NCBI RefSeq assembly: GCF_016583785.1 | Contig: NZ_NRRU01000016.1 | Span: 1-64,000 of the forward strand | DNA from: Rubrivivax gelatinosus | Lineage (GTDB): Bacteria; Pseudomonadota; Gammaproteobacteria; Burkholderiales; Burkholderiaceae_C | Length of the DNA: 64,000 bases | Direction of reading: 5' to 3' | Shown here: piece after piece, positions 1-64,000 of the stretch | Layout: every line of letters begins with the position of its first letter | Numbering within the stretch: position 1 is the first letter of the stretch | Translations under genes and position numbers: made by a program | Notes under the pieces: model-generated | What the model saw: only the letters and a program-made list of their open reading frames with translations | What the model was told of the DNA's origin: nothing | Database searches by the model: none

Positions 1-277
1 TGAACATCTCGAGCATGCGCCGCGTGACGAGGAAGCCACCGAAGACGTTGACCGCGCACAGCGCCACGGCGAGAACGCCCATGGTCTTGCCCAGGTCCGT
101 CTCGGTCAGCGCCGCCGCCAGCATCGCGCCGACGATCACGATCGCCGAGATCGCGTTCGTCACCGCCATCAGCGGCGTGTGCAGGGCCGGCGTCACGTTC
201 CACACCACGTGGTAGCCCACATAAATGGCCAGCACGAAAATGATCAGGTTCGTGACGGTATGGCTGACGATTTCCAT
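1..277 (-). CDS. pntAB: NAD(P) transhydrogenase alpha subunit, membrane part (PntAB), 3' end cut off
   Basis: Encodes the small membrane-embedded piece of proton-translocating transhydrogenase, which couples hydride transfer between NADH and NADP+ to proton flow. The visible 92 residues start at an ATG and contain three hydrophobic stretches (about residues 8-28, 38-60 and 65-85) ending in RRMLEMF, typical of the split-alpha PntA C-terminal domain. The gene runs off the left edge of the window, so its end and the expected pntB lie outside. It starts 11 nt after the pntAA stop, so the two are clearly one operon. An AGGCGGAG-type ribosome site sits just before the ATG. Confidence 0.9.
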   Translation of the reverse strand, partial: MEIVSHTVTNLIIFVLAIYVGYHVVWNVTPALHTPLMAVTNAISAIVIVGAMLAAALTETDLGKTMGVLAVALCAVNVFGGFLVTRRMLEMF

Positions 278-288
278 CTCCGCCTCCT

Positions 289-1419
289 TCAGTTCTTCTT
301 CAACTCGCCGCCCTGCGCCATCAGGCAGGCAGCCACGATGTCGTCGTCGGCCGGGATCGCGAACGCGCCCTCCTTCGTCACGACCAGCTTGAGAAAATCG
401 AGCACGTTGCGCGCGTACAGGCTCGAGCTGTCGGCCGCGACAAGCGCCGGCAGATTGGTCTCGCCGATGATCGTCACGCCGTGCTTCTTCACCGTCTGCC
501 CGGTCTCGGTCAGCGGGCAGTTGCCGCCGACACCGTCCGGGCCGCGGCCCGCGGCCATGTCGACGATCACCGAGCCCGGCTTCATGCTCTTGACCATCTC
601 CTCGGTGATCAGCACCGGCGCGGCGCGCCCGGGGATCAGGGCCGTCGAGATGACGATGTCGGCCTGCGCCACACGCTTGGCGACCTCGACCTTCTGGCGC
701 TCGAGCCAGCTCGGCGGCATCGGCCGCGCGTAGCCGCCCACGCCTTCGGCCGCTTCCTTCTCTTCGGGCGTCTCGTAAGGCACCTCGATGAACTTGGCGC
801 CCAGCGACTCGACCTGCTCCTTGACGCTGGGGCGGACGTCGGACGCTTCGATGACCGCACCCAGCCGCTTGGCCGTCGCGATCGCCTGCAGACCGGCCAC
901 GCCCACACCCAGGATCACGACACGTGCGGCCTTGATCGTGCCGGCCGCCGTCATCAGCATCGGGAACAGGCGCTGGTAGCGGTCGGCCGCCATCATCACG
1001 GCCTTGTAGCCGCCGATGTTGGCCTGGCTGGACAGCACGTCCATGCTCTGCGCACGCGTCGTGCGTGGCGCGGCTTCGAGCGCGAACGCGGTCAGCCCTG
1101 CACTCGCCAAGGCCTGCAGCCCGGGCTTGTCGAAGGGGTTGAGCATGCCCACCAGCACCGCGCCCGGCTTCATCAGCGCGAGTTCGTCGGCGTCCGGGCT
1201 CCTGACCTTGAGCACCAGCTCGGCAGCCAGCGCACCCGCGCGGTCCGTGATCTCCGCACCGACGGCCGCATACGCTTCGTCGGGTGCGCTTGCCGCCACC
1301 CCCGCGCCGCTCTGCACCTTCACGGTGTGGCCCTGGGCCTTCAGTTTTTTCGCCGTCTCCGGGGTGACGGCGACCCGGGTTTCCCCGAGGTACGTCTCCA
1401 ACGGCACTCCGATGTTCAT
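289..1419 (-). CDS. pntAA: NAD(P) transhydrogenase subunit alpha, soluble NAD-binding part (PntAA)
   Basis: 376 residues, the soluble NAD(H)-binding domain I of transhydrogenase (alanine dehydrogenase/PntA fold). It begins MNIGVPLETYLGETRVAV and carries the Rossmann motif GVGVAG followed by an acidic ASDVR end, as expected for NAD binding. In this split architecture the membrane part is the next gene (PntAB). The chosen ATG has a GAGGAG ribosome site about 9 nt upstream; a longer reading frame upstream to 1491 has no such signal and adds non-homologous residues. A Crp/Fnr-type regulator is divergent, with about 170 nt between the starts. Confidence 0.93.
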   Translation of the reverse strand: MNIGVPLETYLGETRVAVTPETAKKLKAQGHTVKVQSGAGVAASAPDEAYAAVGAEITDRAGALAAELVLKVRSPDADELALMKPGAVLVGMLNPFDKPGLQALASAGLTAFALEAAPRTTRAQSMDVLSSQANIGGYKAVMMAADRYQRLFPMLMTAAGTIKAARVVILGVGVAGLQAIATAKRLGAVIEASDVRPSVKEQVESLGAKFIEVPYETPEEKEAAEGVGGYARPMPPSWLERQKVEVAKRVAQADIVISTALIPGRAAPVLITEEMVKSMKPGSVIVDMAAGRGPDGVGGNCPLTETGQTVKKHGVTIIGETNLPALVAADSSSLYARNVLDFLKLVVTKEGAFAIPADDDIVAACLMAQGGELKKN

Positions 1420-1589
1420 GACCACAGTTCTCCTCGGAAGACAGGGCCTGACGGCCGCCGTCTCCGGTGTATTACGTATCTCACGATGCACCCGCTATTT
1501 CATCCAAACAGTGGATAAGGCGAGGCGCTCGCACTAGACTGACGTGCCGCCTGCGCAGGGCGGCGCAGGCAACCGCAGTACGGCATCAG

Positions 1590-2375
1590 GTGGACACCGC
1601 CAAGCTTCTCGAACTGCCCCTGATGAGGGGCTTCTCGCAACCGCTGCGGCACGCAATCGCCGACGGTTCCAAGGTCCGGACCTACCCGAGCAACTCGGTC
1701 GTGTTCCCGCAGGGCACGCACCCCGGTGGCGTGGTCTACACGCTCACCGGCATGCTGTTCTCGTGGATCTCGAACGCCGAGGACGAACGCATCCTGCTGA
1801 CGCATTTCCATCCGGACCGCCTGCTGCTCGTGAACAACACGCTGCAGCATAGGCCGCTGGATTTCGAGCTCTACGCCGTCACGCGCGTCGAGCTGCTGCT
1901 GATCCCCAGCCACGTGTTCGTGCACCTGCTGGAACACTTTCCCGAGTTCCAGGCCTTCGTCATCAATGGCCTGGGCCAGACGCTGGACGACATGCGGCTG
2001 GCGCTGCGCACGCACAAGGCGGGCAGCAAGGAGCAGTGTGTCGCCCAGTTCCTGGTGCACTGCTGCGGCTGGAGCGCGATCCCGCAGCAGCAGTTGCCGT
2101 TCTCGATCGAGTTCATCTCCGACTGCCTGCGCCTGTCGCGTCCCTTCGTCGCCAAGACGCTCAAGCGCTTCGCGCAACTGGGCATCATGGGTTCGAAGTA
2201 CGGCAAGACCATCGTGCTCGACCTGGAAAGGCTGCGCGACATCGCCGCCAACGGTCTGCACCACCTGGAGCAGACCGTTGCCGATGCCGCCGATCCGGAC
2301 ACGCCGGATCTGGCGGACACGGCCGAGGCGGGCAGGCTGCCGCACGACGGCTCCAACTTCAGGCTTGACGCCTGA
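1590..2375 (+). CDS. Crp/Fnr family transcriptional regulator
   Basis: About 261 residues with an N-terminal cyclic-nucleotide-binding-type beta barrel (roughly residues 15-135) and a C-terminal winged helix (about 160-230, containing LRLSRPFVAKTLKRF as the recognition region). No N-terminal cysteine cluster is present, so it is not an oxygen-sensing FNR, and the effector is unknown. The start is uncertain: GTG at 1590 is used here because upstream residues look non-homologous, but an in-frame ATG at 1467 or 1623 is possible. It is divergent from pntAA and convergent with the BKACE gene, whose stop overlaps its 3' end by 17 nt. Either neighbouring operon could be its target. Confidence 0.8.
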   Translation: MDTAKLLELPLMRGFSQPLRHAIADGSKVRTYPSNSVVFPQGTHPGGVVYTLTGMLFSWISNAEDERILLTHFHPDRLLLVNNTLQHRPLDFELYAVTRVELLLIPSHVFVHLLEHFPEFQAFVINGLGQTLDDMRLALRTHKAGSKEQCVAQFLVHCCGWSAIPQQQLPFSIEFISDCLRLSRPFVAKTLKRFAQLGIMGSKYGKTIVLDLERLRDIAANGLHHLEQTVADAADPDTPDLADTAEAGRLPHDGSNFRLDA

Positions 2376-3207
2376 GCTGCAGGATCTCGCGCGCCTCGTC
2401 CGGCGTCGCGACTTCCTTGTCGACCTCGGCCGCCAGGCGCTTGACGCGCTCGACGAACTCGACGTTGCTCTTCGCCAGCTGGCCCTTGCGGTAGAAGATG
2501 TTGTCTTCCATGCCGACGCGCACGTGGCCGCCCAGCGCCAGGCAGGCGAGCTGGATCGGCAGATGGCCCTTGCCTATGCCCAGGCCGCCCCAGGTGAAGT
2601 CCTCGCCCACGGCCTCGCGGCAGGTGTCCAGCAGGAACATCAGGTTGCGCACTTCGGCCGTCATGCCGCCGGGCGCGCCGAGCACGAACTGGAAGTGCGG
2701 CCGATGCTGCAGCAGGCCTTTGCGGCGGTAGTAGGCGATGTTGTAGATCATCCCGGCGTCGAAGATCTCGTACTCGGGCTTGACGCCGCAGGCCGCGGTC
2801 TCGATCGCCAGCTTCTCCAGGAAACGCGGGCTGTTCTCGAAGATCGTCGAGTGCGCCCAGTTCATCGTGCCGGCGTCGAAGGAGCAGATCTCCGGGCGCA
2901 GCTGCTGGAACGGCTTCATCCGGATCTCGTCGGTGAGGCCCAGGCCGCCGGAGGTCGTCAGGTTGATGACGATGTCCGCACGGGCGCGCACCAGGCGCAC
3001 GGTCTCGGCGAACTTGTCGAAGTCCATCGAGGCCTTGCCTTCGTCGTTGCGCACGTGGATGTGCGCGATCGAGGCCCCCGCCTCCCAGCAGCGCACGATC
3101 TCGTCGGCTTCTTCCTGCGGCGTCAGCGGGATGTACGGCGTGTCGGCCTTGCTCGGCCACGCACCGGTGCACGCGACGGTGCAGATCACTTTGTTGCTGA
3201 GGTTCAT
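2359..3207 (-). CDS. BKACE family beta-keto acid cleavage enzyme (DUF849)
   Basis: 282 residues of the BKACE (3-keto-5-aminohexanoate cleavage) family. Members condense a beta-keto acid with acetyl-CoA and release acetoacetate plus a new acyl-CoA, using a zinc ion. The His-x-His zinc motif is visible as H49/H51 in ASIAHIHVRN, and the third ligand is probably the Glu of HVRVGMEDN near residue 230. It is the last gene of a minus-strand cluster; the CoA-transferase encoded upstream could activate the acetoacetate produced. The substrate side chain cannot be read from sequence. A repeat element and about 215 nt separate it from the preceding cyclase gene, so it may have its own promoter. Confidence 0.9.
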   Translation of the reverse strand: MNLSNKVICTVACTGAWPSKADTPYIPLTPQEEADEIVRCWEAGASIAHIHVRNDEGKASMDFDKFAETVRLVRARADIVINLTTSGGLGLTDEIRMKPFQQLRPEICSFDAGTMNWAHSTIFENSPRFLEKLAIETAACGVKPEYEIFDAGMIYNIAYYRRKGLLQHRPHFQFVLGAPGGMTAEVRNLMFLLDTCREAVGEDFTWGGLGIGKGHLPIQLACLALGGHVRVGMEDNIFYRKGQLAKSNVEFVERVKRLAAEVDKEVATPDEAREILQLRRQA

Positions 3208-3350
3208 GTCAGTCTTTCCGTCGTTCGACCGAGCACCCGCGAGAGCCCGGCCGGCCAGCCCCGCGCCCGCCAACGGACGCGGCACCGGCAGATGTTCAGC
3301 AGCGCCTCGCTAACCGTCCGGGCCCTGCCGAACGAGTCAAGCTGCCGCAG

Positions 3351-3420
3351 TGGCCCGGCTTTGCCGGGTCACTTGCGGCGCCCCCTTGAGGGGGAGCGCC
3401 GAAGGCGCTTCGGGGGTGGG
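3351..3420. repeat. GC-rich intergenic hairpin repeat, copy A
   Basis: Directly 3' of the cyclase gene. Three successive inverted repeats: GGCCCGGC-TTT-GCCGGG, then GCCCCCTTGAGGGGG, then AGCGCCGAAGGCGCT ending in GGGGG. The same order of blocks occurs at 56342-56413, so it is a dispersed intergenic repeat. Each copy could act as a Rho-independent-like stop or an mRNA-stabilising element. Confidence 0.6.
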
Positions 3421-3422
3421 CC

Positions 3423-4223
3423 TTAATAAGTGCCGTACTTGTAGACGCGATCGGGCACGGGATTCAGGTCGTCCTCGTCGATCTCGGCGACCAGGCGCAC
3501 CCACGAGCCGTCGCCCATGTACCAGCGGATCGGGAAGCCCATGATCTTGAAGCGCTTGCCGACCACCTTCTCGATGTCGCCGCCGACGTTCTCGTAGCCC
3601 ATGATCCCGTTGCCCAGGATCAGGTTGTGGCACGGTTCCCATTCGGGGAAGTCGTCCTTGACCTCGCGGCCGGTGCGCTCGCGGTACTCGTCCATCAGGC
3701 GCGGCACCAGCGGGCCGGTGCCGTGCGGGCCGATGGCGGTGTGCAGCGGGTGGTCCAGCGCCTGCTGGTCGACGCCGACGGCCTTCACGCCCTTCTTGAC
3801 GAACCATTCGCCGGCGCTGCGGCCCAGGCCCGGCGCGTAGTGGTAGTACTTGGTGTTGTCGCCGTAGTACTTGTGCCAGCCGGTGTGCACGATGACGATG
3901 TCGCCCGGGCGGATTTCCGGGGTCGCCTTCTCGAGGTCTTCACCGGTGATCACGCCCCACTCGGGCTTCTCGATGTGCACGCACACCGCGTCGCCGTAGT
4001 ACTTGTCGAGCGGGATCTCGTGCGTGAACTCCTTGCCTTCGACCACGTGCGCCGGCGAGTCGGCGTGGGTCGAGCAGTGCATCGTCGCGGTGATCTGCTG
4101 CGTCAGCACGCCCGACTTGGCCATGTAGTGCAGCTTGCTGATCTGCGGTGCTTGGAAATACGGCCACAGCGGCGAGGTTGCGCCGAACGGGTGGCTGAGG
4201 TCCACGAGTACTTTCTTGCCCAT
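3423..4223 (-). CDS. Cyclase family protein (kynurenine-formamidase-like metal hydrolase)
   Basis: 266 residues of the cyclase/KynB-like fold, whose members hydrolyse amide or lactone bonds with bound metal. The signature H-x3-H-x-D-x3-H is present as H49, H53, D55 and H59 (MHCSTHADSPAH). The chain starts MGKKVLVDLSHPF, where the SHPF segment is typical of the family N-terminus. It sits between an SDR and a BKACE gene in a catabolic cluster, which suggests ring opening or deacylation of the substrate rather than kynurenine breakdown; no kynurenine or tryptophan genes are nearby. The substrate is unknown. Confidence 0.85.
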   Translation of the reverse strand: MGKKVLVDLSHPFGATSPLWPYFQAPQISKLHYMAKSGVLTQQITATMHCSTHADSPAHVVEGKEFTHEIPLDKYYGDAVCVHIEKPEWGVITGEDLEKATPEIRPGDIVIVHTGWHKYYGDNTKYYHYAPGLGRSAGEWFVKKGVKAVGVDQQALDHPLHTAIGPHGTGPLVPRLMDEYRERTGREVKDDFPEWEPCHNLILGNGIMGYENVGGDIEKVVGKRFKIMGFPIRWYMGDGSWVRLVAEIDEDDLNPVPDRVYKYGTY

Positions 4224-4308
4224 GATGAATCCAGTTTGGTGTTGAGACAGGCCGCCGCGGGGGCCGGGCCCCGAGGGAGGAGCGGCGGCGAAACGAAAAG
4301 GGCGGTCC

Positions 4309-5097
4309 TCAGCCCGCGGTACAGCCGCCGTCGACGTAGACGATCTGGCCAGTGATGAAGTCCGAGGCCGGCGAGCACAGGTAGACCGTGGTGCCGACCA
4401 TGTCGATCACTTCGGCGGCGCGGCCCATCGGGATGCGGTCGAGGAAGATCTTCTTCAGCTTCTCGTCTTCCAGGACTTCCTGCGTCAGCGGCGTCCAGAA
4501 GATCGTCGGCGCGACGGCGTTGACGTTGACGCCGTACTTGGCCCATTCGGTGGCCAGCTGCTTGGTCATCAGGTTGACCGCGCCCTTGCTGGTGCCGTAG
4601 GCCGCGTAGCCGCCCGGGTGGCCGGCGAAGGCACGCACCGAGGAGGTGTTGACGATCTTGCCGCTCTTCTGGCGCACGAAGATCTCGCCGAACACCTTGC
4701 AGGGGATGAAGGTGCCGGTGACGTTGGCTTCGATGACCTTGCGGAAGTCCTCGACCGGGAACTTCTCGGCCGGGTGCCGGCGCGCGATGCCGGCGATGTT
4801 GACCAGCAGGTCGACGCGGCCGAACTGCGTCAGCACCTTGTCGGCCAGCGCCTGCACCGAGGCTTCGTCGGTGACGTCGCTGGTGATGGCCACGGCCTTG
4901 CCGCCGGCCTCCTCGACCTGCGCCACGGCCTTCTGCAGCGTCTCCAGCGTGCGGCCGGTGACGACCACCGTCGCGCCGTGCACGGCCAGGCCGCGCGCCA
5001 CGCCTTCACCCAGCGAGCCGGCACCACCGGTGACGACGGCCACCTTGCCCGTGAGGTCGAACAGAGCCTTCACGCGTTGATCCCATTGACGGTCCAT
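4309..5097 (-). CDS. SDR family NAD(P)-dependent oxidoreductase
   Basis: 262 residues, a classical short-chain dehydrogenase. The cofactor motif is TGGAGSLGEG (residues 23-32), with NIAG at about 100-103, catalytic Ser about 152, Tyr167 and Lys171 in YGTSK, and a C-terminal GQIVYVDGGCTAG typical of the family. The acidic or basic cofactor selector cannot be assigned with certainty. In context it probably oxidises a hydroxy acid to the beta-keto acid used by BKACE. It follows the cupin gene by 14 nt and precedes the cyclase gene by about 85 nt. Confidence 0.9.
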   Translation of the reverse strand: MDRQWDQRVKALFDLTGKVAVVTGGAGSLGEGVARGLAVHGATVVVTGRTLETLQKAVAQVEEAGGKAVAITSDVTDEASVQALADKVLTQFGRVDLLVNIAGIARRHPAEKFPVEDFRKVIEANVTGTFIPCKVFGEIFVRQKSGKIVNTSSVRAFAGHPGGYAAYGTSKGAVNLMTKQLATEWAKYGVNVNAVAPTIFWTPLTQEVLEDEKLKKIFLDRIPMGRAAEVIDMVGTTVYLCSPASDFITGQIVYVDGGCTAG

Positions 5098-5111
5098 GTC
5101 TTTCTCCTCTT

Positions 5112-5453
5112 TCAGCTGTTCATGGCCACCACCAGCATGCTGGCGGGGTAGTTGGTCTTGTTGATCACCGAGCGGCCCTCGAAGGGCGCCAGGAACACGG
5201 CGTCGCCGGCACGCACCGTCTGTTCGCCTTCCTTGGTCTTGATGACGAGCTCACCCGAGATGACGTAGTAAAGCTTCTCGGTCGGCGAGTCCTCGTAGGC
5301 CCAGTCGGCGCCGCCGCCGGGCAGGAAGTGCGACATGCCGCACCAGAACTTCTCCGCGCCCGTGAGCGCCTTGTCGCTGAGCTTCAGCGCCACCATGCCG
5401 TTGTGCAGCGGGGGGTTGTAGGCTTTGGCCGCCGCCACGTTCGTGACCTTCAT
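5112..5453 (-). CDS. Cupin domain protein lacking the usual metal histidines
   Basis: 113 residues, a single-domain cupin. Both conserved cupin motifs can be aligned (GADWAYEDSPTEKLYYVISG and GDAVFLAPFEGRSVINKTN), but the histidines that normally bind metal are replaced (WAY in motif 1, V in motif 2), so it is probably not a conventional metal dioxygenase. It overlaps the 3' end of the CoA-transferase B gene by 4 nt (ATGA), so translation is coupled. Possible roles are small-molecule binding or non-metal isomerisation in the same pathway; this is inference from position only. Confidence 0.82.
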   Translation of the reverse strand: MKVTNVAAAKAYNPPLHNGMVALKLSDKALTGAEKFWCGMSHFLPGGGADWAYEDSPTEKLYYVISGELVIKTKEGEQTVRAGDAVFLAPFEGRSVINKTNYPASMLVVAMNS

Positions 5454-6130
5454 TGCTCTAACTCCTCTTCACCGAAAGTCTTGAGATCGAGCGCGACCGC
5501 AAGCCGCGCCCCCGTCGTTTGCATGACTTCGTCGACCGTCGTGTCGACGGCGATCTCGGTCAGCAGGGGTCCGTCGGCGGTCATCGCGATGACCGCCTTT
5601 TCCGTCACGATCAGGTCGACGACAGCGACCGCCGTGAGGGGCAGGGAGCAGCGTTGGAGGACGCGCGGCCTGCCGTTCTTGTCGCAGTGCTCCATCGCGA
5701 CGATGACGCGGCGCGCCCCCGTCACGAGGTCCATCGCACCGCCCATTCCCGGCACCAGCTTGCCGGGCACGATCCAGTTGGCCAGGTTGGCCTCGGCGTC
5801 GACTTCGAGCGCGCCGAGCACGGTCACGTCGACGTGGCCGCCGCGGATGATCGTGAACGACATCGCGCTGTCGAAGTAGACGGCGCCGGGCAGTTCGCCC
5901 ACCGGCTGGCCGCCGGCGTTGGTGATGTCAGGGTCTATCTCTTCCTGCTGCGTCGGCGCCGGGCCCACGCCCAGCATGCCGTTCTCGGACTGGAAGACGA
6001 CGCCCAGTTCGTCGGGCACGAAGTTGACGACCGCAGTCGGCAGGCCGATGCCCAGGTTCACCAGGTCGCCGCTCTTGAGTTCGCGCGCGACGCGGCGCGC
6101 GATGCGCCGCCGGATCAGGTTCTTGTCCAT
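5450..6130 (-). CDS. 3-oxoacid CoA-transferase subunit B (AtoA-like)
   Basis: 226 residues, the beta subunit of a type I CoA-transferase. The catalytic glutamate is E49 in SENGMLGVGP, which forms the glutamyl-CoA intermediate in this family. It follows subunit A with overlapping stop and start (TGATG), the usual arrangement for the heteromer. With a BKACE in the same cluster, activation of acetoacetate to acetoacetyl-CoA is the natural role. Substrate choice between acetate, succinate and other CoA donors cannot be told from sequence. Confidence 0.92.
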   Translation of the reverse strand: MDKNLIRRRIARRVARELKSGDLVNLGIGLPTAVVNFVPDELGVVFQSENGMLGVGPAPTQQEEIDPDITNAGGQPVGELPGAVYFDSAMSFTIIRGGHVDVTVLGALEVDAEANLANWIVPGKLVPGMGGAMDLVTGARRVIVAMEHCDKNGRPRVLQRCSLPLTAVAVVDLIVTEKAVIAMTADGPLLTEIAVDTTVDEVMQTTGARLAVALDLKTFGEEELEQ

Positions 6131-6792
6131 CAGCGCCGCTCCCCTTGGACGAGGTGGTCGACGAAGATGCCGGGCAGCTGGAAGTCGTCGCCGCAGCCGT
6201 AGCCGATCTCGACGATCTCCTGCGCCTCGCAGACGACGATGTCGGCCGCGGTCGCCATCGTCGGGTTGAAGTTCTTCGTCGTCTTGAAGAAGGCCGAGTT
6301 GCCGGCCGCATCCGAGCGCGAGCTGCGGATGAAGGCGATGTCGGCGCGCAGCGGCGTCTCGACCAGGAAGTCGCGCTCGCCGACCCGCACGCGCGCCTTG
6401 CCGGTCTCGACGACGGTGCCCAGGCCGGTGGGCGTCAGCACCCCGCCGAGACCGGCGCCGTGGGCGCGGATGCGTTCGATCAGCGTGCCCTGGGGCACGA
6501 GTTCGACCTCGAGCACGCCGTCGGACATCTGGCGGCCGGTTTCGGGATTGGTGCCGATGTGCGAGGCGATGACCTTGCGCACCTGGCGGTTGGCGACCAG
6601 CTTGCCGACGCCGCGGTCGACGAAGCCGGTGTCGTTGGCGATGATCGTCAGATCGCGCCGGCCGCTGGCGACCAGCGCGTCGACGATGGCTTCCGGCGTG
6701 CCGACCGCCATGAAGCCGCCGATCATCACCGTCATCCCGTCCTCGACGAGGGCCGCCGCGTCGGCGGCCGTGATCAGGGGTTTGGAGATCAT
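6130..6792 (-). CDS. 3-oxoacid CoA-transferase subunit A (AtoD-like)
   Basis: 220 residues, the alpha subunit of a type I CoA-transferase. The N-terminal glycine-rich CoA-binding segment MIGGFMAVGTPE and the central VRVGERDFLVETPLRADIA block are characteristic of the AtoD group. The stop overlaps the subunit B start by one base. An inverted repeat lies between this gene and the upstream MFS gene, so levels of the two may differ although they are co-oriented 82 nt apart. Confidence 0.92.
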   Translation of the reverse strand: MISKPLITAADAAALVEDGMTVMIGGFMAVGTPEAIVDALVASGRRDLTIIANDTGFVDRGVGKLVANRQVRKVIASHIGTNPETGRQMSDGVLEVELVPQGTLIERIRAHGAGLGGVLTPTGLGTVVETGKARVRVGERDFLVETPLRADIAFIRSSRSDAAGNSAFFKTTKNFNPTMATAADIVVCEAQEIVEIGYGCGDDFQLPGIFVDHLVQGERR

Positions 6793-6846
6793 GGTTTCTA
6801 CTTGGTTTTCCGACCGGGAGCGGCGGGCTCGTCGCGCCGCGGTCGG

Positions 6847-6877
6847 TGAATATCAGGAGTTGGCCTCTGGATATTCA
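6847..6877 (-). promoter_or_regulatory. Inverted repeat overlapping the MFS stop codon
   Basis: TGAATATC and GATATTCA form an 8-bp inverted repeat with a 15-nt spacer, and the outer arm contains the stop codon of the MFS gene. It is AT-rich in a very GC-rich setting and lies before the CoA-transferase A gene. It could be a partial terminator, a processing or stability hairpin, or a regulator site. Confidence 0.35.
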
Positions 6878-8206
6878 GTGGGCGTAGCCCGCGTCATTCG
6901 CATCGACCCGGCCCTTGCATTCGGTGGTGATGAAGAAGATCAGCACGGCACCGACGAAGTCGAGGAAGATGAAGAAGATGTAGGCGGCGTCGAAGTCGCC
7001 GGTCCATTTCAGGCTGGCGGCGATGACGGCGAAGCACATCACCCGGAAGAGGCAGGCGATCGTCGAGATCACGCGGTTCGCGGCGGCGAAGTCATAACGC
7101 CCGTAAACCGACCCGACCTGCGACGTCGCGAGTTCCTTGATACCCGCGATGCTGGCACCCACCATCAGCAGCGTGAAATACGTGAAGGTATCGCTGCCGC
7201 GCACCAGGAGACAGGCGTGGGTGGCCGCGAAGAAGAACGCGTAGGCGATGCTGGTGCGGCGCGTGCCGAATTTCACGTCGGCCCAGCCCCAGAAGTAGCT
7301 GAAGATCGCGCAGAACAGTGCCGCAGTCGTGAACATCATGATCGCGGTCTGCTTGTCATAGCCCACCGAAATCAATCGCGGGATCAGCTGGCTGACCACA
7401 CCGATATCCACCAGCCAGAGCACGCCATAACCCACCGAGATCAGCCACATGTCGCGGTCGCGCAGCAGCACGGGCAGCGTGAACGGGCTCTTGTGCTCGT
7501 TGAACTCGCGCAGGTTTTCTGCCATCGCCTCCTTGGACAACTGCTCGTTGTCAGGCGAGCAGCCGAGTTCCTCGGGGGTGTTGCGGACCCAGAAGAAGGA
7601 AACGATGCCGAAGACGATGAGAACGCCGCCGACGACCGCGTAGGTATCCTGGACACCGAATCGGCTGAACAGCATGACCATCAGCGGGACGAGCGTCGCG
7701 GTACACAGCGACATACCCATGGTGGCCCAGCCCAGAGCCAGGCCCTTTTTCCGCGGGAACCAGGTCGTGAGCAGCGTGCCGGGCACGTTGAAACAGGTTC
7801 CGGTGGCCAGGAAGTTGATCAGCGTGAGGCCGATCGCATATTCCATCGGGGTCGTCACGCGGCCGAACCAGATCATCGTCGCGCCGAGGCAGACCAAACC
7901 CCCGACGGCGACCAGGCGGGCGCCTTTGCGGTTGATCATCTCGGCGATCAGGAACGAGCCGAGTACCCCCAGCCAGCCTGCCGGCGTCGAGAATGCGAGC
8001 AGCGTCGCATAATCCCAGCCGTGGAGATCGACGAAACTCTCGACGATGACGTTGAGGCCATCCGCGGTCCAGGCCGCGAAGTTGTAGTACATCAGCAGGC
8101 TGAAGCCGATCATGCTCCAGCCCCAACCGCCGAAATTATTCGCGCCGGTTTTCTTCTTGTTTGGTGGAGTCGCTTGGGACCCCCCAAGCGTGCCGTGTGC
8201 GCCCAT
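6875..8206 (-). CDS. MFS transporter (oxalate/formate-antiporter-like)
   Basis: 443 residues with about twelve hydrophobic segments, a basic loop after TM2 (EMINRKGARL) and a central hydrophilic loop (about residues 210-245), the usual major facilitator plan. The long soluble N-terminus and composition resemble the OFA (oxalate/formate antiporter) branch, but no substrate motif is decisive. It is the first gene of the cluster that ends with BKACE, so it probably imports the compound degraded there. The start at 8206 has an AGGAG-type site (GAGGAGAAAACAG) upstream. Confidence 0.88.
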   Translation of the reverse strand: MGAHGTLGGSQATPPNKKKTGANNFGGWGWSMIGFSLLMYYNFAAWTADGLNVIVESFVDLHGWDYATLLAFSTPAGWLGVLGSFLIAEMINRKGARLVAVGGLVCLGATMIWFGRVTTPMEYAIGLTLINFLATGTCFNVPGTLLTTWFPRKKGLALGWATMGMSLCTATLVPLMVMLFSRFGVQDTYAVVGGVLIVFGIVSFFWVRNTPEELGCSPDNEQLSKEAMAENLREFNEHKSPFTLPVLLRDRDMWLISVGYGVLWLVDIGVVSQLIPRLISVGYDKQTAIMMFTTAALFCAIFSYFWGWADVKFGTRRTSIAYAFFFAATHACLLVRGSDTFTYFTLLMVGASIAGIKELATSQVGSVYGRYDFAAANRVISTIACLFRVMCFAVIAASLKWTGDFDAAYIFFIFLDFVGAVLIFFITTECKGRVDANDAGYAH

Positions 8207-8422
8207 CTGTTTTCTCCTCGTGTCATGGCCCCTGAATGGGGTCCGGTGAATTCATCTTCGGATTTACTTGGGACGGCCACACGATATCGCCGCGGCTCGC
8301 GCCGTTCGGGCGCGAACTGTCATCGCTTGACATTGCGTTTTTGATCTGCCGCAAAGTCGGATTCGCGCTGCGCGAAGCGCGACTTGCCGCCGCGCAAGGG
8401 GCTGGCGGGCCGCCGCGGCGCC

Positions 8423-8454
8423 AAAAAAAGAAGGCCCGGCAGAGCCGGGCCTTC
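8423..8454 (-). terminator. Rho-independent terminator, minus strand
   Basis: A perfect 11-bp stem GAAGGCCCGGC/GCCGGGCCTTC with a 3-nt loop is followed on the minus strand by seven T. It lies 36 nt after the stop of the 8491-8811 gene, which it should terminate. The rest of the 8207-8490 gap, apart from the leader of the MFS gene, shows nothing recognisable. Confidence 0.85.
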
Positions 8455-8490
8455 GGGGGGCGGGAGGGTGAGCGGCGGCCGCCGCCGGCT

Positions 8491-8811
8491 TCAGCCGCCG
8501 GCCTGCAGCGAAGCGAAGGCTCGGGCCAGCGCCAGGCGCGCCGCGCCGGGCTCGTCGGCGGCTGCCGGGGCCGGGGCCGACGTCAGCGTCACGGCCAGCA
8601 GGCCGATCAGGCCGAAGAGCGTGCAGCGCGACATGCCGCGCCGGTCGGTCCGCGCCGGCACCGCGTTGCCGCCGGCCAGCCAGTGTTCGAACACTTCGCG
8701 GGCGAGCGCACGCATGCGGGCGTCGTCGGCCCAGTCGATGCCGAGCGCCAGGCCCACGCGCTGCAGCTCGGCCTCGATCTGGCCCAGCGTCCTGTCGTAG
8801 TCGATGAACAT
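8491..8811 (-). CDS. Small hypothetical protein with one membrane segment
   Basis: 106 residues starting MFIDYDRTLGQIEAEL, not recognised. The first 55 residues are soluble and helical-looking (ADDARMRALAREVFEHWL), followed by one hydrophobic segment (about residues 64-85, CTLFGLIGLLAVTL) and an alanine-rich tail. A GGAGATCCTC ribosome site precedes the ATG and a strong terminator follows the stop, both arguing for a real gene. It is downstream of the NCS2 permease gene on the same strand, but a terminator-like hairpin separates the two. Confidence 0.65.
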   Translation of the reverse strand: MFIDYDRTLGQIEAELQRVGLALGIDWADDARMRALAREVFEHWLAGGNAVPARTDRRGMSRCTLFGLIGLLAVTLTSAPAPAAADEPGAARLALARAFASLQAGG

Positions 8812-8994
8812 GAGGATCTCCTGCCGCGCCGGCGGCCGCGACGGCCGCCCGGTGGGCGGGTGTGCTGCGCAACCCCCGTGCCAGACGCTGCGGCCCGGCC
8901 GCCGCGGCGTTTTCCCCCGGTGCGCGGCGGCTGCGGCCGCTTGCGGGCGCGCAGCCCGCTTCACACCTGCGCAAAGCGCTGCGCAGCGGCGCCC

Positions 8995-9027
8995 CAAAGA
9001 AGAAGGCCCGGCGCGGGCCGGGCCTTC
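8995..9027 (-). terminator. Terminator-like hairpin after the NCS2 permease gene
   Basis: Ten-bp stem GAAGGCCCGG/CCGGGCCTTC with a 6-nt loop, followed on the minus strand by TTCTTT. It lies 27 nt past the stop of the permease gene. The broken T run makes it a weaker terminator than the one at 8423-8454, with which it shares the stem sequence. The 8812-9053 gap otherwise holds only a low-complexity GC-rich leader. Confidence 0.65.
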
Positions 9028-9053
9028 AGGGGCGGGTGGTTGCCGCGCGGATG

Positions 9054-10343
9054 TCAGCCGTGCGCTTCGCGCCGGCCCAGCAGCGCCCACAGCAAGATGG
9101 CGCCGAAGGTGGCGGTTCCGATGCCGCCGAGCGTGAAGCCGCCGAACTTCAGCGTGTAGTCGCCGGTGCCCAGCACCAGCGTGATCGCGGCGACGACGAG
9201 GTTGCGGTTGTCCGAGAAGTCGACCTTGTTGTCGACCCAGATCTTGGCGCCGGCCACCGCGATCAGGCCGAAGACGACGATAGACACGCCGCCCATCACC
9301 GCCAGCGGAATGGCCTGGATCAGCGCGCCGAACTTGGGCGAGAAGCCCAGCAGCAGCGCGATGCCGGCGGCGCAGACGAAGATCGCGGTCGAGTAGATCT
9401 TGGTCGCCGCCATGACGCCGATGTTCTCGGCGTAGGTGGTGACGCCGGTGCCGCCGCTGGCGCCGGAGATCATCGTCGCGATGCCGTCGCCGACGAAGGC
9501 GCGGCCCATCATCGGGTTCAGGTCGCGGCCGGTCATCGCGCCGACGGCCTTCAGATGGCCCAGGTTCTCGGCGACGAGGATGATCGCCACCGGCGCGATC
9601 AGCAGCATCGCGCCGCTGTCGAACACCGGCGCCGCGAACTTCGGCGCGCCGAACCAGGCGGCGTTGATCACGCCCGACAGGTCGATCGCCTTGCCCAGGC
9701 CCAGGCCGTTGGTCAGCACGGCGTAGACGGCGCTGGCGACGATCAGGCCGACGAGGATCAGCAGGCGCTGCGTGAAGCCGCGCGTGAACACCGCGACACC
9801 GGCGACACAGACGAAGGTCACACCCTGCATCCAGGCGTCGAACGAGGTCGGCGCCATGTTCTTGATCGGCACGCCGGCCAGGTTCAGGCCGATGACCGCG
9901 ACCACCGAGCCGGTGACCACCGGCGGCATCAGCGCCTCGATCCAGCGTGTGCCGACGGCCATCACGATCAGGCCGATCAGCGTGTAGACGGCGCCGCAGG
10001 CGATGATGCCGCCGAGCGCGACGCCGAGGTTGCCGTTGGCGCCATGGCCGGCGTAGCCGGTGGCGGCGATGACGACGCCGATGAACGCGAAGCTCGACCC
10101 CAGGTAGCTGGGCACCCGGCCGCCGACGATGAAATAGAAGAGCAGCGTGCCGACGCCGCTCATCAGGATCGCGAGGTTGGGGTCGAAGCCCATCAGGATC
10201 GGCGCCAGCACGGTGGCGCCGAACATCGCGATGACGTGCTGCACGCCCATCGCCGCGGTCTGCGGCCAGGGCAGGCGTTCGTCGGGGGCGACGACGGCGC
10301 CGGGGGCGGGGCGCACTTCGCGCCAGCGGAAGATCGAACTCAT
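9054..10343 (-). CDS. NCS2 family nucleobase permease (UraA/RutG-like)
   Basis: 429 residues with about 12-14 membrane segments, of the nucleobase:cation symporter 2 family. The family signature region is VAENLGHLKAVGAMTGRD, and the TM3 segment SSFAFIGVV and the GASGGTGVTTYAENIG block match uracil-type members more than xanthine/urate ones. It would sit in the inner membrane and import uracil or a related pyrimidine. No pyrimidine catabolism genes are adjacent, so the exact substrate stays open. Confidence 0.9.
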   Translation of the reverse strand: MSSIFRWREVRPAPGAVVAPDERLPWPQTAAMGVQHVIAMFGATVLAPILMGFDPNLAILMSGVGTLLFYFIVGGRVPSYLGSSFAFIGVVIAATGYAGHGANGNLGVALGGIIACGAVYTLIGLIVMAVGTRWIEALMPPVVTGSVVAVIGLNLAGVPIKNMAPTSFDAWMQGVTFVCVAGVAVFTRGFTQRLLILVGLIVASAVYAVLTNGLGLGKAIDLSGVINAAWFGAPKFAAPVFDSGAMLLIAPVAIILVAENLGHLKAVGAMTGRDLNPMMGRAFVGDGIATMISGASGGTGVTTYAENIGVMAATKIYSTAIFVCAAGIALLLGFSPKFGALIQAIPLAVMGGVSIVVFGLIAVAGAKIWVDNKVDFSDNRNLVVAAITLVLGTGDYTLKFGGFTLGGIGTATFGAILLWALLGRREAHG

Positions 10344-10491
10344 CGGGGTGGTTGCTCTCTTTAGGTCTTGGGCTCGTGGCCGGCCGCGAGTCTAGGCCCG
10401 CGCGCCCCGGCCGACGTCTGCGGGCCGCACGGTCGCGTGGGCCGCGGCGCCGTTTGCAGCGCGCGCGGCCGCGGCTACAGTGCGCACGCCG

Positions 10492-11430
10492 ATGTCCGCC
10501 GCCCGTTTCGTCCGCCATGCCACCGTCGTCGCCGCCGCCGTGCTGCTGGCGGCCTGCGCCAGCCGGCCGGCGCGCGACGGCGCGCCGGCGCGCGTGCCGG
10601 GCGACCTGTCGAATACACCCGACGCCCAGCCGCGTGTCGAGCCACTGCGCCGCGGCGGGCCGAACAAGCCGTACGAGGTGCTGGGCCGGCGCTACGTGCC
10701 GATGGCCGCCGACGAGCCCTACAGCGAACGCGGCCTGGCGTCCTGGTACGGCACCGCCTTCCACGGCAAGTCCACGTCCAGCGGCGAGCCTTACGACATG
10801 TACGCGATGTCGGCGGCGCACAAGACGATGCCGCTGCCGAGCTACGCCGTCGTGCGCAACCCCGCCAACGGGCGCGAAGTCGTCGTGCGCGTCAACGACC
10901 GCGGCCCCTTCGTCGCCGGCCGCGTCATCGACCTGAGCTACACCGCGGCGCTGCGCCTGGGGCTGCTGGCCGGCGTCGCGCCGGTGGAGGTGCGGCGGCT
11001 GACGCACGACGAGATCCGCGCCGGCCTCTGGCGCCGCGGCGCGCCGCAACCCGAAGCGGCGCCGCAGCCCGCGCCGGTGCTGGCCGCCGCTGCCCCCGAT
11101 GCCGCCGACCCGCTGATGGCGCTGGTGGCCGCGGCCGATGCCCGCGCGCCGGCACGCAGCGCAACAGCGCCCGCCGGAGCGACGACGGCCGCGGCCGCGC
11201 CCGGTTTCTGGCTGCAGCTGGGCGCGTTCCGCCAACCTGAGGGCGCGGCGACGCTGCGCCGCCAGGTGCTGGACGCTGCCGGCGACCTCGCCGTCGCCGT
11301 CTTCGACGACGTCTTCGCCTACCGCGTGCAGGTCGGCCCCTACGCCAGCCGCGGTGAAGCCCAGGCCGCCGGCGAGCGGCTGCGCTCGCTGCTGCTGATC
11401 GCGCCGCTGCTGGTCGAGCGCCGCCCCTAG
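10492..11430 (+). CDS. rlpA: RlpA-family lipoprotein with SPOR domain
   Basis: 312 residues. A lipoprotein signal ends in LLAAC (C22). A double-psi beta-barrel domain follows at about residues 75-170, with the conserved GLASWYGTAFHGKSTSSGE and VRVNDRGPF segments; the Asp of NDRGPF and the His of the AFHGK block are the residues expected in active RlpA. A low-complexity linker (about 180-240) leads to a C-terminal SPOR domain (about 238-312) that binds denuded peptidoglycan at septa. RlpA cleaves glycan strands lacking stem peptides. A GTG 12 nt upstream is an alternative start. The neighbouring genes are not cell-wall genes. Confidence 0.9.
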   Translation: MSAARFVRHATVVAAAVLLAACASRPARDGAPARVPGDLSNTPDAQPRVEPLRRGGPNKPYEVLGRRYVPMAADEPYSERGLASWYGTAFHGKSTSSGEPYDMYAMSAAHKTMPLPSYAVVRNPANGREVVVRVNDRGPFVAGRVIDLSYTAALRLGLLAGVAPVEVRRLTHDEIRAGLWRRGAPQPEAAPQPAPVLAAAAPDAADPLMALVAAADARAPARSATAPAGATTAAAAPGFWLQLGAFRQPEGAATLRRQVLDAAGDLAVAVFDDVFAYRVQVGPYASRGEAQAAGERLRSLLLIAPLLVERRP

Positions 11431-11507
11431 GCCGGTGGATGCGCCGGCTTGCCCGGCACCGGCCTTTGCCGGATGCTCGCCCGCGACCCGCAGCACCAGG
11501 AACCGCC

Positions 11508-14500
11508 ATGGCGAGCCAGACCATCACCTTCATCGTGCCCGGCCGCCTGCAGCGGGGCGCCGCGCGCGACGGCACGCCCCAGGCAGGCCGCAGTGCGCTG
11601 CCCGGCCGCGTGCTCGAGTCGGTGCAGCTCGGCGCGCTGCGCGCCGGTGGCGAGCGCCAGCGCCTGGTGGCGCGCATCGGCCAGGACGCGGTCGCGCTGC
11701 ACCTGCAGGGCGGGCCGGTGCTGGTGCTGCACCCCGAACACGCACGCGACCTGGCCTGCGCCCAGGCCGGCACGCCCCGGCCGAGCCGCGGCGCGGCCGC
11801 CGCCGACGTGGTCGAACTGAGCCCCTCGCTGCGCTGGGCCGGGCTGGAACAGGCGGCGCCGACCCGCGGCGCGGGTTTTCTCGGGGAGGTGCTGCTGAGC
11901 GCGGTCGAGATCCTCACCGACCTGGGCCGCGACGCGCTCGCCGACGCCGCGGTCGAGGCCGTCGCCGCCCGCGCCGACGGCCAGACCGGCGACGCCGTCT
12001 ACGCGCTCGCCCCCGACACCCTGCCGGCGCTGAAGGGCCGCCCGCCCTGTGCCGCGGGCAGCATCGCGGCCCGCGCCGACGGCGGGCCGCTGCTGGTGCT
12101 GGCGCACGGCACCTTCGTCGACACCGCGAGCACCTTCGCCAAGCTCTGGAGCGAACACGCCGCGGGCGTGCAGCGCCTGTTCGGCCACTACGGCGGCCGC
12201 GTCTATGCGCTCGACCACCCGACGCTGGGGCAGAGCCCGGTGCGCAACGCGCTGACGCTGGTGCAGGCGCTGGCGCCGGGCCAGCCGCTGCGGCTGCACC
12301 TGCTGACGCATTCGCGCGGCGGCCTGGTGGCGGAGGTGCTGGCGCGCGTCGCCGCCGGCCCTGACGCGGCGCTGGCCGACTTCGACCGCCTCGAAGCCCA
12401 GGACGGCGGCTGGGGCGACGCAGCACGGGTGCTGCGCCCCGAACTGCAGGCGCTGGCCGACGCGGTGAAGCAGTGCGATCTGCGCGTCGAACGCATCCTG
12501 CGCGTGGCCTGCCCGGCGCGCGGCACGCTGCTGGCGTCGCACCGGCTCGACGCGTATATCTCGGTGCTGAAGTGGGCGCTGGAGCTGGCGCAGATCCCGG
12601 TGGCGCCGGCGCTGGTGGGCCTGCTCGGCGAGGTCGCGCGCCGGCGCGAAGACTGGCTGCAGCTGCCCGGCCTGGCGGCGATGACGCCCGACAACCCGCT
12701 GCTGCAATGGCTCAACCTGTCGGACGCCAGCCTGCCCGGCGAGCTGCGTGTCGTCGCCGGCGACCTGCAGGGCGACACGCTGGGCAGCTGGGTGAAGACG
12801 CTGCTGGCCGACGCCTTCTACTGGACCGACAACGACCTCGTCGTGCAGACGCGCTCGATGTACGGCGGCACGCGCCGCGCCGACGGCGCCGCCTTCGTGC
12901 TCGAACGCGGCGCCCGGGTCACGCACTTCGACTACTTCCGCAACACGCGCAGCGTCGAGGCCGTGGTCCAGGGGCTGACCGAGGACAGGCCCGACGGCTT
13001 CGCCACGATCGGGCCGCTGTCCTGGGCCGGGCGCGAAGCCGACGGCCTGCGCGGCGGCGCCGCGCCACGCGCCGACGGCCGCGCCGGTGCCGAACTGCCG
13101 GCAGTCTTCGTGCTGCCGGGCATCCTGGGCAGCAACCTCGCGGTCGACGGCCGGCGCATCTGGCTCGGGCCGCACTTCCTCGGCAGCCTGCCGCTGCTGC
13201 AGTACGACCCGGACCACGCCGACGCGGTGCAGCCCGACGGCCCGGTGGCCGCGGTCTACGAGGACCTGGTGCGCCACCTGGAGCGCAGCCACGAGGTCAT
13301 CGCCTTCGGCTACGACTGGCGCCGGCCGCTGGAGGACGAGGCGGCGCGCCTGGGCGACGCGGTGCTGCAGGCGCTGGACGCACGCGTGGCCAGCGGCCAG
13401 CCGGTGCGGCTGCTGGCGCATTCGATGGGCGGGCTGCTCGCGCGCACGCTGCAGCTCGAGCGCCCCGAGCTCTGGCAACGCCTGATGGAGCGCCCCGGCG
13501 CGCGCCTGCTGATGCTGGGCACGCCCAACGCCGGCTCGTGGTCGCCGATGCAGGTGCTGTCCGGCGACGACAGCTTCGGCAACACGATGGCGGCCTTCGG
13601 CATGCCGCTGCGCGACCACCAGGCGCGCACGCTGATGGCCGGCTTCCCCGGCTTTCTGCAGCTGCAGGCCGGGCTGTGCGACGCCAGGCTGGGCCTGGGC
13701 GACAGCGCCACCTGGAAGGCGATCGCCGCGCGCGACCTCGAGGCCGCGCGCCGCTTCAACTGGTGGCACCGCCCGTCCGACGGCTGGGACGAGACCGTGC
13801 CGGCCTACGAATGGGGCGTGCCCGGCCCCGCGGTGCTGGCGCGTGCGGTCGCGCTGCGCGAGCGCCTGGACCGCCAGGTGCAGGAGGCGCTGCCGGCCTT
13901 CGCCGACCGGCTGCTGCTCGTCACCGGCCGCGCGAAGTTCACGCCCGACGGTTTCGAGTGGAGCGAACACGGCCTCGAATACCGCGACGCCGTCGACGGC
14001 GGCGACGGCCGCGTGCCGCTGCCCTCGGCGCTGCTGCCGGGCGTGCGCACCTGGACGCTGGACTGCGAACACGGCGCGCTGCCGACCCGCGCCGAGGCCT
14101 TCGACGCTTATGTCGAGCTGCTGGAGCGCGGCGACACCACGCGGCTGGCGCCGCTGGCGCGGCCCGACGCCGCCGCGGTGGCGGTGGCGCACCAGCTCAG
14201 CCGGCCCGCACGCGGCCAGCGCGACGACGCCACGCCGGCCGGCGACCCGGCTTCGGTGTTCCGGCTGCCGGCGCGCGGCGCCGAGGGCGCGGCGCCACGG
14301 CGCACGCCGCCGCCGCTGCGCATCAAGGTGCACAACGGCAACCTGTGTTTCGTGCGCCAGCCGCTGGTCGTCGGCCACTACGACTCGCTGCGGCTGGAAG
14401 GCACCGAACGCGCCGTCGACACCCTGGTCGGCGGCGCGATGGGCCAGGCGCTCTCGCTCGGGCTCTACCCCAACGGGCTCGGGCGCTGCCAGGTCTTCCT

Positions 14501-17078
14501 GAACCCGTCGCCGCTGGCCGATAGCGGCGTGCTGGTGCCGCGGCCGCAGGCGGTGGTCGTCGTCGGTCTCGGGCCCGAAGGCGGCCTGGCGGGCAACGAA
14601 CTCGCCGACGCCGTGCGCCTGGGCGTGCTCGCCTGGGCTCAGCGTCTGGTCGAAAGCGGGCACGGCGGCGCCGACTTCGATCTCGCGGCGACGTTGCTGG
14701 GCAGCGGCGGCCTGGGCGTGTCGCCCGGCAGCGCCGCGCGTGCGATCGCGCAGGGCGTGCGCGACGCCAATGCGCTGCTGGCGCGCAAGAGCTGGCCCGG
14801 CGTGCAGGCGCTGACGCTGGTCGAGCTGTTCCTGGAACGTGCGGTCGAGGCCTGGAAAGGCCTGCGCGTGCAGGCCACCGCCGCTCCCGGCACGCTGGAG
14901 GTCGAGCCCCGGGTCGAGAGCGGGCTGGGCGCGCTGCGGCGCTCGCTCGACGCCTACCGCGGCACCGACTACGACTTCATCCGCGTCAACTCGGCGGCCG
15001 CCGACTTCATCGAGTTCACGCTCGACTCGCACCGCGCGCGCAGCGAGGTGCGGGCGTGCAAGGCGCAGCGCAAGCTGATCGCCGAGATCGTCGCCTGCGC
15101 CGCGCGCGACGCCAACGACGACCCGCAGCTCGGGCGCACGCTGTTCCAGCTGCTGGTGCCGGTGGAGCTGGAGCCCTTCCTCGGCGGCACGACCAGCACC
15201 GTGCTCGAACTCGACGCCGGCACCGCCGGCATCCCCTGGGAGCTGCTGGACACGCAGCAGGCCGGCCAGCCCGGCGTCGAAACCCGGCCCTGGGCCATCC
15301 GCAGCCGGCTGCTGCGCAAGCTGCGCACGCCGCACTACCGCGAGCAGGTCAGCGACGCCAGCGCCGACGACGCCGTGCTCGTCATCGGCGAGCCTTCCGC
15401 CGCGCCGCTGCCCTATGCCCGGCTGCCCGGCGCGCGGCACGAGGCGCAGGCCGTCGCCGACCTGTTCCGCGGCGCCGGCGGCGTCGGCAGCGACCGTGTC
15501 CGGGCGCTGATCGCGAGCGAACAAGGCCCCGGCGACGATGCGCTGGCCGTCGTCAACGCGCTGCTCGAGCGCCGCTACCGCATCGTGCACGTCGCCGGCC
15601 ACGGCGAACCCGGCGCCAAGGGCGGCGTCGTGCTCTCGGGCAAGACCGTGCTCGGCGCCGCCGAGATCCAGGCGATGCGCACGGTGCCCGAACTCGTCTT
15701 CGTCAACTGCTGCCACCTCGGCGCGCGCGACGCGGGCGAGCTGCTCGCCGGGCCCGATGGCTTCGACCGGGCGCGCTTCGCCGCGACGGTGTCGGAGGCG
15801 CTGATCGACATCGGCGTGCGCTGCGTCATCGCCGCCGGCTGGGCCGTCGACGACGCCGCCGCCGAGGCTTTCGCGCGCACGCTGTACCGCGTGCTGCTGG
15901 CCGGCGAGCCCTTCGTCGAGGCGGTGGCGCAGGCGCGGCTGGCGGCCTGGCACGAAGGCGGCAACACCTGGGCCGCCTACCAGTGCTACGGCGACCCGAA
16001 CTGGTGCTTCCGCCCGCGTTCCGGCGACGCGCAGACCGTGGCGCCACGCAGCGGCGGCGACAGCGAGGAGATCGGCTCGCCGGTGGGGCTGGCGCTGGCG
16101 CTGGAGGAGATCGCGATCGAAGCCCGGTTCTCCAGCCCCGACGGCCGCGGCGCACGGGCCGAGCGCCTGCGGCGCCTGGAGGCGCGTTTCCAGGCGCCCT
16201 GGGGCGGCATGGGCGCGGTGGCCGAGGCCTATGCCGTCGCCTGGGCCGAGCTCGGCGAGGACCGCAAGGCCATCGGCTGGTACCAGGCCGCGCTCGCGGC
16301 CAACGACGGCAGCGCCTCGATGCGGGCGGCCGAACAGCTCGCCAACCTGAGCGCACGCGCCGCCTGGGAGCAGCTGCAGGCCGCCGAGCGCGACGCCGCA
16401 CCGGCGCCCCGGGCCGCACGCCGCGGCGCGCGCACGGCGGGGCGGCCCGAACTCGACGCCGCCCGCCAGGCGCTGCTGGACGCCGTCGCCCAGCTCCAGC
16501 GCCTGGTGGCGCTCCAGCCCACGATCGAACGCCTGGCGCTGATCGGCTCGGTGCACAAGCGGCGCGTGATGCTCGAACGCCTCGCGGCCGACGCCGCGGC
16601 CGAGCACGCGGCGCTGGTCGAGATGCAGCAGGCCTACGCCGCGGCCGAAGGCCTGGCCCGCGACCGGCACGACCCGCAGCTGCACTACCCGCTCAGCAAC
16701 CGCCTGGCCGCCGAACTGGCGCTGCATGCCGGCAAGGCGGGCTGGGCCGGGCTGGACCCGGACGCGGTCGCCGAGCTGCGCCAGGCACTGGAGCAGCGCA
16801 TGGCCGAACAGCCCGAGTTCTGGGCCGCGGCCAGCCTGGTCGAACTCGACCTGATGCTGGCGCTGGGCGCGGGCGAAGCCGGCCTGGCGGCCGCGCTGCA
16901 AGGCATCCGCAGCCGCTTCGAGGACCTGCACAACCGCGTGCCGGGAAGCCGCCACTGGGCTTCGGTGCTCGACCACGCCGAGTTCGTGCTGCAGCCGGCC
17001 CCGGCGCGGCGCGCCGAGGCGGCGCGCGACGCGGCCGGGGAGTTGCTGCAGCTGCTGCGCGGCTGGGCCGGACGCTGA
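11508..17078 (+). CDS. Giant tandem alpha/beta-hydrolase - CHAT protease protein
   Basis: 1856 residues. Visible parts, in order: an N-terminal region (1-180); a first alpha/beta hydrolase with oxyanion AHGTF (His200), nucleophile Ser269 in THSRGG and possible Asp443 and His473; a second, LCAT/lipase-like hydrolase with PGILGSNL (537-544), Ser639 in AHSMGG, Asp833 in GGDGRVP and His855 in CEHGAL; an unassigned domain (about 930-1190); a CHAT caspase-like domain with His1365 in HVAGHGEPG and Cys1402 in NCCHLG; and an alpha-helical, TPR-like C-terminus (about 1470-1856). All three active sites look intact. There is no signal peptide or membrane segment. An AGGA ribosome site precedes the ATG. 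It lies 77 nt after rlpA and stops flush against the convergent trhA stop. A role in regulated lipid attack or cell death is inference. Confidence 0.9.
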   Translation: MASQTITFIVPGRLQRGAARDGTPQAGRSALPGRVLESVQLGALRAGGERQRLVARIGQDAVALHLQGGPVLVLHPEHARDLACAQAGTPRPSRGAAAADVVELSPSLRWAGLEQAAPTRGAGFLGEVLLSAVEILTDLGRDALADAAVEAVAARADGQTGDAVYALAPDTLPALKGRPPCAAGSIAARADGGPLLVLAHGTFVDTASTFAKLWSEHAAGVQRLFGHYGGRVYALDHPTLGQSPVRNALTLVQALAPGQPLRLHLLTHSRGGLVAEVLARVAAGPDAALADFDRLEAQDGGWGDAARVLRPELQALADAVKQCDLRVERILRVACPARGTLLASHRLDAYISVLKWALELAQIPVAPALVGLLGEVARRREDWLQLPGLAAMTPDNPLLQWLNLSDASLPGELRVVAGDLQGDTLGSWVKTLLADAFYWTDNDLVVQTRSMYGGTRRADGAAFVLERGARVTHFDYFRNTRSVEAVVQGLTEDRPDGFATIGPLSWAGREADGLRGGAAPRADGRAGAELPAVFVLPGILGSNLAVDGRRIWLGPHFLGSLPLLQYDPDHADAVQPDGPVAAVYEDLVRHLERSHEVIAFGYDWRRPLEDEAARLGDAVLQALDARVASGQPVRLLAHSMGGLLARTLQLERPELWQRLMERPGARLLMLGTPNAGSWSPMQVLSGDDSFGNTMAAFGMPLRDHQARTLMAGFPGFLQLQAGLCDARLGLGDSATWKAIAARDLEAARRFNWWHRPSDGWDETVPAYEWGVPGPAVLARAVALRERLDRQVQEALPAFADRLLLVTGRAKFTPDGFEWSEHGLEYRDAVDGGDGRVPLPSALLPGVRTWTLDCEHGALPTRAEAFDAYVELLERGDTTRLAPLARPDAAAVAVAHQLSRPARGQRDDATPAGDPASVFRLPARGAEGAAPRRTPPPLRIKVHNGNLCFVRQPLVVGHYDSLRLEGTERAVDTLVGGAMGQALSLGLYPNGLGRCQVFLNPSPLADSGVLVPRPQAVVVVGLGPEGGLAGNELADAVRLGVLAWAQRLVESGHGGADFDLAATLLGSGGLGVSPGSAARAIAQGVRDANALLARKSWPGVQALTLVELFLERAVEAWKGLRVQATAAPGTLEVEPRVESGLGALRRSLDAYRGTDYDFIRVNSAAADFIEFTLDSHRARSEVRACKAQRKLIAEIVACAARDANDDPQLGRTLFQLLVPVELEPFLGGTTSTVLELDAGTAGIPWELLDTQQAGQPGVETRPWAIRSRLLRKLRTPHYREQVSDASADDAVLVIGEPSAAPLPYARLPGARHEAQAVADLFRGAGGVGSDRVRALIASEQGPGDDALAVVNALLERRYRIVHVAGHGEPGAKGGVVLSGKTVLGAAEIQAMRTVPELVFVNCCHLGARDAGELLAGPDGFDRARFAATVSEALIDIGVRCVIAAGWAVDDAAAEAFARTLYRVLLAGEPFVEAVAQARLAAWHEGGNTWAAYQCYGDPNWCFRPRSGDAQTVAPRSGGDSEEIGSPVGLALALEEIAIEARFSSPDGRGARAERLRRLEARFQAPWGGMGAVAEAYAVAWAELGEDRKAIGWYQAALAANDGSASMRAAEQLANLSARAAWEQLQAAERDAAPAPRAARRGARTAGRPELDAARQALLDAVAQLQRLVALQPTIERLALIGSVHKRRVMLERLAADAAAEHAALVEMQQAYAAAEGLARDRHDPQLHYPLSNRLAAELALHAGKAGWAGLDPDAVAELRQALEQRMAEQPEFWAAASLVELDLMLALGAGEAGLAAALQGIRSRFEDLHNRVPGSRHWASVLDHAEFVLQPAPARRAEAARDAAGELLQLLRGWAGR

Positions 17079-17729
17079 TCAGGCGGCGTGCAGCAGCGCG
17101 GCGAAGAAGTGGCAGACGCTGCCGGCGATGACGAACAGGTGCCAGACGAAGTGCGCGAAGCGCAGCTTGCTGTCCAGCAGGTAGAAGACGGCGCCGCCGG
17201 TATAGGCCAGGCCGCCGGCGACCAGCAGCACCAGGCCGCCGACCGGCATGCGCTCGGCCAGCGGGCCGATCGCGAAGATGACCAGCCAGCCCATGCCGAC
17301 GTACAGGCCGGTCGACCACAGCGGGTGCGAGAGCCGGTCGAAGGCCTTGGCGACGACGCCGAAGATCGCGATCGTCCAGACCGCCGCCAGCAGCGCCCAG
17401 CCCCAGGTGCCATGCAGCGGCCCGAGCGCGAACGGCGTGTAGCTGCCGGCGATGAACAGGAAGATCGCCGCGTGGTCCAGGCGCTGGAACCAGCGTTTGG
17501 CGCGCCAGTCCTGCGGCAGTGCGTGGTACACCGCCGACGCCAGATACAGCAGCATCATCGTCGCCGAGAAGATGCAGGCGCCGACGAGCGAGCCGTGGCC
17601 GCCGTGGCGGCCGGAGAAGACGACGAGGATGGGCAGCGAGGCGACGGCGAGCAGGAAACCGATGCCGTGGCTGATCGCGTTGGCGAGTTCCTCGCGCAGC
17701 GTCTGAGGGCGGGTGGCGGTCGCGTTCAT
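17079..17729 (-). CDS. trhA: Hemolysin III / PAQR family membrane protein
   Basis: 216 residues with seven predicted membrane helices. PAQR-type polar residues are present: SHGIGF near the N-terminus, SAVYHALP, and HFVWHLFVIAGSVCHFF near the C-terminus, giving the three conserved histidines of the metal site. In E. coli the homologue TrhA affects membrane energetics and fluidity. The name hemolysin III is historical and does not prove haemolysis. It is convergent with the CHAT gene with no base between the two stop codons. Confidence 0.88.
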   Translation of the reverse strand: MNATATRPQTLREELANAISHGIGFLLAVASLPILVVFSGRHGGHGSLVGACIFSATMMLLYLASAVYHALPQDWRAKRWFQRLDHAAIFLFIAGSYTPFALGPLHGTWGWALLAAVWTIAIFGVVAKAFDRLSHPLWSTGLYVGMGWLVIFAIGPLAERMPVGGLVLLVAGGLAYTGGAVFYLLDSKLRFAHFVWHLFVIAGSVCHFFAALLHAA

Positions 17730-17776
17730 AGATGATGTTCGGCTGATTCAAACATGGTGCGCCCGGAACTTCGAAA

Positions 17777-17814
17777 CAAAACCTCTCCGGATCAAATGTT
17801 TTACCGGAGTTTTG
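17777..17814. promoter_or_regulatory. Inverted repeat in the trhA/ABC-transporter divergent region
   Basis: CAAAA-(3 nt)-CTCCGG, a 13-nt spacer, then CCGGAGTTTTG. The arms match over 11 bases if a 3-nt bulge is allowed. This is the AT-richest part of the 17730-17983 gap, midway between trhA and the ABC binding-protein gene, as expected for a promoter or operator. No known regulator motif was recognised, and the rest of the gap is featureless. Confidence 0.3.
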
Positions 17815-17983
17815 CCGACAGAAGCCGCCGGCAGATATGCATCAGCCGTGCCAGCGCAGGCCCCGGCAGCGGCCGCGACCTGCGATCCGGCACGGCCCTG
17901 CCCTGCCGCGCGGGCGACAGCCGGTGTTCGATGCCGGGCGCCGGCCCGGCGCGAGCCCGCCGCGCCGCGCTAGAGTGCGACGC

Positions 17984-19012
17984 ATGAACACCCGACGCCA
18001 CCTCCTCGCCGCCGGGGCGACCCTGCTGGCCGCCCCGGCGCTGCTGCGCGCCCAGACGCTGGAAAAGCCCCGGCTGACGCTGGCCGTCGGCGGCAAGAAC
18101 CTGCTGTATTACCTGCCGCTGACGGTGGCCGAGCAGCTGGGCTACTTCAAGGCCGAGGGCCTGGACGTCTCGATCGTCGATTTCGCCGGCGGCGCCCAGG
18201 CGCTGCGTGCGCTCGTCGGCGGCAGCGCCGACGTCGTCTCGGGCGCCTTCGAGCACACGATCAACATGCAGGCCAAGGGCCAGCGCCTGCGCGCCTTCGT
18301 GCTGCAGGGGCGTGCGCCGCAGGTGGTGCTGGGCATCAACCCGAAGACGCTGCCCAACTACCGCGGGCCGGCCGACCTGAAGGGCCGCAAGATCGGCGTC
18401 ACCGCGCCGGGTTCGTCGACCAACGTGATGGTCAACTACTTCCTCGCGCGCGCCGGCATCAAGCCCAGCGAGGTGTCCATCATCGGCGTCGGCGCGACCC
18501 AGGGTGCGGTCGCGGCGATGCGCTCGGGCCAGATCGACGCCATCGCCAACCTCGACCCGGTGATCTCGCTGCTCAAACGCAGCGGCGACATCCGCATCAT
18601 CTCGGACACACGCATCGTCGCCGAGTCCGACAAGCTCTTCGGCGGCCCCATGCCCGCCGGCTGCCTGTACGCGCCGCAGTCCTTCGTCGACAAGAACCCG
18701 GCGACGGTGCAGGCGCTCGCGAACGCGATCGTGCGCGCCGACAAGTGGATCCAGGCCGCCGGTGCCGGCGACATCATCAAGGCCGTGCCCGAGAGCTACC
18801 AGCTCGGCGACCGCGCGATCTACGTCGACGCTTTCCTCGCCGCCAAGGGCGCGCTGTCGCCCGACGGCACGATCCCCGAAGCCGGCGCCGCGACCGCGCT
18901 GCGCGCGCTGCAGAGCATCGACGCGTCGCTGAAGAACACGAAGTTCGACCTCGCCGCCGCCTGGACCAACGACTTCGCCAAACGCGCCAACACCCGTTAC
19001 CCGCGCGCCTGA
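17984..19012 (+). CDS. ABC transporter substrate-binding protein (NMT1/SsuA-like)
   Basis: 342 residues. The N-terminus MNTRRHLLAAGATLLAAPAL is an export signal with a twin Arg. The mature part is a periplasmic type II binding protein of the nitrate/sulfonate/taurine class, with YYLPLTVAEQLGYFKAEGLD at the start, LKGRKIGVTAPGSSTNVM in the middle and the typical AMRSGQIDAIANLDP. It delivers an unknown anion or organic compound to the permease encoded two genes downstream. It is followed 37 nt later by the ATPase gene. Confidence 0.9.
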   Translation: MNTRRHLLAAGATLLAAPALLRAQTLEKPRLTLAVGGKNLLYYLPLTVAEQLGYFKAEGLDVSIVDFAGGAQALRALVGGSADVVSGAFEHTINMQAKGQRLRAFVLQGRAPQVVLGINPKTLPNYRGPADLKGRKIGVTAPGSSTNVMVNYFLARAGIKPSEVSIIGVGATQGAVAAMRSGQIDAIANLDPVISLLKRSGDIRIISDTRIVAESDKLFGGPMPAGCLYAPQSFVDKNPATVQALANAIVRADKWIQAAGAGDIIKAVPESYQLGDRAIYVDAFLAAKGALSPDGTIPEAGAATALRALQSIDASLKNTKFDLAAAWTNDFAKRANTRYPRA

Positions 19013-19049
19013 TCGCGCCCACCGGGGCGCCCGCAGCCCCGCTCCCTCC

Positions 19050-19874
19050 ATGACCCAGACAACCGATGCCGGCGCGCCGGCGCTCGCCCTGCGCGGCGTC
19101 TCCTGCACCTTCCTGAGCCGCCACGACCCCGGCCAGCGCTACACCGCGGTGCGCGAGGTCGACCTGAGCATCGGCGCCGGCGAGTTCGTCTCGGTGGTCG
19201 GCCCGACCGGCTGCGGCAAGAGCACGCTGCTCAACGTCGCCGCCGGGCTGCTGCTGCCGAGCTCCGGCACGGTCGAGGTCTTCGGCGCGCCGCTGCAGGG
19301 CCTGAACCGCCGCGCCGGCTACATGTTCCAGGCCGAAAGCCTGATGCCCTGGCGCACCGCGCTCGGCAACGTCATGGCCGGGCTCGAGTTCCGCGGCGAG
19401 CCGCGCGCCGCCGAGATCGCCCAGGCCTGGCTGCGCCGCGTCGGCCTGGGCAACTTCGGCGACCGTTACCCGCACCAGCTGTCCGGCGGCATGAGAAAAC
19501 GCGTCAGCCTGGCGCAGACGCTGGCGCTGGACCCCGACATCATCCTGATGGACGAGCCTTTCAGCGCCCTGGACATCCAGACGCGCCAGCTGATGGAAAA
19601 CGAGCTGCTCGCGCTCTGGGCCGAGAAACGCAAGGCGGTGCTGTTCATCACCCACGACCTGGACGAGGCGATCGCGATGAGCGACCGCGTCGTCGTGCTG
19701 TCCGCCGGCCCGGGCAGCCGGCCGATCGGCGAGTTCACGATCGACATCCCGCGCCCGCGCGACGTCGCCGAGATCAAGACCACGCCGCACTTCATCGAGC
19801 TGCACGCCGCCATCTGGGCGGTGTTGCGCGCAGAGGTGCTCAAGGGTTACGCGCAGCAGCTGGAGGTGGTGTGA
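19050..19874 (+). CDS. ABC transporter ATP-binding protein (SsuB/TauB-like)
   Basis: 274 residues. Walker A is GPTGCGKST (about residues 51-59), the signature LSGGMRKRVSLAQ, Walker B IILMDEPFSALD, and the switch His lies in FITHDLDEA. This is the nucleotide-binding subunit of the importer encoded with 17984-19012 and 19874-20686. Its stop overlaps the permease start (TGATG). Confidence 0.93.
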   Translation: MTQTTDAGAPALALRGVSCTFLSRHDPGQRYTAVREVDLSIGAGEFVSVVGPTGCGKSTLLNVAAGLLLPSSGTVEVFGAPLQGLNRRAGYMFQAESLMPWRTALGNVMAGLEFRGEPRAAEIAQAWLRRVGLGNFGDRYPHQLSGGMRKRVSLAQTLALDPDIILMDEPFSALDIQTRQLMENELLALWAEKRKAVLFITHDLDEAIAMSDRVVVLSAGPGSRPIGEFTIDIPRPRDVAEIKTTPHFIELHAAIWAVLRAEVLKGYAQQLEVV

Positions 19875-20686
19875 TGGGCCGCACCCTGCAGCTCCGGGCC
19901 TGGCAGCTGGCGCTGCTGTTCGCGCTGTTCGCCTTCTGGCACCTGATGACGACGCCCGGCCTGGTGCCGCCGTTCATGTTCGACGACGAGCAGCAGGCGG
20001 CCTTTTTCTTCGGCGAGCCGCTGAAGGTGCTGGGCCGCGTCTGGGCCTGGTTCGTCACCGACGCCGACATCTACCGCCACCTGGGCGTCACGCTGCTGGA
20101 GACGGTGCTGGCCTTCGGCATCGGCGCCGCCGCCGGGCTGGGCACGGGGCTGTGGCTGGCGCTGGCGCCGACGGCCTCGGCCATCCTGGAGCCTTACGTG
20201 AAGGCGGCGAACTCGATGCCGCGCATCATCCTGGCGCCGATCTTCGCGGTCTGGTTCGGGCTGGGCGTGGGCTCCAAGGTCGCGCTCGGCGTGACGCTGG
20301 TGTTCTTCATCGTCTTCTTCAACGTCTACCAGGGCGTCAAGGAGGTGAGCCCGGTGGTGCTGGCGAACGCCCGCATGCTCGGTGCCAACCGGCGCCAGCT
20401 GCTGCGCCACGTCTACCTGCCGAGCGCGACCAGCTGGGTCTTCAGCAGCCTGCACACCAGCGTCGGCATGGCCTTCGTCGGCGCCGTCGTCGGCGAGTAC
20501 CTGGGTTCGGCCCAGGGCGTGGGCTACCTGATCCTGCAGGCCGAGGGCACTTTCGACATCAACACCGTGATGGCCGGCATCCTGGTGCTGACGCTGTTCG
20601 CGCTGCTGCTGGACGCGGTGGTCGGCCTGGCCGAGCGCCGGCTGATGAAGTGGCAGCCGCGCAGCGGCGAGACCGAAAAGCTCTAG
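19874..20686 (+). CDS. ABC transporter permease (SsuC/TauC-like)
   Basis: 270 residues with about six membrane helices. The EAA-type loop that contacts the ATPase is at VVLANARMLGANRRQLLRHV. The ATG overlaps the ATPase stop; a GTG one codon upstream is possible. It completes a three-gene importer of the nitrate/sulfonate/bicarbonate type. The stop codon interlocks with the stop of the convergent diguanylate cyclase gene. Confidence 0.92.
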   Translation: MGRTLQLRAWQLALLFALFAFWHLMTTPGLVPPFMFDDEQQAAFFFGEPLKVLGRVWAWFVTDADIYRHLGVTLLETVLAFGIGAAAGLGTGLWLALAPTASAILEPYVKAANSMPRIILAPIFAVWFGLGVGSKVALGVTLVFFIVFFNVYQGVKEVSPVVLANARMLGANRRQLLRHVYLPSATSWVFSSLHTSVGMAFVGAVVGEYLGSAQGVGYLILQAEGTFDINTVMAGILVLTLFALLLDAVVGLAERRLMKWQPRSGETEKL

Positions 20687-22295
20687 GCAGGCGCGTCGAC
20701 GACGAGGCGGTTGCGGCCTTCGGCCTTGGCGCGGTAGAGCGCGCGGTCGGCACGTTCGAACAGCGGGTCGAGCTCGTAGCTCGGGGCGTGCGCCAGGCCG
20801 ATCGACAGCGTCACCGCCAGCCCGGGCGCCAGCTCGGCCCAGTCGTGCTCGTCGACGCAGTGCCGCAGCCGCTCCAGCACCTCGTGCGCCAGTTCGGGCG
20901 AGGTGTCGAAGAGCACGACGACGAACTCCTCGCCGCCGACACGCGCCAGCACGTCGGCCTGGCGCAGCCCGCCGCGCAGCAGGCGCGCGATGGCGACCAG
21001 CACGCGGTCGCCGAGTGCGTGACCATGGCGGTCGTTGATGCGCTTGAAGTGGTCGAGGTCGACGACGGCCAGCGACACCGGCCGCAGCTGCGTGGCCGCA
21101 ACCAGCAGCTGCGCCGGCAGTTGCTCCTGGAGTTCGCGCCGGTTGGACAGCCCGGTGAGCGCGTCGCGCCGCGCCTCGTCGCGGAAACGCTGCGCGCGCT
21201 CGCGCGCCGCCAGCGCCTCCTGACGCACCCGTTCGGTCTCGGCACGCGTGACGAAAAGCTCCGACTGCGCGCGCAGCTGGCGCGTCGCACGTTCACGTTC
21301 CAGCCGTTCGTAGGCCTCGAGCGCAGCGAGCGCGCGTTCGTTTTCGCCGAGCGTGCGTGCGGCGCGGTAGATCGCCTGATGCAGGCGGATCAGCGTCGCA
21401 CGCTGTTCGGCAGCGGCGACGGTGTCCAGCAGCGCCTCGAGCTCGGCCAGTGCCTGCTCTGGGTGACCGAGCGCGAGTTCGAGTTCGGCGATCGAACAGG
21501 CGATGCGCCAGGTCTGGGCGTGGTAGCCGCCCTTGCGGCTGCGCGCCAGCGCGTCGTGCAGCATCGCCGCGGCTTCGTCGAGCAGGCCGGCATAGAGCAG
21601 CGCCTCGCCGAGGTTGCCGTCGACAAAGACCGCGAACAGCGGGTCGGGCATCAGCGGCAGCATCGCCTGCGCCGCCAGCGCATGTGCGATCGCGCGTTCG
21701 ATCGACGCCCGCGCGTCGGTCTCGTCGACCTCGCGCAGGCGGTGGAAGCGGCCGATGCAGACGGCACACAGGTTGTTCAGCACGACCATGCGCACGTAAG
21801 GCTCGTCGACCCGCTGCGCGGCTGCGTAGGCCTCGTTCATCAGGCGCTCGCCCTGCCAGGCGTCGCCCATGCGTTCGAAGCAGGCGCCGAGCGCGGTCAG
21901 CGACAGCGCCAGCTCGCGGTCGTCGGGGTGCAGCCGGGCCGATTCGCAGGCCTCGTTGGCATGTGCCAGCGCGACGTCGAAACGCGCCAGCTCGCAGGCC
22001 GAGATGACGATGCGGCGCAGCAGGTCGCCGTATTCGCGCCGCCGCGCCGGCAGCGCCTGCAGCCGCGGCTTGAGCAGAGCGCCGTCCTCGAGCATGGCGA
22101 CGTGGTCGCCGAGCTTGAGGTCCAGCGCATAGCAGGCGAGCCCCGCCTCGACTGCGACCTCGGCCTCGTCGGCGGCTATCGCGTCGCGGAAGGCGGCACG
22201 CGCCTGCTCCCGGGCCGGGGCCAGATCACCCGCCTGACCCAGGCGCGTGACCTCGGCGAGCCGGGCGCGCAGCGCCTGCGGATCGCCGCCGGTGC

Positions 22296-22299
<4 letters not shown>
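20683..22299 (-). CDS. Diguanylate cyclase with N-terminal TPR region
   Basis: 538 residues. About residues 1-330 form TPR-like helical pairs, followed by a basic coiled-coil linker (330-370) and a GGDEF domain at about 370-538. The active-site loop is GGEEF (455-459), and an RQAD sequence five residues before it is an intact I-site for c-di-GMP feedback inhibition. No membrane segment or EAL domain is present, so it is a cytoplasmic c-di-GMP synthase regulated through its TPR part. The ATG overlaps the mmsA stop by 4 nt, tying its translation to mmsA. Confidence 0.9.
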
Positions 22300-23816
<1,517 letters not shown>

Positions 23817-23921
23817 GAAGCGGGTCTCCTGCACGGGAAATGGGTCGGGGATGGCTGACAGTCTAGGCTCGCCCGGTGATGCTCGCAGGCCACGCCGGTG
23901 ACCGCCCGCACGAGCCCGCGC

Positions 23922-23955
23922 AAAAAAAAGGCCCACCGGCAAACCGGCGGGCCCT
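23922..23955 (-). terminator. Orphan minus-strand terminator upstream of mmsA (attenuator or sRNA end)
   Basis: Stem GGCCCGCCGG/CCGGUGGGCC with a 4-nt loop and eight U on the minus strand. The only non-Watson-Crick pair is G-U in minus-strand RNA but A-C in plus-strand RNA, so it works leftward. No minus-strand gene ends here: the next one upstream stops at 24727, beyond a plus-strand gene. It therefore ends either the mmsA leader (attenuation) or a short RNA. A second hairpin, GTCCTT-TCCG-AAGGAC, lies just upstream in the same RNA at about 23960-23975. Confidence 0.75.
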
Positions 23956-23988
23956 GCAAGTCCTTCGGAAAGGACGTCGTTGGGATCC

Positions 23989-24017
23989 TTGGAAGCGGCA
24001 GGCGCGTGCACCACAAT
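23989..24017 (+). promoter_or_regulatory. Candidate sigma-70 promoter for the YecA-type gene
   Basis: TTGGAA, a 17-nt spacer and CACAAT read toward the gene at 24092. Spacing is ideal and four of six bases match in each hexamer. The start of transcription would be near 24024, leaving a leader of about 70 nt. Confidence 0.35.
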
Positions 24018-24091
24018 CCACTCCCTCAGGCCGCGGAATGTAGCGGCGCCGCTATCGACCGACCATCCCCATCAAAGGGGAAGGCCCCACG

Positions 24092-24730
24092 ATGAATACC
24101 TCCCCGCTCCAAGACGCCGACATCGCCCGGCTGCAAGCCCTGCTTGACCGCGTGCCCGAACCGCTCGAAGCGCTGGACGCCGTCGCGCTCGACGGTTTCC
24201 TCTGCGGCATCGTGCTGCAGCCGCGCAGCGTGCCGCCGGCGAAGTGGCTGCCCCACATCACCGACTTCGAAGGCCGCGAACTGCCCGTCGCCTATCCGAA
24301 GACCGAACTGCACGCGCTGGTGCAACGCCGCCACGCCGAGATCGAACGCGCCGTCGGCGCGCGCGACTGGTTCGACCCCTGGATCTTCGAGCTCGAGGAA
24401 GACGCGCCGCCGTCCGACGCGGTGCTGCCCTGGGTCGCCGGCTTCGCCGCCGCGATGGACCTGTTCCCGGCGCTGATGAACCTCGAGGACCCGGAACTCG
24501 TCGAACCGCTGGCGCTGCTGTACCGCCACTTCGACCCGGCCGACCTGGAAGACGCCGAGGCGCTGCTGGCCGTCATCGAGACGCTGGAGCCGGCCGAGGA
24601 CCTGGCCGAGGCGGTGCAGGACCTGGTGCGCAGCCTGATGCTGATCGCCGACGTCTCGCGCCCGCGCGCCGCCGCGCCCCGGCCGCGGCCGCCGGCCGCG
24701 CGCAAGACCGGCAAGCGCCGCCCGGGTTAA
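24092..24730 (+). CDS. UPF0149/YecA family protein
   Basis: 212 residues. The N-terminal helical UPF0149 domain carries the family pattern LDGFLCGIVLQP and PWVAGFAAAMDLFP. The C-terminus is a basic, proline-rich tail (RPRAAAPRPRPPAARK) that replaces the SEC-C zinc motif seen at the end of some YecA proteins. The function of the family is unclear. The stop overlaps the convergent Hsp70-like gene stop at a TTAA palindrome. Confidence 0.85.
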   Translation: MNTSPLQDADIARLQALLDRVPEPLEALDAVALDGFLCGIVLQPRSVPPAKWLPHITDFEGRELPVAYPKTELHALVQRRHAEIERAVGARDWFDPWIFELEEDAPPSDAVLPWVAGFAAAMDLFPALMNLEDPELVEPLALLYRHFDPADLEDAEALLAVIETLEPAEDLAEAVQDLVRSLMLIADVSRPRAAAPRPRPPAARKTGKRRPG

Positions 24731-26025
24731 CCGAATACCGCGCGCGCGTGCAGGCCCAGGCCCTGCGCGACGCTCGCGAAGCGGTCGCCGCGCACGCGCC
24801 GTGCCGCCGGGAAGGCGGCGGCGATGCGTTCGACCAGCGCGTCCAGCCCGGTCGAGCCGCCGGTGAAGTACAGCGTGCCCACCGCCTCGGCGGCGACCCC
24901 GGCGCGGCGCAGCGTCTCGCGTGAGCCTTCGACGATGCGCTCCAGGTCGTCCTCGATCGCCGCGGCCACCTGCGCCGCGTCGACCGCCGTCTGCAGCCCG
25001 AACTCGACGAGCCCGAGGTCGACCTCCGCCCGGCCGTTGACGGCGACCTCGATCTTGGCGTGTTCGGCATCCGAGGCCAGCGCATGCCCGAGATGGTGCT
25101 CGACGACCGCAAGCAGCCGGCGGTGGTGCACCGGGTCGCCGTACCAGCTCTTCAGCCGGCGCAGCTCGGCGACGCGGCCGGCGTTGTAGACGGTGTTGAT
25201 CAGGTGCCAGGTGGCGAGGTCGAAGTAGATGCGGCTGGGCACCTCGCGCGGCGCACGCCCGGCCTCGGACGGGCCCAGGCTGCGGTAGCCGAACAGCGGC
25301 ATCAGCGCCTCGAGTTCGACGCGGCGGTCGAAGTCGGTGCCGGCGACGTGCACGCCGTGGTTGGCGAGGATGTCGTCGCGCCGGTCGGCGCGGCCGCGGC
25401 GCTCGGGGCCGACACGCACGATCGAGAAGTCGGAAGTGCCGCCGCCGATGTCGGCGACCAGCACCAGTTCCTCGGCAGTGACGTGGCGCTCGTGGTCCAG
25501 CGCGGCGGCGATCGGTTCGTACTGGAAGCTGATGTCGGCGAAACCGGCGGCGCGCGCCGCGGCTTCCAGCGCCGCCGCAGCCGCGGCGTCGCGCACCGGG
25601 TCGTCGTCGACGAAGAAGACCGGCCGGCCGAGCACGACATGCGGCAGCGGCGCGCCGGCCGCGGCTTCGGCGGCACGTTTCAGGTGGCGCAGGTAGCCGA
25701 CGACGACATCGAGATAACGCACCGAGTGGCCGCCGCCGAGGTCGGTCGCCTGCTCCAGCAGCGACGAGCCCAGCAGGCTCTTCATCGAGCGCATCAGGCG
25801 CCCGTCGTGGCCTTCGACATAGGCGGCGAGCGCGGCGCGCCCGTACAGGCGCAGCGGTTCGGCCTGCGGTGTCCTCTCGTCGAGCTGGTAGAAGACTGCG
25901 GTCGGCATCGTCGGGTGGCCGGGCTCGAGTTCGACCAGGCGCACGCCGTCGGCACCTGCCGGCAGCGCAATGCCCGAATTGGAGGTGCCGAAGTCGATGG
26001 CGGCAAAGCCGGTTGCGGAGCTCAT
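24727..26025 (-). CDS. Hsp70 family protein (YegD-like)
   Basis: 432 residues covering the actin-like ATPase fold. Phosphate loops are FAAIDFGTSNSGIAL at the N-terminus and VADIGGGTSDFS in the middle, with FTGGSTGLDAL as the adenosine motif near the C-terminus. The substrate-binding domain of true DnaK is missing, as in YegD. It is a chaperone-like ATPase of unknown client. The chosen ATG starts right at the conserved domain; a longer frame to 26124 would add unrelated residues. Confidence 0.87.
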   Translation of the reverse strand: MSSATGFAAIDFGTSNSGIALPAGADGVRLVELEPGHPTMPTAVFYQLDERTPQAEPLRLYGRAALAAYVEGHDGRLMRSMKSLLGSSLLEQATDLGGGHSVRYLDVVVGYLRHLKRAAEAAAGAPLPHVVLGRPVFFVDDDPVRDAAAAAALEAAARAAGFADISFQYEPIAAALDHERHVTAEELVLVADIGGGTSDFSIVRVGPERRGRADRRDDILANHGVHVAGTDFDRRVELEALMPLFGYRSLGPSEAGRAPREVPSRIYFDLATWHLINTVYNAGRVAELRRLKSWYGDPVHHRRLLAVVEHHLGHALASDAEHAKIEVAVNGRAEVDLGLVEFGLQTAVDAAQVAAAIEDDLERIVEGSRETLRRAGVAAEAVGTLYFTGGSTGLDALVERIAAAFPAARRVRGDRFASVAQGLGLHARAVFG

Positions 26026-26197
26026 GGGAGGGGGGTCGCAGACGCCGAAGGGGCGCGGATTGTAGTAAGCCGCGGCACGGCTGCGCCAAGTCCCGTGCAT
26101 TCCGTCACGCGGCCGCTCGAACACGGGTGAACCCCGACTTCATCCCGGTCGCCTTGAGTCGATGCTGGTAACAGGAGACCACGATGGGAGACCAAAC

Positions 26198-26404
26198 ATG
26201 ACGACGCGACACGAGACCCCCTGGTGGCGACGGCTGGCCCGGCGCGGCCCGAGCGCCTCGCGCCACGTGCCCGACGCCGGCGACATGGGCACCTGCTTCG
26301 GCCTGGAAGCCGTGCTGCAGGCCGAAGCCGAAGCTCACGCGCTGCGGGCCGAAGCCGCGGCGCTCAGCGCGCAACCGGCGGCGGAACCGTCGAGCGCCGT
26401 CTGA
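26198..26404 (+). CDS. Small hypothetical protein
   Basis: 68 residues, MTTRHETPWWRRLARRG at the start and an Ala/Glu-rich helix (EAEAHALRAEAAALSAQ) at the end. It is not recognised and has no membrane segment. Support is a GGGAG sequence 8 nt before the ATG and codon use like its neighbours. It lies between the divergent Hsp70-like gene and tetR, 50 nt upstream of the latter, and may be co-transcribed with it. Confidence 0.45.
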   Translation: MTTRHETPWWRRLARRGPSASRHVPDAGDMGTCFGLEAVLQAEAEAHALRAEAAALSAQPAAEPSSAV

Positions 26405-26454
26405 ACATCGCCCGGTGCGCCGGGACGGGCCCGGCGCACCGATAGAATTTCGCC

Positions 26455-27069
26455 ATGGTCAGACTGTCGTTTCGCGAACAGGTGCTGCGGGTTCGCGAAG
26501 ACGCGATCGTCGCCTCGGTCAACCGCTTGCTCGCCGAGAAGGGTTTCGACCTGATGACGGTGGACGAGGTGGCCGCCGACGTCGGCATCGCCAAGGCCAG
26601 CCTCTACAAACACTTCCCGTCGAAGGAGGCGCTGGCCGCCGCGGCGATGGTGCGCCTGCTCGAACAGGCGCGCAACGTCGTCGACAGCCAGCAGGCCGAG
26701 ACCGCGTTCGGGCGCCTGGAAGCGGTGACACGCTGGGCGCTGCAGCTGCAGCTGGCCGGCGAGATGCCTTCGCTGCCGTCGCAGAACTCGACGCTGCGTG
26801 CCGAGCTGATGGCGAGCAAACCCTATCTGGACCTGCTGATGGAAGTCAGCGACCGGCTCGGCGAGTGGATCGTGCAGGCCCAGGCCGACGGCGACATCGA
26901 CCCGGCGCTGCCGCCCGAGGCGGCGCTGTACACGATCTTCGCGCGCGCCTGCGACCCGGTGCCGGCCTACCTGAAAGCCGGCGGCCGCTACAGCGACGAG
27001 CAGATCGTCGGCTGGGTGCTCGCGACCTGCATGAACGGGCTGCGACCGCGCCGCGCGCCGGCTGCCTGA
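26455..27069 (+). CDS. TetR/AcrR family transcriptional regulator
   Basis: 204 residues. The N-terminal helix-turn-helix at about residues 15-60 (TVDEVAADVGIAKASLYKHF) is the TetR signature; the ligand-binding half is not assignable. It is not adjacent to an efflux or catabolic operon, so its target is unknown; autoregulation is likely from family habit. Confidence 0.92.
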   Translation: MVRLSFREQVLRVREDAIVASVNRLLAEKGFDLMTVDEVAADVGIAKASLYKHFPSKEALAAAAMVRLLEQARNVVDSQQAETAFGRLEAVTRWALQLQLAGEMPSLPSQNSTLRAELMASKPYLDLLMEVSDRLGEWIVQAQADGDIDPALPPEAALYTIFARACDPVPAYLKAGGRYSDEQIVGWVLATCMNGLRPRRAPAA

Positions 27070-27085
27070 AGCCGGCGCCGCGCCG

Positions 27086-27508
27086 TCAGCGGATCAGCAG
27101 CGCCGGCGTCTTGCAGCGCGCCAGCACCTTGGTCGCGACCGAGCCGAGCACCAGGTTGGCGAGGCTGCCGTGGCCGTGCGAACCGAGCACGACCAGGTCG
27201 TATTCGTTCTTCTCGGCGAGCGCGACGACGACGTCGGCCGGCGCACCGACCTTGTAGACGAAGTCGGCCTTCAACCCCTGCTTGGCGAAGAAGGCGCGGA
27301 TCGGCTTGAAGACCTTCTCGGCCTCTTCCTCGTAGTGCGACTTCAGCACCGCCTTGTCGAGCACCGCGGCGGCGCGCGGCGGCACGGCGCCGACGGCGTT
27401 GACCACGGTGTACTGGTGCTGGCCGCCGAACCAGTCGTCGTGGGCCGCGAGATAGGCCAGCATGCGCTTGGTGAACGGGCTGCCGTCGACGGCGGCGAGG
27501 ATCTTCAT
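27086..27508 (-). CDS. Universal stress protein (UspA family)
   Basis: 140 residues, single Usp domain starting MKILAAVDGS. The ATP-binding signature G-x2-G-x9-G-S is present in GSHGHGSLANLVLGS, so it belongs to the nucleotide-binding subgroup. The ATG at 27508 begins the conserved first strand; the longer upstream frame is not homologous. Convergent with tetR, 16 nt apart. Confidence 0.92.
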   Translation of the reverse strand: MKILAAVDGSPFTKRMLAYLAAHDDWFGGQHQYTVVNAVGAVPPRAAAVLDKAVLKSHYEEEAEKVFKPIRAFFAKQGLKADFVYKVGAPADVVVALAEKNEYDLVVLGSHGHGSLANLVLGSVATKVLARCKTPALLIR

Positions 27509-27590
27509 GCGCTGAGTCTCCAGGGTCGTTGTGGTGCTCCGAGTGTGGCACCGCAGCGGCAAGCCGGCGTGCTTCACCCCAGGGCAGGGC

Positions 27591-28367
27591 TCAGATCTCG
27601 ATCAGCTTGAAAGGATCGAGCCCCTCGTGCTCGCCCTTCTTCGCCAGGCCGCGTGCCTGGCAGACGACACGCGTCGCACGCGCGCCGGCACGCTCGACAC
27701 GGTAGTCGTGGCGGCAGTGCAGGTGGCCGTGCAGCCACAGGTCGGCGCGTGTGATCAGGTCGTCGTCGGCGTTGCAGAAGCTGGCCGTCGCCGGCTGGCG
27801 GCCGTAGCGCGGGTCGGCGCTCTTCAGGCTGGGCGCGAAATGGGTGACGACGACGCTCGCGTCCCAGCGCCCGCGCGCCGGCTCGGCGAGCACGGCCTCG
27901 AGCCAGGCACGGCAGGCCAGCGCCTCGGCACGCACCGCCTGGACGTCGAAGGGCTGGCCGCCGCGGCGCGCGTCCATCAGCCGCATGAAGTAGGCGGCGG
28001 CGCGCTGAGAACGTTCGCGCTCGGCGGCGCCGAAGAGGTCGAAGTCGTTCCAGCGCACGGTGCCGGCGAAGCGGATGCGGCGTCCGTCGGCGGCGTCGAC
28101 GACGAGCGTCTCACGCTCCAGCAGTTTCAGGCCGTGGCGCTCGCAGGTTTCGGCCAGTGCCGGCCAGGCTTGGTCGAGCTCGCGGCCGTCGAACTCGTGA
28201 TTGCCGGCGACGACCAGCACCGGCACCGGCCAGCCGGCGAACCGTTCGTAGGCCGTCCAGGTCGCGTCGATGTCGCCGCCCAGCACCAGCAGCTCGGCGC
28301 CGGGCGCGGGAACGGGCTCGAAGCTCTCGCTTTCGAGGTGCAGGTCCGACAGCAGCTGGATCTTCAT
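27591..28367 (-). CDS. Metallophosphoesterase
   Basis: 258 residues of the calcineurin-like phosphoesterase fold. All metal motifs are visible: D-x-H in LLSDLHLE, GGDID, GNHE, a His in VVTHFAP and GHLH. The substrate (nucleotide, phosphoprotein or phosphodiester) is not predictable. It starts just after the pckG terminator, so it probably has its own promoter or relies on read-through. Confidence 0.9.
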   Translation of the reverse strand: MKIQLLSDLHLESESFEPVPAPGAELLVLGGDIDATWTAYERFAGWPVPVLVVAGNHEFDGRELDQAWPALAETCERHGLKLLERETLVVDAADGRRIRFAGTVRWNDFDLFGAAERERSQRAAAYFMRLMDARRGGQPFDVQAVRAEALACRAWLEAVLAEPARGRWDASVVVTHFAPSLKSADPRYGRQPATASFCNADDDLITRADLWLHGHLHCRHDYRVERAGARATRVVCQARGLAKKGEHEGLDPFKLIEI

Positions 28368-28378
28368 CGTGGCGCGCC

Positions 28379-28409
28379 CAAAGAAAACGCCCGGCCTAAG
28401 CCGGGCGTT
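28379..28409 (-). terminator. Rho-independent terminator of pckG
   Basis: A perfect 10-bp stem AACGCCCGGC/GCCGGGCGTT with loop TTAG on the minus strand, followed by TTTTC, 45 nt after the pckG stop and directly upstream of the phosphoesterase start. Confidence 0.8.
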
Positions 28410-28453
28410 GCAGTCTCGCACGGGCCGTGACGGGCACGGCCGCGAGTGGACTA

Positions 28454-30322
28454 TCAGGCCGAGAGGCGGGCCTCGATGCGCGCCATCGTCGCCGGCAGTT
28501 CGGCCGGCAGGCCGGCGGCGAGCTGCTTGAACAGCTCGGCGTGCAGCTTGAGCTCCTGCTTCCAGGCTTCGGGGTCGACGCCGATGACGCTGTCGAACTG
28601 CGCCTTCGTGAACGCCAGGCCTTCCCAGCGCAGGTCTTCGTAGCGCGGGCTGAGGCCGAAGACGTTCTCGACCGGCTCGCCACCGTGGCCTTCGGCGCGC
28701 TTGAGCATCCACTCCAGCACACGCATGTTGTCGCCGTAGCCCGGCCAGACGAACTTGCCGTCGGCGCCCTTGCGGAACCAGTTGACGCAGTAGATGCGCG
28801 GCAGCTTGGCGCCCTGGGCCTGCAGCTTGGCGCCGGTGTCCAGCCAGTGCTGGAAGTACGCGGCCATGTTGTAGCCGCAGAACGGCAGCATCGCGAACGG
28901 GTCGCGGCGCACGACACCTTGCGCGCCGACGGCGGCAGCGGTCGTCTCCGAGCCCATGGTCGCGGCCATGTAGACGCCTTCGGTCCAGTTGCGCGCCTCG
29001 GTCACCAGCGGCACGGTCGTGGAGCGGCGGCCGCCGAAGACGAAGGCGTCGATCGGCACGCCGGCGGCGTTGTCGTAGTCCGGGTCGAGCACCGGGTTGT
29101 GGATCGACGACACCGTGAAGCGTGCGTTCGGGTGCGCGGCCTTGGCGCCGGTTTCCTTGGCGATCGCCGGCGTCCAGTCCTTGCCCTGCCAGTCGATCAG
29201 GTGCGCCGGCGGGGTGTCGGTCATGCCTTCCCACCAGACGTCGCCTTCGTCGGTCAGCGCGACGTTGGTGAAGATGGTGTCGCCCTTGATCGAATCCATG
29301 CAGTTCGGATTCGTCTTGTAGTTCGTGCCCGGGGCGACGCCGAAGTAGCCGGCCTCGGGGTTGATCGCGTACAGGCGGCCATCGGCACCCGGCTTGATCC
29401 AGGCGATGTCGTCGCCGATGGTCGTGACCTTCCAGCCGTCATAGCCGGCCGGCGGCACCAGCATCGCGAAGTTGGTCTTGCCGCAGGCGCTGGGGAAGGC
29501 GGCGGCGATGTGGAACTTGTGGCCTTCGGGGTTGGTGACGCCCAGCACCGTCATGTGCTCGGCCAGCCAGCCCTGTTCGCGGCCCATCGTCGAGGCGATG
29601 CGCAGCGCGAAACACTTCTTGCCCAGCAGCGCGTTGCCGCCGTAGCCCGAGCCGTAGCTCCAGATCTCGTGCGTGTCGGGGTAGTGCACGATGTACTTGG
29701 TCTTGTTGCAAGGCCAGGCGACGTCCTGCTGGCCCGGCTCCAGCGGCGCGCCGACCGTGTGCACGCAGGGCACGAACTCGCCGTCGGCGCCCAGCACGTC
29801 GTAGACGGCCTTGCCCATGCGCGTCATCAGGCGCATGTTGGTCGCGACGTAGGCGCTGTCGCTCAGCTCGACGCCGATGTGGGCGATGTGCGAACCCAGC
29901 GGGCCCATCGAGAACGGGATCACGTAGAGCGTGCGGCCCTTCATCGCGCCCTTGAACAGCGCCTTGTCGCCGGTCTGCAGCAGCGTGCGCATCTCGGCCG
30001 GGGCCATCCAGTTGTTCGTCGGGCCGGCGTCTTCCTTCTTCGCGCTGCAGATGAAGGTGCGGTCCTCGACGCGGGCGACGTCGCTCGGGTCGCTCTTGGC
30101 GAGGTAGCTGTTGGGGCGCAGCTCGGGGTTCAGGCGCTGCATCGTGCCCGCGGCGACGAGGCGAGCGCAGAGGGCGTCGTACTCGGCCTCGGAGCCGTCG
30201 CACCAGTGGATGTCGGCGGCTTCGGTCAGCGCGGCGATCTCGGCCACCCAGGCCACCAGGCGGCTGTGCTTGACGTACTCGGGCACGTTCAGCTGCAGCC
30301 CTTCCATCGCGGGACGGTTCAT
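28454..30322 (-). CDS. pckG: Phosphoenolpyruvate carboxykinase (GTP)
   Basis: 622 residues, the full length of GTP-type PEP carboxykinase, which makes PEP, CO2 and GDP from oxaloacetate and GTP at the entry to gluconeogenesis. The P-loop with the reactive Cys is [13 protein letters not shown], and the metal and PEP-site segments (such as [12 protein letters not shown]) are intact. The ATG at 30322 is preferred over a GTG two codons upstream because the GGAG ribosome site is correctly spaced (5 nt) only for the ATG. A strong terminator follows. The 218-nt gap to the divergent MOSC gene holds the leader but no site that could be named. Confidence 0.95.
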
Positions 30323-30540
30323 GGACACTCCAGTTTTCTTCAGACAGTCAAAAAAGGCGGAATCTGGTCAGCCTCCCCCGCCGGGAGAGGTTCACCGGAT
30401 ACCGCCAACGCCCGACTTCGCCGCGCGTACGAGAATTCGCGCGAACAATGTAATCGCCATGTACCCCACACGGCAGCAGAGGTCATGCAAATTCCGAATA
30501 GAACGATGCCGTGTTTCGACCTCTGCCGGACCCAAACGAC

Positions 30541-31107
30541 ATGAAGCTGCTCAGCGTCAACATCGCCCGGGCGCACGAGATCCTGATCGGCCAACGCCGC
30601 GTGCTGACCGCGATCGACAAGCGCCCCGTCGACGGGCCGATCGAGGTGCAGCCGCTGGGCCTGGCCGGCGACGAGCAGGCCGACCTCTCGGTGCACGGCG
30701 GGCTCAGCAAGGCGGTCTACGCCTATCCGAGCGAGCACTACGCGTTCTGGCGCACGGTGCGCGCCCAGGCCAAGGTCTCGGGCTGGGACGACTCGCTGCC
30801 ACCGGGCGCGATGGGCGAGAACCTGACGCTCGAAGGCGTGCTCGAGGACGGGCTCTACGTCGGTGACCGGCTCGTGTTCCCGGGCTGCGTGCTCGCCGTC
30901 AGCGAGCCGCGTTTCCCGTGTTTCAAGTTCAACGCGGTGATGGGCTTCCCGCAGGCGGCCAAGCTGATGGCGCAGTCGGGCTTCTGCGGCAGCTACCTCG
31001 CGGTGATCGAAGCCGGCACGCTCAGCGCCGGCCAGGACTTCGAGCTCGTGCCCGGCCCGCGCGAGGTGAACATCCGCGAGCTGTTCCGCGCGCGCGTCAG
31101 GGCCTGA
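30541..31107 (+). CDS. MOSC domain-containing protein
   Basis: 188 residues of the YiiM-like MOSC group. Conserved features are GLAGDEQADLSVHGG and AVYAYPSEHYAFW, and the sulfur-carrying Cys in EPRFPCFKFN. MOSC proteins handle molybdenum-cofactor-related sulfur transfer or reduce N-hydroxylated compounds; which applies is unknown. Its 3' end overlaps the convergent AbrB-type gene by 11 nt. Confidence 0.88.
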   Translation: MKLLSVNIARAHEILIGQRRVLTAIDKRPVDGPIEVQPLGLAGDEQADLSVHGGLSKAVYAYPSEHYAFWRTVRAQAKVSGWDDSLPPGAMGENLTLEGVLEDGLYVGDRLVFPGCVLAVSEPRFPCFKFNAVMGFPQAAKLMAQSGFCGSYLAVIEAGTLSAGQDFELVPGPREVNIRELFRARVRA

Positions 31108-32158
31108 GCCGCAGCTCGAGCGCGAACAGCGCCGGCATCAGCGTCAGCACGGCGATGTAGCGCACGACCTGGAAGGCCGTCACCACCGGCACGCCGAGCT
31201 GCAGCACCTGGGCCGTGATCGCCATCTCGGCGATGCCGCCGGGTGTCGTCGCCAGCACCGCCGTCGCTGCCGGCAGGCCCGCCGCCCGGCCCAGCAGCCA
31301 GCCGTAACCGGCTGAAACCACGAGCATCGCGAGCGTGCCCGCAGCCACCGCGGCCAGCCAGCGCGGCGCCGCCTGCGCGAACGCGGGCGTGAAGCGTGTG
31401 CCCAGCGCGACGCCGAGCGCCATCTGGCCGAAGGCGCTGGCTCCCGGCGGCAGCGCCGACAGCTCCAGCCCTGCCGCGCAGGGCAGCAGGGTCGCCAGCA
31501 GCGGCCCCAGCACCCAGGGGTTGGGCGCTTTCAGGCGCTGCAGCAGCACGACGCCCGCCGCGGCGCCGACGGCCAGCGCCGCCAGCCCCGGCAGCCGCAC
31601 GGCCGTCGCGGCCGTTGCCGAGGCCTCGTCCCCGTGCACGCCGAAAGCCTGCAGCGTCAGCGGCACCAGCGTGACGACGAGCAGCACACGCAGCGAATGC
31701 GCCGCGGCGACGCGGTCGACCCGGCCGCCGGCACGTTCGGCGAGCAAGGCCATCTCCGAGGCGCCGCCGATCGCGGCGGCGTAGAAGCAGGTCGCGCGGT
31801 CACCGCCGTGCAGGCGGTGCAGCATGCGGTAGAACAGATAACCCAGCAGCAGCGCCCAGAGCACGCCGAGCACGATGGCCGGCGCGATGCGCAGGATCAG
31901 CGCCGCCACGTCCGGCGAGAAGTGCAGCCCGAGCCCGACACCGATCAGCGCCAGGCCCAGGTTGCGCAGCCGCACCGAGGCCATCACCGGCACGCCGGCG
32001 ACGCCGAGCGCAGCCGTCGCCAGCAGCGGCCCCAGCATCCAGGGCAGCGGCAGATGGACGGCCCGGCAGCCCAGCGCCGCCAGGCCGGCCAGCACGAGCG
32101 TGGCGCCGATGCGCAGCGCCCGTGCCGTCGAACCGGCGCCTTCAGGCGCCGGCGGCAT
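31097..32158 (-). CDS. AbrB family membrane transporter
   Basis: 353 residues, mostly hydrophobic, with about ten membrane segments arranged as two similar halves (LPLPWMLGPLLATAALG in the first, APNPWVLGPLLATLLPC in the second). This internal duplication is typical of the AbrB/DUF family, formerly called ammonia monooxygenase-like; despite that name it is not an enzyme of ammonia oxidation. The function is poorly known. Its start overlaps the end of the Old Yellow Enzyme gene by 17 nt. Confidence 0.85.
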   Translation of the reverse strand: MPPAPEGAGSTARALRIGATLVLAGLAALGCRAVHLPLPWMLGPLLATAALGVAGVPVMASVRLRNLGLALIGVGLGLHFSPDVAALILRIAPAIVLGVLWALLLGYLFYRMLHRLHGGDRATCFYAAAIGGASEMALLAERAGGRVDRVAAAHSLRVLLVVTLVPLTLQAFGVHGDEASATAATAVRLPGLAALAVGAAAGVVLLQRLKAPNPWVLGPLLATLLPCAAGLELSALPPGASAFGQMALGVALGTRFTPAFAQAAPRWLAAVAAGTLAMLVVSAGYGWLLGRAAGLPAATAVLATTPGGIAEMAITAQVLQLGVPVVTAFQVVRYIAVLTLMPALFALELRLRP

Positions 32159-33242
32159 CCAGCGTCGGGTAGTCCGTGTAACCCTCGGCGCCGCCGCCGT
32201 AGAGCTTGGGCACGTTCAGCGGGTTCAGCGCCGCACCGCGGCGCAGGCGCAGGCCGAGGTCGGGGTTGGCGATGAAGGGCCGGCCGAAGGCCACCGCGTC
32301 GACGGCGCCCGACGAGACGGCCTCGAGCGCCAGCTCCCGCGTGTAGCCGTTGTTGGCGATCCACGGGCCGGCGAAGTGCCGGCGCAGCGCCGCGTAGTCG
32401 AAGGGCGCGACGTCGCGCGCGCCGCCGGTCTGGCCTTCGATGACGTGCACGAAGGCCAGGCCGAGCCCGGCCACGCGGTCCAGCGCCAGCGTGTACAGCG
32501 CCTGGGCGTCGCTGTCCTGGGCGGCGTCGTTGACCGGCGTCACCGGCGAGATGCGCACGCCGGTGCGGCCGCCGCCGATCGCGCCGGCCACCGCCGTCAG
32601 CACCTCGACGAACAGGCGCACACGGTTCTCGGGCGAGCCGCCGTAGGCATCGGTGCGGTCGTTGATGCTGTCGCGCAGGAACTGCTCGATCAGGTAGCCG
32701 TTGGCGGCATGGACCTCGACGCCGTCGAAACCGGCTTCGATCGCGCTGCGCGCGGCGTGCACGTAGGCGGCGACGACGCCGGGGATCTCGTCGCTGCCCA
32801 GCGCGCGCGGCGTCGAGCAGTCGACGAAGCCCTCGGCGGTGAAGGTCTTGGCCTTGGCCGCACGCGCGGTCGAGGACACCGGCGCCACGCCGCCCGGCTG
32901 CAGCGAGACGTGCGAGATGCGGCCGACGTGCCAGAGCTGGATCACGGCGCGGCCGCCTTCGGCATGGATCGCGTCGGTGACGCGGCGCCAGGCCGCAACC
33001 TGCTCGGGCGAATAGATCCCCGGCGTGTCGAGGTAGCCCTGGCCCTCGGGGCAGATCTGCGCCGCCTCGGTGACGATCAGGCCGGCGCCGGTGGCCGGGT
33101 TGGCGCGCTGGCGGTAGTACTCGACCATCAACTCGTTGGGAACCTGGCCGGCGCCGGCGCGGTTGCGCGTCAGCGGGGCCATGACGATGCGGGTGGCGGC
33201 GGCGATGTCGCCGTACTGGATGGGGTCGAACAGGGTGCTCAT
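32142..33242 (-). CDS. Alkene reductase of the Old Yellow Enzyme family (NemA-like)
   Basis: 366 residues, an FMN-dependent ene-reductase barrel. The flavin and substrate residues are visible as PLTRNRAG (N-terminal), QLWHVGR, the His/Asn pair in VEVHAANGYLIEQF, and the C-terminal FGRPFIANPD. It reduces activated double bonds or nitro compounds with NADPH. The ATG begins right before the conserved LFDP segment. Confidence 0.92.
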   Translation of the reverse strand: MSTLFDPIQYGDIAAATRIVMAPLTRNRAGAGQVPNELMVEYYRQRANPATGAGLIVTEAAQICPEGQGYLDTPGIYSPEQVAAWRRVTDAIHAEGGRAVIQLWHVGRISHVSLQPGGVAPVSSTARAAKAKTFTAEGFVDCSTPRALGSDEIPGVVAAYVHAARSAIEAGFDGVEVHAANGYLIEQFLRDSINDRTDAYGGSPENRVRLFVEVLTAVAGAIGGGRTGVRISPVTPVNDAAQDSDAQALYTLALDRVAGLGLAFVHVIEGQTGGARDVAPFDYAALRRHFAGPWIANNGYTRELALEAVSSGAVDAVAFGRPFIANPDLGLRLRRGAALNPLNVPKLYGGGAEGYTDYPTLDAAGA

Positions 33243-33303
33243 GCGGACTAGATTACTGCAGCGCAGCATCCGCTGCAGGCCGGCCGTGGCACAGTCCCGC
33301 CCC

Positions 33304-34158
33304 ATGCTCGCCTATCGACACGCATTTCACGCCGGCAACCATGCCGACGTCCTCAAGCACCTCGTCTTCGTCGCGGTGCTGCGCCACATGGCGCAAAAAG
33401 AAAAAGGCTTTCGCGTCGTCGACACCCATGCCGGCGCTGGCGGCTACTCGCTGGAGAGCCGCTACGCGCGCCAGAAGGCCGAATACGCCGCCGGCATCGA
33501 ACGCCTGTACGACGCGCCCGACCTGCCGCCGGCACTGGCGGACTACGTCGCCCAGGTGCGCGCCTTCAACGGCGGCAACGCACTCAAGCAGTACCCCGGC
33601 TCGCCGGCGATCGCACGCCAGCTGCTGCGGCCGCAGGACCAGCTGCGCCTGTTCGAGCTGCACCCGACCGACCACCGCATCCTGGCCTCGTTCGTAGAGG
33701 ACGTGCCGGGCGCGCAGGTGGCGATGAGCGACGGTTTCGCGGCGCTGAAGTCGACGCTGCCGCCGCCCACGCGCCGCGGCGTCGTGCTGATCGACCCGCC
33801 TTACGAGATCAAGACCGACTACACGCGCACGCTGGGCGCGTTGCGCGAGGCGCTGGAGCGTTTCGCCGACGCCGTCGTCGTGATCTGGCTGCCGCAGCTG
33901 CAGCTGCTCGAGTCGCGCCAGCTGCCGCAGCGCCTGAAGGCCAGCGCCGACGCGCACGCGAAAAAAGGCTGGCTGCACGCGCGGCTGACGGTGGCGAACG
34001 CCGACACGCGCGGCTTCGGCATGCTGGGCTCCAGCGTCTTCGTGGCTAACCCGCCGCACACGCTGCACGAGGCGCTCGCGCCCTGCCTGCCGCTGCTGGC
34101 ACGCACGCTCGGCGAAGGCCACGGCCAGCACGCGCTCGAACGATCGACCCACGCTTGA
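33304..34158 (+). CDS. rlmJ: 23S rRNA (adenine(2030)-N6)-methyltransferase
   Basis: 284 residues, the usual length of RlmJ. It starts MLAYRHAFHAGNHADVLKH, a hallmark of the family. The SAM-binding segment is VVDTHAGAGGYSL and the catalytic N6-methylase motif is DPPYE. It methylates A2030 of 23S rRNA. Its ATG is 61 nt from the divergent alkene reductase start. Confidence 0.93.
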   Translation: MLAYRHAFHAGNHADVLKHLVFVAVLRHMAQKEKGFRVVDTHAGAGGYSLESRYARQKAEYAAGIERLYDAPDLPPALADYVAQVRAFNGGNALKQYPGSPAIARQLLRPQDQLRLFELHPTDHRILASFVEDVPGAQVAMSDGFAALKSTLPPPTRRGVVLIDPPYEIKTDYTRTLGALREALERFADAVVVIWLPQLQLLESRQLPQRLKASADAHAKKGWLHARLTVANADTRGFGMLGSSVFVANPPHTLHEALAPCLPLLARTLGEGHGQHALERSTHA

Positions 34159-34166
34159 TACCCACG

Positions 34167-35606
34167 ATGAGAACGACACGGAGGAGGCGCCTGGGCGCCG
34201 CCGCCGGCGCGCTGGCGCTGGCGGCTTCGATGGCACAGGCGCAGAGCGCGCCGACGACGCAGACGACACCGGCGGCGCTGGTCGCCGGATTCGAGCGCAC
34301 CGAGCTGCCCGGCGGCGAACACATGGGGCTGGCGCAGATCGCCTACCTCGTCGAGTTCGCGCCCGGCTGGCGTGCCGGGCCGGCGCTGTACGGCTCCGCC
34401 ACCGGCCAGCGCGGCGGCCTGTTCACCTGGGGCGCCGAGGCACAGAAGCTCTGGCGCTTCGGCGAGCGCTGGCAGGCCGTCGGCGGCCTGTACGTCGGCG
34501 GTGGCGGCGGCGGCAACGCGCCGGTCGGCGGCGGGCTGATGCTGCGCCCGCACGCCGACCTGCTCTACGGCTTCGATGGCTGGGCGCTGGGGGTCTCGGC
34601 TTCGCAGGTGCGGTTCCCGAACGGCGACATCCGCAGCTCGCAGCTCGGCGTGGTGCTGAGCGTCGACGACCGCTTCGAACACGGCACGCCGGGCAGCGCC
34701 TGGCGCGGTGCCGGCGAGTCCTGGCTGCGTGTGGACCGCCTCGTGCTCGGCGGCGGCCGCTACGCCGAACCGGCGCCGGGCGCCGATTCGCTGGGCGTGA
34801 TCAGCCTGCGCGCCGAACACGACCTCGGGCCGGTCTGGATCGCCAGCGCCGAAGCCGGCGCCGCGGTGCAGGGCGACGGCGACGGTTATGCCGAGTTCGG
34901 CGCCGGCCTGGCGGCGCTGTGGCCGACGCCGCTGCCGGGCCTGCGCCTGGGCGGCCGCGCGATGCTGGGCCTGGGCGGCGGCGGCGCCGTGCCCACCGGC
35001 GGCGGCATCATCGGCAAGGCGGCGCTGCTGGCGCGCTGGCAGTTCGCCGGCCCCTGGCTGGTCGAACTCGAAGGCGGGCGCGTGCACGCCTTCAGCGGCG
35101 GCGACCTGGACAGCAACTACGCGATGCTGTCGCTGGGCCGCAGCTTCGGCGCGCCGGGCGCCGGCACGCCGGCAGTCGAGACCGAGTTCGCGCTCGCGGC
35201 GCAGAGCTACGACGCCCAGCGCCGCGACGGCAGCCGCCGCCGGCTCGAGACCGTCGGCCTGAAGATCAGCCGAGCACTCGACGAGCGCTGGTACCTCGCC
35301 GGTCAGGCCTTCGGTGCGGTGACCGGCGGCGCCGGCGCGTATTCGGTCGGCCTGGTCGGCCTGGGCGCACGCTGGCCGGTGGCCACGGGCTGGAGAGTCG
35401 GCGCCGAGGCGCTGGCCGGCGCGGCCGGCGGCGGCGGCGTCGACAGCAAGGGCGGCGCCATCGTCCAGCCCAAGCTCTGGGTCGGCACCGACGTCGGCCG
35501 CCACGGCCGGCTGCAGCTGGGCGCGGGCTACATCCGCTCGCTGCGCGGCGAGCTGTCGGCGCCGCTGGTCGAGCTGAGCTGGGGCGTCGCGCTCGGGCGG
35601 CCCTGA
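34167..35606 (+). CDS. Exported glycine-rich barrel-like protein with three internal repeats
   Basis: 479 residues, not recognised. A signal peptide (RRRLGAAAGALALAASMAQA) ends near residue 27. The mature part is rich in short amphipathic beta strands with alternating aromatic and small residues, suggesting an outer-membrane or periplasmic beta structure. Three similar units occur at about residues 102-165, 258-325 and 408-475; each has a G-rich turn (GGGGGGNAPVGGG, GLGGGGAVPTGGG, AAGGGGVDSKGG) followed by paired strands. It starts 8 nt after rlmJ and may be co-transcribed. The TTG four codons earlier is a less likely start. Confidence 0.7.
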   Translation: MRTTRRRRLGAAAGALALAASMAQAQSAPTTQTTPAALVAGFERTELPGGEHMGLAQIAYLVEFAPGWRAGPALYGSATGQRGGLFTWGAEAQKLWRFGERWQAVGGLYVGGGGGGNAPVGGGLMLRPHADLLYGFDGWALGVSASQVRFPNGDIRSSQLGVVLSVDDRFEHGTPGSAWRGAGESWLRVDRLVLGGGRYAEPAPGADSLGVISLRAEHDLGPVWIASAEAGAAVQGDGDGYAEFGAGLAALWPTPLPGLRLGGRAMLGLGGGGAVPTGGGIIGKAALLARWQFAGPWLVELEGGRVHAFSGGDLDSNYAMLSLGRSFGAPGAGTPAVETEFALAAQSYDAQRRDGSRRRLETVGLKISRALDERWYLAGQAFGAVTGGAGAYSVGLVGLGARWPVATGWRVGAEALAGAAGGGGVDSKGGAIVQPKLWVGTDVGRHGRLQLGAGYIRSLRGELSAPLVELSWGVALGRP

Positions 35607-35653
35607 GCCACTCGGTCGCCGGCTGACAGGGCGCGGCCGGGCCCTCACCCCAA

Positions 35654-35677
35654 CCCTCTCCCGCGAGCGGGAGAGGG
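35654..35677. repeat. Palindromic repeat between convergent genes
   Basis: CCCTCTCCCGC and GCGGGAGAGGG are separated by only 2 nt. A CCCTCACCCCAACCCTCTCCCGC context of this kind recurs between genes in many proteobacterial genomes. It lies between the convergent barrel-like gene and tgt and may act as a bidirectional terminator or mRNA end stabiliser. Confidence 0.6.
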
Positions 35678-35689
35678 GGCCGGATGGCT

Positions 35690-37866
<2,177 letters not shown>

Positions 37867-37940
37867 CGTGCAGGCTGTACCGGCCTGGAGTCGCGACGGT
37901 CTCGATTGTTCCATGCCCTCGGCGGCGACAATCGCGCGCC

Positions 37941-39980
37941 ATGTCGGAAACCGCACGCCAGAGCACCAAATCGGCCCCGCAGCGGGCGCTGGAACGCCTG
38001 GGCCTGCTGCGCGACATCGACCTCGCGCTGCACCTGCCGATGCGCTACGAGGACGAGACCCGGGTCGAGCCGATCGCCGCGCTGCACGACGGCGACAGCG
38101 CCCAGGTCGAGGGCGTGGTGCGCGACAGCCACGTCGAGCAGCGGTCCCGCCGCCAGCTCGTCGTGCGCCTGGCCGACACCAGCGGCGAGCTGACGCTGCG
38201 TTTCCTGCACTTCTACCCGTCGACGCAGAAGCAGCTGGCGCCCGGTGCGCGCATCCGCGCACGCGGCGAGCTGCGCGTCGGTTTCCTCGGCCGCGAGATG
38301 GTGCACCCGACCGTCAGGCGTGTGGACGAGAACACGCCGCTGGCTGCGTCGCTGACGCCGGTCTACCCGGCCAGCGCCCAGCTGCCGCAGGCCTATCTGC
38401 GCAAGGCCGTGGCCGCGGGCCTGTCGCGGGCGCCGCTGGACGAGCTGCTGCCGCCGGGCACGCTGCCGCCGGGCCTGCCGCCGCTGCGCGAGGCGCTGCA
38501 GCTGCTGCACCACCCGCCGCCGGGCATCGCGATGGGCGCGCTGGAAGACCACAGCCACCCCGCCTGGCAGCGGCTGAAGTTCGACGAGCTGCTGGCGCAG
38601 CAGCTGTCGCAGCTGCAGGCGCGCATCGAACGCGCGCGGCTGGCGGCGCCGGCCTTGCGCGACACCGAGCTGCCGGCGCGGCTGCGCACGGTGCTGCCGT
38701 TCACACTGACCGCGGCGCAGGAACGTGTCGTCGCCGAGATCGACGCCGACCTGGCGCTGGCGCAACCGATGCACCGGCTGCTGCAGGGCGACGTCGGCTC
38801 TGGCAAGACGGTGGTCGCGGCGCTGGCGGCGGCCACCGCGATCGGCTCGGGCTGGCAGTGCGCGCTGATGGCGCCGACCGAGATCCTGGCCGAGCAGCAT
38901 TTCAAGAAGCTCGTCGACTGGCTGCTGCCGCTGGGGCTGCAGGTCGCCTGGCTGACCGGCAGCCGCAAGGGCAAACAACGCAAGGCGATGCTGGAGCTGA
39001 TCGCCTCGGGCGAGGCGGCGCTGGTCGTCGGCACGCACGCGGTGATCCAGGAGGACGTGGTCTTCGCGCGCCTGGGGCTGGCGGTGGTCGACGAGCAGCA
39101 CCGCTTCGGCGTCGCCCAGCGCCTGGCGCTGCGGCGCAAGCTGGAGCTGCAGGCGCTGGAGCCGCACCTGTTGATGATGAGCGCCACGCCGATCCCGCGC
39201 ACGCTGGCGATGACCTACTTCGCCGACCTGGCCGTCAGCACCATCGACGAGCTGCCGCCGGGGCGCACGCCGGTCGTGACCAAGGTCTTCGCCGACGACA
39301 AGCGCGAGCAGGTGGTCGAGAAGATCCGCGACGAGGTGGCACGCGGGCGCCAGGTCTACTGGGTCTGCCCGCTGGTCGAAGAAAGCGAGCACATCGACCT
39401 GCAGAACGCGACCGCGACACACGCGCTGCTGAGCGAAGCGCTGCCGGGCGTAGCCGTCGGCCTGCTGCACGGGCGGCTGCCGGCGGCCGAGAAGGCGGCG
39501 GTGATGGCCGAGTTCTCCGCCGGGCGGCTGCAGCTGCTGGTGGCCACCACCGTCATCGAGGTCGGTGTCGACGTCCCCAACGCCAGCCTGATGGTGATCG
39601 AACACGCCGAACGTTTCGGCCTCGCGCAGCTGCACCAGCTGCGCGGGCGTGTCGGCCGCGGCGCGGTGGCCAGCGTCTGCGTGCTGCTCTACACCGCGCC
39701 GCTGTCGGCCACCGGCAAGGCGCGGCTGCGCGCGATGGCCGAGACCACCGACGGCTTCGAGATCGCACGCCGCGACCTCGACATCCGCGGCCCGGGCGAG
39801 TTCATGGGTTCGCGCCAGAGCGGCGACGCGCTGCTGCGTTTCGCCGACCTGGCCGAGGACGACGCGCTGCTGGAGCGAGCGCGCGAACTGGCGCCCAGGC
39901 TGCTGCGCGAGCATCCGGCGGCGGCACGCGCGCACGTGCAGCGCTGGCTGGGCGGCAAGGCGGAGTTCCTGAAAGCCTGA
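37941..39980 (+). CDS. recG: ATP-dependent DNA helicase RecG
   Basis: 679 residues. An N-terminal wedge/OB domain (about 1-230) is followed by two helicase domains. Walker A is [11 protein letters not shown], the box II sequence is VVDEQHRFG (DEQH, as usual in RecG), motif III is [13 protein letters not shown], and the C-terminal helicase block is QLRGRVGRG. It remodels stalled forks and branched recombination intermediates. Confidence 0.96.
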
Positions 39981-40058
39981 GCGCCCCGCATCCCCGGGAC
40001 GACGCCGGTCGCCGAGCCTCTTATCCTGGCGGGACAAGAACGCTCCAGGGAGGAAGCG

Positions 40059-41972
40059 ATGGTCTGCATGAGGAGCTTGCGGCTTCGGGCCGTCGGCATG
40101 GCCTTGGCCTGTGTTTTGAGCGCCTGCGGAGGCGGCGGAGGCGGTGGCGAGGAGCCGGCCCCGAGCTCGGGCCTCGTCCCCACAGCACCCACGCCAGGCG
40201 CCACGCTGTACACCGACGCCACTCTCCTGCGGCCCGTCGCCGACGGCGCCAGCTGGACCTATCGTGGCACCGCCGAGTGGGCCGCGATGCCGACCACCAT
40301 CTACCAGAACGTCGTCAGCCAGGCCCGCGCGAGCGACGGCACGATGGTCGAAAGCGCCACCGACATCGGCCACACCGGGACCGGCGAGCAGGCCGTCTCG
40401 GCCTCAGGTGGCGAGGTGGCGACGATCTCCGGTTTCGCGGTCGCCTACGAGCCACCCACCGCGCTGCGCTACCTGGAACTGCGCTCGCCGGTGCGCGTAG
40501 GCGACCAGTACACGACGCTGGACCTGCACCGCAAGGACAGCGGCTACGACGCCGATGGTGATGGCCGTAACGACGCGGTCGACTACGCGATCTACAGCCG
40601 CGTCATCGGCACCGAGACGGTCGATCTGGTGCACGCCCCGGGCGTGAAGACGGTACGCGTGCGCACGACGCAGGCCGTGCGCTACACGCTGAGCTACAGC
40701 GGCCAGCAGACCGAAGTAGTGTCGGCGACGACCGACCTCTGGTACGCCGAAGGCGTCGGCATCGTCAAGCGCGTCGACGACTATCCGTCGTCCGTCGCCG
40801 AAACCGGTCGCGATGTGACGACTGAGGAACTGGTCGTGTTCGACGGCGTGGCCAAGGGCCTCGGCCCGATGGCTAAGACCGCACTGACCACGGCGGGCGG
40901 ACAGCGCGTGCAGGAGTTCCGCGCCGCCGTCGGTTTCGGTGATCACGTGCTGCTGATGACGATGCTCCAGGCGGGCCAGGACGCCGGCGTCACGGTGCAC
41001 AAGCTGGACGCACGGGGCCAGTGGCTGTCCGGTCACGACGTCGCCGGATTCCCGAACTCCGACGCACAACTGGTGCGCCTGGGCGAGCGCGTGCTGGCCC
41101 TCGCCCACGACGACGCCGGCATCGTGATGCAGGCATTCGACGCCGAAGGCGTGCCGGCCGGCAGCGGCGTGCGCCTCGTGTCCGGCTCGCTGACGCGCCT
41201 GGCCGGTGCCTGGTGGTACGGCGCCGCAGTGTCGCGCGACACCCTGTGGGTCGTGTGGGAGGAGCAGGTCGGCGGCACCTTCGGAACGTACCGCCTGCGG
41301 GCCCAACCGTTCGACGCCGCCGGCCGGGCACTGGCTGCGGCCTCGACGCTGACCGAGGGCCAGAGCACCGCGAACAGCATCAGCGGCCTGAGCGCCACGG
41401 GCCGCAGCTCCGGCGCCGCGCTCGTGACCTGGAGCGAGTTCAGCGACGGCCAGGGTTATCTGCGTTATGCGGTACTGGACGGCCAGTCGGCGCCGGATGT
41501 GCATGGCATCGGGCCGATCTCTTTCACGGCGTCGCTGAAGCCCGCGGTGGTTTCCTCGGGTTCGGCTCTGCTGTGGGTGTCGCCATCCCGCGGCGGAGCG
41601 CTCAGCGGTGTCACGCTCTCGCAGGACGGCAGCATTCTCACCACACCCGGGAAGTCGCTGCTGGAGGAAGTCCTGCCAGTCGAATGGTGGTCGCGAACAG
41701 ACGGCTTCGTCCTGTCGGGCGATCAGACGATCGACATCGTCGCGCAGGAACAGAACGCGAAGCTGTGGCCGGAGGACTTCCCCAGGGCGCTGCAAACACT
41801 GACCGAACTGAAGCCAGGCGCCGGCTCGCTGGCGGCCACCGGCACGGTGCGTCTCCTGGCGCGCGGCATCGACTCCTGGCCAACGGCGCTGGTGGAGCTG
41901 GACGGCAGAATCCTGATGATCATCTGGGAGTCCGCGGGCCTGTCGACGCAGGTCGTCTGGCGCCGTCCCTGA
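40059..41972 (+). CDS. Large hypothetical lipoprotein
   Basis: 637 residues, not recognised. Signal peptide with lipobox VLSAC (Cys23) followed by a run of seven glycines, a common Burkholderiales lipoprotein start. An Asp-rich stretch DADGDGRNDAVD near residue 165-176 resembles a calcium-binding loop. The second half has repeated beta-propeller-like strands (VHKLDARGQWLSGHDV, MQAFDAEGVPAGSGV, RAQPFDAAGRALAAAS). A strong AGGGAGGAAG ribosome site precedes the ATG. Codon use is slightly less GC-biased than in the neighbours. Probably outer-membrane anchored. Confidence 0.75.
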   Translation: MVCMRSLRLRAVGMALACVLSACGGGGGGGEEPAPSSGLVPTAPTPGATLYTDATLLRPVADGASWTYRGTAEWAAMPTTIYQNVVSQARASDGTMVESATDIGHTGTGEQAVSASGGEVATISGFAVAYEPPTALRYLELRSPVRVGDQYTTLDLHRKDSGYDADGDGRNDAVDYAIYSRVIGTETVDLVHAPGVKTVRVRTTQAVRYTLSYSGQQTEVVSATTDLWYAEGVGIVKRVDDYPSSVAETGRDVTTEELVVFDGVAKGLGPMAKTALTTAGGQRVQEFRAAVGFGDHVLLMTMLQAGQDAGVTVHKLDARGQWLSGHDVAGFPNSDAQLVRLGERVLALAHDDAGIVMQAFDAEGVPAGSGVRLVSGSLTRLAGAWWYGAAVSRDTLWVVWEEQVGGTFGTYRLRAQPFDAAGRALAAASTLTEGQSTANSISGLSATGRSSGAALVTWSEFSDGQGYLRYAVLDGQSAPDVHGIGPISFTASLKPAVVSSGSALLWVSPSRGGALSGVTLSQDGSILTTPGKSLLEEVLPVEWWSRTDGFVLSGDQTIDIVAQEQNAKLWPEDFPRALQTLTELKPGAGSLAATGTVRLLARGIDSWPTALVELDGRILMIIWESAGLSTQVVWRRP

Positions 41973-42021
41973 ACCGGCGGCGGCCGGGAGGCGTGCGGAG
42001 CCGCTGGCTACACTGCCCCGC

Positions 42022-42837
42022 ATGAACCCCTCGAACATCGCCTTCATCGGCGGCGGCAACATGGCCGGCGCCTTGATCGGCGGGCTGCTGAAGAGCGGCC
42101 GTGCGCCGGCGTCCATCCTCGTCGTCGAGCCCTTCGCGGCGCAGCGCGAGCGGCTGCAGCGCGAGTTCGGCCTGGCGCCGCTGGCCGAGGCCGGCCCGGC
42201 ACTGGCCTCAGCCGGCACCGTCGTCTGGGCCGTCAAGCCGCAGCTGTTCCGCGAAGCCGCGGCGCCCTGCGCCGCGCACATCGGCGGCGCACTGCAGCTC
42301 AGCGTGATGGCCGGCGTGCGCAGCGACGCCATCGCCGCCGCGAGCGGCAGCGAGCGTGTCGTGCGCGCGATGCCGAACACGCCGGCGCTGATCGGCCGCG
42401 GCATCGCCGGGCTGTATGCGCGCGACGCGGTGACACCGGCCGAACGCGGCGTCATCGAGGCGCTGCTCGCGCCGACCGGGCGCACGGTCTGGGTCGACCG
42501 CGAAGCCGACCTCGACGCGGTGACGGCGCTGTCGGGCTCGGGCCCGGCCTACGTCTTCTACGTGCTCGAGGCGATGATGAAAGCCGGCGTCGAGATGGGC
42601 CTGCCCGAGGCCCAGGCGCGTGCGCTGGCGCTGGCCACCTTCGACGGCGCGACGGCACTGGCCGAGGCCTCGCCACTGCCCCCGGCCGAGCTGCGCGCCC
42701 AGGTCACGTCCAAGGGCGGCACGACCTACGCGGCGATCACGTCGATGGAAGCCGACGGCGTCGGCCCGGCGCTGGTGCGCGCGATGGGCCGGGCGCGCGA
42801 ACGGGCACGCGAGCTGGGCGACGAGTTCGGGTCCTGA
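42022..42837 (+). CDS. proC: Pyrroline-5-carboxylate reductase
   Basis: 271 residues, full length. The NAD(P) motif FIGGGNMAGALIGG is at the N-terminus, and the family signature near the C-terminus (residues about 216-240, beginning ELRAQVTSKGGTT) forms the dimer and proline site. It makes proline from pyrroline-5-carboxylate, the opposite direction from the PutA encoded at 58999-61998. Convergent with ubiA, 46 nt apart. Confidence 0.95.
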   Translation: MNPSNIAFIGGGNMAGALIGGLLKSGRAPASILVVEPFAAQRERLQREFGLAPLAEAGPALASAGTVVWAVKPQLFREAAAPCAAHIGGALQLSVMAGVRSDAIAAASGSERVVRAMPNTPALIGRGIAGLYARDAVTPAERGVIEALLAPTGRTVWVDREADLDAVTALSGSGPAYVFYVLEAMMKAGVEMGLPEAQARALALATFDGATALAEASPLPPAELRAQVTSKGGTTYAAITSMEADGVGPALVRAMGRARERARELGDEFGS

Positions 42838-42883
42838 GGCGGCAGCGCGATTCGACGCGCGACGGCTGCGGGGCAGCCCGGCG

Positions 42884-43798
42884 TCAGCGCGCCGCCAGGT
42901 CGACGACGACCCCGGCGAAGACCGCGAAGCCCACCCAGTGGTTGACGCGGAAGGCGCGAAAGCAGCCGTCGCGGCTGCGCTCGCGGATCATCGTCCAGTG
43001 CCACAGCGCCTGCGCTGCGGCTGCGGCAATGCCCAGCAGGAAGACCGAACCGAGACCCAGCGACAGGCCGACAACGGCCCAGATCGCCAGGAACAGGCCG
43101 TAGAAGGCCATCACGCCGACGACGTCCAGCCGGCCGAGCGTGATCGCCGAGGTCTTGATGCCGATGCGCAGGTCGTCGTCGCGGTCGACCATCGCGTACT
43201 CGGTGTCGTAGGCCAGCACCCAGAACAGGTTGCCCAGCAGCAGCCACCACGCGGCCGGCGGCACCGCGGCGAAGTTCCATTCCTGCCCGCCCTGCGCGGC
43301 CGCGAACGCCATCGGGATGCCGAAGCTGAAGGCCACGCCCAGCACCGCCTGCGGCATCGACACGAAACGTTTGGCGTAGGGGTAGACCAGCGTCACCGCC
43401 AGCCCGAAGAAGGACAGCAGGATCGTCGGCGGGTTGGTCGTCAGCACCAGCAGGAACGAGACGAAGGCCAGCGCCGCGCCGACGCCCAGCGCGTCGGGCA
43501 CACCGAGCGCGCCGCTGGTCACCGGGCGCTGCGCGGTGCGTTTGACGTGGCGGTCGAACTCGCGGTCGGCGACGTCGTTGATGCAGCAGCCGGCGCTGCG
43601 CATCAGCACCGTGCCCAGCGTGAAGACGGCGATCAGGTGCAGACCGGGGAAGCCGTCGGCGGCGATCCACAGCGCCGCCAGCGTCGGCCACAGCAGCAGC
43701 AGCCAGCCGGCCGGGCGGTCCCAGCGGATCAGGTCCAGGTAGAGATTGAAGCGGCGCGCGGCGATCACGGCGGCGATTATCCGGTGAGCGCCCGGCAT
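42884..43798 (-). CDS. ubiA: 4-hydroxybenzoate polyprenyltransferase
   Basis: 304 residues with about eight membrane helices. Both Asp-rich prenyl-diphosphate motifs are present: [12 protein letters not shown] and [12 protein letters not shown]. It joins the polyprenyl chain to 4-hydroxybenzoate in ubiquinone synthesis. The ATG at 43798 has no ribosome site and lies 5 nt from the LexA box; a GTG at 43768, just before the conserved [15 protein letters not shown], is an alternative start. Confidence 0.93.
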
Positions 43799-43803
43799 GG
43801 AAA

Positions 43804-43819
43804 CTGTATATTCATACAG
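43804..43819. promoter_or_regulatory. LexA (SOS) box
   Basis: CTGTATATTCATACAG has the CTGT-N8-ACAG core of proteobacterial SOS boxes; with flanks, 16 of 20 positions equal the E. coli consensus palindrome. It ends one base before the ATG of the radical-SAM gene and lies 5 bases before the ubiA ATG on the other strand. A -10-like TATATT sits inside it, so bound LexA would block transcription. The lack of a ribosome site suggests a leaderless message for the repair genes. Confidence 0.85.
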
Positions 43820-43820
43820 C

Positions 43821-45080
43821 ATGGATCTGATCCGCAAGCTCGCCATCCTCGCCGACGCCGCCAAGTACGACGCGTCCTGCGCCAGCAGCGGTGCCGCCCC
43901 GCGCGACTCGCGTGGCGGGCGCGGCATCGGCTCGACCGCGCCCATGGGCATCTGCCACAGCTTCACGCCCGACGGCCGCTGCGTGTCGCTGCTCAAGCTG
44001 CTGCTGACCAACTACTGCGTCTACGACTGCCTCTACTGCGTCAACCGCGTCAGCAGCAACGTGCCGCGCGCACGTTTCCGCATCGACGAGGTCGTCGCGC
44101 TGACGCTGGACTTCTACCGCCGCAACTGCATCGAGGGCCTGTTCCTCAGCTCGGGCATCGTGCGCAGCCCCGACCACACGATGGAGCAGCTGGTCGAGGT
44201 GGCGCGCCGGCTGCGCGAGGATCACGACTTCCGCGGCTACATCCACCTGAAGACCATCCCCGATGCCAGCCCCGGGCTGCTGGCCGCCGCCGGCCGCCAC
44301 GCCGACCGCCTCAGCCTGAACGTCGAGCTGCCGACGGCGCAAGGCCTGGCGACGCTGGCGCCGCAGAAGGACGCGCTGGCGATCCGCGGCGCGATGGGCC
44401 GGCTGCACCAGCGCATCGAGGACGCCAAGGACGCGGCGCGCGAACGCCCCCCGGTCTCTCTGCCCGGCGCCCCGCCCCGGCGGGCGCCGCCGCCGCGTTT
44501 TGCGCCCGGCGGCCAGAGCACGCAGATGATCGTCGGCGCCGACGCCAGCGACGACCGCAGCATCATCAGCACCGCCGCGACGCTGTACCGCGACTACCGG
44601 CTGCGCCGCGTCTACTACTCGGCCTTCAGCCCGATCCCCGACGCCGCACGGGCGCTGCCGCCGGTGGCGCCGCCGCTGGCGCGCGAGCACCGGCTGTACC
44701 AGGCCGACTGGCTGGTGCGCTTCTACGGTTTCGGCCATGACGAGATCGTCACCGGCAGCGACGGCATGCTGGTGCTCGAGCACGACCCCAAGCTCGCCTG
44801 GGCGCTGGCGCACCGCGAACGTTTCCCGGTCGACCTGAACACCGCGCCGCGCGAGCTGCTGCTGCGCGTGCCCGGGCTGGGCGTACGCACCGTCGAGCGC
44901 CTGCTGGTGGCGCGGCACGGCCGCCGCCTGCGCCACGCCGACCTGAAGGCGCTGCGGGTGCCGCTGGCCAAGGCCCTGCCCTTCGTCGTGCTCGCCGACC
45001 ACCGGCCCGGCAAGGTGCCCGACGCCGCCGCACCGCGGCCGGCGCAGCAGCTCGGGCTGTTCGACGCGGCGCCGGCATGA
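43821..45080 (+). CDS. Putative DNA modification/repair radical SAM protein (UDG-linked)
   Basis: 419 residues of the rSAM_link_UDG type. The start [20 protein letters not shown] matches the family. The 4Fe-4S cluster that binds SAM is held by C66, C70 and C73 (CVYDCLYC). After the barrel, a Pro/Arg-rich insert lies at about residues 205-235. A C-terminal helix-hairpin-helix ([20 protein letters not shown]) is expected to bind DNA. The reaction is not known. It is preceded by a LexA box and followed by the DUF4130-UdgX gene, its usual genomic partner. An in-frame ATG at 43797 would place the LexA box inside the gene and is disfavoured. Confidence 0.9.
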
Positions 45081-45178
45081 AAGCCATGTCTCATGCCCGC
45101 TCGCCGGAACCGGCCGGGCGGGCGGCGGGTGCACGACGGACGCTGCCGGCGGGTCCGGCGCTCATTTGCCCGGCAGCA

Positions 45179-45200
45179 CGGGCCGACTGGCCCGAGGAGT
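45179..45200 (+). promoter_or_regulatory. Hairpin beside the ribosome site of the DUF4130-UdgX gene
   Basis: CGGGCC-GACT-GGCCCG forms a 6-bp tetraloop hairpin at 45179-45194, running into the ribosome site GAGGAG (45194-45199) before the GTG start at 45205. The hairpin could limit ribosome access. This is an observation only. Confidence 0.3.
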
Positions 45201-45204
45201 GCAG

Positions 45205-46740
45205 GTGAGCCGGGTCGAACTCGCGCACGAGGCCGACTTTGACGGCTTTCGCGCCGCCGCTCGCCGGCTGCTCGCGGCCGGCACACCGCCCGAAGCCATC
45301 GCCTGGAGCGTGGCCGGCGGCGCCGACGCCGACCTCTTCGCTGCCGAACCGGCGCCCGCGCCGGCCTGGCCCGACGCGCCGCCGCTGGCCGCGCCGGCAG
45401 CCTTCGTGGCACTCGCGTCGGACGTCGTGCAGCACGCCGACCCGGCGCGTTTCACGCTGCTGTACCGGCTGCTGTGGCGGCTGCAGCGCGAGCCGGCGCT
45501 GCGCCGCGACCCGCTGGACGCCGACCGGCATCGCGCCGCGGCGATGGCGCAGGCGGTGCGGCGCGAGCAGCACCACATGGAGGCTTTCGTGCGCTTCCGC
45601 GGCTTCACCGACGCCGACGACCAGCCCTGGCAGGCCGCCTGGTACGAGCCGGCGCACCACGTGGTCGACGCCGTCGCGCCCTTCTTCGCGCGCCGCTTCG
45701 CGACGCTGCGCTGGTGCCTGCTGACGCCGCGGCGCAGCGCGCGCTGGGACGGCGCGCAGCTGAGCTTCGGCCCCGGCGCACGGCGCGAGGACGCACCCGG
45801 CGCCGACGCCGGCGAAGCGCTCTGGCTGACCTATTACGCCAGCACCTTCAACCCGGCGCGGCTGAACACCCGGGCGCTGGACCAGCACCTGCCGCGGCGC
45901 CATCGCGAGCTGCTGCCCGAGGCGGCGCTGATCCCGACGCTGACGGCGCAGGCCGGCGCGCGCACCCAGGTGATGCTGGCCTGCCCGCCCAGCGCTGCAG
46001 CACGGCGCTTGCCGGCTGCGGCGAGGGCGCCGCGACCTGAGTTCGAACCGGAGGCGCCGGTCGGGCAGCTCCTGCCCACCGCCAACGGCTCCGCCGGGAT
46101 GATCACGCCGGTGCCGCCCGCCTCCGACCGGCCCGCGCGCCGCATCGCGCTCGAATCGCAGCGCGAGGCCGCCTCGGCCTGCCGCGACTGCGCGCTGGGT
46201 GCGCTCGCGACGCAGACCGTCTTCGGCGAAGGCCCGCTGGACCCACCGCTGATGCTGGTCGGCGAACAGCCCGGCGACCTGGAAGACCACCAGGGCCGGC
46301 CCTTCGTCGGCCCGTCGGGGCAGCTGCTCGAGCGCGCGCTCGCCGCGCTCGGCTGGGAGCGCTCCGTCGCCTACGTCAGCAACGCCGTCAAACACTTCAA
46401 GTACGAGCTGCGTGGCAGGCGCCGGATGCACAAGACGCCGGCGCAGCACGAAGCCGACGCCTGCCGGCACTGGCTCGAAGCCGAGATCGCGCTCGTGCGG
46501 CCGCAAGCCGCGATCGCGCTCGGCGCCACCGCGGCGCGCCAGCTGCTCGGCCGCCCGGTCGCCGTGATGCAGGAACGCGGCCGCTGGCTCAGGCGCGACG
46601 ACGGCCTGCCGGTGCTGGTGACGCTGCATCCTGCCGCGCTGCTGCGCGGCGACCCGGCCGAACGCGAGACGGCGTGGGCCGCCTGGCTGGACGATCTGCG
46701 CGCCGCCGACCCGGTGGCGCGCGGCGGCGCGCTGCCGTGA
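45205..46740 (+). CDS. DUF4130 - UdgX fusion, uracil-DNA glycosylase superfamily
   Basis: 511 residues from a GTG with GAGGAG upstream. The N-terminal half (about 1-250) is the DUF4130 / SAM_7_link domain, with EQHHMEAFVRFRGF and WYEPAHHVVDAVAPFFARRF. The C-terminal half (about 310-511) is a UdgX-type glycosylase: GEQPGDLEDHQGRPFVGPSG (from 353), NAVKHFKYE, the loop GRRRMHKTP with His409, and LVTLHPAALLR. In UdgX the equivalent His bonds covalently to uracil-excised DNA and stays attached. Cys pairs in ACRDC and DACRHW fit the Fe-S cluster. DUF4130 and UdgX are often separate genes; here they are one chain. The stop overlaps the AlkB-like start (GTGA). Confidence 0.92.
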   Translation: MSRVELAHEADFDGFRAAARRLLAAGTPPEAIAWSVAGGADADLFAAEPAPAPAWPDAPPLAAPAAFVALASDVVQHADPARFTLLYRLLWRLQREPALRRDPLDADRHRAAAMAQAVRREQHHMEAFVRFRGFTDADDQPWQAAWYEPAHHVVDAVAPFFARRFATLRWCLLTPRRSARWDGAQLSFGPGARREDAPGADAGEALWLTYYASTFNPARLNTRALDQHLPRRHRELLPEAALIPTLTAQAGARTQVMLACPPSAAARRLPAAARAPRPEFEPEAPVGQLLPTANGSAGMITPVPPASDRPARRIALESQREAASACRDCALGALATQTVFGEGPLDPPLMLVGEQPGDLEDHQGRPFVGPSGQLLERALAALGWERSVAYVSNAVKHFKYELRGRRRMHKTPAQHEADACRHWLEAEIALVRPQAAIALGATAARQLLGRPVAVMQERGRWLRRDDGLPVLVTLHPAALLRGDPAERETAWAAWLDDLRAADPVARGGALP

Positions 46741-47363
46741 ACACGCCGCTGTCGACGGCGCAGCCCGACCTCTTCGGCAGCGCCGGACTGCTGCCGCCGG
46801 GTTTCGTCTTCACGCCCGACTTCGCCACGCCGGCCGAGGAAGCGGCGCTGATCGACCTGGCCGCGACGCTGCCGTTTGCCGAGGCGCGCTACCACCAGTA
46901 CACGGCGCGCCGACGGGTCGTCGCCTGGGGCTCGGCGCGGCACGAGGTCGGCGCCGACGAGCCGAACCGGCGGCCGCTGCACGAGCTGCCGCCGGCGCTG
47001 GCCACGCTGCGCACGCGGCTCGCGGCCTGGGCCGGCCTGGCGGCGGAGGAGATCGTGCAGGTGCTGATGTCCGAGTACCGCCCCGGCACGCCGCTGGGCT
47101 GGCACCGCGACGCGCCGCAGTACGAGCTGATCGCCGGTGTCTCGCTCGGCGGCCCGGCGCGGCTGCGGCTGCGGCCCTGGCCGCCGGAAAGCGGCAGCCG
47201 CGACGACGTCATCAGCCTGGACCTGGCGCCGCGTTCGGCCTACCGGATGAGCGGCCCGGCGCGCTGGGGCTGGCAGCACGGGCTGCCGCCGGTGCCGGCG
47301 TTACGCTGGTCGGTGACGATGCGCAGCGCGCGAGCGAGCGCGATCAGGCCGTCAGCAGGTTGA
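46737..47363 (+). CDS. AlkB-like 2-oxoglutarate/Fe(II) dioxygenase
   Basis: 208 residues from a GTG overlapping the UdgX stop by 4 nt, so translation is coupled. Iron ligands are the H-x-D of LGWHRDAPQYE and the distal His in WGWQHGLPP; the 2-oxoglutarate Arg pair is in RWSVTMR. A PDLFG segment in the N-terminal tail is typical of AlkB proteins. It probably removes alkyl lesions from DNA or RNA by oxidation. As third gene downstream of a LexA box it is likely SOS-induced rather than Ada-controlled. The 3' end overlaps the convergent vapC by 20 nt. Confidence 0.88.
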   Translation: MNTPLSTAQPDLFGSAGLLPPGFVFTPDFATPAEEAALIDLAATLPFAEARYHQYTARRRVVAWGSARHEVGADEPNRRPLHELPPALATLRTRLAAWAGLAAEEIVQVLMSEYRPGTPLGWHRDAPQYELIAGVSLGGPARLRLRPWPPESGSRDDVISLDLAPRSAYRMSGPARWGWQHGLPPVPALRWSVTMRSARASAIRPSAG

Positions 47364-47847
47364 TCAGCGCGCGAGCACTGCGGTCGCGGTAGACGTCGAA
47401 GTCGGAATCGACCGACAGCAGGTGGCGGATCTTCAGCCGTGCCGCGGCTTCGGCGATCGACGCGTCGGCGAGGTCGAACGGCAGGTCGGCAAACCGTTCG
47501 CTGATCGCCAGCACCTCGGCCAGCGACACCGCCTGCGGCGTGTCGACGACGACGGCGCCGCGCTGCACCCAGCGCAGGAAGTCGATTGCGGCTGCGCTGG
47601 CGATGCGGCGCGACAGCAGCGCCGTCACCTCGTTCAGCACCGGCCAGGTGCTGATCAGCTGCGCCTCGCGGTTGGCCGCCAGCCAGTCGCGTGTGCGCGC
47701 GTGCCAGGCGTCGCGCCGATTCATCAGCGCCAGCAGCGGCCCGCTGTCGACCAGCACCGGCCCGCGGTGCGGCAGCAACGGCGGCGGCGGTGGTTCCTGG
47801 GCCGCCACCGCAGCCGCGGCGGCCGATCGCGGCTTAGACGCTGCCAT
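47344..47847 (-). CDS. vapC: PIN-domain ribonuclease toxin (VapC type)
   Basis: 167 residues. A low-complexity Ala/Pro N-terminus (1-28) precedes a PIN domain with the acidic residues at VDSGPLLALM, LNEVTALL, DLADASIAEAA and SVDSDFD. These form the Mg2+ site that cuts RNA. It overlaps the antitoxin gene by 14 nt. The extended N-terminus is unusual; an internal start near LVDSGP is conceivable. Confidence 0.83.
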   Translation of the reverse strand: MAASKPRSAAAAAVAAQEPPPPPLLPHRGPVLVDSGPLLALMNRRDAWHARTRDWLAANREAQLISTWPVLNEVTALLSRRIASAAAIDFLRWVQRGAVVVDTPQAVSLAEVLAISERFADLPFDLADASIAEAAARLKIRHLLSVDSDFDVYRDRSARALINLLTA

Positions 47848-48103
47848 CGAGCCCGCGGCGCTTGTCGGCCCAGACCTCGGCCGCGTGTTCCCGGTGCCGG
47901 CCGGACAGATCGGCCGGGCCTTCGTAGCGTCCGAACAGCTCGGCGCCCAACTCGTAGGCCGACGGCGGCGCGGCCGCCTCGCCGGCGTCCAGGTAACAGA
48001 CCAGCGCGGCGCGGATCACATCGCTGGTGCTGCGCTTGCTGCGCTGGGCGCTGTCGCGCAGGCGCTGTTCGAGCGCGGCGTCGAGCTTGACGGTGACGGT
48101 CAT
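47834..48103 (-). CDS. vapB: Ribbon-helix-helix antitoxin for the adjacent PIN toxin
   Basis: 89 residues. The N-terminus MTVTVKLDAALEQRLRDSAQ followed by RSTSDVIRAALVCYL is a ribbon-helix-helix DNA-binding domain. The C-terminal 45 residues, polar and rich in Tyr, Gly and Arg, would wrap the toxin. A perfect palindrome lies 27-43 nt upstream, a probable autoregulation site. Possible other name: CopG-family antitoxin. Confidence 0.82.
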   Translation of the reverse strand: MTVTVKLDAALEQRLRDSAQRSKRSTSDVIRAALVCYLDAGEAAAPPSAYELGAELFGRYEGPADLSGRHREHAAEVWADKRRGLDGSV

Positions 48104-48129
48104 GGTGCTCGCCCGGGATCAGGAAATAC

Positions 48130-48146
48130 GCAGCGTATTACGCTGC
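48130..48146. promoter_or_regulatory. Palindromic operator upstream of vapBC
   Basis: GCAGCGTA-T-TACGCTGC is a perfect 8+8 palindrome around one central base. It overlaps -10-like AT-rich sequence reading toward vapB. Position and symmetry fit binding of a dimeric RHH antitoxin or the VapBC complex. Confidence 0.6.
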
Positions 48147-48165
48147 ATCCACAAGCGTCAAGCGA

Positions 48166-48195
48166 GCAGCCCCGGGGCGCAGCACCTGGGGCTGC
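48166..48195 (-). terminator. Hairpin after prfC
   Basis: GCAGCCCC and GGGGCTGC form an 8-bp stem with a 14-nt loop, starting 6 nt beyond the prfC stop. No T run follows, so it may be a 3'-end stabiliser or part of a Rho-dependent end rather than an intrinsic terminator. Confidence 0.35.
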
Positions 48196-48200
48196 GCTGA

Positions 48201-49841
48201 TCAGCCGTCCAGCTGCTTCTGGAACACCAGCCCGGCGTGCTCGCGCAGCGCGTGGAACTTGATCTTGGGCCAGTTCTCCTGCATCGCACGCAGCTCGCCG
48301 GCGTATTCCAGCAGCACGCAGGGCGCGTCGACGGCGTCGAGCGCGACGCGGTGGGCGTTGCCGTCGATGAAACGCTTGAGTTCACGCTCGCCGCCGTCGG
48401 CGTCATCGCAGGTGACCCAGCGCGCGACGTTGTAGCGCGCCGGCATGATGCGCGCCTTGACGCCGTATTCGTGCTCCAGCCGGTGGGCGACGACTTCGAA
48501 CTGCAGCTGGCCGACGGCGCCCAGCAGCAGCAAGCTGCCGGCGACCGGGCGGAAGACCTGGATCGCGCCTTCTTCGCCGAGCTGGGTCAGGCCGGCACGC
48601 AGCTGCTTGGTGCGCAGCGGGTCGGCCACTTCGACGGCGCGAAACATTTCCGGCGCGAAGAAGGGCAGCCCGGTGAACTGCAGGCTCTCACCTTCGGTCA
48701 GCGTGTCGCCGAGCTGCAGCACGCCGTGGTTCGGAATGCCGATGATGTCGCCGGCAAAGGCCTCTTCCAGCAGCTCGCGGCGCTGCGACAGGAAGCTCAC
48801 CACCGTGTTCGGCCGCAGCTCCTTGCCCGAGCGCACCACCTTCAGCCGCATGCCGCGTTCGAAGTGGCCGCTGGCCACGCGCAGGAAGGCGATGCGGTCG
48901 CGGTGCGCCGGGTCCATGTTCGCCTGGATCTTGAAGACGACGCCGGTGAACTTGGGCTCGGCCGGCTGCACCTCGCGCTGCAGCGCCGGGCGCGAACCCG
49001 GTGCCGGCGCCATGTCGACGAGTGCGTCCAGCACCTCGCGCACGCCGAAGTTGTTGATCGCCGAGCCGAAGAACATCGGCGTCTGGCGCCCCGCCAGGAA
49101 CTCGGTCTCGTCGAACGGGGGCGAAGCCTCCTGCACCAGTTCGACCTCGCCCGCGGCTTCCATGTAGGCGCTGCCGAAACGTTCCTCCAGCACCGGGTTG
49201 GCCAGGCCATGGATGATCTCGTCGTCCTGGGTCGCACGCTCCTCGCCGGGCGAGAACACGCGCATCTGGTCCTTGCCCAGGTCGAGCACGCCGCCGAAGA
49301 ACTTGCCCATGCCCACCGGCCAGGTGAAGGGCACGACGCTCATGCCGAGCTCACGCTCGATCTCGTCCATCAGGGTGAGCGGCGCCTGCACCTCGCGGTC
49401 CATCTTGTTGACGAAGGTGAGGATGGGCGTGTTGCGCGCGCGGCAGACCTGCAGCAGGCGGCGCGTCTGCGGCTCGACGCCGTTGGCCGCGTCGATGACC
49501 ATCAGCGCCGCGTCGACCGCGGTCAGCACGCGGTAGGTGTCTTCGGAGAAGTCCTGGTGGCCCGGGGTGTCGAGCAGGTTGATGACGCAGTCGCGGTACT
49601 CCATCTGCATCACCGAACTCGCCACCGAGATGCCGCGCTGCTTCTCGATCTCCATCCAGTCGGAGGTGGCGTGGCGGCTGGCCTTGCGCGCCTTCACCGA
49701 GCCGGCGATCTGGATCGCGCCGGAGAACAGCAGCAGCTTCTCCGTCAGCGTGGTCTTGCCCGCGTCGGGGTGGCTGATGATGGCGAAGGTGCGGCGGCGG
49801 CGCACTTCGCTGTCGAGGCGGGATGAAGTCTCGGTGGCCAT
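48201..49841 (-). CDS. prfC: Peptide chain release factor 3
   Basis: 546 residues. GTPase motifs are SHPDAGKTTLTEKLL (G1), RGISVASS (G2), LDTPGHQDFSED (G3) and FVNKMDRE (G4), followed by the RF3-specific C-terminal domains. It recycles RF1/RF2 from the ribosome after termination. The ATG at 49841 is chosen because the next upstream ATG (49883) lies against the T run of the dps terminator and could not be on a separate message with a ribosome site. Confidence 0.95.
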   Translation of the reverse strand: MATETSSRLDSEVRRRRTFAIISHPDAGKTTLTEKLLLFSGAIQIAGSVKARKASRHATSDWMEIEKQRGISVASSVMQMEYRDCVINLLDTPGHQDFSEDTYRVLTAVDAALMVIDAANGVEPQTRRLLQVCRARNTPILTFVNKMDREVQAPLTLMDEIERELGMSVVPFTWPVGMGKFFGGVLDLGKDQMRVFSPGEERATQDDEIIHGLANPVLEERFGSAYMEAAGEVELVQEASPPFDETEFLAGRQTPMFFGSAINNFGVREVLDALVDMAPAPGSRPALQREVQPAEPKFTGVVFKIQANMDPAHRDRIAFLRVASGHFERGMRLKVVRSGKELRPNTVVSFLSQRRELLEEAFAGDIIGIPNHGVLQLGDTLTEGESLQFTGLPFFAPEMFRAVEVADPLRTKQLRAGLTQLGEEGAIQVFRPVAGSLLLLGAVGQLQFEVVAHRLEHEYGVKARIMPARYNVARWVTCDDADGGERELKRFIDGNAHRVALDAVDAPCVLLEYAGELRAMQENWPKIKFHALREHAGLVFQKQLDG

Positions 49842-49884
49842 GGGCTTTTCTCGGGCGAACCGCGAATTATCGTCGGCGCTCATG

Positions 49885-49928
49885 AAAAAGCCCCGCCCGA
49901 AGCCGGCGTGGGCCGGCCCCGGCGGGGC
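49885..49928 (-). terminator. Rho-independent terminator of dps
   Basis: GCCCCGCC/GGCGGGGC outer stem with a GCCGGC/GCCGGC-type inner stem, followed on the minus strand by five T. It is 41 nt past the dps stop and separates dps from prfC. Confidence 0.8.
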
Positions 49929-49968
49929 GTCGTACACGATCGGGCGGCCCGTCAGCGGGCCGCGGCGC

Positions 49969-50472
49969 TCATTCTTCGAGCAGCGAGCGCAGCATCCAGG
50001 CGGTCTGTTCGTGCACCGTCAGGCGCTGCGTCAGCAGGTCGGCCGTGGGCTCGTCGCCGGCCTTGTCGGCCAGCGGGAAGATGCCGCGTGCGGTGCGCGC
50101 CACGGCTTCGTGGCCGTCGACGAGGATCTTGACCATCGCCAGCGCCTTGGGCGGCGTCGCCGGCACGTCGGGCACCGAGGCCAGCGCGCCGAACTGGGCG
50201 TAGGAGCCCGGGGCGTGGTGGCCGAGCGAGCGGATGCGTTCGGCGATCGGGTCGACCGCGGTCCACAGCTCGGTGTACTGGGTCATGAACATCGTGTGGA
50301 GCGTGTTGAACATCGGCCCCGTGACGTTCCAGTGGAAGTTGTGCGTCGTCAGGTACAGCGTGTAGGTGTCGGCCAGCAGCTTGCTCAGGCCTTCGGCGAT
50401 CGCCGCCCGGTCCTTCTCGCTGATGCCGATGTTGATGGCCGGCGCGGAGCCGGTGGCCTTCTTCTTTGCCAT
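49969..50472 (-). CDS. dps: Dps family DNA-protecting ferritin-like protein
   Basis: 167 residues. A lysine-containing N-terminus (MAKKKATG) is followed by the four-helix bundle. The intersubunit ferroxidase residues are visible in [13 protein letters not shown] and [15 protein letters not shown] (His, Asp and Glu positions). It stores iron using peroxide and shields DNA. It lies downstream of katA and oxyR on the same strand, the usual peroxide-response grouping. An AGGAGAG ribosome site precedes the ATG. Confidence 0.94.
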
Positions 50473-50550
50473 TCACTCTCTCCTGAAAGTCGATATGCCC
50501 CGCGACTCTAACGAAGCCGCGGGACAGGGCGAGCATAGCCGGCGCAAGTG

Positions 50551-50637
50551 TCAGGCGAACGGGTGCCGGCCAGAGGCCAGCACCGCGAGACCGAAGGCGA
50601 CGATGGCACCGCCGATGATGGGCTTCAGGCGCTTCAT
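50551..50637 (-). CDS. Tiny membrane ORF overlapping the katA stop
   Basis: 28 residues, MKRLKPIIGGAIVAFGLAVL and a short polar tail. Two basic residues precede a single hydrophobic helix, a typical small inner-membrane protein. Its ATG overlaps the katA TGA (ATGA), so it can be translated by ribosomes that finish katA. Too short for homology judgement; could be a chance frame, but the position and topology argue for a real microprotein. Confidence 0.45.
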   Translation of the reverse strand: MKRLKPIIGGAIVAFGLAVLASGRHPFA

Positions 50638-52091
50638 CGTGCGCTCCGGGCCCTGAGCGCGGCCGCAACACCCTCGGCGTAGGCCGGGTCGGCCTTGGCG
50701 AGGTGGCCGAGCCAGCGGTCCTGCAGCGTGGCGTCGACCTGCGACAGCGGCCCGGCCATGTTGTCGAACAGGTCCTGGCGCTCTTCGGCCGACAGCAGCC
50801 GGAACAGGTTGCCGGGCTGCGTGTAGTCGTCGGCCGCCGGGCGCGGGTCGAAGCGGCCGCTCGTGCCGTTCAGCGCCCAGCCGGGCTCGCCGTGGCCGTG
50901 GTCGCCGTCGGGCACACCCGCGGCATCCACCGGCTGGTAGTTCTGCGCCCGGCCGAAGTTCTCGACCGCCATCGCACCGTCGCGCTGCTGGTGCTGCACC
51001 GGGCAGCGCGGGCGGTTCACCGGCAGGTACTGGTGGTTGGTGCCGACGCGGTAGAGCTGGGCGTCGTGGTACGCGAACAGCCGGCCCTGCAGCATCTTGT
51101 CGGGGCTGAAGCCCAGCCCCGGCACGACGTGACCCGGGCTGAACGCCGCCTGCTCGACGTCGGCGTGGTAGTTGTCGGGGTTGCGGTCGAGTTCGAGCAC
51201 GCCGACTTCCAGCCGCGGGAACTCGCCCTGCGGCCAGACCTTGGTCAGGTCGAAGGCGTCCCAGCCGGTGCGGCGCTCCCAGTCGAGGCGCTGGGCGTCG
51301 TCCATCACCTGCACGTAGGCGGTCCAGCGCGGGAAGCGGCCGCTTTCGATCGCCTGGAACAGGTCGCGCTGGGCGTAGTCGGGGTCTTCACCGGCGATGC
51401 GCACGGCGTCACGCGCTTTCAGGTTCTTGATGCCTTGCTGGGTCTTGAAGTGCCACTTGACCCAGACGCGCTCGCCGGCCTCGTTGATCAGGCTGAAGGT
51501 GTGGCTGCCGAAGCCGTCCATGTGGCGGTAGCCGTCGGGCGTGCCGCGGTTGGAGAACAGGATCGTCACCTGGTGCAGGCTCTCCGGCGTGTTCGCCCAG
51601 AAGTCGAACATCATCTGCGGCGACTTCAGGTTGGAGAACGGGCAGCGCTTTTGCGTGTGGATGAAGTCCGGGAACTTGATCGGGTCCTTGATGAAGAAGG
51701 TCGGCGTGTTGTTGCCGGTGAGGTCCCAGTTGCCGTCCTCGGTGTAGAAGCGGATCGCGAAGCCGCGCGGGTCGCGTTCGGTGTCGGCACTGCCCTTCTC
51801 GCCGCCGACGGTGGAGAAGCGCACGAAGGTCTCGGTCGTCTTGCCGACCGCGCTGAACAGCCTGGCCTTGGTGTAGCGCGTGATGTCCTGCGTCACCGTG
51901 AACCGGCCGTAGGCGCCCGAGCCCTTGGCGTGCACGACCCGCTCGGGAATGCGCTCGCGGTTGAAGTGCTGCAGCTTCTCGATCAGGTGCACGTCCTGCA
52001 GCAGCAGCGGGCCGCGGGCACCGGCGCTCATCGAGTTCTGGTTGTCGGCGACGGGGATGCCGGAAGCCGTGGTCAGGCGGGTGTTCGTCAT
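50634..52091 (-). CDS. katA: Monofunctional haem catalase
   Basis: 485 residues, a small-subunit catalase. The distal His is in FNRERIPERVVHAKGSGAYG, the Asn in FYTEDGNWDLTGNN, and the haem-ligand Tyr in GRLFAYHDAQLYRVG. It destroys H2O2 in the cytoplasm. It probably responds to the OxyR encoded about 1.8 kb upstream on the same strand; no convincing OxyR site was found in the 108-nt gap upstream of its start. A tiny membrane ORF overlaps its stop. Confidence 0.96.
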   Translation of the reverse strand: MTNTRLTTASGIPVADNQNSMSAGARGPLLLQDVHLIEKLQHFNRERIPERVVHAKGSGAYGRFTVTQDITRYTKARLFSAVGKTTETFVRFSTVGGEKGSADTERDPRGFAIRFYTEDGNWDLTGNNTPTFFIKDPIKFPDFIHTQKRCPFSNLKSPQMMFDFWANTPESLHQVTILFSNRGTPDGYRHMDGFGSHTFSLINEAGERVWVKWHFKTQQGIKNLKARDAVRIAGEDPDYAQRDLFQAIESGRFPRWTAYVQVMDDAQRLDWERRTGWDAFDLTKVWPQGEFPRLEVGVLELDRNPDNYHADVEQAAFSPGHVVPGLGFSPDKMLQGRLFAYHDAQLYRVGTNHQYLPVNRPRCPVQHQQRDGAMAVENFGRAQNYQPVDAAGVPDGDHGHGEPGWALNGTSGRFDPRPAADDYTQPGNLFRLLSAEERQDLFDNMAGPLSQVDATLQDRWLGHLAKADPAYAEGVAAALRARSAR

Positions 52092-52199
52092 GCGCTCTCC
52101 TTGTGGAAGGCCGGAGGTCCGGCATGACGAGCAGCTTAAGAACGCGAGGCCAATAGCTCCATTAGATCGTTTCGAATCCGGCGATAGCCATCGCCAGCA

Positions 52200-53741
52200 T
52201 CAGAGCTTGAACAGCTGCACCGAACGTTTCAGCGTCTCGGTGCGCTGGTGCAGCGCCTGCACCGCGTTCGCGGTCTGCTGCACGAGTTCGGCGTTGGCCT
52301 CGGTCATGCGCCCGAGTTCGCTGACCGCGCCGTTGACCTGCTCGATGCCGGCCGACTGCTCCTCGGCCGCGCGGGTGATGGCCTGGATCATCTCGCCGAC
52401 CCGCTGCACCTCGCCGACCGTACGGCCGATGGTCTCGTTGGCGGCGTCCATCTGGCGGGCGCCGTCGGCGACGTTTTCGACCGAGGCCATGATCAGCCCG
52501 CGCACGTCCTGCGCCGCGGTGGCGCTGCGCTGGGCCAGCGCCCGCACCTCGGCGGCGACGACGGCGAAGCCGCGGCCCTGCTCGCCGGCGCGCGCGGCCT
52601 CGACCGCGGCGTTGAGCGCCAGCAGATTGGTGCGGAAAGCGATGCCCTCGATGATCTGGACGATCTCGGAGACCTTGCGCGACGAGGACTCGATCGCCCG
52701 GATCGTCGCGCCGACACGCTCCATCGCCTGGCCACCGTCGGCGGCGACGGTCGCGGTCTGCACGCTCTGGCGCGCGACCTCGCCGGCGGTGGCAGCGGTA
52801 TGGCGCACCGTGCCGGCGATCTCGTCCATGGACGCCGCGGTCTTCTGCAGCGCGTCGTGCTGGGCCTCGGTGCGGGCGGACAGGTCCTCGCTGCCGCGCG
52901 CGATGCCGGCGGTGGCGTCTGCCGTGCCGTCGACTTCCTGGCGTGCGTCGCTGATCGCCGCGCGCAGGTTCAGCTGGATCTGGATCAGCGAGCGTGTCAG
53001 CGCGCTGAACGGGTGCGGGTGCACGTGTTCGACCGAGGTCTTCAGGTCGCAGCCGGCGAGTTCCTGGGCGAAACGTTCGGCCTCGGCCAGGCGGCGCTGC
53101 AGGTGCTGGCGCAGCACGACGGTGCTCAGCAGCACCGCCACCGCGCCGACGGCGGCGGCCACCGGCAGCGGCGCGACCGCGGCCACGCCGATGCCGAGCG
53201 CAAGCTGCGCCCCCATCAACAGTGCCAGGCGCGAGCACAGCGACAGGCGGTGCACACGCCCCGGCAGGTCGCGCCAGCCGAGATGGCGCACGCGCCCGGC
53301 ATGCAGCCGCACCGTCGGCCGGCCCGAGGCACGCTCGGCCGCGACCTGGGCGTAAAACGCTTCGGCGGCGCGGATCTCGTCGCGTGTCGGGCAAAACCGC
53401 ACCGACAGGTACGCCACCGGCTTGCCCTGGTCCATCACCGGCGTCACGTTCGCCTTGACCCAGTAGTGGTCGCCGTTGCGGCGCCGGTTCTTGACGATGC
53501 CCGACCAGGGACGGCCGCGGCCTATGGTCTGCCACAGGTCCTTGAAGGCCTCCGGCGGCACGTCGGGGTGCCGGATCAGGTTGTGCGGCTGGCCCAGCAG
53601 CTCGTCGTAGGTGTAGCCGCTGATCTCCACGAAGGCGTGGTTGCAGTGGGTGATGCGGCCTTGCGCGTCGGTCGTCGACACGATCAGCGCATCGGCCGGG
53701 TACTCGTATTCCTTCTGCGTGACAGGCAGGTTGACGCGCAT
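52200..53741 (-). CDS. PAS-domain methyl-accepting chemotaxis protein (Aer-like)
   Basis: 513 residues. N-terminal PAS domain (about 10-120, with [18 protein letters not shown] and [19 protein letters not shown]), as in the FAD-binding aerotaxis receptor Aer. A hydrophobic hairpin at about 175-215 anchors it without a periplasmic domain. The signalling domain (about 260-513) carries the conserved hairpin segment [20 protein letters not shown] that contacts CheA/CheW. It likely senses redox or oxygen. It sits between katA and oxyR. Confidence 0.92.
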
Positions 53742-53876
53742 GGTCTGACGGTCCTCTCTTGGTGTGGACGTTCGCGGCAGGTCAGGCCACCGCGGGGCGT
53801 CTTCTTTGCACCAATGTAAGAGGCGCGCATGTCAGGCCGTCGCGCCATAAGCGGCGCGGGAACTCGACAAATCGGG

Positions 53877-53901
53877 CAAAACCGCTTAATTCGCCACAGC
53901 G
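53877..53901 (-). terminator. Weak terminator after oxyR
   Basis: On the minus strand CCGCT-(11 nt)-AGCGG followed by TTTT, 12 nt past the oxyR stop. The short stem makes this uncertain. The rest of the 53742-53912 gap is the leader of the chemoreceptor gene. Confidence 0.3.
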
Positions 53902-53912
53902 GGGGGGCGGGA

Positions 53913-54836
53913 TCAGGCGGTCAGACGCCGCACCCCGGGCAGTTCGCAGGCGTAAATGGCGTTGCGCAGCGCCGCGATCGCTTCGTAGCGCGTGAAGGTG
54001 CGGCGCCAGACCAGCACCACGCGCCGCGTCGGCACCGGCTCGTGGAACGGGATGTAGGCGACGTGTTTGTCGGGCTCGGCCGGCAGCGACAGCCGCGGCA
54101 CGACGGTGACGCCCATGCCGGCGGCGACCATGTACTTGATCGTCTCCAGCGACGAGCCTTCGAAGCTCTTGCGTATGCCTTCGGCGTCGCTGGAAAAGCG
54201 CGCGTACTCGGGGCAGACCTCGAGCACGTGGTCGCGAAAGCAGTGGCCGGTGCCCAGCAGCAGCATGGTCTCGGCCTTCAGCTCCTCGGCGCTGACCGCC
54301 TCGCGTGCGGCCAGCGGGTGGCTGCGCGGCACCGCGGCGAGAAACGGCTCGTCGTACAGCGGCGCCACCGCCATGCCGGTGTCGGGGAAGGGCTCGGCCA
54401 TGATCGCGCAGTCGAGCTCGCCGGTGCGCAGCGACTCCAGCAGCTTGACGGTGAAGTTCTCCTGGATCATCAGCGGCATCTGCGGCACGAGCTCGATCGC
54501 GCTGCGCACCAGGTCGGGCAGCAGATAGGGCCCGATGGTGTAGATGACACCCATGCGCAGCGGGCCCGACACCGGGTCCTTGCCGCGTTTGGCGATCTCG
54601 CGGATCGATTGCGCCTGCTCGATGACCTGCTGCGCCTGGCGCACGATCTCCTCGCCCAGCGGCGTGGCGCTGACCTCGGCCGTGCCGCGCTCGAAGATCT
54701 TGACGTCGAGCTCCTCTTCGAGCTTCTTGACCGCGACGCTGAGCGTGGGCTGCGACACGTTGCAGGCCTCGGCGGCACGGCCGAAATGCCGTTCGCGCGC
54801 GACGGCGACGATGTATCTGAGCTCGGTGAGGGTCAT
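53913..54836 (-). CDS. oxyR: LysR-family hydrogen-peroxide sensor OxyR
   Basis: 307 residues. N-terminal winged helix (MTLTELRYIVAVARERHFGR) and a LysR effector domain. The redox pair is present at C199 and C208 (GHCFRDHVLEVC), the same numbers and spacing as in E. coli OxyR, supporting peroxide sensing by a disulfide switch. Target genes katA and dps lie downstream on the same strand. It is divergent from gdhA with 179 nt between starts. Confidence 0.94.
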   Translation of the reverse strand: MTLTELRYIVAVARERHFGRAAEACNVSQPTLSVAVKKLEEELDVKIFERGTAEVSATPLGEEIVRQAQQVIEQAQSIREIAKRGKDPVSGPLRMGVIYTIGPYLLPDLVRSAIELVPQMPLMIQENFTVKLLESLRTGELDCAIMAEPFPDTGMAVAPLYDEPFLAAVPRSHPLAAREAVSAEELKAETMLLLGTGHCFRDHVLEVCPEYARFSSDAEGIRKSFEGSSLETIKYMVAAGMGVTVVPRLSLPAEPDKHVAYIPFHEPVPTRRVVLVWRRTFTRYEAIAALRNAIYACELPGVRRLTA

Positions 54837-55015
54837 CGACACATTGTCAGCGGTCCGCCCGCGGTCTGGGGTCATGCAAAAGATGCATGAAAACACCGGG
54901 TCGGCTCCGATCCCCTGCCACGAGGCGCGGCCTACAGTCGCGGCACTGCGCAGCCGGCGCCGGCCCACGAGGCCGCAACCCGGCGCGCGCCCCCCCATCC
55001 GATCAGGAAGCCTAG

Positions 55016-56290
55016 ATGCCGCAACCGCTCTCTTTCGTCCATCCGACACCGCACAGCCCCTGGGGCACCTACCTCGCCCAGGTCGACCGCGTCGTGCCCT
55101 ATCTGGGCCACCTGGCACGCTGGGTCGAGACCCTGAAGCGCCCGAAACGCGCGCTGATCGTCGACATCCCGATCGAGATGGACGACGGCCGCATCGAGCA
55201 CTTCGAGGGTTACCGCGTGCAGCACAACATGTCGCGCGGCCCGGGCAAGGGCGGCGTGCGCTACCACCCCGACGTCACGCTCGAGGAAGTGATGGCGCTG
55301 GCGGCGTGGATGAGCGTCAAGAACGCCGCCGTCAACCTGCCCTACGGCGGCGCCAAGGGCGGCGTGCGCGTCGACCCCAAGCAGCTGACGCACAAGGAGT
55401 TGGAGCGCATGACGCGGCGCTACACCAGCGAGATCGGGCTGATCATCGGCCCGCAGCAGGACATACCGGCACCGGACGTGAACACCAACCCGCAGATCAT
55501 GGCGTGGATGATGGACACCTACTCGATGAACGTCGGCGCCACCGCCACCGGCGTCGTCACCGGCAAGCCCATCCACCTGGGCGGCTCGCTGGGCCGTGTG
55601 AAAGCCACCGGCCGCGGCGTCTTCGTCACCGGGCGCGAAGCCGCGCGTCGCCTGGGCATGGACCTGAACGGCGCGCGGGTCGCGGTGCAGGGTTTCGGCA
55701 ACGTCGGCTCGTCGGCGGCCGAACTCTTCGGCCAGGCCGGCAGCAAGCTGGTCGCGGTGCAGGACCACTCGGGCACGATCTTCAACGGCGACGGCCTGGA
55801 CATCGCCGCGCTGACCACGCACGTCCGGCAGACCGGTGGCGTCGCCGGCTTCGGCGCGGCCGAGGTGATGGCGACCGAGGACTTCTGGGACGTCGATTGC
55901 GACATCCTCGTGCCGGCGGCGCTGGAAGGCCAGATCACGGTGGCGCGTGCGCTGCGCCTGAAGGCCCGCATCGTGCTGGAAGGCGCCAACGGCCCGACCC
56001 TGCCCGACGCCGACGACACGCTCGCCGAACGCGGCGTGCTGGTCGTGCCCGACGTCATCTGCAACGCCGGCGGCGTGACCGTCAGCTACTTCGAGTGGGT
56101 GCAGGACTTCAGCTCGTTCTTCTGGACCGAGGACGAGATCAACGTGCGCCTGGACAAGATCATGATCGGCGCCTTGAAGCGCATCTGGGACACCGCCGAC
56201 CACCACGGCATCACGCTGCGCACCGCCACCTTCGCCGTGGCCTGCGAACGCATCCTGATGGCCCGTGAGGAACGTGGCCTGTATCCCTGA
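55016..56290 (+). CDS. gdhA: Glutamate dehydrogenase
   Basis: 424 residues, hexameric-type Glu/Leu/Phe/Val dehydrogenase. The glutamate-site lysines are in [10 protein letters not shown] and [11 protein letters not shown], and the dinucleotide motif is [10 protein letters not shown]. It interconverts glutamate and 2-oxoglutarate. Length and sequence style fit an NAD-type catabolic enzyme, but the cofactor is not proven. A GC-rich repeat follows the gene and may end its transcript. Confidence 0.94.
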
Positions 56291-56341
56291 GGTCAGCGAG
56301 CGCGGTAAAGCACCCGACCGCTGGCGATCAAGCTTCCCGCC

Positions 56342-56413
56342 ACGGCCCGGCTCTGCCGGGCCGTCGGCGGACGGCCCCCCTGGGGGGTAGCGAGCGTCAG
56401 CGAGCTTGGGGGC
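56342..56413. repeat. GC-rich intergenic hairpin repeat, copy B
   Basis: Same block order as 3351-3420: GGCCCGGC-TCT-GCCGGGCC, then GCCCCCCTGGGGGG, then TAGCGAGCGTCAGCGAGCTT and GGGGG. It follows gdhA and runs into the OmpA-like gene, so that gene's last five codons and stop (SPQAR-stop) come from repeat sequence. Confidence 0.6.
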
Positions 56414-57053
56414 TCTCAGTCAAGAATATCTCGACGCGGCGGTTCTTGGAGCGGCCGGCGTCGGTGTTGTTGTCGGCCACCGGCTCGCGCGCGCCGCGGC
56501 CGGCGATCTCGAGGCGGGCGGCGGGAACGCCGCGGTCTTCGAGGTAGTCGCGCACGGTGCGCGCCCGGGCCAGCGACAGCGGGTCGTTGATCGCGTCGCT
56601 GCCGGTGCTGTCGGTGTGGCCGACGATGCGCACGTGCATCGTCTGGTCCAGGCCCCGGGCGAACTGGTCGAGCACCGGGCGCAGCGACGGCTGCAGGTCG
56701 GCGCGGCCGACGGCGAAGGACAGGTCGCTGGGCACGTTGACCTTCAGCTCGTTGTCCTGCGTGCGCGCGACGTCGATGCCGGTGCCGGCGGTGGCCTGCT
56801 CCATCGCGCGGCGCTTGTCTTCCATGCGCTTGGACCACAGGTTGCCGCCGACCGCTCCGACGACGCCGCCGACGACGGCACCGGTGCCGGCCTTGCCGCC
56901 GGTGGCCTTGCTCAGCACGGCGCCGCCGAGGGCGCCGATCGCGGCGCCGGTGGCGGTGCCGCGCGAACGTTCGTCCATGTTCTCGCAACCGGCGAGCACG
57001 GCGGCCGCGGCCACGAGGGCGGCCAGGCGGGCGCTGGGGCGTCGAATCATCAT
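56397..57053 (-). CDS. OmpA-family lipoprotein with glycine zipper
   Basis: 218 residues. Lipobox VLAGC (Cys23), then a glycine-zipper region (about 35-70, AAIGALGGAVLSKATGG and GAVVGGVVGAVGG) and an OmpA C-terminal domain (about 105-213) that binds peptidoglycan; the diagnostic segment includes VRIVGHTDSTGS and RARTVRDYLEDRGV. Probably ties the outer membrane to the wall. The C-terminus extends into a dispersed repeat. Two ATGs stand in tandem at the start. Confidence 0.9.
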   Translation of the reverse strand: MMIRRPSARLAALVAAAAVLAGCENMDERSRGTATGAAIGALGGAVLSKATGGKAGTGAVVGGVVGAVGGNLWSKRMEDKRRAMEQATAGTGIDVARTQDNELKVNVPSDLSFAVGRADLQPSLRPVLDQFARGLDQTMHVRIVGHTDSTGSDAINDPLSLARARTVRDYLEDRGVPAARLEIAGRGAREPVADNNTDAGRSKNRRVEIFLTESPQAR

Positions 57054-57172
57054 CGTCTTCTCCTTGTTCTGTTTGCCAATGCGCCGGTGCGCGGCGCATG
57101 GCGCCGGCATACGGGGTGCTCGTACCATCTTAGGCTCGGCCCCATGGCCCCCCGTAAAGAAGCGCAATCGCC

Positions 57173-58141
57173 ATGCAGCGCAGAACCGCCCTCGCCAGCC
57201 TCGCGGCGCTGGCCGCCGCCCGCGGCAGCCGCGCCGACCCGCCCTGGCCGCAACGCGCGGTGCGCATCGTCGTGCCGAGTGCGCCCGGCAGCTCGCTGGA
57301 CCTGATCGCACGTGCGCTCGGCGAACGCCTGGCGCCGCGCTGGGGCCGGCCGGTGCTGGTCGAGGACCGGCCCGGCGCCGGCGGCGTGCTCGGCCTGGAC
57401 ATCGCCGCCAAGGCGCGCGACGGCCACACGCTGGCCCTCGGTTTCAACGGCCCGGTCGCGTTCGCGCCCTTTCTCTACCGCCGCATGCCCTACGACCCGG
57501 CCCGCGACCTGCTGCCGGTGGTGATGACGACCTCGCAGCCCAACGTGCTGGCGGTCAATGCAGCCCAGGTGCCGGCGCGCACGGTGGCCGAGTTCGTCGC
57601 CTGGGCACGCCGGCGCCCGGGCGGCGTCAGCTACTCGTCGCTGGGCAACGGCAGTTCGGCGCACCTGACGATGGAGCTGTTCCGGCACGAAGCCGGCTTC
57701 GACGCGGTGCACGTGCCCTACAACGGCTCGCCGCCGGCGGCACTCGCCGTCGCACAGGGCGAAACCGAGGCCAGCTTCATGACCGCGCCGGCGCTGCTGC
57801 CGCACGTGCGCAACCACAAGATCCGCTTGCTGGCGGTGACGGGCACGCAGCGCCTGCACGGCCTGGACGAGCTGCCGACGATGGCCCAGGCCGGTTATGC
57901 GAACGTGCAGTCCATGGCCTGGAACGGGCTGCTGGCGCCGGCGGGCACGCCGGCCGCGGTGCTGGCGCGCATCAACGCCGACGTCAACGCCGTGCTGCAC
58001 GAGCCGGCGCTGCGCGAGGCTTTGGCGGCGCAGGGGCTCGCCGTGGTCGGCGGCAGCGCCGCCGACTTCCGTCGTACGATCGACGCCGACATCCAGCGCT
58101 GGGGCCCGGTGATCACGCGCCTGGGCATCCGGCTCGACTAG
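57173..58141 (+). CDS. Bug-type tripartite tricarboxylate transporter binding protein
   Basis: 322 residues. Signal peptide (about 1-21), then the Bug/TctC fold: WPQRAVRIVVPSAPGSSLD, RPGAGGVLGLDIAAKA, and ADVNAVLHEPALREAL near the end. It binds a carboxylate or similar solute in the periplasm. No TctAB membrane genes are nearby, so it is an orphan, which is common in Burkholderiales. It lies 14 nt upstream of the thioredoxin-TPR gene. Confidence 0.9.
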   Translation: MQRRTALASLAALAAARGSRADPPWPQRAVRIVVPSAPGSSLDLIARALGERLAPRWGRPVLVEDRPGAGGVLGLDIAAKARDGHTLALGFNGPVAFAPFLYRRMPYDPARDLLPVVMTTSQPNVLAVNAAQVPARTVAEFVAWARRRPGGVSYSSLGNGSSAHLTMELFRHEAGFDAVHVPYNGSPPAALAVAQGETEASFMTAPALLPHVRNHKIRLLAVTGTQRLHGLDELPTMAQAGYANVQSMAWNGLLAPAGTPAAVLARINADVNAVLHEPALREALAAQGLAVVGGSAADFRRTIDADIQRWGPVITRLGIRLD

Positions 58142-58155
58142 AAAAACCCGCCGCC

Positions 58156-58932
58156 ATGACGACCCAGACGCTGTCCTACGAGGTCTCCGACCTCGACTTC
58201 GAAACCGCCGTCCTCGACCGTTCGCTGGACGTGCCCGTGCTGCTGGACTGCTGGGCGCCGTGGTGCGCGCCCTGCCGTTCGCTCGGCCCCATCCTCGACA
58301 AGCTGGTCGAGGCCTACGGCGGCCGCTTCGTGCTCGCCAAGCTCAACACCGACGAGTCGCCCCAGGTGGCGCAGGCGATGGGCATCCGCAGCATCCCGCA
58401 GGTGACGCTGTTCGCCGGCGGCCGGCCGGTCGACCAGTTCCTCGGCGCGCTGCCCGAAGGCCAGATCCGCGAGTTCCTCGACCGCCACCTCGGCCCGGCC
58501 GAGGAGCCGCCCGAGGCCGAGCCCGCCTGGGGCCCGCTGGACGAAGCCGAGGCGCTGATCGCCGACGGTGCGCTGGCCGAGGCGCAGGCACTGCTCGACA
58601 CCATCCCCGAAGCCGAACGCGACGAGCGCCACGGCCGCCTCGCCAAGCGCCTGGCGCTGGCGGCCTCGGCGCCCGCGGGCGACCCGGTGGCGCTGGCCGC
58701 GCGCATCGCCGCCAACCCCAAGGACTTCGACGCCCGCTTCACGCTCGCCGCGCTGCACGCGCACCGCGGCGACTTCGCGGCCGCCTTCGAGCAGCTGCTC
58801 GACATCGTGCTGCGCGACAAGGCCGACTGGCGCGAGAAGGCGCGGCTGCAGATGGTCGAGTGGTTCGAGGTCTGCCCCGACCCCGAGGTCGTCAGCCACG
58901 GCCGGCGTTACCTCGGCATGTACCTGAACTGA
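58156..58932 (+). CDS. cnoX: Thioredoxin-TPR co-chaperone (CnoX/YbbN type)
   Basis: 258 residues. Thioredoxin domain (about 1-115) with the active site WCAPC, followed by a TPR-like C-terminal half (about 125-258). E. coli CnoX has SxxC-type variation and acts as a holdase with GroEL; here both Cys are present, so the protein could be redox-active. A terminator follows. Confidence 0.92.
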   Translation: MTTQTLSYEVSDLDFETAVLDRSLDVPVLLDCWAPWCAPCRSLGPILDKLVEAYGGRFVLAKLNTDESPQVAQAMGIRSIPQVTLFAGGRPVDQFLGALPEGQIREFLDRHLGPAEEPPEAEPAWGPLDEAEALIADGALAEAQALLDTIPEAERDERHGRLAKRLALAASAPAGDPVALAARIAANPKDFDARFTLAALHAHRGDFAAAFEQLLDIVLRDKADWREKARLQMVEWFEVCPDPEVVSHGRRYLGMYLN

Positions 58933-58966
58933 GCCTGGCGCGAGCGCGATTTCGCGCCTGAGGGCC

Positions 58967-58999
58967 GAGCCGGCGCCGCGAAGGCGCCGGCCTCGTTTT
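58967..58999 (+). terminator. Rho-independent terminator of the thioredoxin-TPR gene
   Basis: A perfect 9-bp stem GCCGGCGCC/GGCGCCGGC with loop GCGAA, followed by CTCGTTTT on the plus strand. It lies between the two convergent stops and reaches into the putA stop codon. Confidence 0.7.
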
Positions 59000-61998
59000 C
59001 AGTGGCCCATCCCGGCCAGCAGCTCGGCGTTGCCGCCGGCGGCGGCGGTGTTCACCGTCAGCGTCTGCTCGGCGCAGAAGCGGTACAGGTAGTGCGGGCC
59101 GCCGGCCTTGGGGCCGGTGCCCGACAGGCCTTCGCCGCCGAAAGGCTGAACGCCGACGACGGCGCCGATGATGTTGCGGTTGACGTAGACGTTGCCGATG
59201 CGCGCCTGCGCGGCGATGCGTTCGGCGCGGCTGTCGATGCGCGTCTGCACGCCCAGCGTCAGCCCGTAACCGAGCGCGTTGATGCGCGCCACCAGCGCGT
59301 CGACGTCGCCGCTCCAGCGCACCAGGTGCAGCACCGGGCCGAAGATCTCCTCGCGCAGCTCCTCGACGGCGCCGATCTCGAAAGCCACCGGCGGCACCAG
59401 TCGCGGCATCACCGGCACGGCCGGGCTCGGCGTCTCGCCGACCAGGCGCGCCTGCTGGCGCAGCCGCGCGATCTGGCGCGCCAGGCCGGCGTAGGCCTCG
59501 TCGTCTATGACCGGGCCGACGTCGGTGGCCAGCAGCGCCGGGTCGCCGAGCGAGAGCTCGGCCATCGCGCCGGCCAGCATCTTGAACACGCCGTCGGCTA
59601 CGCTCTCGTGCACCGCCAGCAGCCGCAGCGCCGAGCAGCGCTGGCCGGCCGAGCGGAAGGCACTCTGCACGACGGCGTCGACCACCTGCTCGGGCAGCGC
59701 GGTGCTGTCGACGATCATCGCGTTCAGGCCGCCGGTCTCGGCGATCAGCGGCACGATGGCGCCGTCCTTGGCCGCCAGCGTGCGGTTGATGAGGCGTGCC
59801 ACCTGGGTGCTGCCGGTGAAGCAGACACCGGCCGTGCGCACGTCGGCCACCAGCGCCGCGCCGACGGTCTCGCCCGGGCCGTGCAGCAGCTCGAGCGCGT
59901 CCCCGGGCACGCCGGCTTCGTGCAGCAGCGCGACGAAACGTTTCGCGACCGCCGGCGTCTGCTCGGCCGGTTTCGCGGCGACGCTGTTGCCGGCGACGAG
60001 CGCGGCCACCACCTGGCCGGCGAAGATCGCCAGCGGGAAGTTCCAGGGGCTGATGCAGACGAAGACGCCGCGGCCGTGCAGGCGCAGCGTGTTGCGCTCG
60101 CCGGTCGGGCCCGGCAGCAGCTGTTCGGCCAGCCGTGCCTCGGCCTGTTCGGCGTAGTAGCGGCAGAAGTCGGCGGCTTCGCGCACCTCGGAGATAGCGT
60201 CGCCCAGCGTCTTGTGCGCTTCCCTGACCAGCAGGCCGCAGTACTCGGGCAGGCGCTGCTCCAGCAGGTCGGCGGCGCGGCGCAGCGCCGCGGCACGTTC
60301 GGCCAGCGGGCTTGCGCTCCAGGCCGGGAAACCGGCGGCCAGACGCGCCATCGCGGCACCGGCGTCTTCGGCCCGGGTCTCGGCGACGGTTTCGACGCGG
60401 GTGGCGGCAATGGCGGCCAGCAGCGGCGCGCGCATCGCTTCGCAGGCCAGGTCGGCGCCGGCCGAGTTCGGCCGCGACGGGCCGTACAGCGCCGGCGGCA
60501 GCGGCAGGCCGGACGCGGCCACGGCCACCAGCGGCGAGGCCAGCAGCTCCTGCGGCGCCACGGCCGGGTCGGCCAGCTGGTGCACGAAGGACGAGTTGGC
60601 GCCGTTCTCCAGCAGCCGGCGCACCAGGTAGGCCAGCAGATCGCGGTGTTCACCCACCGGCGCGTAGACGCGGCAGGGCACGCTGCCGTCCTTCAGCACC
60701 TCGCGGTAGACACCTTCGCCCATGCCGTGCAGGCGCTGCATCTCGAAGGGCGTGCCGGCGGCGCGCGCCAGCTGCAGGATGGCGGCGATGGTGCCGGCGT
60801 TGTGCGACGCGAACTGCGGGAACAGCACGTCGGCGTGGCCGAACATCGCGCGCGCACAGGCCAGGTAGGAGATGTCGGTGTGCTGTTTGTGCGTGAACAG
60901 CGCGTAGGCCGGCAGCCCCAGTTCCTGCGCGCGCTTGACCTCGCCGTCCCAGTACGCGCCCTTGACCAGGCGCACCATGAAACGCAGGCCGTGGCGGCGC
61001 GCGATCGCCGCGACCTCGTCGATCAGCGCCAGCGCACGCGTCTGGTAGGCCTGCATCGCCAGGCCGAAACCCTGCCACTGCGGGCAGGCGGCGGCGATGC
61101 GCTGGGCGACGGCTTCGAAGACGTCCAGCGACAGCTCCAGCCGGTCGACCTCCTCGGCGTCGACGGTCAGGTTCAGGTTGGCCGCGGCGGCGCGTTCGAC
61201 CAGCGCCCAGACACGCGGCAGCAGCGTCTCGAAGACACGCTCGCGCTGCGCGTCCTCGTAGCGCGAGAACAGCGCCGAGAGCTTGATCGAGATGCCGTCG
61301 CGCTCCATCGGCGTGCCCGGACCGCGCGCCGCGGCGTTGGCCGCGATCGCGTCGATCGCGTTCAGATAACTCGCCTGGTAGCGCTCGGCGTCGGCTTCGG
61401 TGCGCGCGCCCTCGCCCAGCATGTCGTAGCTGAAGCGCAGCATGGGCTGCAGCTTGCGCTGCGCCGCGGCCTCCTTCATCGCTTCGTCGATGTTGCGGCC
61501 GAGCACGAACTGGCGCCCCAGCAGCTGGAGCGCCCGCACGGTGGCGGCGACGACGGTGCGCGCCCCCAGTCGCTGCAGCAGGCCGGCGGGCTGCTCGGCG
61601 TCGGGCAGGAACCGTTTGGACAGCGCGATCGCGCTTGCCGACAGGCTGGCCAGCATCTTGTGCGGGCCTTCGTCGCCGCCGGCCTCGAAGTCGGCGCGGC
61701 CGAGCTGGTCGGCGGTCAGCGCAACCGCGGTCTCGGCGTCGGGCACCCGCAGCAGCGCTTCGGCCAGGCGCATCAGCGCCAGGCCTTCGGCGCTGGAGAT
61801 CGGGTACTCGCGCAGCAGCGACTCCATCGCCCAGAACGGGGCCGGATTGGCGCGCACCGACTCGACCCAGGGGCGGGCGCTGTCGATGACGGCGTCCCAG
61901 TCGAGCCCGCCCTGCAGCGAAGCGAGCGCGGCGGCGACGGCCTCGGACTCGGGGCGGTACGGAAAGGGCAGGCGCTCGCGCGGCGACGGGACGGGCAT
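58999..61998 (-). CDS. putA: Bifunctional proline dehydrogenase / P5C dehydrogenase PutA
   Basis: 999 residues. The FAD-dependent proline dehydrogenase barrel spans about 150-470 (FMVRLVKGAYWDGEVKRAQE, QFASHNAGT). The aldehyde dehydrogenase domain spans about 540-990 (ISPWNFPLAIFAGQV, FTGSTQVARLI, and the nucleophile in SAGQRCSALR). It oxidises proline to glutamate with substrate channelling. The N-terminal ribbon-helix-helix of E. coli PutA is absent, so this is not a self-repressing type; control probably falls to the divergent Lrp-like protein. Confidence 0.95.
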   Translation of the reverse strand: MPVPSPRERLPFPYRPESEAVAAALASLQGGLDWDAVIDSARPWVESVRANPAPFWAMESLLREYPISSAEGLALMRLAEALLRVPDAETAVALTADQLGRADFEAGGDEGPHKMLASLSASAIALSKRFLPDAEQPAGLLQRLGARTVVAATVRALQLLGRQFVLGRNIDEAMKEAAAQRKLQPMLRFSYDMLGEGARTEADAERYQASYLNAIDAIAANAAARGPGTPMERDGISIKLSALFSRYEDAQRERVFETLLPRVWALVERAAAANLNLTVDAEEVDRLELSLDVFEAVAQRIAAACPQWQGFGLAMQAYQTRALALIDEVAAIARRHGLRFMVRLVKGAYWDGEVKRAQELGLPAYALFTHKQHTDISYLACARAMFGHADVLFPQFASHNAGTIAAILQLARAAGTPFEMQRLHGMGEGVYREVLKDGSVPCRVYAPVGEHRDLLAYLVRRLLENGANSSFVHQLADPAVAPQELLASPLVAVAASGLPLPPALYGPSRPNSAGADLACEAMRAPLLAAIAATRVETVAETRAEDAGAAMARLAAGFPAWSASPLAERAAALRRAADLLEQRLPEYCGLLVREAHKTLGDAISEVREAADFCRYYAEQAEARLAEQLLPGPTGERNTLRLHGRGVFVCISPWNFPLAIFAGQVVAALVAGNSVAAKPAEQTPAVAKRFVALLHEAGVPGDALELLHGPGETVGAALVADVRTAGVCFTGSTQVARLINRTLAAKDGAIVPLIAETGGLNAMIVDSTALPEQVVDAVVQSAFRSAGQRCSALRLLAVHESVADGVFKMLAGAMAELSLGDPALLATDVGPVIDDEAYAGLARQIARLRQQARLVGETPSPAVPVMPRLVPPVAFEIGAVEELREEIFGPVLHLVRWSGDVDALVARINALGYGLTLGVQTRIDSRAERIAAQARIGNVYVNRNIIGAVVGVQPFGGEGLSGTGPKAGGPHYLYRFCAEQTLTVNTAAAGGNAELLAGMGH

Positions 61999-62051
61999 GG
62001 TCGGGCTCCAGGGGACGGACGGGCGCAGTGTGAAACGTGCCGCGCCGCATC

Positions 62052-62085
62052 GGATTCGGTTTAGGCCCCGCTTGACCGAGAATCC
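62052..62085. promoter_or_regulatory. Inverted repeat in the putA/lrp divergent promoter
   Basis: GGATTCGGTT and GACCGAGAATCC form an imperfect inverted repeat, 92-nt intergenic region. It is a plausible binding site for the divergent Lrp/AsnC protein. GGATTC/GAATCC also forms a hairpin (62598-62614) just after that gene. Confidence 0.4.
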
Positions 62086-62090
62086 CACGG

Positions 62091-62591
62091 ATGGACGACA
62101 GCCTGACCGAACACGGCCACCGCGGCGGCCCGCGCGAGCTGGACAAGATAGACCGCCGCATCCTGCGCGTGCTGCAGGCCGACGGCCGCATCAGCAACCT
62201 GAAGCTGGCCGAGGCCGTGCACCTGTCGCCGACCGCAGTGCTCGAACGGGTCAAGCGCCTGACGCGCGAGGGCTACATCGTCGGCTACGAAGCGCGGCTG
62301 GACCCGACGAAACTCGGCGCCGGGTTGCTGGTCTTCGTCGAGATCCTGCTCGACCGCACCGTGCACGACGTGATGGACACCTTCAAGGCGGCGGTGCAGG
62401 TGCGCCCGGAGATCCTCGAAGCGCATCTGGTCGCCGGCGGCTTCGACTACCTGCTGAAGACACGTGTCGCCGACATGGCGGCTTATCGCGAATTCATCGG
62501 CAGCGTCATCTGGACCCTGCCCGGCGTGCGCGAGACCCGCACCTACGCGGTCATGGAAGAAGTGAAGAACAGCGCCCGCATTCCCGTTTGA
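62091..62591 (+). CDS. Lrp/AsnC family regulator, likely of putA
   Basis: 166 residues. N-terminal helix-turn-helix (LDKIDRRILRVLQADGRISN, LKLAEAVHLSPTAVLERVKRL) and C-terminal RAM ligand domain (about 85-160). The divergent position next to an RHH-less putA matches PutR/BkdR-type regulators that switch on proline use when proline binds. It may also regulate itself. Confidence 0.93.
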   Translation: MDDSLTEHGHRGGPRELDKIDRRILRVLQADGRISNLKLAEAVHLSPTAVLERVKRLTREGYIVGYEARLDPTKLGAGLLVFVEILLDRTVHDVMDTFKAAVQVRPEILEAHLVAGGFDYLLKTRVADMAAYREFIGSVIWTLPGVRETRTYAVMEEVKNSARIPV

Positions 62592-62719
62592 AATAACCGG
62601 ATTCGACGAATCCGCAGCATTCGCACCCTGCTGTTTCAATCCGTATCAGCCGATCCTGCTCTCAGGACGATGGGGCGCGGCGCGGCCGTGAGCACCATCG
62701 CAGCGCACAGGGAGTGGCG

Positions 62720-62908
62720 ATGTTCTGGAACAACGAAGGCGCCGGCGCGCCCGGCCCGACGAGCGTCATGCCGTCGGGATGGGGCGAACTGCCCGCGCAG
62801 GCCCAGCGCCGCGAACAACGCCGGCTGGAAGCAATGGAAGCTGCGGCCATCGTCGCGCTGCTGATCGCGCTGGCGCTGGAGGCCGGGCTGGCTCTGGGTC
62901 TCTACTGA
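62720..62908 (+). CDS. Small protein with C-terminal membrane helix
   Basis: 62 residues starting MFWNNEGAGAPGPTS. A soluble Arg/Glu/Gln-rich helix (QRREQRRLEAMEAA) leads into one hydrophobic segment at the C-terminus (IVALLIALALEAGLALGLY), the plan of a tail-anchored protein. A GGGAG ribosome site precedes the ATG. Not recognised. Convergent with yggS, 9 nt apart. Confidence 0.6.
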   Translation: MFWNNEGAGAPGPTSVMPSGWGELPAQAQRREQRRLEAMEAAAIVALLIALALEAGLALGLY

Positions 62909-62917
62909 GGCCGCGAC

Positions 62918-63610
62918 CTAGCGCCGGCCGAAGATCGCGGTGCCGATGCGCACCAGGGTCGCACCTTCGGCGACCGCGGCCTCGAGGTCGGCGCTCATGC
63001 CCATCGACAGCGTGTCCAGCCCCAGGCCTTCGGCGTTGAGCCGCGCCATCAGCGCACGCAGCTGCGCCAGCGGCGCACGCTGGGCCGCCGCGTCGGCCGC
63101 CGGCTCGGGGATCGCCATCAGTCCGCGCAGGCGCACCCGGTCGGCCGGCAGCGCCGCGACCGCATGCGCCAGCGCCGGCAGGTCTTCGGGCGCGCAGCCG
63201 CTCTTGGAGGCCTCGCCGCTGACGTTGACCTGCAGGCACAGCTGCATCGGCGGCAGCCAGGCCGGGCGCTGCTCGGCCAGGCGCTGGGCGATCTTCAGCC
63301 GGTCAACCGAATGCACCCAGTCAAAAGCCTCGGCCACCGGCCGCGTCTTGTTGCTCTGCAGCGGGCCGATCAGGTGCCATTCGAGCTGCGGCCGCAGATC
63401 GGCGAGTTCGCCGATCTTGGCCAGCGCTTCCTGGACGTAGTTTTCGCCGAAAGCGGCTTGGCCGGCCGCCCATGCGGCGCGCACGTCGGCGGCGGGAAAT
63501 GTCTTGGTGACGGCCAGCAGCGTGACGCTTTGCGCGTCACGGCCGGCCGCATTCGCGGCCGCGGCAATACGCCGCTTCACTTCTTGCAGGTTGCTTGAGA
63601 TGCTGCCCAT
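62918..63610 (-). CDS. yggS: YggS family pyridoxal-phosphate homeostasis protein
   Basis: 230 residues, single alanine-racemase-like barrel. The PLP Lys is in LLAVTKTFPAAD, with FGENYVQEAL and WHLIGPLQSNK as further signatures. It carries or buffers PLP. Adjacent and divergent to pilT, an arrangement common in this order. Confidence 0.95.
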   Translation of the reverse strand: MGSISSNLQEVKRRIAAAANAAGRDAQSVTLLAVTKTFPAADVRAAWAAGQAAFGENYVQEALAKIGELADLRPQLEWHLIGPLQSNKTRPVAEAFDWVHSVDRLKIAQRLAEQRPAWLPPMQLCLQVNVSGEASKSGCAPEDLPALAHAVAALPADRVRLRGLMAIPEPAADAAAQRAPLAQLRALMARLNAEGLGLDTLSMGMSADLEAAVAEGATLVRIGTAIFGRR

Positions 63611-63651
63611 AATCGTTCGATCACTGGGCGATTCGCCTGCCCTCGCGTCGT

Positions 63652-64000
63652 ATGGACATCACCCAGCTGCTCGCATTCTCGGTCAAGAACAAGGCCTCCG
63701 ACCTGCATCTGTCGGCCGGCCTGCCGCCGATGATCCGCGTGCACGGCGACGTCCGCCGCATCAATGTCGAGCCGCTGGACCACAAGATGGTCTACGACAT
63801 CATGAACGACGCCCAGCGCAAGCATTACGAAGACACGCTGGAGTGCGACTTCAGCTTCGAGATCCAGGGCCTGGCGCGTTTTCGTGTCAACGCGTTCAAC
63901 CAGAACCGCGGCGCGGGCGCGGTGTTCCGCACGATCCCGAGCAAGATCCTGACGCTGGAACAGCTGGGCACGCCCAAGGTCTTCGCCGACCTGGCGCTCA
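63652..64000 (+). CDS. pilT: Twitching motility ATPase PilT, 5' part
   Basis: The first 116 residues of PilT, cut by the window end. It starts MDITQLLAFSVKNKASDLHL and contains LPPMIRVHGDVRRIN, the N-terminal PAS-like domain of the retraction ATPase of type IV pili. The Walker motifs would lie beyond the edge. The organism therefore probably makes type IV pili. Confidence 0.95.
   Translation, partial: MDITQLLAFSVKNKASDLHLSAGLPPMIRVHGDVRRINVEPLDHKMVYDIMNDAQRKHYEDTLECDFSFEIQGLARFRVNAFNQNRGAGAVFRTIPSKILTLEQLGTPKVFADLAL

Follow-up and report, generated by a model that had tools for sequence, protein, structure and literature searches.

The operon that begins at position 43821 of the window, i.e., the whole stretch of 64,000 nt analysed here, would be a LexA-repressed damage operon delivering lesion enzymes in parallel to the beta sliding clamp, its products having a switch and a docking site in common and not forming one reaction sequence, a reading to which a probability of roughly 0.55 is attached. 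Its core would consist of a radical SAM enzyme (rSAM) and the constant partner of the latter, DUF4130, which in this case forms one protein with UdgX; in this genome, an AlkB-type dealkylase gene closes the operon at the 3' end. In this arrangement, the rSAM-DUF4130 pair is the known element and alkB, the third gene, is the local addition. What is new, as read from the sequences, is that a sliding-clamp-type motif lies at the C-terminus of these rSAM proteins and that AlkB proteins of the kind encoded here start with a looser one.

Probable LexA control of the operon

An exact LexA (SOS) box of the form CTGT-N8-ACAG, namely CTGTATATTCATACAG, occupies positions 43804-43819 of the forward strand, 1 nt before the start codon of the rSAM gene. 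The first-pass annotation had described a near-consensus SOS box leading into three co-oriented genes linked to DNA chemistry, a description that is confirmed, the box being exact and the three families assigned by profiles. Taken on its own, a bare match to CTGT-N8-ACAG is weak evidence, since 0.45 occurrences are expected by shuffling in the window, where a single exact one is found; in the whole genome the pattern has 15 sites vs. 10 for the reversed pattern, and 9 of the 14 remaining sites fall within called frames. It is the position of the site together with its conservation in relatives that makes the box meaningful. Upstream of the named beta-type rSAM loci, CTGT-N8-ACAG is found within one mismatch in 31/35 cases (20 exact and 11 with one mismatch), and 24 of the 25 titled alphaproteobacterial rSAM loci, a count that leaves out locus L168, carry exact GTTC/GAAC-N7 repeats, i.e., the LexA repeat of alphaproteobacteria. 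As a background, 3000 random 260-nt windows were drawn from all compared loci with the true sites kept in; CTGT-N8-ACAG was present exactly in 24/3000 and within one mismatch in 145/3000, and the two alpha repeats were present exactly in 9/3000 and 8/3000. The host genome encodes LexA, with a one-mismatch box upstream of that lexA gene, and the box of the operon is both of the host's type and kept in relatives, as expected for a member of the LexA regulon. LexA control of the cassette, already claimed in the first-pass annotation, is thus strongly supported at the level of sequence by the taxon-matched boxes preceding the rSAM genes of relatives, and LexA/SOS control of an rSAM and UDG pair has been published for other phyla (PMC8565304). 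The box lies inside the 22-nt gap separating the rSAM gene from the divergent ubiA gene (42884-43798, reverse strand; TIGR01474, 298 bits), the start of which, at 43798, is 5 nt from the box, and could therefore touch both genes.

The radical SAM protein and its constant partner

The rSAM gene (43821-45080, forward strand) encodes a 419-aa protein of the rSAM_link_UDG family (TIGR03916, 523.9 bits vs. a cut-off of 343.5), which is the only NCBIfam family matched. The CxxxCxxC radical SAM motif of TIGR03916 is present as the cluster cysteines C66-x3-C70-x2-C73 (44016-44039, forward strand), kept in 119/119 aligned rows. In addition to these, C20, C45 and C54 do not vary, so that the protein may contain one cluster or two. 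Membership of the spore photoproduct lyases (SplB) was rejected, no SPL appearing in the family matches, the best 20 PDB sequence matches or the best 50 fold matches. By eye, a HhH-like stretch can be discerned near the C-terminus, for which the profile matches to HhH proteins were insignificant (ComEA-like, E 0.027; RuvA, E 0.14 and more). With a mean pLDDT of 72.4, and with residues 15-57 under 50, the predicted structure is moderately confident, and it indicated no substrate; likewise, no described substrate for the TIGR03916/DUF4130 pair was found in the literature.

Located 124 nt further downstream, the second gene (45205-46740, forward strand, GTG start) encodes a 511-aa fusion protein composed of (i) a DUF4130/TIGR03915 domain (45226-45924, forward strand; aa 8-240; 189.3 bits vs. 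a cut-off of 112.25), and (ii) a UdgX domain (TIGR03914; 45931-46704, forward strand; aa 243-500; 253.5 bits vs. a cut-off of 189.95). The latter is 48-50% identical to the Mycobacterium smegmatis UdgX structures (6AIL and related) and, besides its TIGR03914 score, exhibits the GEQPG motif A and the R-loop histidine; when aligned with M. smegmatis UdgX, GEQPGD has its counterpart there, and H409 (codon at 46429-46431, forward strand) falls on His109, the DNA-cross-linking residue of that protein (PMC10359453). The UdgX of the window differs from it in being fused to DUF4130, downstream of an rSAM gene and under a LexA box. In a fold search with the fusion protein, the best 50 matches were to the UDG superfamily and little else, none of them placing the fold of DUF4130.

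Considering the 123 rSAM loci compared, DUF4130 accompanies rSAM in 121, of which UdgX is fused to DUF4130 in 77 and missing in 41. Judged by these gene neighbourhoods, DUF4130 is the constant rSAM partner and UdgX is optional. UdgX as an obligate rSAM partner was rejected on account of these 41/121 loci and of at least 12 state changes on a 113-row tree, from which 10/123 loci, broken, repeated or odd in length, are left out. The pair could also be thought to resolve or prevent the covalent UdgX-DNA complex, UdgX being its client, as the fusion in 77/121 loci would suggest and as would the resolving step required by UdgX adducts, for which RecA-dependent pathways or proteases have been proposed (PMC10359453); this appears very improbable considering that rSAM and DUF4130 are kept in 41/121 operons without UdgX and that two genomes (G981 and G1049) possess UdgX without rSAM/DUF4130 within the 13.5 kb examined of each.

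Sliding-clamp-type motifs

At aa 410-414 of its 419 residues, the rSAM protein carries QLGLF (45048-45062, forward strand), a stretch resembling a beta-clamp-binding motif and fitting the consensus as printed in PMC13254535. A clamp-type motif is found in 111/120 rSAM tails vs. 16/2593 other frames, but only 51/120 tails follow Q[LIVA]x[LM][FL], the strict consensus, or the six-residue version of it. In the aligned rSAM rows, Q410 is retained in 118/119 and F414 in 113/119, a conservation nearly that of the catalytic cysteines. The AlkB protein has a clamp-motif-like stretch at its N-terminus, QPDLF (46761-46775, forward strand; aa 9-13), which, unlike the QLGLF of rSAM, falls outside the strict consensus of beta-clamp partners. 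At the N-terminus, Q..L[FL] is present in 34/38 proteins of this AlkB kind (33/37 relatives and the window) vs. 17/1449 called genes in their first 20 aa, the two counts spanning slightly different stretches, but only 10 of these 34 AlkB motifs agree with the five-residue strict consensus.

The near-invariance of the C-terminal motif suggests that TIGR03916/DUF4130, a widespread SOS-linked pair, works at the sliding clamp on DNA that is being replicated, and this predicted location makes the lesion handled by rSAM/DUF4130 searchable by pull-down or mutant phenotype. Literature searches joining UdgX with radical SAM, or radical SAM with a clamp-binding motif, yielded no paper; for AlkB together with the sliding clamp and such a motif there were papers, PMC13254535 among them.

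The AlkB gene and its relatives

The third gene (46737-47363, forward strand, GTG start) shares 4 nt (46737-46740, GTGA) with the end of the UdgX gene and encodes an AlkB-type Fe(II)/2-oxoglutarate dioxygenase (PF13532, 56.8 bits vs. 31.2). AlkB-type dioxygenases are characterised by the residue pattern HxD...H...R(x5)R, retained here as H123 and D125 of an HRD triplet, H181, R190 and R196. An NCBIfam search with this protein gave no match; a profile was needed for the PDB because a search with the single sequence found nothing at E 0.001, and the profile search matched AlkB and ALKBH structures.

AlkB lies within the fetched stretch of 2/123 rSAM loci, i.e., in the operon of the window and nearby in one other genome. 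The first-pass annotation had proposed comparing the neighbourhoods of rSAM_link_UDG homologues for conserved AlkB partners, and had named adjacency confined to this genome as the outcome that would tell against its view; with AlkB in the operon of 1/123 loci, the window alone, a conserved rSAM-UdgX-AlkB triad is therefore rejected, and the role of AlkB with rSAM and UdgX may be incidental. A block comprising the UdgX domain, alkB and a toxin-antitoxin-like pair (45989-48200) is missing from the corresponding locus in a sister species (G172), where 63 nt stand in its place; the closest sister operon has neither UdgX nor AlkB. Directly after alkB come two genes with weak matches, one PIN-domain-like and the other antitoxin-like. 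A reading as a defence system was rejected, there being no PADLOC match. In 59 other genomes sampled from the genus, no AlkB of this kind was detected at E up to 1e-8.

In other genomes, AlkB of the window type recurs in LexA-linked settings in four genera, with imuA-imuB-dnaE2 or with an XPD/DinG-like helicase, namely (i) imuA-(imuB)-dnaE2-alkB behind an exact box, AlkB being the last gene (G146), (ii) alkB and imuA on either side of a divergent exact box common to both (G069), (iii) the order exact box-helicase-alkB (G981 and G1049), and (iv) alkB with its own exact box (G1111). The designation imuB in L186 and L193 is by position, since, at the thresholds applied, neither Pfam nor NCBIfam assigned a family to the frames concerned. 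AlkB is at most 1.5 kb from a UdgX gene in 5/38 AlkB places (the window, G056, G1054, G981 and G1049; two in one genus), and 28/38 have neither a box nor a dnaE2 neighbour in the stretches examined. One-mismatch boxes upstream of AlkB (G122, G1140 and G942) are singly weak, because 145/3000 random windows match within one mismatch; a further one, at -273 from AlkB in G964, was left out of the count. In G954, alkB is beside an apparently shortened dnaE2 frame, and the 9 kb examined there contain no exact box.

Given this recurrence in LexA-linked settings and near UdgX, the presence of AlkB here does not look random. That AlkB is an unselected hitchhiker, having come with the toxin-antitoxin-like pair and being transcribed by read-through from the SOS promoter, would agree with the block missing in the sister species, with the genes directly downstream and with the lack of such an AlkB in the genus genomes sampled; it is nonetheless considered unlikely in view of the 4-nt overlap with the UdgX gene, the intact active-site residues and the repeated LexA-linked settings. 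The single pathway first put forward, in which oxidation by AlkB, capture by UdgX and radical chemistry by rSAM would follow one another on the same lesion, is improbable: the tight, overlapping operon and the proximity of AlkB to UdgX in 5/38 places speak for it, but its membership varies, with DUF4130 constant, UdgX optional and AlkB in one operon of 123, the closest sister operon lacks UdgX and AlkB, and the same AlkB kind is found beside imuA/dnaE2 or a helicase gene elsewhere. The recurrence of AlkB in LexA-linked settings and near UdgX is a point in favour of that proposal.

Proposed mechanism and relation to known systems

Under parallel delivery to the clamp, DNA damage would lead to LexA cleavage and, as the conserved box suggests, to expression of the operon. 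Through their short QxxLF motifs, rSAM, and probably AlkB, would dock on the beta sliding clamp, and the docked enzymes would act in parallel on different lesions at a stalled or translesion-synthesising fork. There, the rSAM/DUF4130 pair may perform radical chemistry on some base lesion; by analogy with their families, UdgX would excise uracil and cap the abasic site through H409, and AlkB would oxidatively dealkylate bases such as 1meA/3meC. That AlkB genes with a clamp motif turn up repeatedly in different LexA-linked settings suggests that, in some Burkholderiales, direct dealkylation is part of the SOS response as well as of the Ada response. More tentatively, there could exist a LexA-induced, clamp-borne layer of bacterial repair, where rSAM and AlkB with conserved clamp motifs, combined within SOS operons in varying sets with genes for translesion polymerases, helicases and UdgX, would provide direct base repair at the fork beside error-prone bypass, rSAM/DUF4130 being a widespread clamp-recruited radical repair enzyme.

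As regards known systems, COG4277 presumably corresponds to TIGR03916. A LexA-regulated UDG base-excision operon, COG1573-COG4277, has been described in Bacteroidetes and cited also for Verrucomicrobia and Alphaproteobacteria (PMC8565304); it similarly has a uracil-DNA glycosylase gene and a COG4277 gene under LexA, whereas no DUF4130, AlkB or clamp motif is named in the excerpted text, and the operon of the window differs by its betaproteobacterial host and the added alkB. The association between DUF4130, SplB-like radical SAM and UDG has also been published, in a text where AlkB does not occur and the excerpts of which name no rSAM clamp motif (PMC3765255). Proteins of the SplB/PA0069 type are likewise radical SAM, LexA-linked and tied to DNA repair (PMC3765255, PMC8565304), whereas the rSAM of the window matches TIGR03916 only in NCBIfam, with no SPL among the PDB matches listed. 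In Streptomyces venezuelae, alkB belongs to the LexA regulon by ChIP-seq and RNA-seq and, in the excerpted text, is listed alone (PMC9380542), whereas in the window it closes an rSAM-UdgX operon. The imuA-imuB-dnaE2 mutagenesis cassette is also LexA-controlled and, in G146, ends with the same AlkB kind; the operon of the window differs in being without an imu gene, and the host has a dnaE2 on a different contig, preceded by a box of its own.

LexA Control of the Operon

The three genes at this locus, namely the radical SAM (rSAM) gene of family TIGR03916 (43821-45080), the DUF4130-UdgX fusion gene (45205-46740) and the AlkB-type dioxygenase gene (46737-47363), all on the forward strand, constitute a genuine operon under LexA control, of a type that has been published before. 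Site search and profile matches bear out what the first-pass annotation had described in the window, i.e., a LexA box CTGT-N8-ACAG (43804-43819), three genes and a 4-nt overlap. The box lies inside the 22-nt gap to the divergent ubiA gene (reverse strand, start at 43798), with a single nucleotide between its end and the rSAM ATG at 43821. Taken bare, the match is not above chance (0.45 exact occurrences expected in 64 kb), and the genome holds 15 exact sites versus 10 of the reversed pattern, 9 of the 14 other exact sites being inside called frames. Its position and conservation decide its meaning. The genome has one LexA match, with CTGTATTTTCATCCAG upstream of lexA, and exact boxes also precede a PA0069-type radical SAM gene and dnaE2.

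Conservation was followed over 123 rSAM loci, window included, in which four pairs represent one protein met twice. These comprise 28 stretches from 27 genomes of the same family (28 of the 150 searched matched, the 28th being the own genome), 5 stretches from 4 of 6 matching genomes among 60 of the genus (4/60 over the cut-off; own locus and one short match left out), 9 new stretches from 369 genomes of the class (11 over the cut-off) and 80 named loci, i.e., the best 80 of 580 relatives. Scanned from 200 nt before to 60 nt after the rSAM start, the 28 family loci carry CTGT-N8-ACAG exactly in 18 cases and with one mismatch in 8. For the 35 beta-type loci, obtained from the best 80 of 580 by removing alphaproteobacteria and Xanthomonadales by record title (one, L105, being titled only Proteobacteria), the figures are 20 exact and 11 with one mismatch. 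Loci titled alphaproteobacteria exhibit exact GTTC-N7-GTTC or GAAC-N7-GAAC in 24 of 25 cases (25/26 with L168, excluded because its title names no class and it was grouped after the box was seen), and GTTC-N7-GTTC is given as the alphaproteobacterial LexA motif in a passage of PMC8565304. In random windows of the same loci, true sites kept in, exact CTGT-N8-ACAG occurs in 24/3000 and the two alpha repeats in 9/3000 and 8/3000. Because the upstream site changes with the LexA type of the host, this switching counts as good evidence for the LexA control that the first-pass annotation had claimed. The family COG4277 is presumably the same as that of the window rSAM. In PMC8565304, a UDG operon COG1573-COG4277 is under LexA in Bacteroidetes, with Verrucomicrobia and Alphaproteobacteria cited. 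An association of DUF4130 with UDGs and with radical SAM proteins of SplB type has likewise been published (PMC3765255, figure legend).

At rSAM loci of Xanthomonadaceae, the palindrome GTCTCA-N5-TGAGAC stands near position -39 relative to the rSAM start in place of the LexA box (e.g., L118, L127, L133, L213 and L214). Among the 18 such loci with upstream sequence, it is exact in 10 and has one mismatch in 6; two Luteibacter loci are without it. No copy of the Xanthomonas LexA box, TTAG-N6-TACTA, was detected upstream of the Xanthomonadaceae rSAM loci. Exact palindromes occur in 37/3000 random windows of the same loci, true sites kept in, and four genomes hold 11 exact sites versus 0 of the reversed pattern, preceding rSAM (three), uvrA (one), a PA0069 radical SAM gene (one) and a DECH-box helicase gene (two), with no such gene at four. 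The palindrome looks like a DNA-damage operator; to our knowledge, it is not a known one.

Core and Optional Genes

At 121 of 123 loci the rSAM gene is followed by a DUF4130 gene, 117 times with no more than 350 nt between them. In the two exceptions the rSAM gene itself is truncated (L083, and L084, where the contig ends). Of the 121 loci, 77 encode UdgX as a fusion with DUF4130, 3 have it as a frame of its own directly after, and 41 lack it; a tree built from 113 rSAM rows (10 of the 123 loci dropped) needs at least 12 changes of this state. As DUF4130 is near-constant and UdgX variable, the comparison indicates that the core is rSAM plus DUF4130, with UdgX as an option. G172, a sister species, shares the neighbours proC, ubiA and prfC, but its DUF4130 protein has 278 aa and is followed by prfC; nothing there corresponds to window positions 45989-48200, which carry the UdgX domain, alkB and a pair of PIN/antitoxin-like genes. 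Since G166, the next relative on the tree, has UdgX, its loss in G172 is the simpler reading. The pair, PIN-domain-like and RelB-like small genes (VapBC-like; 47344-48103, reverse strand; weak matches under cut-off), is convergent with alkB and overlaps its end by 20 nt.

The 3' addition of alkB to the operon was not found at the 122 other loci, a sample including the best 80 of 580 relatives. AlkB occurs at 2/123 loci, namely the window and G056, where a rough gene caller places it about 2.4 kb past DUF4130-UdgX with two opposite genes in between; AlkB as a conserved rSAM neighbour, a prospect raised by the first-pass annotation, does not hold. This rarity is not due to missing sequence, because in 118 of the 121 cases the sequence continues for 1 kb or more past the DUF4130 gene. 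At the G056 locus (L062), the rSAM gene runs over more than one frame, and another UdgX gene lies between the DUF4130-UdgX gene and AlkB.

Clamp-Type Motifs

Past a variable linker, the rSAM ends in Q-x-x-L-F or a six-residue form, QLGLF in the window (aa 410-414 of 419), and E. coli Pol II has the same QLGLF at its C-terminus. Counted as Qxx[LMI][FL] or Q[LMAI]x[LFM]x[FL], with L062, L083 and L084 dropped, the motif is present in the last 15 aa of 111/120 rSAMs, in 16/2593 other long open frames of the same loci, in 61/3189 internal rSAM 15-mers and in 1195/24000 shuffled tails. Across 119 aligned rows, 118 have Q410 and 113 have F414, position 413 being L in 97 rows and F in 21. Ten records of a phage collection match the rSAM; among three inspected for the tail motif, an Acinetobacter phage ends in QLSLGF and two gut phages show QLRFDF at the end and QLSFF ahead of a longer tail, respectively.

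At the N-terminus of AlkB, Q..L[FL] is found in 33 of 37 other proteins and in the window (QPDLF, aa 9-13), the background being 17/1449 called genes (first 20 aa; AlkB span set by alignment). The clamp-motif consensus, as printed in a section of PMC13254535, is Q[aliphatic]x[LM][FL] or a six-residue form. Read strictly, it is matched by 51/120 rSAM tails, window QLGLF included, and in its five-residue form by 10/34 AlkB motifs, window QPDLF lying outside it. Literature searches on clamp-binding motifs in radical SAM and AlkB proteins gave no description of these two motifs; the new parts are the conserved clamp-type motif of the rSAM family and the repeated entry of AlkB into LexA-linked settings.

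Active Sites and Proposed Mode of Action

UdgX H409 aligns with the cross-linking His109, and the metal and 2-oxoglutarate residues of AlkB are kept. Besides C66/C70/C73, the rSAM has further invariant C20, C45 and C54 (119/119 rows). Confidence in the predicted rSAM model is moderate, and low around the extra cysteines in particular; among its best fold matches are MiaB and lipoyl synthase, which carry a second iron-sulfur cluster; at most as a fair guess, C20/C45/C54 may be ligands of such a cluster. The first-pass annotation had proposed one pathway on one lesion. The evidence instead favours enzymes acting in parallel, with a common switch and a common docking site, over a fixed three-step pathway. 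The sequence data establish the box, the order of the genes, their families, the active-site residues and the motifs; we infer induction of the operon, docking at the clamp and the substrates of the enzymes.

AlkB in Other Repair-Gene Settings

AlkB of the window kind was found in 1/60 genus genomes (E up to 1e-8), in 11/150 (1e-8) and 32/399 (1e-20) family genomes, draws that overlap, and in 9/349 order genomes (1e-20), all counts including the own genome. The 38 places examined are the window plus 37, with fragment L202 and three places without locus left out. An exact LexA box precedes alkB, or the operon to which it probably belongs, at six, namely (i) the window, (ii) G146, with the order imuA, imuB position, dnaE2, alkB (ImuA 202 bits, dnaE2 1492 bits), (iii) G069, where alkB is divergent from imuA and the box common to both, (iv) G981 and (v) G1049, with box, helicase, then alkB, and (vi) G1111, where alkB has its own box. 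One-mismatch boxes occur in G122, G1140 (divergent from imuA) and G942, giving 9/38 places in four genera (g1, g16, g70 and g122). In G954 (L242), alkB adjoins a dnaE2 frame without a box; that frame looks cut short, a LigD-like frame following on the other strand. At the remaining 28/38 places, neither box nor dnaE2 neighbour was seen. The helicases of G981 and G122 match Pfam DEAD_2 and Helicase_C_2, below the NCBIfam rad3 and DinG cut-offs, and that of G1049 is assigned by place and first codons only. Control of alkB by LexA is reported from experiment in Streptomyces (PMC9380542).

At 5/38 places (window, G056, G1054, G981 and G1049), AlkB has a UdgX gene no more than 1.5 kb away, confirmed by NCBIfam in G981 and G1049. 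At loci L239 and L240, a LexA-boxed XPD/DinG-like helicase gene is followed by alkB, with a UdgX gene in convergent orientation. In G864, uvrA adjoins AlkB; G1111 and G954 each have a LigD-like frame close to AlkB (phmmer only). Ku adjoins AlkB in G668 (L197; NCBIfam) and G984 (L243; phmmer only), and in G668 LigD is also present with both.
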